Shown: positions 1-44,925 of the stretch, piece after piece
Position numbering within the stretch: the first letter of the stretch is position 1
Layout: each line of letters begins with the position of its first letter
From: Vicinamibacterales bacterium
Lineage (GTDB): Bacteria; Acidobacteriota; Vicinamibacteria; Vicinamibacterales; UBA8438
NCBI GenBank assembly: GCA_029940535.1
Contig: JAPYUM010000022.1
Location: 1 to 44,925, forward strand
DNA: 44,925 nucleotides
Direction: 5' to 3'
The notes under the pieces: generated by a model
Seen by the model: the letters and a program-made list of their open reading frames with translations, nothing else
Told to the model about the DNA's origin: nothing
The model's database searches: none
Translations under genes and position numbers: made by a program

Positions 1-1
1 C

Positions 2-910
2 CTCTGGTACGCATTGGCAACCCTCGACAACGAGGACAGCTACATTCCGCCAGACAAGGTGGCCATTCTGGGCGATGCGGTGACCGCCGCGTGCGATGCG
101 ATCGACGGCATCGAGGACGGTGTGCTCGACGACCCGCGCCAGTGTCAGTTCGATCCCGACACCCTGACCTGCGCGGCCGGACAAGACGAAAGCACCTGCT
201 TCACGTCGGCCCAGGCCCAGGCTGTCAAAGACATCTGGAGCGGGCCCACAAATAGCGCCGGTGACGTGCTGTACCCCGGACTGGTCCCCGGGGGAGAAGC
301 GGGTCGAGGTGGCTGGTCGAGCTGGGTGACCGGACAACAGGCATACGCAGGCACGCACTTCATGGCGGCCGAAGACTTCATGCGCAACATGGTGTTCGAT
401 GATCCCGAGTGGGACTTCCGCACCTGGGACTACGACCGCGACCTGCCAGTCGCCCTCGCCAAGACCGGCGAGGCGCTGGACGCCGACGACCCCGACCTGC
501 GCCCCCTGCGGGACCGCGGTGGCAAACTGCTGGTGTATCACGGGTGGAGCGACCCGGACATTTCCCCGATCGGCACCATCGACTACTACGAAGAGGTCAT
601 GTCGCTGATTGGCGACGGGGCGAGCTCGGACGAGGCGCTGACCGCCACGAAGGAGTTCTTCCGGCTGTTCATGGTGCCTGGCATGGGTCACTGCCGGGGC
701 GGTCCGGGACCCGATTCGTTCGACGCGCTGACCGCGATGGAACGGTGGGTCGAACAGGGCGTAGCGCCGGACCAGATGGTCGCGTCGAAGATGGCCGACG
801 GTGAGGTGGTGCGCACCCGCCCGCTGTGCACCTATCCCCAGGTCGCCGAGTGGAACGGCACCGGCAGCACGGACGACGCCGCGAACTTCTCGTGTGTGAT
901 GCCCGGGTAA
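2..910 (+). CDS. Tannase/feruloyl-esterase family hydrolase, 5' end outside window
   Basis: The frame is open from the left edge, so this is the C-terminal part (about 300 residues) of an alpha/beta hydrolase of the tannase/feruloyl esterase family (PF07519), which cleaves ester bonds in plant phenolic esters. What is visible is the family's acid-residue block GWSDPDISPIGTIDYY near residue 180 and the catalytic-histidine block VPGMGHCRGG near residue 225; in this family the His is followed by a Cys that forms a disulfide next to the active site, and that Cys is present. The serine elbow lies upstream of the window. Several extra cysteines before residue 70 suit an exported, disulfide-bonded enzyme. 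A TTG at 14 is an internal codon, not the start. Substrate specificity cannot be read from this part. Confidence 0.9.
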   Translation, partial: LWYALATLDNEDSYIPPDKVAILGDAVTAACDAIDGIEDGVLDDPRQCQFDPDTLTCAAGQDESTCFTSAQAQAVKDIWSGPTNSAGDVLYPGLVPGGEAGRGGWSSWVTGQQAYAGTHFMAAEDFMRNMVFDDPEWDFRTWDYDRDLPVALAKTGEALDADDPDLRPLRDRGGKLLVYHGWSDPDISPIGTIDYYEEVMSLIGDGASSDEALTATKEFFRLFMVPGMGHCRGGPGPDSFDALTAMERWVEQGVAPDQMVASKMADGEVVRTRPLCTYPQVAEWNGTGSTDDAANFSCVMPG

Positions 911-962
911 GGACAATGACCGACCAGTCGGGAAGTTCACGGAAAGCGGCTACAGGGCACTA

Positions 963-1502
963 GTGGCTCGACTGGTTCTGACCTCACCCATGGCGAAGGT
1001 CGCCTCGCCGGAGCTGGTCCAACGGCTGGAGCGGGCCCTCCGGCTGTTTCCGGAACTTGGTGATGGCCCGGTCACGGTTGGGGTGACCGCCAGCCGGTGG
1101 CTGGACGGATTGGCCTACCCGAGCGAGCGGCTCATCCGTTTGAACCCCTACCGGCGTCGGATGGTGACCTACTTCACCATCGGGCACGAACTGACGCATC
1201 TGCTCCAGCCGCCCGGCATGGCCTTGCTCCCCAGCGGCGAAGTGCAGTGTGACATCTGGACCCTGGCCAGGGATCCGCTGTTTCTGGACGAGAAGCCGTG
1301 CTATCTGCAGGTGGACTGCGATGGTCGATCATGGCGGCGACACGCCCACGCCGTGCGGGCTCTCTGCCGCCAGGCGATTGACGAGCGGTCACGGAACCGG
1401 CGGTATATCGTCTGGCTCCGTGGGCAGCTCACCGAGTACTTCAGCCGTCCGGCGCCTCACCAACCGAGCCTCTTCGGTACGCTAACCTCGACGCCGCCCT
1501 AG
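963..1502 (+). CDS. Putative HExxH zinc metallopeptidase-like protein
   Basis: A 179-residue protein with one recognisable motif: IGHELTHLLQ at about residues 76-85, a HExxH zinc-binding helix typical of gluzincin or SprT-like proteins. I do not recognise the family. No signal peptide or membrane segment is visible, so it is probably cytoplasmic. Arg-rich stretches and four Cys residues follow the motif, two of them near residues 96 and 114-119, and could supply further ligands. The start is GTG at 963; the ATG at 990 is an alternative, and neither has a strong Shine-Dalgarno site. It follows the esterase by 52 nt on the same strand but no functional link is evident. It could equally be a catalytically inactive member. 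Confidence 0.65.
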   Translation: MARLVLTSPMAKVASPELVQRLERALRLFPELGDGPVTVGVTASRWLDGLAYPSERLIRLNPYRRRMVTYFTIGHELTHLLQPPGMALLPSGEVQCDIWTLARDPLFLDEKPCYLQVDCDGRSWRRHAHAVRALCRQAIDERSRNRRYIVWLRGQLTEYFSRPAPHQPSLFGTLTSTPP

Positions 1503-1523
1503 ATTTTCCGACGAGGACCTTTT

Positions 1524-2420
1524 CTAGCACCCCGCGCGCAAGGCTCGGATGTGTTCCGGGCCGGTGCCGCAGCAGCCCCCGACAAGTTGGGCGCCATCGT
1601 TGATCCACCCTTGCGCCTCGCGGGCCAGATCGTCCGGTGAGATCACATCCACGAAGTTCCAGTTCGGCTGCGCGAAGTATCCCGATTCGGGGTACACACC
1701 GATCGGGCCTGGCCAGCGCTGGCGGACCATGACGAGCGCCTCCGACACTGCATCGATCTCGGTGTGCATGATGTTCACGAGATCCGGTCCCAGCGGTACC
1801 AGCAGATCGAGGATGTCAGCGAGTGGAACCTCCGGCCCACGCTCGGAGAATCGCACAAGGCGGCCGTCGACCCGGCGACAACTGACGCCGAGCCACACCG
1901 GCAACCCGGTTTCGAGCGCCGCCCGCATGGCGAGCGGGGCATGCACCGTGTCCTCCAGCATCTCGAGGGCGATGAGGTCGACGCCACTGTCAGCCAAGAG
2001 ATGGGCCGATTCGCGGTACACGGCCAACTCCTCCTCAGGTGGCGGATAGGCCTGCCGGTCGAACCCCGGCGGGGTCGGTGACAGCGAACCGGCGATGGCG
2101 ACCCGGCTATTGGTGGCGGCGCGAGCTTCCTGTGCCAGCGCGACGGCCAGACGGTGCGCCTGTTCCACTTGGGCGCCAAGGCCGGCGCCGCCGAGCATCT
2201 GGCGGGTGCTGCCGAATGTATTCGTGATGATGACGTCGGCCCCAGCCCGAATGTAATCCTCGTGCACCGTGCGGACGACGTCCGGGTGGCTCAGCACCGC
2301 GGCGCCGCTCCAGACCACCTCGTCCATGGGCACGCCGAGCCGCTGGAGTTCGGTACCCATCCCGCCGTCAATGACGAGCACGCCACCGGCGGCGAGCGTT
2401 GTTTGCCAGGGGGCGGACAT
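1524..2420 (-). CDS. Homocysteine S-methyltransferase family protein
   Basis: A 298-residue zinc-dependent methyltransferase (PF02574) that transfers a methyl group, from S-methylmethionine, betaine or a similar donor, to homocysteine to give methionine in the cytoplasm. The zinc thiolate ligands are visible: Cys181 in LGVSCR and the pair Cys283-Cys284 in GGCCGTGPEHI. The N-terminal DGGMGTELQR and the TNTF element near residue 67 are also family hallmarks. Length is normal for an MmuM-type single-domain enzyme; there is no cobalamin domain, so it is not full MetH. It is the last gene of a tight minus-strand operon, starting only 3 nt after the hydrolase ends. The methyl donor cannot be decided from sequence. 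Confidence 0.9.
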   Translation of the reverse strand: MSAPWQTTLAAGGVLVIDGGMGTELQRLGVPMDEVVWSGAAVLSHPDVVRTVHEDYIRAGADVIITNTFGSTRQMLGGAGLGAQVEQAHRLAVALAQEARAATNSRVAIAGSLSPTPPGFDRQAYPPPEEELAVYRESAHLLADSGVDLIALEMLEDTVHAPLAMRAALETGLPVWLGVSCRRVDGRLVRFSERGPEVPLADILDLLVPLGPDLVNIMHTEIDAVSEALVMVRQRWPGPIGVYPESGYFAQPNWNFVDVISPDDLAREAQGWINDGAQLVGGCCGTGPEHIRALRAGC

Positions 2421-2423
2421 GGT

Positions 2424-3212
2424 TCAGACAATGCGTATCAACGCGTCCAGCACAGGGTCGGGTCGCTCGGACAACAGCGCGTGCCCGGCCCCTGGCAAGA
2501 CGACGGTGGCGACGGTGGGAATCTCGTCCGCGAGCGCGCGCGTCGCCCGCACCGGCGTCAGGGCGTCGCGCTCTCCCAAGACCAGCAGCGTCGGACAGGC
2601 GACCTGCGTCGCGTGTTCCAGACCCTTTGTGTACTGGTTGCAGGCGCTCAGGTCGGTGTGCACGACATCCGGACCCGACTCCTCCATCAGCCGCAACCCG
2701 CACCCCAGCATCCACAAACCCGGGGTCGGGTTGCCCCCCAGATGCGCCGTCGAGCTATGTCCCCACAGGGTCAACATGTCGAGGGCGGTATGGTCGTTGG
2801 CGGCTGAGGTCTCGAGCAGTGCGTCGCTGACGGGCATCGGCACCGCGGTGGCCACCATCGCCAACGACCGCACGCGGTCTGGATGTTGCGCGGCCACGGC
2901 CAGTGCCACCAGGGAGCCCATGCTGTGGCCCACCAGGGCCGCACGGGCCAGTCCGGTCGCGTTCAACACCTCGACGACCCACGCCGCCATCTTTTCGATG
3001 GACGACAGGCACGGCCCCGCCGACCGACCGTGCCCAGGCAGGTCGACGGACAACACGTTGAACCCCTTGCGCACGAAATGGCGCGTCGGCAATACCCAGA
3101 TCGTGTGATTCTGTCCAACCCCGTGGACGAACACGACCGACTCACACGCAGCGTCGATCTCCCGACCGCCGGTTCCAATGTAGGCCGATCGGCCATCAAT
3201 GAGACACTGCAC
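2424..3212 (-). CDS. Alpha/beta hydrolase in sulfur-amino-acid operon
   Basis: A 262-residue alpha/beta-hydrolase-fold protein. Visible elements: oxyanion-hole block FVHGVGQNH (about 28-36), the strand-4 block DLPGHGRS, the nucleophile elbow GHSMG with Ser97, an Asp in GERDALTP and the catalytic His in GAGHALLSE near the C-terminus. No signal peptide. It starts with GTG at 3212, 3 nt after the stop of metY, and is followed after 3 nt by the homocysteine methyltransferase, so the three are almost certainly co-transcribed. It is too short and lacks the insert of homoserine O-acetyltransferase (MetX), which shares the fold, so an esterase or acyl-thioester role in the same pathway is only a guess. 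Confidence 0.85.
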   Translation of the reverse strand: MQCLIDGRSAYIGTGGREIDAACESVVFVHGVGQNHTIWVLPTRHFVRKGFNVLSVDLPGHGRSAGPCLSSIEKMAAWVVEVLNATGLARAALVGHSMGSLVALAVAAQHPDRVRSLAMVATAVPMPVSDALLETSAANDHTALDMLTLWGHSSTAHLGGNPTPGLWMLGCGLRLMEESGPDVVHTDLSACNQYTKGLEHATQVACPTLLVLGERDALTPVRATRALADEIPTVATVVLPGAGHALLSERPDPVLDALIRIV

Positions 3213-3215
3213 GCG

Positions 3216-4520
3216 CTAGTCCTTTTGCCCCTTCTGTGACGCTCGCAGACCACGGTCGAGGTCGTCGATCAGGTCGCCGGCGTCTTCGAGTCCGACGGAG
3301 ATCCGGACCAGTCCCTCAGAAATACCGGCGGCCTCCAGCGCGGCGGCGTCCATGCGGTGATGCGTCGTGCTGGCGGGATGGATCACCAACGACTTCGCAT
3401 CGCCGACATTGGCCAGGTGTGAGAACACCTCGAGTTTCTCGATGAACCGTTGCCCCGCGGCGCGCCCCCCTTTGACCCCGAAACTGAACACCGCCCCGCA
3501 GCCGTTAGGGAGCAACCGTTGTGCCAACGCGTATCCCGGATGACTCGGCAGTTCGGGGTACGCGACCCACTCGACCGCATCGTGCTCGTCAAGATGGGCC
3601 ACCACTTGACGCGTGTTGGCCACATGACGGTCCATCCGAATCGGGAGTGTTTCCATCCCCTGCAGGATGAGAAAAGCCGTGTTGGCGCTCATGCAGGCCC
3701 CGAAGTCACGACTGCCTTCTTTGCGCGCGCGGGTGATGAATGCTGCGGGTCCGAACTCTTCGACGAAGTCGAGATCGTGGAATCCGGCGTAGGGCTCGGT
3801 GAGAGTCGGAAACTTGCCCGACGCTTCCCAGTCGAATCGGCCGCTGTCCACCAGCAGTCCGCCAATGACCACGCCGTGGCCACTGAGGAACTTGGTCGCC
3901 GAATGCACGATCAGGTCAGCCCCCAACTCAAACGGCTTCGACAGATAGGGTGTCGTGAATGTGGCATCCACCAATAGCGGCAGGCCCGCCTCGTGCGCCA
4001 CGTCGGCGACCCGCGGAATGTCCAGCACATCGAGACCCGGGTTCCCCAGGGTCTCTCCGAACACGAGCCGTGTCGTCGGTCGGATGGCGGCACGGATCGC
4101 ATCGATATCGTTGGGACCGACAAAGGTCGTGTCGATGCCAAAGCGCGGCAACGTGTAGGCGAGCAGATTGTGGGTGCCGCCGTAGATGGAGTGCGACGAG
4201 ACGATGTGTGACCCGGCCCCCATGAGGGTGGCGACGGCCAGATGGGTGGCCGCCTGACCACTGGCGGTGGCGATGGCGCCCACCCCACCTTCCAGCGCCG
4301 CGATACGCTCCTCCAGCACCGCGTTCGTGGGGTTCGAAATGCGGGAGTAGACGTGGCCGGCGCGCTCGATGTTGAAGATGGACGCCGCGTGGTCGGTGTC
4401 GCGAAACGCGAACGCTGCGGTTTGATAGATCGGTGTCGCCCGAGCCCCGGTCGCGGCATCGGGTCGTTGACCCGCGTGCAGTGACAACGTATCGAAACTG
4501 AAGGTCTTGGGCTTCTTCAT
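3216..4520 (-). CDS. metY: O-acetylhomoserine sulfhydrylase / aminocarboxypropyltransferase
   Basis: A 434-residue PLP enzyme of the Cys/Met metabolism class (PF01053). MetY condenses O-acetylhomoserine with sulfide to give homocysteine. Seen: LSLHAGQRPD at the N-terminus, the YSRISNPT phosphate/substrate block (about 58-65), the GETLGNPGLDVLDI region and the Schiff-base lysine Lys210 in HSATKFLSGHG. The length and the long C-terminal half fit MetY rather than the shorter MetB/MetC/MetZ enzymes. It is the first gene of the operon metY-hydrolase-homocysteine methyltransferase, which gives a direct route sulfide to homocysteine to methionine. The leader (4521-4763) contains no SAM riboswitch that I can recognise. 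Confidence 0.93.
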   Translation of the reverse strand: MKKPKTFSFDTLSLHAGQRPDAATGARATPIYQTAAFAFRDTDHAASIFNIERAGHVYSRISNPTNAVLEERIAALEGGVGAIATASGQAATHLAVATLMGAGSHIVSSHSIYGGTHNLLAYTLPRFGIDTTFVGPNDIDAIRAAIRPTTRLVFGETLGNPGLDVLDIPRVADVAHEAGLPLLVDATFTTPYLSKPFELGADLIVHSATKFLSGHGVVIGGLLVDSGRFDWEASGKFPTLTEPYAGFHDLDFVEEFGPAAFITRARKEGSRDFGACMSANTAFLILQGMETLPIRMDRHVANTRQVVAHLDEHDAVEWVAYPELPSHPGYALAQRLLPNGCGAVFSFGVKGGRAAGQRFIEKLEVFSHLANVGDAKSLVIHPASTTHHRMDAAALEAAGISEGLVRISVGLEDAGDLIDDLDRGLRASQKGQKD

Positions 4521-4674
4521 GGGGCACTCGAGGTCAGTCTTGTGCCAGGCCGCGTCGTGGAGCCAACCCCGATAACCGCGGCGCTACGGATACCCGACAT
4601 GGGGGCCGATCATACCAGTCCGACCACGACGAGACAGACTGACGGCCCAAGCGTCCGAATGATTCCTCAAGTCG

Positions 4675-4704
4675 TTGACAAATAGAGCCTTATCTGTTTA
4701 TCGA
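4675..4704 (+). promoter_or_regulatory. Possible sigma70-type promoter before membrane protein
   Basis: A perfect TTGACA at 4675-4680 is followed after 18 nt by TATCGA (half-match to TATAAT) inside an unusually AT-rich stretch for this DNA. It lies between divergent genes and points towards the membrane protein. The -10 match is poor, so this is tentative. Confidence 0.25.
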
Positions 4705-4826
4705 ACGACTCGAAGTATCAGCGTCACGGAGGTCGACCACGACACCGACCCCGTTCCGGACGAGTGCACGTGGGCTCGGCACACAATTCTGTGAGGCCGT
4801 GCTACTGTGCCTCGTCGCTCTCAGTC

Positions 4827-6078
4827 ATGACCGCCGCCTTGCTGACCCCTCACACCTGGACCCGCATAGCCGTAGCACAGGTGTTGCTGTTCGGCGCGCT
4901 GGTGGCGTATTGGTATTACCAGATCGAGTTCAACTACGTGAATACCGTGGACTTCCTCGACCAATCCGGTCGGATGTCCTGGGCCCAGATGGCGGACGGC
5001 GTGTTGTCAGGGACAACCGAGTTTCGGCCCGGCCAGGCGTTCGCGGTCAAACTCGTTTCTGATCTCTTCGGCCCATCGCGGCTCGTGTTCGCCACTCTGG
5101 AGCTGGGCATGTTATTGCTCGTCGCCTGGCTGTTTTTCCGGCTGCTGCTCCCGCGCAGCGAAGCGACCTGGTTTGGGTTCACGGTCGGGTTCTGCTGCTT
5201 GTTCGGCTTGCACACCACTCGGGACGTCTTCGTGACTGCGCTGCCGCTGGGACACGCCAACTTGGTGGTGACCATCCTCCTCCTGAGCTCACTGGTGCTG
5301 CTACGTCACGGACCGTCAGTGGGCGTGGATGTGTCGGCGTTCCTGCTGTCGCTCGTGGCCATCTTTCATATTGAGGCCGGCGTCATCGTGCCCGCGGTGT
5401 GGCTGGTGGCAGGCGCGGTTCACCGGACGCGAGTGGTTGTTCCATGCGTACAACGTGATTGCGACGCTGCTGACGGTGCTATTGTCAGAGCCGAGAGCCG
5501 GGGTGTTCTACGCGGGCGACGCCCTCGTCAACGGCACGCCGGTCAAGGCCTGGCAGCTCCTCAACTGGTTGACGTCGGCGGCATCAACGGCGCTGATCGG
5601 CTGGGCGGCCATCGGCTGGTGGCGCACCCGGAACGCGGACGGACGGACGATGATTCTGCTCGGTGTCGTGGTGCTGGCATTGAACTCCGCTCTTGGCTAC
5701 CTCTATACGCGTGATCGGATTCCCGCACCGGCCGGGGTGTACTACGCTCTCCTGTTGGGCGCCGCCGCCACCGCCGCCTGGCAGCGGCGGTCTGAGATTC
5801 AGTCGGCGGGCACGCGGATGGTGCTCACCGCGGCGCTCGTCCTCCTGGCGACGGGATGGGTGCATCGGGTCGCCGGCACCGTGCTCTGGACCCGGGACAT
5901 GGCGTGGTCGGTCCGGGACGAGTGGACCGACCGGTATGACCGGCTAGTGGAACCGTCCGATGACCCGGCGAGAAACGCGTTGCGAGAAGAACTCCGCCAG
6001 CGCGCGGTCAGACGTGAGCTACCAGATCCGGCCAACGACCCGGAGTGGATGCGCGAGTACTTCGAGCGGAAGCACTAG
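4827..6078 (+). pseudogene. Polytopic membrane protein, unknown function, one frameshift
   Basis: A multi-pass membrane protein of about 415 residues when two frames are joined. The first frame runs from 4827 (ATG; a GTG at 4764 in the same frame is less likely) to about 5420 and contains at least five hydrophobic segments. The second frame continues to 6078 and carries three or four more. The break is around 5412-5430, where frame 1 loses hydrophobicity and turns Arg-rich while frame 2 takes over with REWLFHAYNV and LLTVLL. A single extra base accounts for it. The layout resembles glycosyltransferase-type or O-antigen-ligase-like membrane proteins, but no motif supports a function. The C-terminus is a charged tail. 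It ends 13 nt before the radical SAM gene, which is also frameshifted, so sequence error or linked decay are both possible. Confidence 0.6.
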
Positions 6079-6091
6079 TGGCCTGCCCCGC

Positions 6092-7650
6092 ATGGCTGAC
6101 ATCGTTCTCGTGAATCCGCGGTTCGACGCGTCCTACTGGGGACTCGAACACGCGCTCCCTTTCTTCGGGAAGCGGGCCGACGTTCCCGTGGCGTGTCTGC
6201 CGCTGCTGGCGCGCTGACACCCGATGACCATGAGGTCACGCTGGTCGACGAAAACGTCGAGACGATCGATTTCGCGCGACTGGCGCGCGCCGATATCGTG
6301 GGCGTCACGGGCATGAGCGTGCAACGCGCTCGTATGAAGACGCTGCTCGAGCGCCTCGCCGACCGCGACGTGTGCGTGGTGGTGGGGGGGCCCTGGATCA
6401 CGGTCAAGGAAGACGACTTCGACGGTCTCGCCGACGTCGTGTTCATTGGCGAATCGGAGGAGACCTGGCCGCGGTTCCTGCGTGAGTGGCAAGAAGGCTC
6501 GCACCACCGGCGCTACGAACAGGCCGAGCCAACCGACATGACGCGGGTGCCTACCCCGCGCTTCGATCGACTGAAGATGGAGCACTACCTGCTCGGCAGT
6601 GTGCAGTTCAGTCGGGGGTGTCCGTTCGAGTGCGAGTTTTGCGACATCATCGTGATCTTCGGCCGGCGCCCTCGCCTGAAGACATCCCGCCAGGTCATCC
6701 AGGAGTTGGAGGCGGTTCGGGCCCAGGGGGTCGCTGCGGTCTTCGTCGTCGACGACAATCTGATCGGGAACAAGAAGGCGATCAAGGGCATCTTGCGCGA
6801 CGTGATCCAGTGGCAACGAGCGGAAGGCTACCCGCTGACGTTCTTCACTGAAGCCTCCATCGATCTGGCCGAGGACGACGAGCTGATGCGATTGATGACG
6901 GAGGCCAATTTCGTCACGGTGTTCATTGGCGTCGAGAGCCCCAATGAAGCGTCGCTGCGTGAAACCAAGAAGTTTCAAGATGTCCGCAAGGGCTCGCTGA
7001 CCGACAAGGTTCACACAATTCAAAATGCCGGGCTCGAGGTGTGGTTCGGCATGATCGTCGGGTTCGACCACGACGACGACTCGATCCTTGCGTCCCAGCG
7101 ACGGTTCCTCCGCGAGTCACGCATTCAGCACGCGATGATCGGGATGCTGGTCGCTATTCCGAAAACCCCTTTGTATGACCGGCTGGCGAACGAGGGACGG
7201 CTCGATGACTCTGACAACCCTGCCTGCGGCACCAACGTGATACCGCTCCGGTTGAGCCGTGAAGAACTACGGGACGGATACGTGCGGTTGATGCAGGACC
7301 TGTATGAACCGGAGGCCTACTTTGACAGCCTGGATGGTTTGTATCTCGACGACGGCTTTCACTACGCGCTTCCGCGCGGACGCTACTGGCGGCGACATCC
7401 CGTGAACTGGCTCAAGGCGCAAACGACCAGCCTTATTCGCTTCCTGTATTTGTATCGACGGCTTACGCACGATATTCCGGACAGCCGACTTCGTCAGTGT
7501 TATCGCACCCGGTTGCGTGGGCCGGTGCGGCGCCGACCCGACCCGGACATGCTGTTGGTCTACGCCATCAAGTGTGGCATGCACTATCACCACCACACCA
7601 TGGCGGCGCGGATGGCCCGTCGGGAGACCGATGTCGTCAACTCGTTTTGA
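6092..7650 (+). CDS. B12-binding-domain radical SAM protein, one frameshift near 6210
   Basis: About 519 residues when repaired. The N-terminal cobalamin-binding-like domain starts MADIVLVNPRFD at 6092 and continues to about residue 150 with VGVTGMSVQRAR and VVVGGPW. The radical SAM core has the 4Fe-4S motif CPFECEFCD (codons around 6619-6645), preceded by SVQFSRG, and later GFDHDDDS. The tail resembles the DUF4070-type C-terminal region found in HpnJ/HpnR-like and other B12 radical SAM enzymes, which methylate or rearrange unactivated carbons; the substrate is unknown. The frame changes at about 6206-6214, where CTGGCGCGCTG reads as if one G were missing (LPLLA then ALTPDD). Without the repair the ORF would start at 6193 and lack the first 34 residues. 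Confidence 0.82.
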
Positions 7651-7714
7651 TGACGCCCGACGGGATGTCCGCACGTAACGCGACACAATCACCCGGTCCG
7701 CGAGGAGTCAAATC

Positions 7715-8008
7715 ATGTCCGTTCTCGTATTGGTGGAATTCCAGGTCAAGCCGGAATACGTCGACAACGTGCTGAATTTCGTGAGGACCATCCTCCCTGA
7801 CACCAGAGCGTTTGATGGCTGCGATGGGGTCACCATGCAGAGGAACCAGGACGACGCCAACACCATGTTGTTCGTCGAGCGTTGGAATTCGCGCCAGCAC
7901 TACGAGAAGTACTTGGCCTGGCGCACGGAGAAGGGCGACCTGGACACACTGGTGGGATGGATCGAGGGGGCACCAAACATCCGCTACTTCGACAATGCTG
8001 GTGTCTGA
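7715..8008 (+). CDS. ABM-domain protein, putative quinol monooxygenase (YgiN-like)
   Basis: A 97-residue protein of the antibiotic biosynthesis monooxygenase fold (PF03992), a dimeric alpha+beta barrel. Seen: the first strand VLVLVEFQVKPEYVD, the central block GCDGVTMQRNQDD and the FVERWNSRQHYEKYL helix typical of the family. Members oxidise quinols or aromatic intermediates without a cofactor, or degrade haem; this one lacks features that would decide. Cytoplasmic, no leader. The start at 7715 is supported by a GAGGAG Shine-Dalgarno site 9 nt upstream. It lies 64 nt after the radical SAM gene and may be co-transcribed with it. Confidence 0.85.
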   Translation: MSVLVLVEFQVKPEYVDNVLNFVRTILPDTRAFDGCDGVTMQRNQDDANTMLFVERWNSRQHYEKYLAWRTEKGDLDTLVGWIEGAPNIRYFDNAGV

Positions 8009-8023
8009 CCCACCATGATCCGC

Positions 8024-8050
8024 CCCCGCGGTCGCCATCTCGCAGCGGGG
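8024..8050. terminator. Hairpin between convergent genes
   Basis: CCCCGC at 8024-8029 and GCGGGG at 8045-8050 form a perfect 6-bp stem with a 15-nt loop between two convergently transcribed genes. No T-run follows on either strand, so a terminator role is inferred from position only. Confidence 0.3.
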
Positions 8051-8069
8051 CAAGTGGACCGTCTAGGTA

Positions 8070-9401
8070 CTACTGCGGAATAGCGTACCCGCGCACCGTC
8101 GGTTCTTGGTCGGCGACGCTATCCACGACCGCCTGCGTCACCACGTTCGTGAAACGCTGGCGAATGTTGAGCGGGCCGTGGCCCCGGAGCTGGATGAACA
8201 TTAAGCCGACCAGGTCCTCGGCGGGGTCGCCCCAGTAGAGAGTGCCGAAGGCGCCGCCCCATCCGTAGCTGCCGGGGGACAGGGTGTCCAACGACTTGGT
8301 CGGGTCGACTAACACGCCGAACCCCAGACCGAACCCGTAGCCGTCGCCCCGAATGTAGACGCTCTTGTCGTCGGTATGATTGCTGATCATCAGGTCGACC
8401 GTCATCCGACCCAGCAACCGGACTCCATCGAGCTCGCCGCCGTTGGCAATCATCTGAGCGAACCGGAAATAGTCGGCCGCGGTGCTGTTGAGACCGGACA
8501 CCCCGGGGAAATAGGTGGTGGGCTCACTGAACTCGGGCGCACGTGACAACGCGGAGCCGCCGTCCGCCGTCGGACGATACATGGCGGCGACCCGATCGAC
8601 CCTGTCCCGCGGCACGTTGTAAAACGTGTCCGGCATACCGAGCGGCTCGAAGATTCGCTCCTTCAGGTAGGTGTCGATGCTCACGCCTGAAATCTTCTCG
8701 ACGAGGACGGCGACGTAGTCGGTTGACGAGCCATACTGCCAGTGGTCGCCTGGGTGGAAGGCGGCCGGAATCCTCGCCGCGCGCGCCACCCGCTCGCCGA
8801 GCGTCGCGAATGGCTCGCCGTCGTTGGTGACCCAGCGGCGATCCTCTTCGGACAAGCCGGCGCCATTCGGGTTCAGCGTGAGGCCTGAAGTATGGGTGAG
8901 CACGTGACGGATGGTGATGGGGCGAGCCTCCGTTACGCGGCGCTGACGGGGCCCATCGTTTTCTCGAACCATGTGGTCCGCATACTCGAGAATCCAGTCC
9001 GAGATCGGATCATCGAGCCGGAAGCGCCCCTCTTCGAACAGCATCATGAGCGCCGTGGACACGATCGGCTTGGTCATCGACGCCAGGGCGAAGATCGAGT
9101 CGGTGGTCATCGGGATGTTCTCCTCCCGATACTTCGACCCCACCGCCGAGTAATGCACCACCTTGCCCCGTCGCGCTACCAGGGTGACCGCGCCAGCAAT
9201 CTTGTTGTCGTCGATGAATCGCTGGAAGTAGTCGTCAATTCGCTGCAACCGCTCGGACGACATGCCGACCGATTCCGGGGTCACTGTCGGCAGGTCTTCG
9301 GCCGCTCGAAGTTGCCAGGTCGACACGGACAACGCGACCGCCATACACAGACTGCCGGCCACCAGCCGCCCACGGCTCCAGCTTCTCTTCATCTTCGTCA
9401 T
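8070..9401 (-). CDS. Exported serine hydrolase, class C beta-lactamase fold
   Basis: A 443-residue serine hydrolase of the beta-lactamase/transpeptidase-like superfamily (PF00144), exported by a Sec signal peptide (basic n-region, hydrophobic residues 13-28, AxA-like LRAAE). The catalytic SxxK is Ser108-Met-Thr-Lys111 in ASMTKP; the second motif is a Tyr in WQYGSS; the GWGGAFGT block takes the place of the usual KTG/HTG. The THTSGLT block after residue 160 is typical of esterase-like members (EstB, PBP4-like). It probably hydrolyses esters or amides in the periplasm; a true beta-lactamase is unlikely. The start has a clear AAGGAG site in 9402-9416. Confidence 0.9.
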   Translation of the reverse strand: MTKMKRSWSRGRLVAGSLCMAVALSVSTWQLRAAEDLPTVTPESVGMSSERLQRIDDYFQRFIDDNKIAGAVTLVARRGKVVHYSAVGSKYREENIPMTTDSIFALASMTKPIVSTALMMLFEEGRFRLDDPISDWILEYADHMVRENDGPRQRRVTEARPITIRHVLTHTSGLTLNPNGAGLSEEDRRWVTNDGEPFATLGERVARAARIPAAFHPGDHWQYGSSTDYVAVLVEKISGVSIDTYLKERIFEPLGMPDTFYNVPRDRVDRVAAMYRPTADGGSALSRAPEFSEPTTYFPGVSGLNSTAADYFRFAQMIANGGELDGVRLLGRMTVDLMISNHTDDKSVYIRGDGYGFGLGFGVLVDPTKSLDTLSPGSYGWGGAFGTLYWGDPAEDLVGLMFIQLRGHGPLNIRQRFTNVVTQAVVDSVADQEPTVRGYAIPQ

Positions 9402-9542
9402 CGCCCTGATCTCCTTGGGACCGCATGTGCGCTACAAAACCCGCGTCTCCGGGCACTGCGATTCGCGAATCATCGTTTCCGGGACACTAGCAGGAACGGC
9501 CGAACTGGACAACACCGTCGAGGTTCGTCGGGTCTGACCGGA

Positions 9543-10789
9543 TCAACCACCGGGGGTCAGGCGGATGAGGCTGACCTCGTCACGTAGCAGCAGGTCGTCG
9601 CCGAGGAGCACGGGCACCGCCCAGGTCTCACTCTCGGCCACCTGATAGCTGTGTTCGATGTCGAACGTCGCACCATCTCGACGGGCCACCGTCAGCTCCG
9701 CACCGTTGGTCAGGAAGATGAGATGGTCTCGAGTCAGGAGCGCCGCCGCGTGCTCGCCCTCGCGCCCTTCACTGGACCAAGCGATGGCCCCGCTGGTCAC
9801 ATCGAGCGCCACGAACTGATCACGTCGTTTCGAGGACAGACCGTAGAACAATCCGTCGGCCAGGACCGGTGTGCTCATATTCAAGGTGACGTCGGGATTC
9901 ACCCAGGCTTCTGTCCAGCGCCAGCCGTCGGCGTCCTCGTGAACGCGATAGGCGTGCGTTCCCTGCCTATTCCCGGGCATGAGCAGCGCCGTGCCGGTCC
10001 AGACCGGGGTCACAATATTCTCGTGCCACTCGTCGGGGAACGGAATGGACCACAGCTCGGCACCGGTGCCCGCGTCGAGTCCGACGATCGACTGCTCCGT
10101 GGTCGTGACGAGGTGGCCGTCCCCCCGATCTCGATCAACGCCGGCGACGCGTAGCCGGGCCCCGGCCCCTCCCAGGTCCACCGGATGTCTCCGTCGACCG
10201 GGTCGAGGGCGACAACGCGGCCGCCGTGCACGTCGCTCCCGACCTGCAGCACGACCAGACCGTTGGCGAGGACGGGAGACGCGGCCGTACCGCAGAACAG
10301 TACCGACGAATCGAAGATGTCAGAGAAATCGTGCCGCCACAAGGCGGTCCCATCGTCGGCCGACCAGGCCGCGACAATACCGGACACGCCGACCGTGAAC
10401 AGTCGACCATCCGCGAACAGTGGGGTCGCGTTCGACCCCTTGGCCATGGTGACGGCATAGGGGTTCTTCTCGAAGGCAGCATCGTAGGACTGCCGCCAGA
10501 TGACGGACCCGTCGCCGAGGTCGACGGCCGTGACCACTTCCCGAGGGTCCTGTCGGCTGATCGTGAACGCGTGACCGTTCGCCATGATCGGCGACGCGTA
10601 GCCCTCTCCGATTTCAAGCGTCCACGACGGTTCGAATGACGTCGGCCACGCGGCCGGCGTCGCGCGCGGAGGCACCACGCCGTCTCGGGTCGGACCACGC
10701 CACCGCGGCCAGTCCTGGGCGGACACGCGGACAGGTGCCGTGGACGAGAGCAGGAAGGCGGCCACCAGCACAACAAGTCTGCGGTTCAT
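9543..10789 (-). CDS. Exported PQQ-like beta-propeller protein, frameshift in C6 run
   Basis: About 415 residues in two frames joined at 10121-10126, a run of six C (six G on the coding strand). Frame 1 (10789 to about 10125) has a signal peptide ending VSAQ and then DWPRWRGPTRDG; frame 2 continues DGHLVTTTEQSIVGLDAGTGAELW. Adding one G restores EIGGDGHLV, so the break is most likely a homopolymer error. Repeats of the type VVALDPVDGDIRW recur about seven times, giving an eight-bladed or similar propeller of the PQQ_2/BamB-like class. Without catalytic PQQ-binding signatures it could be a structural or inactive member. It resembles the paralogues at 28389 and 34795. SD GGAGA precedes the ATG. 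Confidence 0.8.
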
Positions 10790-10831
10790 GGCGTCTCCAG
10801 GGGTGTCGTCACGGCAACTTCAAGCATTGAA

Positions 10832-11572
10832 TCAGGGCGCGAGCGGCGCCAGCGGGATCACGCCGACCAGCGAGAAGGACCATCGGCTGGCGTCGTCGAG
10901 ATAACGCTGGCCTCCGATGACGTCGCCGGCCTTGGGGAGCCCGGTTGCGACATAGTCGAGCGACCCTTCCACCTCAAAATGGTGCAGCCAGTTGTCCTCG
11001 CTAAGCCGGCTGAACGGGAGAAACGCGGTGTCGAGCTCGAAATTGAGCTTGTGCGTGTAGACACTGGCCGCGTCCGGGGTCTCGCCGGGGCTAATCTTGT
11101 CGACGATGTCGAAATGGCTCTCGACCCAGCCGCCGGTTTGTTCCGGTTCGAGCAGTGACAGGTTGAGCTCGAGCTCGACCTCGATGCCGTTGTCCCGAAT
11201 GGCACGCTGGCCGTCCTCGACCGCGACCCCGGTGAACGGATTGACGTCGGTGTCACCGAACGGAACGAATATCGTTTCTACGGTGAACCCGACCCGCGGG
11301 ATCTCGGTCGGGATGCCGACCGCGAGAATCAACTCGAAGACCGATTCGCGCTCCTGCCGACCGGTGGCGACGACCTCGCTGCCCTCGAGTTGTTCGATTC
11401 TGGCGACCCCGAACAGATGCTCGATCGTGACAGTGGGCTCGATTTTCACGTCTGGCACGCACAGAAACGCGCAGCGCGGCTGGGCGGCGAGCGGCTCTGG
11501 ACACAGGACCGAACACGCCACGATGCCAACGACCGCCGCGAGCGGTCTCCTGGAGGATGAGCCCACCATCAT
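10832..11572 (-). CDS. Exported hypothetical protein
   Basis: A 246-residue protein I do not recognise. It has an N-terminal signal peptide (hydrophobic about 10-28, ending PLAAQ) and, just after it, a Cys pair CAFLCVPD. The body is rich in alternating hydrophobic residues and short strand-like segments (VTIEHLFGVARIEQ, VGFTVETIFVPFG, VEVELELNLSLL, FEVEGSLDYVATG), which suits a beta-barrel or beta-sandwich cell-envelope protein. The start lies only 29 nt from the start of the divergent octahaem gene, leaving little room for two separate promoters. Confidence 0.7.
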   Translation of the reverse strand: MMVGSSSRRPLAAVVGIVACSVLCPEPLAAQPRCAFLCVPDVKIEPTVTIEHLFGVARIEQLEGSEVVATGRQERESVFELILAVGIPTEIPRVGFTVETIFVPFGDTDVNPFTGVAVEDGQRAIRDNGIEVELELNLSLLEPEQTGGWVESHFDIVDKISPGETPDAASVYTHKLNFELDTAFLPFSRLSEDNWLHHFEVEGSLDYVATGLPKAGDVIGGQRYLDDASRWSFSLVGVIPLAPLAP

Positions 11573-11601
11573 CGAACAGACGCTATCATTCGTGAACGAC
11601 G

Positions 11602-12825
11602 ATGCACAGACGACTATCTCTGGCGGCGGCCGTTTTCACCCTGTTGCTGTCGACCGCGTGCCTGGGCCGACCGGAGTCCGACGGCGATCTGGCGGACGCC
11701 ACCTACACCGGGTCCGAATCGTGCCAGGGGTGTCACGCCGACATCCATGCGCGGTGGGAGAACACCTTGATGGCCAAGGTGCTGCAAGACCCCCGCGAGC
11801 AGCCCGACGCGATCCTGGGTGACTTCGGGGCGAATGATCCGCTGGTGACCTTTACCCCGGACGACGTGGTGTTCACCTACGGCAGCAAGTGGAAGCAGCG
11901 GTACTACACGCAGATCGGCGACGACTACTTCATCTTTCCTGCGCAGTGGGATGTGCAGAATCGCCAGTGGCGCCGGTACAACCCGCAACCGGGTCGCGAC
12001 TGGTGGGCCGACCATTATCCGGTGGACCAGATGCAGCGACCGACCGGCCCGCTATGCGACGGCTGCCACTCGGTGAACTACGACCTCGCCAGCAAGACCC
12101 CGACGGAATGGAATGTCGGGTGCGAGTCGTGCCACGGTCCCGGCAGCCTCCACAACATCGACCAGGCCGCGGCCAGCATCGTCAATCCGGCCCGGCTCGA
12201 CCCGGTGCGGGCGGACGACACCTGCATTCAGTGCCATTCACAAGGGCAGCCACTCGAGAATCCGATCAACGGGCAGTACTACGATTGGCCGGTCGGCTAC
12301 CGGCCGGGCGAACGGCTCAGTGAATACTGGGAACTCGACGGACCCGAGCTGGGCGAGGAGACATTCACACACTGGCCCGACGGCTCAGCCCACAAGAACC
12401 GGATGCAGGGCAACGACTACGTCCAGAGCCAGATGTCGGTGAAGGGCGTGACCTGCTACGGCTGCCACGACGTGCATGGCACCGAGCACAACGCCGACCT
12501 CATCGCCCCCGGCAACGAGGTCTGTCTCGAGTGCCACGGTCCCCAGCTACAGGCGGGACCACGCGGGTCGGTGGCGTATCACACGCAACACGATCCCGAC
12601 GGCGAGGGCGGCGTGTGCGTGGCCTGCCACATGCCTGAGATTGCGCGCACCGTCGGCAACATCAACGTCCGCAGTCATACGTTCAAGTTCATCTCACCCG
12701 CCGTGACGGATCGCTACGGCATTCCCAACCCGTGTACGACCTGTCACGACGACGAAACGACCGAGTGGGCGCTCGACGCCTTGGAGACGTGGCCCGACGT
12801 GTCGCCCTGGCGCGTCTCGCAGTAG
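11602..12825 (+). CDS. Octahaem cytochrome c, probable lipoprotein
   Basis: A 407-residue multihaem c-type cytochrome. Eight CxxCH motifs are visible in order: CQGCH, CDGCH, CESCH, CIQCH, CYGCH, CLECH, CVACH and CTTCH. The leader LLLSTAC with Cys20 suggests lipid attachment, though the -3 Ser is not the usual lipobox Leu. Haem spacing and the GSESCQGCHADIHARW start resemble multihaem cytochromes of the c554/NrfA-like and decahaem-type families seen in Acidobacteria, so it probably moves electrons in the periplasm. The terminal acceptor or donor is unknown; no nitrite-reductase catalytic Lys motif (CxxCK) is present. It is followed after 6 nt by a DUF2231 membrane protein, which suggests a two-gene electron-transfer unit. 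Confidence 0.92.
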   Translation: MHRRLSLAAAVFTLLLSTACLGRPESDGDLADATYTGSESCQGCHADIHARWENTLMAKVLQDPREQPDAILGDFGANDPLVTFTPDDVVFTYGSKWKQRYYTQIGDDYFIFPAQWDVQNRQWRRYNPQPGRDWWADHYPVDQMQRPTGPLCDGCHSVNYDLASKTPTEWNVGCESCHGPGSLHNIDQAAASIVNPARLDPVRADDTCIQCHSQGQPLENPINGQYYDWPVGYRPGERLSEYWELDGPELGEETFTHWPDGSAHKNRMQGNDYVQSQMSVKGVTCYGCHDVHGTEHNADLIAPGNEVCLECHGPQLQAGPRGSVAYHTQHDPDGEGGVCVACHMPEIARTVGNINVRSHTFKFISPAVTDRYGIPNPCTTCHDDETTEWALDALETWPDVSPWRVSQ

Positions 12826-12831
12826 CCGACC

Positions 12832-13305
12832 ATGATCGGGCTGGCCGACTGGGCTCCCAACCCACACGCGCTCATCGTGCACCTGCCGATCGGGCTGCTG
12901 GTCACGGCGGTCGTCGTCGACGTCCTCGCCGTCGTCCGGAAGGACCGAACCACGCTCCGGTTGGTCTCGACCGGACTCCACGTCAGTGGCACCGTGCTGC
13001 TCCTCGTCGCCTACCTCACCGGCCGCGACGCGGCGCCCGAGGTGTTTACCCCGGGATTGGCGCTGGCCGTGGTGACTCGGCACTGGGACCAGGCGCTGTG
13101 GTGTGTGTGGTATTTCGGGCTGGCCACGGCCGGCCGGGTGGGGCTTCAGCTACGGTACGGTCGGCTTGGACGAAGCACCGCCGCGGGCCTCGCGGTGGTT
13201 GGGGTTGGCGGGGTCCTGCTACTGGCCACGGCGGCCGAGCTAGGGGGACGGCTGGTGTACGAGTACGGCGTCGGGGTGGCGGCGCCGGTCGACGCCGGGC
13301 GGTGA
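12832..13305 (+). CDS. DUF2231 membrane protein
   Basis: A 157-residue protein of the DUF2231 family with four predicted membrane segments (about 17-37, 47-64, 80-100, 119-138). The family signature NPHALIVHLPIGLL is at residues 10-23 and the C-terminal YEYGVGV is conserved. Two His residues in the first segment could bind haem b; in the family this is a proposal, not established. It starts 6 nt after the octahaem cytochrome and on the same strand, so a membrane partner for that cytochrome is a reasonable inference. Confidence 0.88.
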   Translation: MIGLADWAPNPHALIVHLPIGLLVTAVVVDVLAVVRKDRTTLRLVSTGLHVSGTVLLLVAYLTGRDAAPEVFTPGLALAVVTRHWDQALWCVWYFGLATAGRVGLQLRYGRLGRSTAAGLAVVGVGGVLLLATAAELGGRLVYEYGVGVAAPVDAGR

Positions 13306-13330
13306 TGGAGCCACGTCGACGGGGGCGGGT

Positions 13331-13348
13331 CTGAAGTCCTGCGGCTAC
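13331..13348 (+). repeat. Short TGAAG element, copy 1
   Basis: CTGAAG-N4-GCGGCTAC at 13331-13348, just inside the 3' end of the metzincin gene region. It matches copy 2 at 14073-14090 in 15 of 18 positions and in the same orientation. Confidence 0.5.
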
Positions 13349-13992
13349 GGGCGGGCGTGAATGGTTCTGAGGCGTTCCAGGTCGATGTCGGTCAGGGGGA
13401 GCCACTCCAGGGTGTCGTCGGCGGCGGCGATGGACGAACAGGGGCCGCACATGAGCGTGAAGCTGGCCCGGTGGTGCGTGAGCCCCAACGTGTGGCCCAG
13501 TTCATGGGCGATGACGTTGCGCAGGACGCGCGTGTCTCCAGGCCGACGAGGCTCCGGGGCGCGGATCGTGACGAAGTAGTCAGGTGATCCGACCAGCGGC
13601 CACGCGAACGGCAGCAGCGGCTGGCGCGAAAGCAGAAGCACCACGTCTCCGCCGACGGCGCGCAGTTCGGGCGGTGGCTGCGGCCCGGACGCCCCTTTCG
13701 GAATCCGTCCGCCACGCTGCGCCACGAACCGGGCGAACGTCTCGATGGCTCGCACGCCCGGGGCGGCGACCACGACCGACTTTTCACGCAGTCTGATATC
13801 GACTCCGACCTCAGTCAGCGTCCGGTTCCAGAACTCGAGCGCGGCGCGGGTCAGTTCTACGCGCGGGTCGTCTGCACTGGGCGCCAAGATGATCACGTCT
13901 CGGGTGACCCCGGTCTGCCCCGCAGCGGGGACCGCGACTAGCACGGTCACAGTGGCGGCGAGGCCGCGCAGGAACCGGGTCGTGAAAGTCAT
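13345..13992 (-). CDS. Exported metzincin metalloprotease (matrixin-like)
   Basis: A 215-residue exported zinc protease (start at 13992 chosen so that a normal signal peptide ending AAGQ begins the protein; the open frame extends to 14031). The zinc site HELGHTLGLTHH follows the metzincin consensus HExxHxxGxxH, and the Met-turn appears as TLMCGPC downstream. It has no pro-domain cysteine switch that I can see and no extra C-terminal domain, so it is a small M10/M12-like enzyme. Two Cys flank the Met-turn. It would cleave extracellular or envelope peptides. Confidence 0.85.
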   Translation of the reverse strand: MTFTTRFLRGLAATVTVLVAVPAAGQTGVTRDVIILAPSADDPRVELTRAALEFWNRTLTEVGVDIRLREKSVVVAAPGVRAIETFARFVAQRGGRIPKGASGPQPPPELRAVGGDVVLLLSRQPLLPFAWPLVGSPDYFVTIRAPEPRRPGDTRVLRNVIAHELGHTLGLTHHRASFTLMCGPCSSIAAADDTLEWLPLTDIDLERLRTIHARP

Positions 13993-14072
13993 GGATTGTC
14001 GGTGGTCGCCCCGGAGCCCGCGCGTCTCCACGCGCCACCCGCGGCGGTGGGGCTCACAGCCGTCCGGCGGGG

Positions 14073-14090
14073 CTGAAGCGCGGCGGCTAC
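14073..14090 (+). repeat. Short TGAAG element, copy 2
   Basis: CTGAAG-N4-GCGGCTAC at 14073-14090, downstream of the DUF5916 gene and upstream of the metzincin gene. Together with copy 1 it brackets the metzincin gene. Confidence 0.5.
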
Positions 14091-14102
14091 GTTGGACTGA
14101 AC

Positions 14103-16451
14103 TCAGATTCTGAACAAGTATCGCAGCTTTGTGAAGACCGCCCGGTTCGTGCGGCGCAGATCGCTGGTGAAGAAGAGCCGCTCGTCGAACCCGTCACCAT
14201 CGGGATCCCCTTCGATCCGGTCTTCCTGCCGATAGTGGTCGTCGTAGCCTAGGAAGAACACGGTTCCGGCGTTGATGCGATAGGTGAAGAGGAGATTGAA
14301 GTCGAGGTCCTTGTCGAACGTGTTGTACTCAGTGATGTTGCGCATCAACAACCGGTCGGTGAACGTCAGGATGCTCTGGGCTCGGTAGATCTTCACGTCG
14401 AACACCTGGAGATCGCCATTGCTCGGGTCCGTCAGTCGACTGGTATTCACGCCTATCTGCGAACTCAGTCGCGCCAGTGGTCGGATCGTCACATTCAGAC
14501 GCGCGCTTCGTCCGTCGCCCAGAAACGGATTATCGGCGTCGAAGAAGATCTGGTCGCCCTGAGAGTAGTTGGCACGGATGGACAGGGCCCGGCTCGTGTT
14601 GACGCCGCCGTTGACTGAGTACTCTGTCTTGTGGAAGTCGACCCCTCCGAACCGCTCCAGGTCGCGACGCAGGTTGGCGCTGAACGACAGATTCCGCGCG
14701 AAGTTGAAGCTGAGGCCGAGACGCCGGTCCTCGTCCTGGAGCAGGCCGTCGAAATCGTAGTTCCGGCTGTAGCTGAGTCGCGGTCCCCAATTGATGATCC
14801 AGCTTTCTGGCCACCAGCGATACCCGATGTTGCCGATGGCCTGGCGCTGATCCCTGCGACGGACGAACCCGACGTCAGTGCGGAAATCGGGCGTGATCTC
14901 GAAGGCGGCGGCGAAGAAGCTCAGGTTCCGCCCGGTATTGCTGATGCTGGCATCGTAGACATGGCCGGAGCGTTCCACGCCCTCCAGGTCGCGGTGCTGG
15001 GACCCGATCATGCGGAAGTTGGTTGACAACGATCGTGAGAGCCGGAAGCTGCCGTCGATGCCGCCCAGCTTGCTGCTCGCGTCGAGAAACTCGCGGTCGG
15101 TAAAGACCGCGCCGATGTGCGACTCGGAATAGACGTCGTACTTGACCCGCCCGATGAAGTTCTGCGCCGTCTCCCCGAACAGGGGGTCCGAAATGTCGTC
15201 GAGGTTGCCAGGCGCTTCGTCCTCGGCGGTCAGCACGCCGACCGAGAAACGACCGGCCTTCCCGGTCAGCTTCGCGCCCCAGGTCGGGTCGACGATCGTG
15301 CGCGTGTGCACGAAGGTCACTGGCCCCGGAAAGTCGAAGATTTCTGCCCCCTCGACGAAGAACGGTCGCAACTCGCTGAAGAAGAGTGGGAACCGCTGAT
15401 TGACCTCGATCTGGGGTCGGTCAGATTCGATCTGCGAGAAATCAGGATTGAACGTCACGTCCACGGTCAGATTGGAGGTCAACCCGTACTTGATGTTCAG
15501 GCCGGCCTGCGGGTCGGTGTCTTGACTGACGAACCCGCCGGTCGACGTATCCAGCGAGCCGAACTTGATGGCGGTGAACGTGGGCAGGAACTCCAAGTTA
15601 CGGCTGGTGGAGAAGTCCGTCATCCCCTCCATCAACCCCATCTGGCGGTGGAACCCCGCCACATCACGAGACATCGGCGCCCACACCGCGTTTTCCTCGT
15701 TCTTCCCTTTGATCTCCCGAATGATCTGGAGCCCCCACCGGTGTCGTTCACCCGCGGCACGCTGCGGGTACCGGAGGCTCTTCAACGGGATCGCCATTTC
15801 GGCCGTGAAGCCGTCCGCGACGATTTCAGTGGCACTGTAGAAGAGCGCGTCCCACGACCGGTCCGGGACCGGGATCGGTCCGCCCCTGCGGTTACCGCTC
15901 GCATTCACGATCCCGTCGCCCTGGACGTTGAACGCGTTCAGGTCGAAATCGTAGGCACGCTGCTGCGCGAGGAACGTGTCGAGGTAGACGGTGATCAGAT
16001 CGTCCTGAAACGACGTGTCGCGGTCGACGCGGTTGGCGCGCATCACGCCGGGATCTGCGTAGTGCAGGTAGAACCCAAAGTAGACGTGCTCGCTGTCGTA
16101 GGTGATGTAGACCTCGGTCGCTTCGGTCGCTTGGGCCCCTTCAAGCGGCGCCTGTTGGGTGAATTCGGTCAGGGTCGCGGCGCTTTGCCACGCGAGGTCA
16201 TCGAGACGACCGTCGATGTCCGGCGCCGCCTCGGTCCGCGTCGGTCGCACGGTCGGGCGTCCGGCGATTAGCCCCAGCCCGTCGGTGGTCTGCCCGGCCG
16301 TAAGGGTCTGGCTCGCCGCGGGGTCAACGGCGAGGGCGGCGGAGCCGAGAGACTGGGCCGAGGCGACGGACCCGACTAGACCGGTGAGCATCCCCAGTGC
16401 CAGCCGAAACGAGACGTGTCGAGAAAACGTGGAGGGCTGATTCAACGTCAT
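14103..16451 (-). CDS. DUF5916 outer-membrane protein with CBM9-like N-terminus
   Basis: A 782-residue exported protein. After a signal peptide (ending VASAQ) comes a CBM9-like beta-sandwich (about 70-240; APDIDGRLDDLAWQ, ITYDSEHVYFGFYL), then a conserved PFF/FSELRPFFVEGAEIF block that is the DUF5916 hallmark, and a long strand-rich C-terminal half ending YLFRI, consistent with an outer-membrane beta-barrel. The start at 16451 was chosen over the open frame to 16679 because it gives a clean signal peptide. Function of DUF5916 is unknown; a substrate-binding or transport role in the outer membrane is often inferred. A paralogue lies at 32246. Confidence 0.88.
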   Translation of the reverse strand: MTLNQPSTFSRHVSFRLALGMLTGLVGSVASAQSLGSAALAVDPAASQTLTAGQTTDGLGLIAGRPTVRPTRTEAAPDIDGRLDDLAWQSAATLTEFTQQAPLEGAQATEATEVYITYDSEHVYFGFYLHYADPGVMRANRVDRDTSFQDDLITVYLDTFLAQQRAYDFDLNAFNVQGDGIVNASGNRRGGPIPVPDRSWDALFYSATEIVADGFTAEMAIPLKSLRYPQRAAGERHRWGLQIIREIKGKNEENAVWAPMSRDVAGFHRQMGLMEGMTDFSTSRNLEFLPTFTAIKFGSLDTSTGGFVSQDTDPQAGLNIKYGLTSNLTVDVTFNPDFSQIESDRPQIEVNQRFPLFFSELRPFFVEGAEIFDFPGPVTFVHTRTIVDPTWGAKLTGKAGRFSVGVLTAEDEAPGNLDDISDPLFGETAQNFIGRVKYDVYSESHIGAVFTDREFLDASSKLGGIDGSFRLSRSLSTNFRMIGSQHRDLEGVERSGHVYDASISNTGRNLSFFAAAFEITPDFRTDVGFVRRRDQRQAIGNIGYRWWPESWIINWGPRLSYSRNYDFDGLLQDEDRRLGLSFNFARNLSFSANLRRDLERFGGVDFHKTEYSVNGGVNTSRALSIRANYSQGDQIFFDADNPFLGDGRSARLNVTIRPLARLSSQIGVNTSRLTDPSNGDLQVFDVKIYRAQSILTFTDRLLMRNITEYNTFDKDLDFNLLFTYRINAGTVFFLGYDDHYRQEDRIEGDPDGDGFDERLFFTSDLRRTNRAVFTKLRYLFRI

Positions 16452-16485
16452 GGGTGATCGAGACAAATCCGCCGGTACAAGAAAC

Positions 16486-16533
16486 GGGGACGGAAGCCGA
16501 TGTCCCGTCCCCAGTGCTGTGTCCCTTGACACA
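16486..16533. repeat. Two tandem inverted repeats between DUF5916 and small protein genes
   Basis: GGGGACGG (16486-16493) and CCGTCCCC (16505-16512) form a perfect 8-bp stem with an 11-nt loop; directly after it TGTGTC (16518-16523) and GACACA (16528-16533) form a 6-bp stem with a 4-nt loop. They lie in the 5' leader of the DUF5916 gene and 3' of the small exported protein gene. Confidence 0.5.
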
Positions 16534-16551
16534 CCGGCAGAACGCTGAATG

Positions 16552-16791
16552 CTACCAGAAATGCACACCGAGACGATCCTCGACCTTGAGCGGCACGGTG
16601 TTCGGCACCTCCAGCGTGAGATCGAGCCGACCATTCGTGTCGTCGGTGTGCACCTCGACCACGATGTCGGTCCCGACACGTTCGACCGTCACGGTGACCC
16701 GCTCAAGGTCTTCCTGGGTTGGCGCGCACGCCGTCCCCGACGAGCCGGCCACGCCAAATACGACCGCCACCGCTGCGGGCATCCACTTCAT
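16552..16791 (-). CDS. Small exported protein, unknown
   Basis: A 79-residue protein with an N-terminal hydrophobic leader followed by a Cys (SSGTAC), which could be a lipobox-like site. The mature part is short, acidic and strand-rich (RVTVTVERVGTDIVVEVHTDD, then TLEVPNTVPLK). The open frame extends upstream to 16980, but a strong AGGAGG Shine-Dalgarno site ending 6 nt before 16791 fixes the start there. No family recognised. It follows lepB on the same strand after about 155 nt containing GC-rich hairpins, so it is probably transcribed independently. Confidence 0.7.
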   Translation of the reverse strand: MKWMPAAVAVVFGVAGSSGTACAPTQEDLERVTVTVERVGTDIVVEVHTDDTNGRLDLTLEVPNTVPLKVEDRLGVHFW

Positions 16792-16865
16792 GGTGTTCCT
16801 CCTGCCCCCTTGATACGGGCGCAGAGCACCGGTTGTTCGGATGTCTTGTCGCCGCGCACGGGAGT

Positions 16866-16938
16866 CTCCGGACGCGGGGCCGGAGTGGGGCTTTGGGGCC
16901 CCCGCGAGGGTCCGCGTGGGGTTCGGGGCGCAGCCCCG
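16866..16938 (-). terminator. GC-rich hairpins downstream of lepB
   Basis: CTCCGG/CCGGAG (16866-16885) and CGGGGC/GCCCCG (16924-16938) are perfect 6-bp inverted repeats in the gap after lepB; a GGGGCCCC palindrome lies between them. They are placed as a terminator for lepB would be, but no T-run follows. Confidence 0.35.
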
Positions 16939-16946
16939 TCTAAGTA

Positions 16947-17573
16947 CTAAAAGAGGCGCGTCTGGTTGAGGGGCCACCATCGAAGCTGCACGCGTCCAAT
17001 GATGTACTTTTCGGGGACCTGCCCCCAGTTGCGGCTGTCGGAGCTCTGGTTCCGATGGTCACCCATCACGAAGTAGTACGAGTCCCGCACGACCTCGGGA
17101 CCGAAGTTTTCGTGACTCCGGTAGACCGCGGGAACGAACGCATCCGGCTGGAGCGCTTCGTTGACATAGAGGCGGCCATCTTCGATCCGGACGGTGTCGC
17201 GCTCGTCCGCAACGATCCGTTTCACGTAGGTCGTCTCTGGATCACGAGGATAGCGCAGCATGACGATGTCGCCGGGTTGGGGCTTGCCAAAGAATCTGTA
17301 GGCCGCCTTGTTGACGATGAGCTTGTCCTGGTGCTGCAGGGTCGGCTCCATGCTCCGCCCCTCGACCCGAGCGACCTGAAATCCAAAAGTAATGATGAGG
17401 GTCGTGTACACGGCGACCCACGAGAAGGTCGTAGCCGCACCGAGCAGTTCATGCCTCACCCGCCGCAACAGGTGCGCACGCTGGCCGCTGTGGTCGTCAG
17501 ACAGCCCAGGCGGACGTTCATCCCCTCGGCGTTCCTCGTCAGTCGCGGGTGTTTCTGGTTCGACCATGGTCAT
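16947..17573 (-). CDS. lepB: Signal peptidase I
   Basis: A 208-residue type I signal peptidase (S26), which removes signal peptides from exported proteins at the outer face of the inner membrane. One membrane segment is visible (about 46-66, TTFSWVAVYTTLIITFGF). The catalytic serine is Ser74 in GRSMEPTL and the general-base lysine is Lys118 in YVKRIVA; the box E block MGDHRNQSSDSR is near residue 172. The N-terminal 40 residues are a charged cytoplasmic extension. Single-TM architecture fits the non-enteric, compact LepB type. Essential in most bacteria, and consistent with the very high number of exported proteins in this window. Confidence 0.95.
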   Translation of the reverse strand: MTMVEPETPATDEERRGDERPPGLSDDHSGQRAHLLRRVRHELLGAATTFSWVAVYTTLIITFGFQVARVEGRSMEPTLQHQDKLIVNKAAYRFFGKPQPGDIVMLRYPRDPETTYVKRIVADERDTVRIEDGRLYVNEALQPDAFVPAVYRSHENFGPEVVRDSYYFVMGDHRNQSSDSRNWGQVPEKYIIGRVQLRWWPLNQTRLF

Positions 17574-17650
17574 GTCTCGACTCTAACTCACCTGCCCCTC
17601 AGATGAGACCTCAATCCGATCGGCGTCGGCGCCCGTAGTAGTGGGCAGTT

Positions 17651-17687
17651 CGAGTTTTTCGACTCGTTGCGTGGCCCGGGTGGCCAC
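17651..17687. repeat. Two short hairpins before DUF4331 fragment
   Basis: CGAGT (17651-17655) with ACTCG (17662-17666), and GTGGCC (17671-17676) with GGCCAC (17682-17687), are perfect short inverted repeats in the divergent gap between lepB and the DUF4331 remnant. Confidence 0.35.
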
Positions 17688-17722
17688 AAGAAAGCGGCGT
17701 CCGCACCGCCGGGAGATGTCGC

Positions 17723-18036
17723 ATGCGCAGATCACGACTCGTCACGTTTGTCATCGTTCTGGCCGGGCTCTGGGTGCTGGGACCTCAGGCGTCCAGCCAT
17801 CGGGAGGCCCCCCTGATCGCCAGCGACCCGCTGGCGGACAACACGGACGTGTATGCGTTCGTGGATCCGAACGAACCTGGACTGGTCACGTTTATCGCCA
17901 ACTTCATTCCGCTGGAGTTCCCCAGCTCCGGCCCGAACTTTCACCGGTTCGACGACAACGTGCTGTATGAGGTGATGGTCGACAACAACGGCGACGCGGT
18001 CGAGGACATCACGTTTCAGTTCAACTTCCAGACCAC
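17723..18036 (+). pseudogene. DUF4331 family protein, N-terminal remnant
   Basis: The first about 105 residues of a DUF4331 protein (PF14224; normally several hundred residues): signal peptide, then SSHREAPLIASDPLADNTDVYAFVDPN, FIPLEFPSSGPNFHRF and the NNGDAVEDITFQFNF block, all typical of the family's start. After about 18036 family similarity stops at once and an unrelated coding segment begins in another frame. GGGAGAT precedes the ATG. The remnant retains promoter and SD, so it may still be translated. Confidence 0.75.
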
Positions 18037-18490
18037 GGTATGGAGACGGGTGTGGCTGATTCCAATCCGTACGATGGCACGGCGTTCGGCACGATCGATC
18101 TCTGGACGTTTGACCACTACCACGCGAGCACGTACGGCTACTATCTCGAGGCGCTGGTCGTCTTTGGGCGACTGACGGGCCGCGATCCACGGTCGCTGGG
18201 TGACCATGAGTGCTCCGCTTTTGAACCGGGGCTGTCGCGTCAGCAGACCACCGCCCTCCAGCAGGTGGCGTTCGACACACTGGCGAATGAGGGAGGGCTG
18301 ACGCCGTCGGTGGCGCCTCGTCGGCCACCTCGGATGCCGCGGGGGTGCCGGGATCTTCTCGCGTCCCGAACCGAATGACGAGCAGACGCGACGCCGCATC
18401 CTCGAATTCGGCCGGCGGAATCAGTACATGACGAACGCGAACAACTGCTGGCCAGCGGCGACGAGCACGTGTTGGCGGCCGTCAATGAGG
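18037..18490 (+). pseudogene. C-terminal remnant of SGNH/GDSL-like hydrolase
   Basis: Begins at ETGVADSNPYDG around 18043 and includes LWTFDHYHASTYGYYLEALVVFG, where DHYHAS matches the catalytic DxxH block of SGNH/GDSL-type hydrolases, followed by GRDPRSLG. The reading frame then shifts again near 18330 in a G5 run (GCGGGGGTG); the other frame continues IFSRPEPNDEQTRRRILEFG to about 18490. Only the last part of the gene is present. It is fused directly to the DUF4331 remnant, probably by a deletion. Family assignment rests on the one motif. Confidence 0.5.
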
Positions 18491-20112
18491 TAGGTCTGCG
18501 GGGCGTTCGAAATGTTGCCGATGCGCGTGTTCCACAACAGGTCGCCGTCCGCGGCGTCGAACGCCACGAAGTTACCGCTGCCGTCGCCGGTGAAGACGAG
18601 GCCGCCGGCCGTGGTCAGCACGCCAGCGCCGCCGCCGCCACCGACGGGCCACGCATGGCGCCAGGTGGTCTCACCCGTGCGGTAGTCGATCGCCGATAGC
18701 GCGTTGCCACCGGACCCGACCGTCACCCGGTCCTTCCCGCCCAGCCCCATCGACCCGCGGGGGTCCGGATCGGTCAGATAGAGCATGTTGAACCCGTTGT
18801 TCTCCTGTGTGTAGAACAACCCGGTGTCCGGGCTGAACGCGGGTGGCTGCCAGTTGGCAACACCTCCCTCCACCGGTGACACGAGCGACCCGGGAATGAT
18901 CGCTTCCTTGGCCGGATGCGGATTGGGCGATCCACTCTCACGAATGTGGCTGGCCCAGTTGGACGTGGCGCCGTAGCGCGTCGTCACGAGGTGCTCGCCA
19001 GTCACCCGGTCAATGGTGAAAAAATAGCCGTTGCGCGCCGCGGTCGAGACCAGCTTGCGCGGCACGCCGTCAATAACCCCATCGATCAAGATCGGGGTCT
19101 GGGCAGAATCCCAGTCATGGGTATCGTGTGGCGAGGTCTGGAAGTACCAGGCCATCTCACCGGTATCGACGTCAACCGCGATCAACGTGCAGGTGAAGAG
19201 GTTGTCACCACGCCGCGCCACGCCGGTGTACCCGGGAGTCGGGTTGCCGGTGCCGAAGATGTAGTAGTTGGTCTCGGGATCGTAGGAACCGGGCACCCAC
19301 ACCTGTCCACCCCCGTGCATCGCGGCGTCGAGACTGGGCCAGGTTTCGATGCCGGCGTCCTGCTCGGTCATCGGGACCGTGTAGAACTTCCACTGCAACT
19401 CGCCGGTGGCCGGGTCGAACGATTGGAGGAAGCCGGGTGCGTCGAGGTCGTTGCCGGTGCCGACCAACAGGTGGTCACCCACTACGATCGGCGCCATGGT
19501 CGAAAAATACTGTTCTTCGAAGCTGGCGATCTCGGTGTGCCAGCGCTCTTCACCGGTCGTGGCGTCGAGCGAGACCAGATAATTGTCGACCGTCTCGAAG
19601 ATGACCGAGTCGCGCCAGACCGCGACACCGCGATTGCCGATGTGCGGACCGCCGCGTGTCTTCCAGAAATAGTGCCAGCGCTCGCCACCGTCGCGCACGT
19701 CCAGTGCCCACACGTGGTCGGGCGCCGTCACATACAGGAGGTCGCCAACCTGGAGGATGGAGCCTTTGATACGCTGCGAGCCGATGGTGAAGTCGCCGGT
19801 GCCTTCGCCACCGATGAAGTCGGGCGCGTTGTTACCCTCGAGCGCCGGCATACCCGAGTCCAGCGTTCTGGTCCATGCCAGCGTCAGTTGCTGGACGTTG
19901 TCCGTCGTTACCTGGGCCAGCTTGCTGTACCGACGCCCGCTGTAGTCGCCCGAATAGGTCGGCCATGAGTCTTCCAGCGGCGCCACCAGCGATGCCGGAT
20001 CGAGACCGCCCGGTTGAGCGGATGACGCGATGGGGGCGAGCAGCAACGCAGCCGCCATTGCCGTCACACAACGAGGGGGCTTCGGTCGATGTGTCGCGAT
20101 GGCGGCGGTCAT
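18421..20112 (-). CDS. PQQ-dependent alcohol dehydrogenase, type I-like
   Basis: A 563-residue periplasmic quinoprotein of the methanol/ethanol dehydrogenase family, oxidising primary alcohols with PQQ and passing electrons to a cytochrome c. Signal peptide ends ASSAQ. SWPTYSGDYSGRRYS opens the propeller and GTGNPTPGY is the PQQ-pocket block. The catalytic-base region reads SPHDTHDWDSAQ: Asp333 aligns with the active-site Asp of MxaF and Asp335 at +2 matches the extra Asp of XoxF/ExaF-type lanthanide enzymes, where Ca enzymes have Ala. The vicinal Cys-Cys of MDH is absent, so it belongs to another clade. The gene overlaps the dihaem cytochrome by 4 nt (ATGA), so the two are translationally coupled. 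Confidence 0.92.
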   Translation of the reverse strand: MTAAIATHRPKPPRCVTAMAAALLLAPIASSAQPGGLDPASLVAPLEDSWPTYSGDYSGRRYSKLAQVTTDNVQQLTLAWTRTLDSGMPALEGNNAPDFIGGEGTGDFTIGSQRIKGSILQVGDLLYVTAPDHVWALDVRDGGERWHYFWKTRGGPHIGNRGVAVWRDSVIFETVDNYLVSLDATTGEERWHTEIASFEEQYFSTMAPIVVGDHLLVGTGNDLDAPGFLQSFDPATGELQWKFYTVPMTEQDAGIETWPSLDAAMHGGGQVWVPGSYDPETNYYIFGTGNPTPGYTGVARRGDNLFTCTLIAVDVDTGEMAWYFQTSPHDTHDWDSAQTPILIDGVIDGVPRKLVSTAARNGYFFTIDRVTGEHLVTTRYGATSNWASHIRESGSPNPHPAKEAIIPGSLVSPVEGGVANWQPPAFSPDTGLFYTQENNGFNMLYLTDPDPRGSMGLGGKDRVTVGSGGNALSAIDYRTGETTWRHAWPVGGGGGAGVLTTAGGLVFTGDGSGNFVAFDAADGDLLWNTRIGNISNAPQTYLIDGRQHVLVAAGQQLFAFVMY

Positions 20113-21008
20113 TGCAGAGTCACCAGATAGGCCGTGACGTTGTGAATGTCGGCGTCACCGTACAGCGGGAGCATCTCACGGTGAGCGGCCATCGGGTCAT
20201 CCACCTCCACCCGTGGCGTGTCGCCACGGCGAGTGAACGACCGGTGACGTCCATCGTCCTCGGTCAACACGACAAGAAAGTCGTTGAGTCGCTCGAGGGT
20301 GCCGGACACCGGCTCGCCGGACGGCTGGGTCACCGTGACCGTTGTCGGCGGTCGCTCGGCGTTGCGCGCGCCACCTCTGACCCAGGTGTCCTGCAGTTCC
20401 TTCGGGCTCTCAACCCGGGCCCCGATGCCTTGCAAGTCGCCCGTTGGCGAATGACACGACGCACACCGGTCCGCGAAGTAGGTCTGGCCCGCCGTCGCAT
20501 CGCCCACCAGGATGTCGAGTTCGATCTCTTCCCCGGGCGGCGGCCCGCCCTGACGCGAGGCGGTGCCGAGGATGTCGTGGATGTACTCGACCACTGCGTC
20601 CAGATCCGCGTCAGACAGGTTCTGGGGCGGCATGCTGGAACCGCCCGCCCCGGACTGGCCGTCTCGGATCACGGGTCCCATGAGGTCCCCGCCGTCGTCC
20701 TTCAGCACGAGCTGCGAGCGCAGCAGATTCGGGCCGCCGAGGTCGCCGCCGCGCAGGTCAAGCCCGTGGCACGCGCGACAGCTGATGCCATACACCGCCT
20801 GGCCACGCGCGATCACTTCAGGGTCGCCCGGCTCACGTTGCAACGCCGGATACAAGCGCTGGTCCCGCGTTTGGGGGGGCTGAGCCGCAGCCAGCCCGGC
20901 CGCCGGGCGCGCGCCCAGCCCTGAGACGTTGGTAACCAGCAGCCCGACCGCCACCGTCAGGGCGCCGACCCCCCGCACGACTCGTGACGTCACCGCACCC
21001 TGCAACAT
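20109..21008 (-). CDS. Exported dihaem cytochrome c
   Basis: A 299-residue exported c-type cytochrome with two CxxCH motifs, CRACH (near residue 75) and CASCH (near 180), each in a class I-like domain with downstream Met candidates (GSSMPPQNLSDADLD after haem 1). The leader (residues 10-40) is a signal peptide; it ends ALGARPAAG or later. Directly followed by the PQQ dehydrogenase with a 4-nt overlap, so it is the probable electron acceptor for that enzyme. It is preceded by the unknown exported protein after 19 nt. Confidence 0.92.
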   Translation of the reverse strand: MLQGAVTSRVVRGVGALTVAVGLLVTNVSGLGARPAAGLAAAQPPQTRDQRLYPALQREPGDPEVIARGQAVYGISCRACHGLDLRGGDLGGPNLLRSQLVLKDDGGDLMGPVIRDGQSGAGGSSMPPQNLSDADLDAVVEYIHDILGTASRQGGPPPGEEIELDILVGDATAGQTYFADRCASCHSPTGDLQGIGARVESPKELQDTWVRGGARNAERPPTTVTVTQPSGEPVSGTLERLNDFLVVLTEDDGRHRSFTRRGDTPRVEVDDPMAAHREMLPLYGDADIHNVTAYLVTLQ

Positions 21009-21027
21009 GACTGACAGACCAGTGTCC

Positions 21028-21948
21028 TTAGCGCTCGGCGGAACGCTCGGACATCAGGATGTTCGACATCGCGTAGTTGCCCTCGTGGCACGCGTACTCG
21101 TAGATGATGTAGTCGTCGAGCCGGGGCATCGGACGAACCGCGGTCCAGGGCGCCGTGTAGACGGTGGCATCTTCGATGGTGAATTCCGTTTCGATCCGAT
21201 TCTCGGCCACTCGGCGGAAGCGCTCGACCGCCTTGGTATGACGCGACGACGGGAACCGATGCACGGTCTGGTCGCTGTAGTTCGCCGTCTCGATCACCAG
21301 GGTGTCCCCGTCCCAGTGCGCGCGCGAGTCCCCATTCCACTGCCGAATATCATCGTCGAGCTGCGGACGCCCGTCGAGCGGAATGATCCGCACGTCGTGG
21401 ATGTTCTCCATCCGGATGGCGACGTGGGTCGGGGTCTGCAGAATCTGGATGCTGTTGTTGTATCCCGTCGAGATCGGCGGCACGCCGTGGTAGGTGATGC
21501 AGCGGTCCCAATTCGTGCGATCGACCCAGGAGTCGGCTGGATGCGCCCGCGCGTACTCCCGCTGCTCGGTCTGCCGCTGCTGGGTCTCGGCCGTCACCGG
21601 AAGCCGCCCGTCGGGCGGGTCGACGATCAGTGAGGTCCGCATGTCCGAGCTCACCTCACCCCGGTCGAACCACAGGGCGTTGTAGGACCCGACGCTACCT
21701 GGGGCGTCCGGCGTGTCGAGCGTCACGGCGTAGTTCCGCTGCGCCGCTTCCTCGGGCGTGAAGAACTCCTTGTCGGACATCGACGTAGGTCGCTGCAACG
21801 GCGTCAGCGACGCATACGACCAGGTACCCTGGAGGTCTGGGTCGCCCCACGGCGTCGTGAGCGGACCGTCCTGACCGGCGACGGACGCCGGCAACAACAT
21901 CACCACCGCGGTCAACGCGCCGAGCACCGCAATTGTTCGCTTCTGCAT
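21028..21948 (-). CDS. Exported protein, unknown, in PQQ dehydrogenase operon
   Basis: A 306-residue exported protein. Signal peptide ends SVAGQ; the mature protein starts DGPLTTPWGDPDLQGTWSY, a start pattern common among acidobacterial secreted proteins of unassigned function. Trp- and Tyr-rich with many polar loops; the block DRTNWDRCITYHGVPPISTGYNN and two Cys are notable. No catalytic motif recognised. The start at 21948 has a GGGAGA site upstream and replaces the longer open frame to 21987. It lies between the MBL gene and the dihaem cytochrome on the same strand and in short gaps (65 and 19 nt). Confidence 0.75.
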   Translation of the reverse strand: MQKRTIAVLGALTAVVMLLPASVAGQDGPLTTPWGDPDLQGTWSYASLTPLQRPTSMSDKEFFTPEEAAQRNYAVTLDTPDAPGSVGSYNALWFDRGEVSSDMRTSLIVDPPDGRLPVTAETQQRQTEQREYARAHPADSWVDRTNWDRCITYHGVPPISTGYNNSIQILQTPTHVAIRMENIHDVRIIPLDGRPQLDDDIRQWNGDSRAHWDGDTLVIETANYSDQTVHRFPSSRHTKAVERFRRVAENRIETEFTIEDATVYTAPWTAVRPMPRLDDYIIYEYACHEGNYAMSNILMSERSAER

Positions 21949-22013
21949 CTGGAATCTCCCCGCCGAACCGCGACGCGGTGGCCCCAACCATGGAACCGGG
22001 TCGCGCTCCGTCG

Positions 22014-22949
22014 CTACTGACTCTCGTTGTAGATGTTCTGGACAAGCGTCGTCACGCCTTGTGGCGGCGCTTGAAAGTCGCTGAACCGGTCAGGCTTGAC
22101 GTAGGCGTTGACCACCTGTTCGACGGTCTGGCCCGTCGCCATCCCCTGTTTCGCTTTCGCGAGCACGTCGTTGAAGAAGTCACTGAAGTTCACGAAGTCG
22201 TCCCACGACACGGTCACCGTATGGTGACCGGCAATCACGGTGTCGACGTTGTTGATGCCGTCCACTGCCCGCATCAGCGTGGACCCGAACTCGACCGCGC
22301 TGCCGTTCCCGTTGGCCACGTCGATGAACGGCAAACTCATCCGTTGAAACATGTCGCCGGTGTGCACGGTGCGCGCGGCCGGGAACACCACGAAGGTATC
22401 GCCGTCAGTATGGCCGCGACCAAAGTGATACAGGTCGACCCGGTCTTCGCCGTCGAACAGAGACTTGCGGCCCGCAAAGGTGGTCGTGGGCAGATACTTG
22501 GCGTTCGGCCCTTTGAACGCATCGCAGTTCGTGACCGGCTGGCAGATGGCGCGGGCCATCTGCGCGCGCGTGTTCTCGTGGGCCACGAATTCTACGGTGT
22601 CGGGGAACTCCGTGTTGCTCCCGCTGTGGTCGTAGTGGGTATGCGTGTTGATGATGGTGGTCACCGGCTTGTCGGTCACGGTGGCGACCAGGTCGAGAAT
22701 ATCCTGACCGTAGCCTTCGAGCTTGGTATCGACCAGCACCACCCCGAACGCCGTCACGAAGGCGACGGTGTTGCCACCGGTCAGCATGCTCTGCTCGGCC
22801 GGAGGGGGTGGGTTGCTGAGGAGATACAGGTTGTCCGCAACCTCCTGGATCCCGTGTATCTCCGGCCGTGGCTGTCGCGCCTCGTAGGTGGCCGCGGTCA
22901 GGACCACGCCCAGGAGCGTCAAGATCACCAGACTGGCACTGCGCTTCAT
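22014..22949 (-). CDS. Exported MBL-fold metallo-hydrolase
   Basis: A 311-residue metallo-beta-lactamase-fold protein with a signal peptide (ending TYEAR or nearby). The metal motif HTHYDHSG is near residue 105, and the further ligands are in GRGHTDGD and TVIAGHHT. GNTVAFVTAFGVVLVDTK shows the usual entry strand. Members of this exported group include lactonase- and glyoxalase-II-like enzymes and are often found with quinoprotein dehydrogenases. The substrate is not predictable. The start at 22949 follows a GGAGGG Shine-Dalgarno site. Confidence 0.88.
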   Translation of the reverse strand: MKRSASLVILTLLGVVLTAATYEARQPRPEIHGIQEVADNLYLLSNPPPPAEQSMLTGGNTVAFVTAFGVVLVDTKLEGYGQDILDLVATVTDKPVTTIINTHTHYDHSGSNTEFPDTVEFVAHENTRAQMARAICQPVTNCDAFKGPNAKYLPTTTFAGRKSLFDGEDRVDLYHFGRGHTDGDTFVVFPAARTVHTGDMFQRMSLPFIDVANGNGSAVEFGSTLMRAVDGINNVDTVIAGHHTVTVSWDDFVNFSDFFNDVLAKAKQGMATGQTVEQVVNAYVKPDRFSDFQAPPQGVTTLVQNIYNESQ

Positions 22950-22961
22950 ACGGCCCTCCAC

Positions 22962-23405
22962 GAGCAGATCAGGTCAGAATGTGTGATTGTAGCATCGCGA
23001 CCAGGCTGGAGCGACGGCGCTTGGTGTCGTGTGTTTCCGACGTGTACAGTGGGCCGAGACCCACGGAGGCTTGAGAAGCGACACCGACGATAGTCGGCGG
23101 CACTGCTGACCGTTTTCTTGCTGCACGCGTGCGGTGGCAACGACAGCCCGACGGCGCCGACAGGCGGCACGAGCCCTACCCCGACACCCAAACGAACCAG
23201 ACGAGAACGTACACCAATCCCCTGGGTATGGCCTCTCCGACAGTCACGGACACAAGCGCCTTCGCCACCTGTCCCTAGGTGTTCCTGACGAGGCGCCAGC
23301 CTGGACGGCGTTGCTTCCTCGGCCACAGCCCGTCTGGCTGGGTGTTTCCTCAGACGGAGCTACGCCCCGAACCCCACGCCGGACCAAGGTGAATAGCGTC
23401 GGACA
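22962..23405 (+). other. Intergenic region with a decayed lipoprotein start
   Basis: 444 nt without an intact gene. On the plus strand from about 23103 a frame opens as LLTVFLLHACGGNDSPTAPTGG, a lipoprotein leader with lipobox-like LHAC followed by a Pro/Thr-rich linker. It has no clear start codon and breaks into other frames after about 40 codons. WLGVSSDGA appears in another frame near 23338, reminiscent of the ends of BACON/Ig-like modules. I read it as the remnant of a secreted lipoprotein gene. Confidence 0.35.
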
Positions 23406-24131
23406 TCAGTTCGAGAGCAACTGTGCGGTGAGCCAGTCGAGCAGTTGCGGCTCGAGGTCCGGGTTCTTACCGAACATCGGGAGCCCGTGCTCCGTGCCGG
23501 GGTAGATCTTCGCGGTCGAGTCCGGGTGCTTGGAGCCGCCCACGGCTCCTCGGAGGGCGTCGGCAACGCCCTCGGTCACCGGATCGTCCTCAGCCGCCGC
23601 GCCGAACACCGCCAACCCAGGGGTGTCGGCCATGTTCTTGACGGCTGCCTCACTGGGTGGGCTCGAGAGCAGCATCAGGACCTTGACCCCGTCTTTTCGG
23701 GCCGCCAGGTCGGCGTTGATCATCCCCCCGCAGCTCGCTCCACCCACTCCCATCCGCGACCCGTCGACGCCGGATTGGGACGCCAGGTAGTCGAAGGCCA
23801 TGTCGGCGTCGCCGGCTGATTTCTGCATGAACGTCGGGAAGCCGGCGGACATGCCCTCGCCGCCGCTGTCGCCGAATCCGCGCAGGTCGAGCGTGAGCAC
23901 ATGCACGCCCGCCTTCACGAGGGCGGAGGTGACCCCGGTCCACGAGGTGCGATCCATGTTGCACTGATGAATGAGTAGCATCCCAGGACCCGGACGTCCG
24001 GGAGAGGTATAGGTCGCCTTCAGGTTCACGCCGTCGGCGGCTTTGAGGTCCACATCCGACTGGGCGAGGACCGGAGACGACAGAACGGTCGCCGCGAGCG
24101 CCGCGACGAGGCAAGTGGTGATGGTTCTCAT
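23406..24131 (-). CDS. Exported alpha/beta hydrolase, dienelactone-hydrolase-like
   Basis: A 241-residue exported alpha/beta hydrolase. Signal peptide ends PVLAQS. The elbow reads GGASCGG near residue 130, so the nucleophile may be Ser or Cys (dienelactone hydrolases use Cys). The acid is in AAEDDPV and the catalytic His in GTEHGLPMF. LLIHQCNMDRTSW forms the oxyanion strand. It would hydrolyse small esters or lactones in the periplasm. Preceded by an AAGGAG site. Confidence 0.82.
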   Translation of the reverse strand: MRTITTCLVAALAATVLSSPVLAQSDVDLKAADGVNLKATYTSPGRPGPGMLLIHQCNMDRTSWTGVTSALVKAGVHVLTLDLRGFGDSGGEGMSAGFPTFMQKSAGDADMAFDYLASQSGVDGSRMGVGGASCGGMINADLAARKDGVKVLMLLSSPPSEAAVKNMADTPGLAVFGAAAEDDPVTEGVADALRGAVGGSKHPDSTAKIYPGTEHGLPMFGKNPDLEPQLLDWLTAQLLSN

Positions 24132-24194
24132 GAATTCTCTCCTTTTCGTCCCAGGCCGGAATGGCCTGCCTTTCCTCCGGCCAGAGTCCGCGGA

Positions 24195-25202
24195 TCAACA
24201 GCGAGCGATGGTGGCTGGTGACACGATTCCCGTCGCCGCCAACCGGGAGTGAGTCGAGCCGCCCGCACACGCGAGCGCGCGCAGGGTCGGGCTGGCGATC
24301 AGCGGGTCCGGTCCGGTCGGCTCCGCGCGTAGCTGCAGGTGTGCGAACAAACGGCGTGCCTCACCCTCGGGCCGAAGTCCGACATCCGGGTCCCGCACCG
24401 CCGGCATGATCTTCAGGCTGACGGTGCCACGAACGTTGCCACCGATCGTAAGAATCCGACCACGGGCGTCGTCCAGCGCGACCACCACATCGCAGTGTGT
24501 CCGAGCCCCCTCGCCCATCTGTCGGCGCCGTTCCGCCAGCGTGCGGTAGGCCGGGCGACGACCGCTGCACAGCAGGTCACCGGGCAGGACCGGCGCATCG
24601 CCGATGTCGTGGGCCGTGAACGCGGCCGCTGCGCTGCCATCCCTGGCGCGGATCGCCTGATCGATGTAGGTGTGATGCGCGACCGCACGTCGGAACCGGT
24701 TGGACTCGTTGAGGCCGCTTTCGCACATCACCCAGGACACGAACGCGGCCGACCAGGGGTATCGCCAGCGTGCACTGGACTCCGAACCGTCCCAGCGATC
24801 GTTCTGGTTCTCGATAATCCATCCACCCTCAGGGGTGATGGTCCAGTAGCCGGCAATCGAATCGGCGACCCGCACATACTCGCTGGGGCTCAACCGAGAC
24901 CAACGGCGGCGGCCACGCCGCACCGGTTGCTCGTCGAGACGGGTCTGGTCTACGACCGAAAACCCGAAGAACCCCCACTCCTGAGCCGCCACATCGACGA
25001 TTCGCCGGCGCAACGGTTCATCCGCCCGGGGCCGGCAACCAGTGTCCCGGACTTTGAGGCCGCCCACCACGCCGTCTACCCTGGCCGATGGCGGCACCAC
25101 GTCGAGCTGATCGCCACTCAGTCGTTCGAGATTCGACGACTGAGCCGTGGCCAACGTCGACACGAACAGCGCGCCAGCCAGCGCGAGGATTGGCAGTCTC
25201 AT
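24195..25202 (-). CDS. DUF2272 domain protein, exported
   Basis: A 335-residue exported protein of the DUF2272 family. Signal peptide ends ATAQS. The hallmark region WRYPWSAAFVSWVMCESGL with a downstream FRRAVAHHTYI is at about residues 145-180; the Cys in the first block and His in the second are positioned like a NlpC/P60-type Cys/His pair, which fits the proposal that DUF2272 is a cell-wall peptidase, but this is not established. The last 40 residues contain further Cys. Downstream 63 nt lies the alpha/beta hydrolase on the same strand. Confidence 0.8.
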   Translation of the reverse strand: MRLPILALAGALFVSTLATAQSSNLERLSGDQLDVVPPSARVDGVVGGLKVRDTGCRPRADEPLRRRIVDVAAQEWGFFGFSVVDQTRLDEQPVRRGRRRWSRLSPSEYVRVADSIAGYWTITPEGGWIIENQNDRWDGSESSARWRYPWSAAFVSWVMCESGLNESNRFRRAVAHHTYIDQAIRARDGSAAAAFTAHDIGDAPVLPGDLLCSGRRPAYRTLAERRRQMGEGARTHCDVVVALDDARGRILTIGGNVRGTVSLKIMPAVRDPDVGLRPEGEARRLFAHLQLRAEPTGPDPLIASPTLRALACAGGSTHSRLAATGIVSPATIARC

Positions 25203-25268
25203 GATGGACCTGTGAATTCTATGCTCGATCTGGGGGCCCAGATCAAAAACCGCGCTACAGTTTCTCGG

Positions 25269-26435
25269 GTGAAGAGAACCTCGGCGGCTTGGGTCTGTGT
25301 CATCACGCTCGCCGCAACGAGCGCCCTGGCTCAGTCGGCCGCTTCAGGCCGCCGGTCTGCTCCAGTTCTGCCGGAGACGCCGTTTCGGTACGACGACGGC
25401 GACCTGCCCCAGCACTTCACCGAGGGCGGCGGACCGGAGAGCGTCGCGTCCTCGGACAACACGCCGGTCGACAACCCCACGACCGACACGGGGGCGACAC
25501 TCGGACGGGTCCTGTTCTACGACACGCGGTTGTCGGCGAACGACTCCGTATCGTGCGGCACCTGTCACCAGCAGATCCACGGATTCTCCGACCCCCGCCG
25601 GTACAGCGTGGGGTTCGACGGCCAGACCACCCGCCGCCACTCGATGAGCCTCACCAACGCGCGGTACTACGCCCGGGCGCGGTTCTTCTGGGATGAGCGA
25701 GCCGAGACGCTCGAGTCACAGGTCCTGGCGCCCGTGCAGGACCCGGTCGAGATGGGCATGACGCTGGAGGGCCTGGAAACGAAACTCGGACAGGTCGACT
25801 ACTATCCGCGGCTCTTCGCCCAGGCGTTCGGCAGCTCCACCATCACCGAGGACCGGGTGGCCCGGGCACTCGCGCAGTTCGTCCGAGCCCTGGTGTCGTC
25901 TCAATCGCCCTACGATCGGGCGCGCGCCGCCGGCCCGCCGGGTTCCGCCGCCTTCTCGGCGGCACTGCCCGAGCTGCCCCGCCTCGGTCACCGGCTGTTT
26001 GTCGGGGTGCCCGGCGAGGGGGTGCGCGGGGCCGGGTGCGCTCGGTGCCACATGAGTGACGCGCAGATCAGCCTGTCGCCGCGCAATATCGGTCTCGCCG
26101 GGATCGGCCCGGACGGTGACGGCGACCAGGGCGCCGGAGACGAACGCTTCAAGGCGCCGTCACTGCGCAACGTGGCCGTGCGGGCGCCCTACATGCACGA
26201 CGGTCGCTTCAACACCCTGCGTGAGGTCATCGACCACTACAACGCGCAGGTCGAGGCCAATCCATTCCTCGACCTGACGTTGATGGACCGCCGGCTGGCC
26301 GTGACCGGCGGACCGGTCCGCCCCGTACGTCTCGAGCTGACCGAACAAGAGATCGACGCGCTGATCGCGTTTCTCGGCAGCCTCACCGACGACATCTTTC
26401 TGACCGACCCACGGTTCTCAGACCCCTTCATGTGA
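25269..26435 (+). CDS. Dihaem cytochrome c peroxidase / MauG-type protein
   Basis: A 388-residue periplasmic dihaem protein of the CCP/MauG family. Signal peptide VKRTSAAWVCVITLAATSALAQ; haem 1 CGTCH in NDSVSCGTCHQQIHGFSDP and haem 2 CARCH near residue 255; APYMHDGRFNTLREVIDHYN with a candidate distal ligand is typical. It may reduce H2O2 or oxidise a partner. Start: GTG at 25269 gives a compact signal peptide; ATG at 25221 in the same frame would give a 16-residue longer n-region. The open frame further upstream to 24339 is not coding. Confidence 0.9.
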   Translation: MKRTSAAWVCVITLAATSALAQSAASGRRSAPVLPETPFRYDDGDLPQHFTEGGGPESVASSDNTPVDNPTTDTGATLGRVLFYDTRLSANDSVSCGTCHQQIHGFSDPRRYSVGFDGQTTRRHSMSLTNARYYARARFFWDERAETLESQVLAPVQDPVEMGMTLEGLETKLGQVDYYPRLFAQAFGSSTITEDRVARALAQFVRALVSSQSPYDRARAAGPPGSAAFSAALPELPRLGHRLFVGVPGEGVRGAGCARCHMSDAQISLSPRNIGLAGIGPDGDGDQGAGDERFKAPSLRNVAVRAPYMHDGRFNTLREVIDHYNAQVEANPFLDLTLMDRRLAVTGGPVRPVRLELTEQEIDALIAFLGSLTDDIFLTDPRFSDPFM

Positions 26436-26527
26436 TCGGCCCAGATCGAGCGGCCGGGCCAACCGATGTGTCTGGGAGTCTAAAGGTCAAGGTCCTACGC
26501 GGTAAAGCATGAGCCTCCTTCCACTGA

Positions 26528-26543
26528 TCGCCTTGAAAGGCGA
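26528..26543. repeat. 7-bp hairpin between peroxidase and phosphate permease remnant
   Basis: TCGCCTT (26528-26534) and AAGGCGA (26537-26543) form a perfect 7-bp stem. It lies about 90 nt after the peroxidase stop, where a terminator would be expected, but without a T-run. Confidence 0.35.
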
Positions 26544-26591
26544 CTGAAAGAAAACCGTAACCAGGAGCCGCACGCGGCGTCTGAAGCGACA

Positions 26592-27592
26592 GTGACTGTG
26601 CTCGCCGTCCTCGGGATCGGCCTGCTGCTGGCCTACGCCAATGGCGCGAACGACAACTACAAAGGCGTCGCCACGCTGCTGGGCAGGGGACGGCATCCTA
26701 TCGTCGCGCGCTCCTCTGGGCCACGGTCACGACCGCGCTCGGGTCCCTGACGGCGCTTGTGCTGGCCCGTGGCCTTCTGGCCGCATTCGCCGGGAAGGGC
26801 CTGGTGCTGGTGGAGGTCGTGGCGGACCCCGTTTTCGCGACCGCGGCCGCGCTGGCGACGGGCCTGACGGTCCTGCTCGCCACCCGACTCGGGTTTCCTG
26901 TGTCCACAACCCATGCGCTCTTGGGCGGGTTGGTCGGTGCGGGACTCGTGGCCTCTCCGGTAGGCATCAACACTGCCACCCTGGCCACCGGGTTCCTCCT
27001 GCCGTTGCTGACGAGCCCGATCATGTCCATCGCACTGTCCGGAGGCCTGTATCCGACGCTGCGTGCCGGCCGGCGACGGCTGGGCATCACTCGCGAGACC
27101 TGTGTGTGTGGGTGACGCGGTCATCGGCGTGGGGCCCGGCGCACCTGGCCACACCGCCGCGCTCGAAGCGGTCACGCGGCCCACTACGCCAGCGCCGGTG
27201 CGGTGAGCTTCGCCCGGGGCCTGAACGACACCCCGAAGATCGCGGCGCTGCTCCTGGTGGGCGGCGCGGTCGCCCCAGGACTCGCGCTCGTCGCGGTGGG
27301 CATCGCCATGGCGACCGGGGGTCTGATCAGCGCCAAGCGTGTCGCCACCACGATGTGACCGACATGAACCCCGGGCAGGGATTCACCGCCAATGCCATAA
27401 CGTCTGTGCTCGTCATCGGCGCCTCGACGTTGGGCCTGCCCGTGTCCACTACCCATGTCTCCTGCGGGGCGCAGTTTGGCATCGGCACCGTCACACGTCA
27501 GGCACACTGTCCGACACATTCTTCTTGCCTGGGTCGTCACCTTGCCGATGGCCGCCACGGCAGTTCTCCTCATGCAAGTCTTCGCCGGGTGA
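26592..27592 (+). pseudogene. PiT-family inorganic phosphate permease, multiple frameshifts
   Basis: About 330 codons of a phosphate permease (PF01384) recoverable only by jumping frames. Piece 1 (26592) has the signature LAYANGANDNYKGVATL; piece 2 (about 26690-27115) has LLWATVTTALGSLTALVLARG, GFPVSTTHALLGGLVGAG and further TM segments; piece 3 (about 27185-27355) has the second signature FARGLNDTPKIAALLL; piece 4 carries NPGQGFTANAITSVLV and LPVSTTHVSCGAQFG, ending VLLMQVFAG at 27592. At least four frame changes are needed: near 26687, 27105, 27180 and 27350. Either a real pseudogene or poor sequence; the number is much higher than in neighbouring genes. Confidence 0.85.
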
Positions 27593-27837
27593 TGAACCAC
27601 CGCTCTCCCGCCGGGCCGCTCGCCCCGAGTTCGGACCTCTCACTCCAGCGTCAGTGACCGCCGCTCGCGAAACACCTTGATCTCCTAATGTGCCGGGAGG
27701 GGGAACGGCCGCCGGTGGCCAGTGGGACCCCCAGCCGTAGCCGCGAGTCGTCTAGACCCATCCGCCGTACAGCGGTGTCAAACTGGAGAAGGTCGTGCGC
27801 GATCGTCCCGCGATGGTGCTGTCGGAGGAGTGACCCC

Positions 27838-28426
27838 ATGCTCGAAGTGACCCGTGTCACCAACTACTACGACGCGCTGGCGGCCGTGCGTGACGTCACG
27901 TTCACCGCGCGTCCCGGTGAAGTGCTCGGGTATCTCGGGCCCAACGGATCTGGCAAGTCGACCACCGTCAAGATGGTCACCGGACTCCTGACACCGTCAT
28001 CGGGTGTGGTCACGTATCAGGGTCGCGACATCCAGGAAGAGCTGCTCGCCCACCGGAGACGCATCGGATACGTCCCGGAAGCCCCCGAACTCTACACCTA
28101 TCTGACCGGGCCCGAGTACCTGACGCTGATCGGTCGACTTGCGGCAGATCGACGAAGCGGTGCTCGAGAAAAAGATCGAACGGTTCCTCCGGTTGTGGGG
28201 TATCTACGACGACCGCTACGCTTCACTGTCGGCGTATTCGAAAGGGATGAAGCAGAAGATCCTCATCTCGGCCGCGCTGCTGCACGATCCGGAGATCATC
28301 ATCCTCGACGAGCCGTCGTCCGGCCTCGACGTCGGCTCCAGGCTGGTGCTGAAGCAGCTCATCAAGGAGCTGGCGTCCGGGCCGGTTGCTACTGATAGTC
28401 GGCGGCGGCGAGCGAGACGCGAATGA
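27838..28426 (+). pseudogene. ABC transporter ATPase, frameshifted and 3'-truncated
   Basis: ATPase of an ABC-2-type exporter. Frame 1 (27838) has Walker A GPNGSGKST and runs to the Q-loop region RRRIGYVPEAPE; an extra base near 28140 shifts to frame 2 with signature SAYSKGMKQK, Walker B and D-loop IIILDEPSSGLD. The H-loop and everything after LIKELASG are missing: the sequence runs straight into the end of the next gene, whose stop is at 28389. No permease gene follows. GGAGGAG precedes the ATG. Non-functional as ATPase unless completed elsewhere. Confidence 0.85.
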
Positions 28427-29765
28427 CTTCCTCGTCGTTGCGCATCACGATGTGGCGATTCGCGAACGCGGGGTGGGCCCAGACGACACCGCGATCGCCC
28501 CACGTACCGCTGGCACCGCCGCGGGTGCGCGTGGCCGGGGCGATGAGCGACGTCCGATCGAGCTCGGTGTAACCCTCCGGTGTGAACCTGGCCAGAATCA
28601 GTTCGCCGGTCTCACCGACCACGATCACGCGATCATCGTGCTGTATGAAGAACGCCGTCCCCCACCGTTCCCCACCGATCAGCTCTGTCGTTTCCCACAG
28701 CCGCTCACCGGTGCGCGCGTCGAGACACCGCAGCTCGCCATAACTGCCGACGCCGTAGATGTAGTCACCGATGATCAGGGGTGTGGTGATCAACGAGTGC
28801 AGGCCGTCGGTCTCACCTGGCAACTCGCTGCGACTCTGCCCCCGCCACAACTCCTGCGCGCCGGGCCGGTCGCTGTCCAACCGGAGCATGAGCGTCCCGC
28901 GAAAAAAGTGGGTGACCATCAGATACGGACCCGCGGAGATCGGGGTGGAGACCGTCATGGTGCCGATCGGCCACTCGTGCTCCCAGTAGACGGCCCCGGT
29001 CTCCGGGTCGAGCGAGCTCACGCCCTGAGGATGCCAGAGCACGAGCTGCCGTACGCCACCGGACTCGTAGATCATCGGCGGGCTGTAGCCAGCCTCCGAC
29101 ACGAGCGGCAGCGCGCGCCAGACCTCGTCGCCAGTGTCGGTATCGAAGGCCACCACGAGCGCATCTGGCTCGCCGCCGACCACGACGACGAGCCGGTTGC
29201 CGTCGACCAGGGGCGAGTTACTGACTCCGTAGACCGGCACCGTGGCACCGTACTCCGCCACGGTGTCGACCTGCCAGACCACGTCACCGGTGGCCGTGTC
29301 GAGACACAACAGCATGCCGGCCGCGCCGACAATATAGATCTGGTCCCCGGATACCGTAGGTGTGGCGCGTGGCCCGGTGGCGAACGTCCGCATGAGGTTG
29401 CGATAGGTGGCGGGCCATTCGCGTGCCCAGAGAATGTCGCCCGTCTCTTCGTCGAGCGCGAGCATCCGCTCCGCGCCATCCATAGTCCGAGAGCCCGGAT
29501 CCTCCTGGTAGTCGAGCACGAACACCCGTCCGCCGGCGACCACCGGCCCCGCGAAGCCGGGACGGACCGGGACACGCCAGGCCACCGTCAGCCCGTCGTC
29601 GGGGAACCGGTCGACGACACCGGTCTCGGTCCAGACGCCAAGCCGGTCTGGGCCTCGCCACTGCGGCCAGTCCTGCGCTTCGGCGTGCATCGCCAGCAGG
29701 GTCAGCGCGAGACCGCATGCCAACCAGCGACGCGGCGAGCGGGACGAGATTCGTGTTTCTGGCAT
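28389..29765 (-). CDS. Exported PQQ-like beta-propeller protein, paralogue A
   Basis: A 458-residue exported propeller. Signal peptide ends HAEAQ; the mature protein starts DWPQWRGPDRLGVWTETG. At least six blades end in motifs like LALDEETGDILW and LDARTGERLW. It is a close paralogue of the protein at 34795: both share GPRATPTV, WHPQG/WHAGALVSLDPETG, SRSE(L/M)P-ETDGLHS and a common C-terminus VIRVSLAAADY. No PQQ-ADH catalytic motif is seen; it belongs to the PQQ_2/BamB-like group. The start at 29765 was chosen for a regular signal peptide (open frame to 29825). It overlaps the tail of the truncated ABC gene. Confidence 0.88.
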   Translation of the reverse strand: MPETRISSRSPRRWLACGLALTLLAMHAEAQDWPQWRGPDRLGVWTETGVVDRFPDDGLTVAWRVPVRPGFAGPVVAGGRVFVLDYQEDPGSRTMDGAERMLALDEETGDILWAREWPATYRNLMRTFATGPRATPTVSGDQIYIVGAAGMLLCLDTATGDVVWQVDTVAEYGATVPVYGVSNSPLVDGNRLVVVVGGEPDALVVAFDTDTGDEVWRALPLVSEAGYSPPMIYESGGVRQLVLWHPQGVSSLDPETGAVYWEHEWPIGTMTVSTPISAGPYLMVTHFFRGTLMLRLDSDRPGAQELWRGQSRSELPGETDGLHSLITTPLIIGDYIYGVGSYGELRCLDARTGERLWETTELIGGERWGTAFFIQHDDRVIVVGETGELILARFTPEGYTELDRTSLIAPATRTRGGASGTWGDRGVVWAHPAFANRHIVMRNDEEVIRVSLAAADYQ

Positions 29766-29856
29766 CCGCCTCGTCAGGTCGTTATCGCGTATGCCGGACG
29801 AGGCACCTCGGGCCGACCGGGACACGGCACGACAGGCAGCAACCTACCGCACACGC

Positions 29857-29882
29857 GAACGGTGGCGCAACCCGCACCGTTC
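29857..29882. promoter_or_regulatory. Inverted repeat between divergent propeller genes
   Basis: GAACGGTG (29857-29864) and CACCGTTC (29875-29882), a perfect 8-bp inverted repeat with a 10-nt spacer, lies in the divergent gap before two propeller genes. It could be an operator or a hairpin. Confidence 0.4.
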
Positions 29883-29970
29883 CTGCGACATAGCATCGAT
29901 GGCTCCATCACACGGCCTGGCCTTGACCTCGGCCGGCAGACCGGGCATTCTCGACCCGACGTATTCAATC

Positions 29971-30047
29971 GGGCGGCAGTCCGCCCCTGGCGGGGAGGTC
30001 AAACCGGTGACGGGGGGGTCCCTCCGCCGGTCAAGACGGGAGTCTTG
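29971..30047 (+). promoter_or_regulatory. Two tetraloop hairpins in leader of GDH-like gene
   Basis: GGGCGG-CAGT-CCGCCC (29971-29986) and CAAGAC-GGGA-GTCTTG (30032-30047), both perfect 6-bp stems with 4-nt loops, lie 66-142 nt before the start of the GDH-like gene. Confidence 0.4.
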
Positions 30048-30112
30048 GTGATCGGGGTGGTCGGGCAATCGCCCTTCCCCGTCCAGCGGCACAGCAAAAA
30101 CGAGACAAAACC

Positions 30113-32197
30113 ATGCGCAAGATGCTCTCCATTCGACGCCCTGTGATCCCTTGTGCCGTTGCGGTTGCGGTTGTCGCGTGTCTGGGTGCGGCTCGCGCGA
30201 CCGCTCAGTCGGGCGCCGCGAAGGGGGAGTGGGGTGTGTTCGGCGCGGACGCGGGTGCCACTCGCTACTCGCCGCTCGACCAGATTGATTCAGACAACGT
30301 CGGGGATCTCGAGGTGGCATGGCGATGGAGCGCACGGAACTATGGCACGCCCCCTCCGTCCGGCCGGACGCAGATCAGTCCCCTCGTGATCGACGGGGTG
30401 TTGTATACGACCATCGGGAACGAACGCAGCGTGGTTGCGATCGAGGCCGCAACGGGTGAGACCCTCTGGAACTGGCGGCCGGGCGATAACGAACGCCGGT
30501 GGGGCGACATCATCGAACCCGTGGCACGGAGCGCAGGGCGCGGCGTGAGCTATTGGACGGATGGGGCCGGAGATGCGCGCATCTTCGTTGTCACGCCAAG
30601 CTATCAGCTTGTCGCGCTCGATGCCCAGACGGGGGCTCGGGTGCTGCAATTTGGTGACGCTGGTGTCATCGACATGATGGATGACCTCCGCTGGGATGAA
30701 CGGCCGGCTGCGCTGCGAGCGGGTAGGGTGGCCAACACCTCGCCGCCGGCGATTCTTGGGAATGCGATTGTGGCATCGATTTCACTGCATACCGGCAGCA
30801 TACCGACAAGGGCCAATCGCCCGGGTATCCGCAATCCCAATGAGGTTTGGCCGATGAACATTCCTGGCGACGTGGTGGCCTACGACGCTCGTACCGGTCG
30901 GACGCTCTGGCGTTTCAATACGGTCCCGAAGGAGGGAGAGTTCGGCGTCGACACCTGGCTCAAGGCGGACGATTTACTCTGGGAGGTTCCGACCGGCACG
31001 CATCCCTGGGTCGAGGAACGCCCCGAACTACTCGATGCCTCCTGGAAATACACGGGGAACGTCGGACATTGGGCCCCCGTGACGGTAGACGAGGAACTCG
31101 GACTATTCTACGTAGCCACCGAAACCGCCACCAACGACTACTACGGTGGCTATCGGCCAGGAGACAACCTGTTCGCCAACTCGGTGTTGGCGCTCGACGC
31201 GGAGACCGGCGAACGGGTGTGGCATTTTCAGGTCACCCATCACGAACTCTGGGACTACGATTTCCCGACAGCCCCCATCCTCGTGGACATTGAGGTCGAT
31301 GGCGTCCTGGTGAGGGCCTTGGTGCAACTCTCGAAGCAGGGATTTGCATACGTACTCGACCGTGCGACAGGCGAACCCGTCTGGCCGATCGAGGAACGGG
31401 CCGTGCCAGAGTCGGACGTTCCGGGAGAGTGGACGTCTCCTACACAGCCCTTTCCCACCAAGCCGCCGGCGTTTGAACGCCAAGGCGTGACTGAGGATGA
31501 CCTCATCGACTTTACTCCGGAGCTTCGGGCCGAAGCACTGCGGATCGTAGAGAATTACCGGCTCGGGCCTCTCTATACTCCGCCGTCCTTGCAAGAGCCG
31601 GGCGTCAATCAAGGGACCCTCGCGCTCCCCAGCGCGGGTGGTGGCGTCAATTGGCCGGGTGGTGCGGTGGATCCCGGGCTGGGTATCCTTTTTGTACCGT
31701 CGAGTACGACCCCGTCGCTGTTCGGATTGATAGACGGCACTGAAGGGACCGGCGTGCGCTACCACATCTCCAGTCGTGCGGGTGTCCCGACCGTCCGTGA
31801 CCTTCCTCTCATCAAACCTCCGTATGGCCGGATCACCGCAATCGATCTGACCGTGGGAGAGATCCTGTGGCAGATCCCGCACGGCGGCACGCCCGGCTAT
31901 ATCCAGGCACATCCGGACCTTCAGGGCGTGGACGTGCCGACGACGGGGAGCCCGACGAAAAGCTCCGGACTTCTTGTAACGTCTACCCTGCTGTTTGCGG
32001 GTGAGGGATCACGGGGCGAACCGGTTCTTCGTGCGTACAACAAGCGGACGGGTGACGTTGTCCATGAGATTCAGCTGCCGGGTGGCCCAACCACCGGGTT
32101 CCCGATCACCTACATGGCGGACGGCCAACAGCACATTGTCGTCGCGGCGTTGGATGAGGAGAACATCGCGGAGTTGGTCGCCTTCACCGTGCCATAG
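30113..32197 (+). CDS. Exported PQQ glucose/alcohol dehydrogenase-like quinoprotein
   Basis: A 694-residue exported quinoprotein of the Gcd-like group. Signal peptide ends RATAQS. GVFGADAGATRYSPLDQI opens the propeller; VAWRWSARNYGTP, WKYTGNVGHWAPVTVDEELGLFYVATE and the catalytic-base block HHELWDYDFPTAP match membrane GDH (HHDLWDxDxP) though no membrane anchor is present. It ends DEENIAELVAFTVP. It may oxidise sugars or polyols in the periplasm. Codons ending in T or A are visibly more frequent here than in the neighbouring genes. No strong Shine-Dalgarno site. Confidence 0.9.
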   Translation: MRKMLSIRRPVIPCAVAVAVVACLGAARATAQSGAAKGEWGVFGADAGATRYSPLDQIDSDNVGDLEVAWRWSARNYGTPPPSGRTQISPLVIDGVLYTTIGNERSVVAIEAATGETLWNWRPGDNERRWGDIIEPVARSAGRGVSYWTDGAGDARIFVVTPSYQLVALDAQTGARVLQFGDAGVIDMMDDLRWDERPAALRAGRVANTSPPAILGNAIVASISLHTGSIPTRANRPGIRNPNEVWPMNIPGDVVAYDARTGRTLWRFNTVPKEGEFGVDTWLKADDLLWEVPTGTHPWVEERPELLDASWKYTGNVGHWAPVTVDEELGLFYVATETATNDYYGGYRPGDNLFANSVLALDAETGERVWHFQVTHHELWDYDFPTAPILVDIEVDGVLVRALVQLSKQGFAYVLDRATGEPVWPIEERAVPESDVPGEWTSPTQPFPTKPPAFERQGVTEDDLIDFTPELRAEALRIVENYRLGPLYTPPSLQEPGVNQGTLALPSAGGGVNWPGGAVDPGLGILFVPSSTTPSLFGLIDGTEGTGVRYHISSRAGVPTVRDLPLIKPPYGRITAIDLTVGEILWQIPHGGTPGYIQAHPDLQGVDVPTTGSPTKSSGLLVTSTLLFAGEGSRGEPVLRAYNKRTGDVVHEIQLPGGPTTGFPITYMADGQQHIVVAALDEENIAELVAFTVP

Positions 32198-32245
32198 AAG
32201 CGGGACGGGGCGGGGACAGGACTGACCGGCAGGCGCAGCCCGGTC

Positions 32246-34537
32246 TCAAAAACGAAACAGTCGATTGATCTTCACCACGAATCCGCGATTCCGCAACGCG
32301 GTACCACCGCGCACCGGCATCAGCAGATCGGTATCGCGGTCCTCGGTGTACACCACGAACAACTCGCTGCCCGGCGAGTACTCCCAGCGCAGCCGGACGT
32401 TCGTACTGAAGATGTCCGCGCTCGAGTTGTATTGCAGGAGCCCACTGAAAAACATCCGCGGGCTGACGGTGTAGTTCACCCGGACGCGGCCCAGGTGGGT
32501 GGTGAAGTCGCCCTGCGGCAAATCCACCCAGTTGAGTGACGCACTCGGCTCGACCGAGAGCTGCGGCGTGACCTCGAGGCGGCCCTGACGGATAGCGACC
32601 ACGGTGTGGTCGCCGCTCCAGAATTGGCCGTGGCGCACGGACACGGTCCCGCTCACCGGACGCTGCTGGCCGAACGCGTAGCTGAGACCGACATCGCGGA
32701 ACCCGTACCCACCGATCGGCAGGAACACGCCCGGTGCAATCTGGAACGGCTCGACGAGGAGTTCGTAGTTGTCGGTCCCGTCAAGCCTGAGGCGATCGCT
32801 GTTCTCGAGCTGAATCTCGAACACGGCGTCTCGGGTCCGGGTCTCGAGCAGACGCGTATCGGCGGCCAGAATATAGTCGAGTGACGCTGACATGGTCAGT
32901 TGCCGGATCCAGTCGATCGATCTGGGTCGCGGGCTGAACCGACCGGAGGCCGACGACCGTCGCATGTTCCCGCGACGCACGAACCCGACCTCGGGCAAGA
33001 AATTGTCCTCGATGATCAGGTGACCCGCATCGAGGCCGTAGCGGTCGCCGGCGTAGTTCAGTTGCCCGAAGTAGCTGCCGTCTTGGCCATCTCGGCCCGT
33101 CGTCTGGGTGCGCGCCGCATACGCCAGCACGTTCAGGTTGTCGAAGAACGCGAAGCGCCCGTCGAGTCCGTAGACCTGGTTCGAGCCGTCGCCCGCGAGC
33201 GACACCGACCGGTTCGTGAAGATGCCACCGATGGTGCTGCGACGCAGCACATCACGCTTGACGCGCACCACGGTGAAATTGGTCGACTCCGCCCCGGCGC
33301 GGAACAGGTCGTCGGTCTGAATGTTCAGGGCCCCGACGTCGAAGGCGCCCACCTTCCCGGTCAACCGACCGCCGGCCTGGAGCGGCACGACGTCGGCCCC
33401 TTGCAGCCCGATACGCCGGCTGAAGAACAGCGTCGGAATTCCGGCACCTCGTGCGTTGGTCCCTCGCGCGAAATCGAAATTACCGCGCCCCTCGAGGAAG
33501 AATTCACGTTTCTCTGGGAAGAAGAGGTTGAACCGGGTCAGGTTGACCTGCTGTTCATCGACCTCGACCTGCGCGAAGTCTGTATTGAAGGTGACGTCCG
33601 CCGTGAGATTGCGAGTGATTCCGTACTTGACGTCCAGACCAACGTCGCCGTCCGACTCGTTGCGAGTCGGCGGGGTGGCGTTCACATCGGTCGTGACCCC
33701 GCCGATCGCATACGGTTTGATCTCGAGATTGAGGCTCTCGGAGGGCACCTCGAGCCCGACCAGGGAGCCGGCCCCCGACACTCGCCACAGCCCGGCGATG
33801 ACGCTGTTCCCGCGCGCGGCCGAGATCGGCAGGGCGGTCAAATACGACGCTTCGGTACGGCGGCGGATGATGCGACGTAGCTGGATGCCCCAGAGCTGTT
33901 CTTCGGTGGGACGGTAACGCAGCGATTTGAACGGGATACGCATCTCCACCGTCCACCCGCCGTCGAACCGCCCGGTTCGAGAGTCCCAGATGGCGTTCCA
34001 GTCGGTGTTGACGCTGCCGCCCTCGTTCGTGATCGCGAAATCGGAAAACCCGCCGAGCGGGGTGACCAGAAACGCCAGGCCGTTCCGACGGTCGTAGAAG
34101 GCGTCGAGCATCACGGAGAACGAGTCGTTGTTGCGAAGCTGAATGACGTCGCGCCGCATCTCGTTCGCCACCCACTGCGACGTCGGGGCACGGTCATAGC
34201 ACCGGGCGGAGATATAGATATTGTCGTCGTCGAAGAAGATCCAGGCTTCGGTGCGCTCACTCCCGGCGGCGCCCTCATCCGGCAGTTGCTGCACGAAGTC
34301 GGTGATGAACTGGACCGAGTCGTAGAACGGCTCGTCGAGTCGGCCGTCGAGCTCCAGCGGGTCGCTCACTCGTGTGGCACGGACCGTGGCCCGGCCGTCC
34401 GGGTCGCGGGCCACCACCTCGGGCGCGATCGGAGGCGCCGGGCCCTGCAGGCGGGAGGCCAACGTTTCGGACACCAGCTGAGGCGAGGCGGCGGTCGCCG
34501 ACAGCAGCAGGCAGCACCCGGCCCCAACGAGGCGCAT
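32246..34537 (-). CDS. DUF5916 outer-membrane protein with CBM9-like N-terminus, paralogue 2
   Basis: A 763-residue paralogue of the protein at 14103. Signal peptide (LLLSATAASPQL), CBM9-like domain with LELDGRLDEPFYDS and IFFDDDNIYISARC, the DUF5916 block LFFPEKREFFLEGRGNFDF and a strand-rich C-terminal half ending INRLFRF, with the terminal Phe typical of outer-membrane barrels. Start at 34537 is one of two options; an in-frame ATG at 34585 adds 16 residues before the leader. The 34537 start codon lies inside a palindrome. It converges with the GDH-like gene and diverges from the propeller at 34795. Confidence 0.88.
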   Translation of the reverse strand: MRLVGAGCCLLLSATAASPQLVSETLASRLQGPAPPIAPEVVARDPDGRATVRATRVSDPLELDGRLDEPFYDSVQFITDFVQQLPDEGAAGSERTEAWIFFDDDNIYISARCYDRAPTSQWVANEMRRDVIQLRNNDSFSVMLDAFYDRRNGLAFLVTPLGGFSDFAITNEGGSVNTDWNAIWDSRTGRFDGGWTVEMRIPFKSLRYRPTEEQLWGIQLRRIIRRRTEASYLTALPISAARGNSVIAGLWRVSGAGSLVGLEVPSESLNLEIKPYAIGGVTTDVNATPPTRNESDGDVGLDVKYGITRNLTADVTFNTDFAQVEVDEQQVNLTRFNLFFPEKREFFLEGRGNFDFARGTNARGAGIPTLFFSRRIGLQGADVVPLQAGGRLTGKVGAFDVGALNIQTDDLFRAGAESTNFTVVRVKRDVLRRSTIGGIFTNRSVSLAGDGSNQVYGLDGRFAFFDNLNVLAYAARTQTTGRDGQDGSYFGQLNYAGDRYGLDAGHLIIEDNFLPEVGFVRRGNMRRSSASGRFSPRPRSIDWIRQLTMSASLDYILAADTRLLETRTRDAVFEIQLENSDRLRLDGTDNYELLVEPFQIAPGVFLPIGGYGFRDVGLSYAFGQQRPVSGTVSVRHGQFWSGDHTVVAIRQGRLEVTPQLSVEPSASLNWVDLPQGDFTTHLGRVRVNYTVSPRMFFSGLLQYNSSADIFSTNVRLRWEYSPGSELFVVYTEDRDTDLLMPVRGGTALRNRGFVVKINRLFRF

Positions 34538-34565
34538 CGTAACGATGCGACCCCGCGACGCGGGG
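34533..34565. promoter_or_regulatory. Two adjacent palindromes at DUF5916 start
   Basis: CGCATCGT-A-ACGATGCG (34533-34549) covers the proposed start codon of the DUF5916 gene, and CCCCGCG-A-CGCGGGG (34551-34565) follows directly. Both are perfect with a single central base. In RNA they could hide the start codon. Confidence 0.4.
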
Positions 34566-34794
34566 CGAGAACGTGGCCAAGGCATGCGAATCGAATGGGT
34601 GGTGACTGAATGTTGCCGGGACCGGCGACCGATACAGTGTTCTGTGATCGCCCGCGCGGTATGCCCGGGCGTCCAGATGCTACCGTCGCCGGTATAAACT
34701 TGTCGAACGCCAATCGGTGGGCCAGTTGGCCGCCACGCGAAACGAACCGACCGCCCCGTGCCACTGTGGCGTGGCAACGGCAGGAGTGTAGACG

Positions 34795-36159
34795 ATGAGA
34801 TTTGTGAACATGTCCCGGCCGGTGGTGCTCGGCCTGGTTCTAGCCGGCGCCACCGTGGCCACCGCTCCCCTCGCCGCCAACGACTGGCCGGAATGGCGCG
34901 GGGCGAACCGAGACGGCGTCTGGACCGAAACCGGGATCGTCGCTGACCTCCCCAACGAATTGAACGTGAAGTGGCGAATCCCCGTCAACGCCGGATTTTC
35001 AGGGGCGGCGGTGGCTGACGGCCGTGTCTTCATCACGGACTGGGCTGAAGATGCGGGTACCCGCACGATGGATGGCAGAGAGCGGGCCCTCGCGATTGAC
35101 GAGGCCTCCGGCGAGGTCCTCTGGACCACGGAATGGCCCACCTCCTATCGCATGCTGATGATCTCGTACGCCATCGGTCCGCGCGCGACACCCACGGTCG
35201 ATGGCGACCGCGTGTATGTCGTCGGAGCGGCCGGTGACCTGTTCTGCCTGAGTGTCGAGACCGGTGAGATCCTGTGGGAGAAGCACTACATCGACGACTA
35301 CGACAGTTTCATTCCAACCTGGGGCGTCACCACTGCGCCGATCGTTGATGGAGACCGGCTGATTACGGTCGTCGGTGGAGAATCGGGCGGCCTCGTCATG
35401 GCGTTCAACAAGCAGACGGGCGAAGAAGTGTGGCGCTCGCTCGACGTCGTCGGCGAGATGGGCTACGGCCAGCCGATCATCATCGAGGCGGGCGGGACGC
35501 GACAGCTCATCGTGTGGCACGCCGGGGCCCTGGTCTCGCTCGACCCGGAGACCGGCGAACCGCATTGGGAAGAAGTGTGGGAGGCCGGTGCCGGGATGTC
35601 GGTGGCGACGCCGGTGCACAGCGGTAACTACCTGCTCGTGTCGCAGTTCTACAACGGGTCGCTCATGATGCAACTCGACCAGGATCGGCCGGACGCCGAA
35701 CTGCTGTGGAAGGGCAAGAGCCGGAGCGAGATGCCGGACGAGACGGACGGGTTGCACTCGATGATCACCACGCCCTGGATTGAGGGAAACCACATCTACG
35801 GGGTCGGCAGCTACGGCGAGCTCCGCGGTCTGGACGCCCGGACAGGCGAACGTCTGTGGATGAGTGACGAGATGACCGCCCAGGCTCGCTGGGGCACCGC
35901 GTTCGCCGTCAAGCAGGGCGACCGGTATCTGGTCGTGAACGACGACGGCGTACTCATCAACGCCCGATTCACGCCGCAGGGATATGTCGAACAGGGCCGC
36001 GTGCACCTGCTCGACGCGACCGGCGATTCTGGATACGGACCAGGCAAGCGATTCGACCGGAAAGTAGGCTGGAGCCACCCGGCGTTTGCAAACGGACACA
36101 TCATTCATCGGAACGACAACGAGATGATCCGCGTGTCGCTGCTGGCCGCTGACTACTAG
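34795..36159 (+). CDS. Exported PQQ-like beta-propeller protein, paralogue B
   Basis: A 454-residue exported propeller; signal peptide ends PLAAN, then DWPEWRGANRDGVWTETGIV. Blade ends such as VSLDPETGEPHW and LDARTGERLW recur. It is a close paralogue of the protein at 28389. It lacks obvious PQQ-ADH catalytic motifs. AGGAG precedes the ATG at 34795. The stop TAG at 36157-36159 overlaps the GTG start of the LDI-fold gene by one base, so translation of the two is probably coupled and their products made in a fixed ratio. Confidence 0.9.
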   Translation: MRFVNMSRPVVLGLVLAGATVATAPLAANDWPEWRGANRDGVWTETGIVADLPNELNVKWRIPVNAGFSGAAVADGRVFITDWAEDAGTRTMDGRERALAIDEASGEVLWTTEWPTSYRMLMISYAIGPRATPTVDGDRVYVVGAAGDLFCLSVETGEILWEKHYIDDYDSFIPTWGVTTAPIVDGDRLITVVGGESGGLVMAFNKQTGEEVWRSLDVVGEMGYGQPIIIEAGGTRQLIVWHAGALVSLDPETGEPHWEEVWEAGAGMSVATPVHSGNYLLVSQFYNGSLMMQLDQDRPDAELLWKGKSRSEMPDETDGLHSMITTPWIEGNHIYGVGSYGELRGLDARTGERLWMSDEMTAQARWGTAFAVKQGDRYLVVNDDGVLINARFTPQGYVEQGRVHLLDATGDSGYGPGKRFDRKVGWSHPAFANGHIIHRNDNEMIRVSLLAADY

Positions 36160-37952
36160 TGGCCACCAACGGCGGCCGTTCGCGCCGCGATTTCGTGAAA
36201 CAGATCGGCGTGGCGACGGGCGCAGCCGCCTTGGCGCCATCGGCGCAAGCGTTGGGCCAGTCGCCGGCCCCGGGACCGACGTTTCTGCAGGACACGCCTC
36301 GGTCCGTGTTCCCGACCCTGAACGGCCGGACCCGTGGGTGGTTACGCTTCCTCTGGGAGAAATCGACCACCGACGACGATTGGAGCTCGGCCGGCATCCC
36401 GCACCAGTGGTGGGACCGCTACTCGGCTCCGGTGGTTCTGAGTTACGGCCGGTTCGACCTGTCGTTCTCCTCCTATGCGCTGCTGTTGATGGCGGACCAG
36501 ACGCCCGCTTGGCGCGAGGCGTATACGGAGATCGCGGACGGCCTGGCCAGTCGCTATCCGACCTATTGGGGCGCCATCGACTGGCTCACCCAGATTGGCG
36601 ACGACCCGAAACGGGCGAACTATCCACCACGGGTCATGGGTGCGATCCCCGACCGATTGAAGGGGAACTACAACCGATTCGGATGGACCGCAAACGGCGT
36701 CGAGCCGTGGGGTCTGCAACGGGACCCGATCGGCGCTGACGGGTATCTCTTCTTTCGGGGTTGGTTCACGCTGCTCCTGTCGATCTACAAGTACGTCTCC
36801 GGCGACGACAAGTACACGCGGCCGTTCCCCGTGACCGGCTATGGCGACGAGGTCTTCGAGTGGGACCACCATCGAATCGCCGCGCAGATGGAGCGCCAGT
36901 ACCAGGAGCACCCGGAGGGGCCGCAGTGCGAGAACACCAAGATCTGGTTCTACTGCAACGCGGCCGGTGGTCTCGGGATGTATCTCTACGACCGGGTGTT
37001 CGGCCGCGACACACACCGGGCGTTCGAGAACTTCTTGGAGTATTCACGCGACAACTACATGGGGGTGGGCAGCGACGGCTCACTGGAGTGGGTCACCAAC
37101 TACTACGATCCGGTCGTGAACCACAAGTTGAATGGCGGGCCGGCGGCGGGTATTGCCACGGCGTTCATGGTGCTGCCGCAGAATCGCGAAGTGGCGACCA
37201 CGCTCTATGACGCGGCCGCCAACGCGCTGGGATGGAGAAACGCCCAGACTCCGATTCGCGCCAACGCCACCGGACTGCTGCTGGCCCGGGCGCTGGGTGA
37301 CCACACGGCGGTCGCGCGGCTGCGGGCGGCGGCTGAACAGGCCTACGAACCTCGATACTTTGGTGACCACGACGAGAAGTTCGGTTGGTTCTTCGGGTTG
37401 AACGAGGCGTATCCGCGCGGACAACAGAGCGCCACCATGATGGTGTCTGAAGTCGGCGAAGATGGCGCCTGGCTGCGGGCGTTCGAGACCCCGCACCTGG
37501 ACAAGTTCGAGGCCCCGACCGTCGAAGGCGTCGACTTCCCATCGCTCGGGCTCTACCAGGCGTGGAACGACACCGACAGCGGCACGCTCCACGTTGGCAC
37601 CTACCCCACGTCACCGGACCGGCAGGGCGTGCAAACGAGCTGGCGTGTGACCAATCTGCCGAACGCTGGTGAGGTCTACGTCCTGTGCGACGGTCAACCG
37701 TTCGACCGTTTCCAGGTCACCGGAAACGGCACGATTGAGCTCGACACGACCATCGACACCCAGCAGTACCAGATCTTCACCGGATACCGGGGTCCGGGTG
37801 GGCGGCCCGTGGCCCGCCGGGAAGTGCCACGTGCCGTAGGCACCGCGGCCGCCATGGTCGCGCAACCGGCAAGCGGAGATGCAACGGCCGTGCGCCGCGC
37901 CACCAGCGCGTTCGCGCCAGGCGGCGGCCCCGGCTGTCCGTGCTGCGCCTGA
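36159..37952 (+). CDS. Tat-exported linalool dehydratase/isomerase-domain protein
   Basis: A 597-residue protein with a twin-arginine leader (SRRDFVK at 8-14). The middle part resembles linalool dehydratase-isomerase (PF18566): DPIGADGYLFFRGWFTLLL (189-207) corresponds to the DPI-YKGHLNLMYG block, and CENTKIWFYCN has Cys257 and Cys266 with the same 9-residue spacing as catalytic Cys171/Cys180 of Castellaniella LDI. The LDI His of the YKGH block is Trp202 here. An additional C-terminal region of about 200 residues ends GCPCCA. LDI interconverts linalool, geraniol and myrcene; this homologue's substrate is unknown. It begins with GTG overlapping the propeller stop. Confidence 0.8.
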   Translation: MATNGGRSRRDFVKQIGVATGAAALAPSAQALGQSPAPGPTFLQDTPRSVFPTLNGRTRGWLRFLWEKSTTDDDWSSAGIPHQWWDRYSAPVVLSYGRFDLSFSSYALLLMADQTPAWREAYTEIADGLASRYPTYWGAIDWLTQIGDDPKRANYPPRVMGAIPDRLKGNYNRFGWTANGVEPWGLQRDPIGADGYLFFRGWFTLLLSIYKYVSGDDKYTRPFPVTGYGDEVFEWDHHRIAAQMERQYQEHPEGPQCENTKIWFYCNAAGGLGMYLYDRVFGRDTHRAFENFLEYSRDNYMGVGSDGSLEWVTNYYDPVVNHKLNGGPAAGIATAFMVLPQNREVATTLYDAAANALGWRNAQTPIRANATGLLLARALGDHTAVARLRAAAEQAYEPRYFGDHDEKFGWFFGLNEAYPRGQQSATMMVSEVGEDGAWLRAFETPHLDKFEAPTVEGVDFPSLGLYQAWNDTDSGTLHVGTYPTSPDRQGVQTSWRVTNLPNAGEVYVLCDGQPFDRFQVTGNGTIELDTTIDTQQYQIFTGYRGPGGRPVARREVPRAVGTAAAMVAQPASGDATAVRRATSAFAPGGGPGCPCCA

Positions 37953-37990
37953 TCACACCTCGAGTACCACGTCTCCGTCGAACCGGTAGC

Positions 37991-40900
37991 TCACGCCGGT
38001 TGACGGCGGGCGGCGGCCAGGTACGCCGTCGGGACCACGAACATGTTGAGGACCGTGGACGAGACGAGCCCGCAGACGATCACGAGGGCGAGCGGGGCCT
38101 GAATCTCGCTGCCCGGTTCACCGAACGCCAAGGCCACCGGCACCAACGCCAGCCCGGTCGACAGGGCGGTCATCAGGATCGGCACGATCCGGTTGACCGC
38201 CCCCCGCACGACCGCCTCTCGCAGGTCGCTCACGCCCTCCACGTGCCGCAGGTGTCGGATGTGCGTGACGAGCATGATGCCGTTGCGCGTGGCGATACCG
38301 AAGAGCGAGATGAACCCGATGAGGCTGGCGATCGACAAGATGCCGCCGCCGAGGAAGACGCCGACCACCCCGCCGATCAACGCCAGCGGCAAGTTGATCA
38401 TCACAATCGCGGCGTCGCGCGTCGATCGCAGGGCGCTCAGCAGAATGAGAAAGATGCCGCCCACGGCGGCCAGACCAAGTCCCAGGAGCACGCGCGACGC
38501 CTCGGCCTCCGCTTCGAACTGTCCGCCGTATTCGATCCGATAACCGTCCGGCAGCGTCACCCCCGCCTGCACCCGCGTTTGGATGTCAGACACCACGCTG
38601 CCAAGGTCCCGGCCCGCGACGTTGCTGGTGACCACGAGGCGGCGCTGGACGTTTTCGCGGCCAATGAAATTCGGGCCGCGGTCTTCGACGATGTCGGCCA
38701 CGCTGCCGAGCGGAATGCGTACGCCCGACGGCGTGTCGATGAGCGTCTCCCACATGGCATCGAGGTCGGCCATGTCGTTGGGCGCGTAGCGGACGACCAG
38801 CGGCACCGCCACCTCTTGGTCGATCACCTGACCGACTTCGCGCCCGTGCAAGGCGGTCTCCAGCGTCAGCGCTGCCTCACCGGCGGGCAGACCGTGCCGG
38901 GCCAGAGCGGCCCGGTCGAACCGCACGCGCACGGTCGGAATATCGGCTTGCGGCTCCAGTGCGAGGTCGACCACGCCCGGGGTGCCCTGGAGCGCGGTCA
39001 CCGCCTGTTCGCCAAGTGACCGGAGCACCGCCAGGTCGTCGCCAAAAATCTTGACCGCGACGTTGGCCCGCGACCCGGACAGCATGTGGTCGATGCGATG
39101 GGAAATCGGCTGCCCGATAGTGATGTTCGTGCCAGGCACAAGGGACAGACGCTCGCGGATCTCGTCGAGCACCAGGTCGCGCGGTCGGCCACCAGCCTCG
39201 AGCCGCACGTCGATTTCGGCCGACTCGACGCCTTGCACGTGCTCGTCGAGCTCGGCCCGGCCGGTGCGTCGCGCGGTCGCCATCACCTCGGGCACTTCGA
39301 GCAACAGCCGCTCGATGGCGCTGCCGAGCGCGCTGGACTCGGCCAGGCTGGTCCCGGGCAATGTCACGGCGCTGATGACCAGGGCGCCTTCGTTGAACGC
39401 CGGCAGGAAGGCGCGCCCCATCAGCGGCGTCGTGGCCACCGCGGCCACGAACAAGAGCCCGGCTCCCGCCATGACCACGCGGGGGTGACGCAACGCGGAC
39501 GGCAACAGACGCGTGTACCCGCGGCGGACGGCACTCGCGAGGGCCGGCTCCCGCCCGTCGATCGCGCCCCGACCCCTGGGCAGCAGGTAGTAGCAGAGGA
39601 CCGGGGTGAGGGTCAGTGCGACCACCAGCGATGCGAGCAACGCAATGAGGTACGCCAGGCCGAGCGGCTGCAGCAGCCGGCCTTCCACGCCGACGAGGAA
39701 GAAGAGCGGCGCCATGGCGAGGACGACGATGAGCGTGGCGAACACGATGGATGCGCGAATCTCCCGGCTTGCGTCATACACGACCTCGACCGTCGGTCGC
39801 CGCTCCGCCGGAGCGAGGCGACTGTTTTCACGCAACCGTCGGCCGACATTCTCGACGTCAACGATCGCGTCGTCGACGAGTGCCCCCACCGCGATCGCCA
39901 TCCCCCCCAGCGTCATGCTGTTGATCGACAGCCCGAAGAAACGGAGACCGACCACCGCGGCCAGGAGCGAGAGCGGGATCGCCAGCAGGGTGATGGCGCT
40001 CGCGCGCAGGTTGGCGAGGAAGAGCAAGGTAATGATGATGACCAGGACCGTGCCGTCTCGCAGCCCGCCCGTGAGGTTTGCGAATGCCAACTCGATGAAG
40101 TCCGACTGACGAAACAAACGGGAGTCGAGCCGCATGCCAGTCGGCAGACCCGCTTGAATCTCGTCGAGCACGGACTCCAATTCGCGGGTGAGCGCCAACG
40201 TGTTCACCTGCGGCTGTCGCTGGATACCCAGAATGACGGCCGGCTCACCGTTGTGTGAACCATCGCCCCGCTTGAGTGCGGCGCCGATCTGGACATCGGC
40301 GACGTCCTGGATCCTGATCGGCCCGGTGCCACGGACCGCGAGGACGGTCGCGCCGATGTCGGCCACGCCCGCCAGTCGTCCCACGCCCTGGATCAGATAT
40401 TCCTGGCCACCCGCCTGCCTGAATCCGGCGGAGGTGTTCCGGTTGTCGTGTCGCAGCGCGTCCTCCACCGCGGTGAGCGACAGCCCGTAGTCAGACAGCC
40501 GGTCGGAATCGACGAGCACCTCGAATTGCCGGCGATCGCCGCCGATGACGGTCACCTGTGAGACCCCGGGAGTAGACAACAGGCGACGGCGAACCACGAT
40601 ATCGGCGGTCGTGCGCACCTCGATCGGAGAATGCGCGTCAGACTCCAGCGCCACGAACATGATCTCGCCCATGATCGACGAGAGCGGCGCCAGCGCCGGC
40701 GGCTCGACCGCATCGGGCAACGTGCCCACGACCGAGGCCAGTTTCTCGGTGACCGTCTGCCGCGCCCGGTAGATGTCTTCTCCCCAGTCGAAGTCCACCC
40801 AGACCACCGCGATACCGACCGCGGTCGCCGACCGCACCCGACGGACCCCCGATGCGCCGTTCACCGCCGCTTCGATCGGGAGGGTCACCAGCGCCTCCAT

Positions 40901-41080
40901 GTCGGTCGGGGCCATCCCGTGACCTTCGACGAGTATCGTGACCGTGGGCGCCGTCAGGTCGGGCAAGACATCGACCGGCATCCGGAGCGACACCGCGACG
41001 CCCCACCCCAGAAAGGCGACCGTCACGCCCAGCACGACCAGGCGGTTCCGTAGCGACCAGAGGATGACGGAGTCCAGCAT
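37991..41080 (-). CDS. HME-type RND efflux pump (CzcA/CusA family)
   Basis: A 1029-residue RND permease that exports heavy-metal cations by proton antiport in a tripartite envelope-spanning complex. The N-terminal MLDSVILWSLRNRLVV starts TM1, the periplasmic domain follows, and GALVDDAIVDVEN (about residues 390-405) has the TM4 acidic residues of the HME group. A second TM cluster ends near the C-terminus LAAARRQPA. The ATG at 41080 was chosen; the frame is open upstream to 41296 through the adaptor gene. Follows the adaptor after 7 nt. Which metal is moved is not decided by sequence alone. Confidence 0.93.
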   Translation of the reverse strand: MLDSVILWSLRNRLVVLGVTVAFLGWGVAVSLRMPVDVLPDLTAPTVTILVEGHGMAPTDMEALVTLPIEAAVNGASGVRRVRSATAVGIAVVWVDFDWGEDIYRARQTVTEKLASVVGTLPDAVEPPALAPLSSIMGEIMFVALESDAHSPIEVRTTADIVVRRRLLSTPGVSQVTVIGGDRRQFEVLVDSDRLSDYGLSLTAVEDALRHDNRNTSAGFRQAGGQEYLIQGVGRLAGVADIGATVLAVRGTGPIRIQDVADVQIGAALKRGDGSHNGEPAVILGIQRQPQVNTLALTRELESVLDEIQAGLPTGMRLDSRLFRQSDFIELAFANLTGGLRDGTVLVIIITLLFLANLRASAITLLAIPLSLLAAVVGLRFFGLSINSMTLGGMAIAVGALVDDAIVDVENVGRRLRENSRLAPAERRPTVEVVYDASREIRASIVFATLIVVLAMAPLFFLVGVEGRLLQPLGLAYLIALLASLVVALTLTPVLCYYLLPRGRGAIDGREPALASAVRRGYTRLLPSALRHPRVVMAGAGLLFVAAVATTPLMGRAFLPAFNEGALVISAVTLPGTSLAESSALGSAIERLLLEVPEVMATARRTGRAELDEHVQGVESAEIDVRLEAGGRPRDLVLDEIRERLSLVPGTNITIGQPISHRIDHMLSGSRANVAVKIFGDDLAVLRSLGEQAVTALQGTPGVVDLALEPQADIPTVRVRFDRAALARHGLPAGEAALTLETALHGREVGQVIDQEVAVPLVVRYAPNDMADLDAMWETLIDTPSGVRIPLGSVADIVEDRGPNFIGRENVQRRLVVTSNVAGRDLGSVVSDIQTRVQAGVTLPDGYRIEYGGQFEAEAEASRVLLGLGLAAVGGIFLILLSALRSTRDAAIVMINLPLALIGGVVGVFLGGGILSIASLIGFISLFGIATRNGIMLVTHIRHLRHVEGVSDLREAVVRGAVNRIVPILMTALSTGLALVPVALAFGEPGSEIQAPLALVIVCGLVSSTVLNMFVVPTAYLAAARRQPA

Positions 41081-41087
41081 GGGGTCC

Positions 41088-42662
41088 CTAGTGGGTGTGA
41101 CCGTGGGCCGGCACCTGTGGAGAGAGCGCGGCGAGGCGGATGAGCGGCGCGCCCCGGGTGACGACGCGTTCGCCGGCGACCAGGTCACCCAGAATCTGCA
41201 CGTGGCCCGCTTCGCGGTTCCCGAGCCGGACGGGTCGCCGCTCGAAGCTCTCACCGCCAACCTGCACGAACACCACGGGCTGACCGGCATCGTCAACCAG
41301 CGCGCTCTCGGGGACGGTGACCGCCTCGGTCGTCGCCGAGACGAACACGCGCAGGGTCACCGCCTGGCCGATCGCCAGTTGCGGATCCGGATCTGACAAC
41401 TCATAGATGATCGGCACCGTGCGGGTGTCGACGTCCAACACCCGACCCACGGCCACGAGATGCTCGAGCGGGACGGTCGCACCGCCCCCCGGCATCTTGA
41501 GTTCGGCGCCAGCCAGGTCGCCAACACGCGGAAGCTCCGCCTCCGGCAGCGCGCCGACGACGTGGACGCGGTCGAGCGCGACCAACCCGAACAGCCGAGC
41601 GCCTTCCTCGACGCTGGCCCCGGGTGTCGCGGCGCTCTCCGCGACGACGCCGCTCATCGGAGCCCGGACCACAAATCGGGTGTCTTCGGCGCCGTCACCT
41701 TCGCCGCTCCGCGTGGAGTCGAGCTGGTCCAGGTGCGCTTCGGCCGCGGTCACCCGGGCCGTGGCGGTCTGCTCCGCCACCCGGGTCTCCAGGCGGCGAC
41801 GCGTCGGCAATGCCCCGGCCTCGACCAGGCGGTCGGCCCGGGCTCGTGCGGCGGCGGCCAACTCGAGGGCGTCCCGTGCCTCGGCCACCGCGAGCTCGAG
41901 CGCGGGACGGTCTTCGCCGTGTCCGCTCCGCGGGATGATCTCGGCCAGCGTCTCACCCCGGTTCACGAACGAGCCGACCGGGCGCGCCTGGACGTCCGTC
42001 GCCAGGCGGCCCGCCACCGGCGTCGTGACGTCCGCCTGACCCCCAGTCCGTGGCTCGATCTCGGCCGGCACTTCCAGGCTGGCCGCCATCGACCGAGCTT
42101 CTACGAGCGTGGTCGCGAAATCGAGCGCCCACTGCTGTTCCTTGAGGAAGGGGATGGCACCGTCTTCCTCTTCGTCAGTCATCGGTTGGTTGGCCGCGTC
42201 GGAGGCGGTCAACACGACGACGGTACCCAGATCGTGGCGGTCCTGTACAGCCGCGGCGTCCAGTACCAGCTCGAGGCCGAATCGGCCCGCGCGGGTCGGG
42301 GTGACGTCGATTCCGAAGATGCCCGGTCGACCTGGGGCATCGACTGTGAACTCGGTAAACGCAGCATCGCGGCCGGGGTCACCGGGGCCCACCTCGGTCA
42401 GTCGCACCGTGGCTCGACCCTCTCTGAGTGGCTCGAACGTCTTCAGGTCGGTGAAGTGGATGGCAAAGCGGCTGGTTGCGTCTTCGACCAGCGGAGGAAA
42501 CTCGACAAACAGTTCACTTTGCTCGGTCCAGCGGCTCACGACCACCGGCGGCACATCGAGGGCGGGGTCTGGCTCTACCGGGGGTGGTGTGACCTCTTGG
42601 CAGGACCCCAGCCCAAGGCCGGCGAGAAGGCAGGGAAGCACGACGAGCGTCTTCATATTCAT
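41088..42662 (-). CDS. RND efflux periplasmic adaptor, lipoprotein
   Basis: A 524-residue membrane-fusion protein. Lipobox-like GLGSC leader; an extra N-terminal beta-domain (about 40-160; FAIHFTDLKTFEPL, RPGIFGIDVTP) precedes the usual lipoyl/barrel-sandwich (VTTPVAGRLATDVQA... RAPMSGVVAESAATPG) with a long helical hairpin between. The C-terminal HGHTH is His-rich and could help bind metal. The stop/start overlap ATGA with TolC couples translation. Confidence 0.92.
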   Translation of the reverse strand: MNMKTLVVLPCLLAGLGLGSCQEVTPPPVEPDPALDVPPVVVSRWTEQSELFVEFPPLVEDATSRFAIHFTDLKTFEPLREGRATVRLTEVGPGDPGRDAAFTEFTVDAPGRPGIFGIDVTPTRAGRFGLELVLDAAAVQDRHDLGTVVVLTASDAANQPMTDEEEDGAIPFLKEQQWALDFATTLVEARSMAASLEVPAEIEPRTGGQADVTTPVAGRLATDVQARPVGSFVNRGETLAEIIPRSGHGEDRPALELAVAEARDALELAAAARARADRLVEAGALPTRRRLETRVAEQTATARVTAAEAHLDQLDSTRSGEGDGAEDTRFVVRAPMSGVVAESAATPGASVEEGARLFGLVALDRVHVVGALPEAELPRVGDLAGAELKMPGGGATVPLEHLVAVGRVLDVDTRTVPIIYELSDPDPQLAIGQAVTLRVFVSATTEAVTVPESALVDDAGQPVVFVQVGGESFERRPVRLGNREAGHVQILGDLVAGERVVTRGAPLIRLAALSPQVPAHGHTH

Positions 42663-43876
42663 GGCGTCACCTGTCGGCCGAGGGCGCGGTCCAGCGCAAT
42701 CGCGCCACGCCGGGCCGCGGCCGACAGCGCGATCTGCCGTAGCCGAGCCTGGAGTGTGATTCGATGCGCGTCGAGCAACTCGAGAATGCCGTATTCGCCT
42801 TCTTCGTAGGCGGCGGTCGCAATGGCAACCAACTCGGTGGCGCGGCCGACAGAGTCGGCCTTATACCGGTCGGCAAGCTCCTGGTATTGGATGGCCGTGG
42901 CTCGTGCCGCGTCCACATCTGCGGTGATCTGTCCCGCCAGCACCTCCCGTTGGGCCGCCGCGCGCGCGCGCCCGGCATCAGCACGCGTCAATTGTGAGTC
43001 GCCGCGGCTGAAGATCGGGACGTTGACAGCGGCCGTTACCGCGTAGCCGGTGTCGCTCGATCCGGCCGTCCGGACCCGCTTGATTCCGCCGGCGAGCGAG
43101 GCACTCGGCAGGCGCAGCCGCTCGGCCGCCCGGCGCTCCGCATCCCAGCGAGCCTCAGCGAGCCTCAACGCCCGATAGTCGGCTCGCTGACCCACCGCGG
43201 CCGCTGCGGTCGTCCCGGGCAGCGCTCGAGGTTGATCGAGGCTCCCGGCCGCCGACAGAGTGGCCGCGGCGGTCCCGGGACGGAAAAATGAGGCGAGCCG
43301 GGTCCGAGCCACGTCCCGCGCGATTTGTGTCGCGGCCAGATCCGCTTCGACCTCCGCCACCTCACGCTCCACGCGGAGACGGTCGAAACGGGACCCTTCG
43401 CCCTGTGCCTCGCGCGTCACCAGGACGGAAGCCAGGGCCGCCAATTCGCGCATCCCGCTCTCGAGCGCACTGGACCGCTCCTGGGCGACGAGCAGGTCCG
43501 TGAACACCAACCGCAGGTCGGACTCGACCGCACGTATCGACGCGTCGGCGCCCGCCTCCGCCACGTCCACCTGCCGGTCAGCCACCGCGTGGAGCAGGCG
43601 GCGCCGTCCGCGCCACGGGAGCTCCTGACTCACGAGCAAGAAGTCGTCAGCGGTGAGACCCGCGTCTTCCCGTGTATAGCTGACGGTGGGATTGGTCCGG
43701 AGGGTCCGGAGCCGCGCATCGGCTTCCACCTCGCGCACCTGTAACCGGAGCGCGCGCACCTCCGGATACTCGGCGCGCATACGCTGAAGCGCGTCTTGCT
43801 CGGTGAGCGGCTGCGCCGACAGACTCACGCCGGACACCAACCAGGCGCCGGCCCACAACACCACACGTCGAGACAT
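42659..43876 (-). CDS. TolC-family outer-membrane channel
   Basis: A 405-residue TolC-type outer-membrane factor. Signal peptide ends SLSAQP; two helical repeats are visible, with LVSQELPWRGRR in the first and VNVPIFSRGDSQLTRADA in the second, both hallmark positions of the CzcC/CusC group. Ends ALDRALGRQVTP. It completes the tripartite pump with the adaptor and RND genes. GAGGAG precedes the start. Confidence 0.92.
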   Translation of the reverse strand: MSRRVVLWAGAWLVSGVSLSAQPLTEQDALQRMRAEYPEVRALRLQVREVEADARLRTLRTNPTVSYTREDAGLTADDFLLVSQELPWRGRRRLLHAVADRQVDVAEAGADASIRAVESDLRLVFTDLLVAQERSSALESGMRELAALASVLVTREAQGEGSRFDRLRVEREVAEVEADLAATQIARDVARTRLASFFRPGTAAATLSAAGSLDQPRALPGTTAAAAVGQRADYRALRLAEARWDAERRAAERLRLPSASLAGGIKRVRTAGSSDTGYAVTAAVNVPIFSRGDSQLTRADAGRARAAAQREVLAGQITADVDAARATAIQYQELADRYKADSVGRATELVAIATAAYEEGEYGILELLDAHRITLQARLRQIALSAAARRGAIALDRALGRQVTP

Positions 43877-43951
43877 GTCCTCTCCTCGCGACCCGTGACG
43901 CAGGTCGTTTTTCCTGAAGGCGGACGTACAGAAAGCGGCAGAACGGTCGGA

Positions 43952-44401
43952 CTAACGATACGGCGGGGCGCGAGGCGCGCCGCGGAACAACGGCGGCGGG
44001 TCTGGCGGCGGTCGGGTGGCGGAAGGACCCAAGCCGGTGATGGACGGTGGCGGTGGCGGTTCCATGGACATCGCCACCATCGGGTCGAGACCAGCCGGCG
44101 CCTGGGGACACTCGCGCGCCGAGGCGGTCGACACGACGTCAGCCGGATGGGCCGGGTTCGTGACACCCGCGTCCGGGCCGGACCCTGCAGCGGTGCCGCG
44201 CAGATGGGCATGGACGCCCGTCGTCTGGTGGTGTGGATGGGTGCCGGCGGCGGCGTGGGCGTGGTCCCCGATGTCCCCGGGCCCATGACCGACTGGGGAG
44301 GCGTCGGGGTGCACGGCAGCGTGCAGGTGCCCGAACGGCGCGGTAACGCCCGACGACATGACGGCAGCCGCCAGCAGCACGAACGCCACGCGCTGGAACA
44401 T
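43952..44401 (-). CDS. His-rich exported protein of metal efflux operon
   Basis: A 149-residue exported protein. Signal peptide ends GVTAPFG; the mature part has a His-dense stretch (HLHAAVH, GHGPGDIGDHAHAAAGTHPHH, HAH) at about residues 25-70, then a Pro-rich tail with MEPPPPP. It probably binds metal ions in the periplasm before or during export. It is the first gene of the operon; SD AGGGG-like site before 44401. Family not recognised. Unlike the other operon genes it has no close homologue in the standard Czc/Cus systems. Confidence 0.75.
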   Translation of the reverse strand: MFQRVAFVLLAAAVMSSGVTAPFGHLHAAVHPDASPVGHGPGDIGDHAHAAAGTHPHHQTTGVHAHLRGTAAGSGPDAGVTNPAHPADVVSTASARECPQAPAGLDPMVAMSMEPPPPPSITGLGPSATRPPPDPPPLFRGAPRAPPYR

Positions 44402-44925
44402 ACCCCTATCCTGACGAGGGCACTGGTGACTGTCAACCGGCGGGTGCGACGACCTGAGACAAGAGCGCTGGCACAGCCGAAGACGGAATGCACGCGAGAC
44501 TCGGGCAGAACAAGCGGCTGGAGCGAGGGCCTTGCGCCCGGCGTATCCGTCGTCCCGCCCCGACATGACCCAACGACGTCCGACCGTCAGTCGGGCAGCG
44601 CGAACGTCACCTGCATGTTGCTCCCGATTGGGGCCTCGAGTTCCGGGATGGGCGTCAGATGCTGGCCGTGACAGTCCGGCCCGTCCAGAAGCCCCGGCCG
44701 GACTCGGGGTGTCGCCGGCCCAGATCAACGTGGTGCTCGATGGTCCGAGGAACTCCAGGCACGTCTGCCCACCCGGTAGTCGCGCCCAAGAGCGCGGTCT
44801 GGCGTGGCAAGGCTGAAGCCTTTCCCCATGTCAGCTACGAATCAAGCATGCCCTTCGCGATCTCCACATGCTTCGGGTTGCCGGAGCTGACCTGGTTGCA
44901 GGCGCTGGGGCTCCTGGTGCTAGCA
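44402..44925 (-). other. Window end: promoter region of efflux operon plus degraded coding traces
   Basis: 524 nt without an intact gene. The part next to 44401 should hold the operon promoter; I see no strong -10/-35. On the minus strand a C-terminus-like trace LTPIPELEAPIGSNMQVTFALPD ends at a stop at 44587-44589, and TTLIWAGDTPSPAGA lies in another frame upstream, as in a frameshifted small secreted protein. Another minus-strand frame (ending 44835, ACNQVSSGNPKHVEIAKGMLDS) is open to the window edge and may be the end of a gene beyond it. Confidence 0.35.
44809..44822. repeat. AAGGCT-GA-AGCCTT palindrome
   Basis: A perfect 6-bp inverted repeat around TGAA at 44809-44822 sits between the two degraded coding traces at the window end. 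Its core GCTGAAGC resembles the two TGAAG elements at 13.3 and 14.1 kb. Confidence 0.35.

Follow-up and report, generated by a model that had tools for sequence, protein, structure and literature searches.

The gene pair and its features

The stretch of DNA analysed here (the window; 44,925 nt, forward strand) belongs to contig JAPYUM010000022.1 of a Vicinamibacterales bacterium (Acidobacteriota). It contains a gene for a propeller protein, followed by a gene for a protein related to linalool dehydratase/isomerase (LDI). The two genes and the features of the second are as follows:

34795..36159, + strand: propeller gene; ORF with an ATG start, 454 aa, BamB/PQQ_2-type beta-propeller (PF13360, 116 bits)
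36157..36161, + strand: TAGTG, propeller stop over the GTG start of the LDI-like gene, read from the sequence
36159..37952, + strand: LDI-like gene; ORF with a GTG start, 597 aa (Pfam Ldi, 59 bits)
36180..36263, + strand: predicted Tat signal region SRRDFVKQIGVATGAAALAPSAQALGQS (TIGR01409, residues 8-35)
36453..36455, + strand: F99, in the place of LDI Tyr66, located via the bridge sequence L065
36762..36764, + strand: W202, in the place of LDI His129, from the alignment
36927..36956, + strand: C257-E-N-T-K-x-W-x-x-C266, the invariant counterpart of the LDI catalytic cysteine pair
37506..37793, + strand: extra C-terminal beta domain (about residues 450-545), past the end of the LDI match; pLDDT about 95
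37809..37934, + strand: variable Ala-rich linker, predicted to be disordered (pLDDT below 50 for residues 557-597)
37935..37946, + strand: terminal C593-P-C595-C596 (CxCC) tail, recognised by its conservation in members of the family

The TAG of the propeller gene (36157-36159) and the GTG of the LDI-like gene (36159-36161) have one base in common. This GTG is the earliest start codon of the LDI-like open frame and lies upstream of the twin-arginine codons; no terminator or promoter was found between the two genes. The one-base overlap of a propeller and an LDI-domain ORF, first noticed in a sequence-only reading of the region, is borne out by the ORF coordinates and the sequence. Elsewhere the TAGTG overlap occurs only in a sister genome (G460), where the LDI gene is broken, and the other propeller/LDI-like pairs are separated by gaps of 27-141 bases. 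The LDI-like gene is under purifying selection, with a dN/dS of 0.10 relative to its nearest relative and of 0.10 to 0.24 overall; the observation is more than chance.

Family, fold and active site of the LDI-like protein

By sequence and structure prediction, the product of 36159-37952 is a member of the LDI superfamily, because it scores 59 bits against Pfam Ldi (PF18566; cut-off 26.1, E 7e-16), because a profile built from 22 relatives matches the PDB LDI crystal sequences at E about 1e-11, and because its template-free AlphaFold model matches the LDI crystals (Z 31.4, rmsd 2.8, 320 residues; mean pLDDT 78). LDI was the sole PDB family with a significant E-value in the profile search. The model, which is ligand-free and rests on 22 related sequences, predicts an (alpha/alpha)6 barrel that superposes on the LDI crystals; sugar epimerases form the next-best fold family at Z 19, and the LDI fold proposed earlier for the second protein thus stood up to the structural check. 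LDI homologues had also been called rare, and they are indeed uncommon, being found in 4 of 396 genomes of the phylum and in 3 of 398 in the phylum of a Porticoccaceae relative. Relatives with the same added parts occur in Acidobacteriota, Gemmatimonadota and Pseudomonadota.

Like the LDI of Castellaniella defragrans (5G1U, 5HLR, 5I3T), to which it is 17% identical, the protein combines a predicted (alpha/alpha)6 barrel with a cysteine pair of the C-E-x7-C type, a DPI motif and predicted export. C257 and C266 align with C171 and C180 of the 5G1U chain (C170 and C179 in the papers) and are invariant in 28 distinct complete members. In LDI, these two cysteines must be reduced and their thiols take part in catalysis on the alkenol; replacement by Ala or Ser abolishes activity, and a reductant is needed in vitro (PMC6600392). 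The rest of the pocket is unlike that of the Castellaniella enzyme. The position of His129 is occupied by W202 (Trp in about 89% of members), and that of Tyr66, placed through the closer LDI relative L065, by F99, which is invariant in the subfamily. The protein contains six cysteines in all (C257, C266, C510, C593, C595 and C596), with no counterparts of the C49-C102 capping disulfide of LDI (C48-C101 in paper numbering, PMC6600392). The invariant D73 and D86 fall within the stretch of LDI Asp39 and Tyr45, where the N-terminal alignment is gapped; D73 is a candidate for the Asp39 position. Since His129, Tyr66 and the disulfide are not kept, the protein cannot be presumed active on linalool, geraniol or myrcene, and its chemistry may differ considerably from that of LDI; in view of the altered active site, the name "linalool dehydratase" should be avoided.

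The bridge sequence L065 comes from a genome in the phylum of the relative L025 and carries two overlapping tandem ORFs (L065:1165-3455), the first of which encodes a near relative of LDI (E 4e-41 to PDB LDI), with both His129 and the cysteine pair retained.

Outside the barrel, the protein is a predicted Tat substrate, again unlike Castellaniella LDI, which has a Sec signal: the motif SRRDFVK occupies residues 8-14, and TIGR01409 scores 21.4 bits against a cut-off of 16.7, in agreement with the Tat motif seen in the sequence-only reading. The twin Arg is present in the complete members from Acidobacteriota and Gemmatimonadota and absent from the relatives L025, L029 and L026. The extra beta domain and the CxCC tail also distinguish the protein from Castellaniella LDI. 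The beta domain is beta-sandwich-like in the model, and C-terminal domains of glycoside hydrolases match it weakly (best Z 9.1 over 84 residues); the naming of a structural relative was set aside, the matches being weak alone. The linker that follows is, besides the signal peptide, the least conserved part of the protein (mean conservation 0.39 in columns 551-575). The CxCC cysteines are present in 27 of the 28 distinct complete members, with a conservation close to that of the catalytic pair; the sole exception, from Ktedonospora (L026), has the cysteine pair but lacks the tail. The tail is also found in L025 and L029, both of which are without a visible signal peptide. The "Cys pair" of the earlier reading can be understood as C257/C266 or as the terminal C593-x-C595-C596, and it holds under both meanings, as both are conserved.

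A scan of the bacterium's own genome for C-x-C-C-x-TGA and C-x-C-C-x-x-TAA/TGA gave no other credible gene end, and for the scanned forms the CxCC was therefore rejected as a general sorting tag. The locus L089, considered as a second CxCC tail, was rejected because it is antisense to another gene. No description of this CxCC tail was found in the literature searched, which took in few subscription papers, and the three-cysteine tail is apparently undescribed so far.

A further LDI-superfamily enzyme longer than LDI is Lis of Thauera linaloolentis, which, in the excerpts of its description used here (PMC4791888), also needs a reductant for activity. Unlike the present protein, Lis has its catalytic domain in the cytosol, preceded by four transmembrane helices; the comparison is by description only, and the same excerpts mention no CxCC tail.

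Distribution of the pair and the propeller family

We searched 149 genomes of the order for the window's LDI-like gene and propeller. The LDI-like gene has a match in 26 of them (one match being a remnant), a propeller copy at 74% identity or above occurs in 16, and the two are adjacent in only five (G000, G481, G448, G417 and G466). Adjacency was also observed in L007, L008, L009 and L014, which are apparently the same records or genomes as G481, G448, G417 and G466. In the near-complete genome G407, both genes lie on one contig, far apart, and in other genomes they sit on separate contigs; most LDI-like genes have no adjoining propeller of this type. The neighbourhoods come from draft genomes, some in many contigs and with up to 10% contamination, and a lack of adjacency can be taken as firm only when both genes are internal to their contigs. 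The LDI-like gene of the remaining genera has varying surroundings (radical SAM, sulfatase with TPR genes, RecA, penicillin amidase, Fic, restriction-modification), and there was no constant partner gene among the neighbours checked.

Two congeners retain the propeller beside a decayed LDI gene. The propeller of G460 is intact and under equal constraint (dN/dS 0.083), and the LDI gene beside it survives as a remnant that has the same TAGTG at its start, together with internal losses and a stop; in G489 the CPCC-coding end, located between the propeller and an efflux gene, is all that is left. Given this, and the adjacency in 5 of 149 genomes, a conserved propeller-LDI operon was rejected. We also considered whether the adjacency arose twice, as the LDI of G466 clusters with those of another taxonomic family. 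The tree is compatible with one ancestral adjacency that was lost after transfer, in a group of 10 rows (support 89/88, below the starred level); a double origin was therefore not counted for a functional link.

Remnants of the LDI-like gene adjoining intact propellers in two congeners lie at L033:2863-3120 and L035:1887-2000, and the CPCC-coding stretch survives in both.

Like the BamB/PQQ-type propellers (PF13360, PF01011), the neighbouring protein has propeller repeats and is probably exported, its N-terminal hydrophobic stretch resembling a Sec signal by eye. Unlike them, it falls far below the cut-offs of the specific models, contains one cysteine and has dozens of copies in the genome. 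It scores 54.5 bits against the PQQ-alcohol-dehydrogenase model TIGR03075 (cut-off 480), and 59 and 67 bits against the BamB models TIGR03300 and NF008351 (cut-offs 285 and 423, respectively). PQQ dehydrogenases have a vicinal Cys-Cys disulfide at the PQQ site; with a single cysteine in the whole protein, the propeller is without it. Its own genome has 44 places that match it, eight of which, itself included, show at least 49% identity. The propeller belongs to a large family of paralogues and is a lineage-restricted neighbour, not an obligate partner, of the LDI-like protein, a result that spares effort on a probably false complex. We are highly confident of the family, the fold and the non-obligate pairing taken jointly. 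No paper linking LDI with propellers or with Acidobacteria was found in the literature searched, which included few subscription papers.

The propeller is accompanied more steadily by a DUF5916 gene than by the LDI gene; this DUF5916 gene is found 5' of the propeller in most loci examined, including some that lack LDI. The DUF5916 protein of the window (32246-34777, - strand) has a weak CBM9 match, and its gene is divergent from that of the propeller.

The window also contains a second propeller paralogue (28389-29690, - strand; 56% identical), relatives of which are found in L008, L009 and L010 at a distance of about 4-7 kb from the LDI-like gene. Upstream of the pair, and separated from it by an opposite-strand gene, is a full-length PQQ-type dehydrogenase-like protein (30113-32197, + strand; PF01011, 567 bits), with 97% identity in L007 over the part compared.

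Possible function of the protein and its cysteine tail

In the explanation that we prefer, the LDI-like enzyme would fold in the cytoplasm, be exported by the Tat system and work without a partner protein. It would be a lyase or isomerase that needs no cofactor, and its substrate would be an unsaturated alcohol or similar compound, small and probably hydrophobic. C257 and C266 would serve as acid/base thiols in a pocket without the His and Tyr of LDI, and the CxCC arm would be a tethered dithiol that keeps the catalytic cysteines reduced or returns them to that state. Judged from sequence and model, a stand-alone periplasmic, cysteine-based lyase or isomerase of the LDI type has, as an overall explanation, about an even chance of being right, and the cysteine-based lyase/isomerase step, taken by itself, could just as readily prove true as false. 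The role of the CxCC as a redox arm is a tentative and rather doubtful suggestion, made because LDI and Lis are known to need reduced cysteines or a reductant; the C-terminal redox arms of thioredoxin reductase and mercuric reductase offer a comparison in principle. A function of the tail is favoured by its being kept while the linker before it varies. Against a redox arm, L026 has the cysteine pair without the tail, and L025 and L029 have the tail without a visible signal peptide, where thiol reduction outside the cytoplasm would not be at issue. The fuller proposal, of a hitherto undescribed LDI subfamily whose mobile CxCC arm reaches the active-site pair and keeps its thiols reduced outside the cytoplasm, with a new substrate range resulting from Trp202 and Phe99, is a little more doubtful still.

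Other explanations bear on the tail itself. It could be a site for Cu(I), Zn or Fe, in which case the LDI-fold protein would be an enzyme that depends on metal or would serve to carry metal: C-x-C-C is a plausible set of soft-metal ligands, CxCC motifs appear in excerpts of papers on COG0523-family metal chaperones, and a gene judged by similarity to be of the Acr efflux type lies downstream in the window. We nevertheless consider a metal site unlikely, as the contexts differ in nearly every genus with no metal-handling gene recurring beside the family, and no cofactor was seen in Lis (PMC4791888). A tail that links subunits together, or anchors the protein to a partner or the envelope, through disulfide or thioether bonds would suit an enzyme such as LDI, a pentamer whose active site lies between subunits (PMC6600392) that a flexible arm could bridge; three cysteines in four residues exceed the need of a simple cross-link, however, and the two relatives without a visible signal peptide keep the tail, so that this role appears distinctly unlikely.

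The remaining alternatives concern the enzyme as a whole. A barrel acting on a sugar or other polymer, in the manner of the many (alpha/alpha)6 enzymes that bear a C-terminal beta domain, such as glycoside hydrolases and epimerases, and resembling LDI only in appearance, would accord with the fold matches to cellobiose epimerases and GH105/GH76 (Z 17-19), with the similarity of the C-terminal domain to glycoside hydrolase beta domains and with the sulfatase that adjoins the gene in Gemmatimonadota. It is quite improbable, since LDI is much the closer fold, the LDI cysteine pair is invariant and the profile search matched no other PDB family significantly. The sequence-only reading had instead joined the propeller and the LDI-like protein into an exported module that converts and oxidises allylic alcohols, and had called for a search for the same gene pair in related genomes. 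Co-directional adjacent genes in five genomes of several genera, the overlap in the window and the nearby dehydrogenase-like gene at 30113-32197 are consistent with such a module. The search, however, confined the pair to those five genomes of the order; two congeners keep an intact propeller beside LDI remnants, the genes are distant in G407 and on different contigs elsewhere, and most LDI-like genes are not next to this propeller. The oxidising role fared no better, as the propeller has many paralogues and no PQQ-dehydrogenase signature. We regard the two-protein module as very improbable.

LDI is a rare cofactor-free enzyme that converts an alkenol to an alkene and is of industrial interest, and its two thiols must stay reduced in an oxidising compartment. 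An exported subfamily, diverse in sequence and differing from LDI in its pocket and in having a cysteine arm, would enlarge the available set of enzymes, and the conserved arm suggests how such thiols could be protected.

Two further sequences were noted among the relatives. A distant LDI-family protein at L064:1327-2901 (E 1e-108 to Pfam Ldi) is without the CxCC end, and its gene adjoins one resembling those for periplasmic binding proteins. A record titled as a Bifidobacterium breve MAG (L016) has an LDI-like protein that agrees in tail and length with its counterpart in L056, from the window's order, and the record is probably mislabelled.
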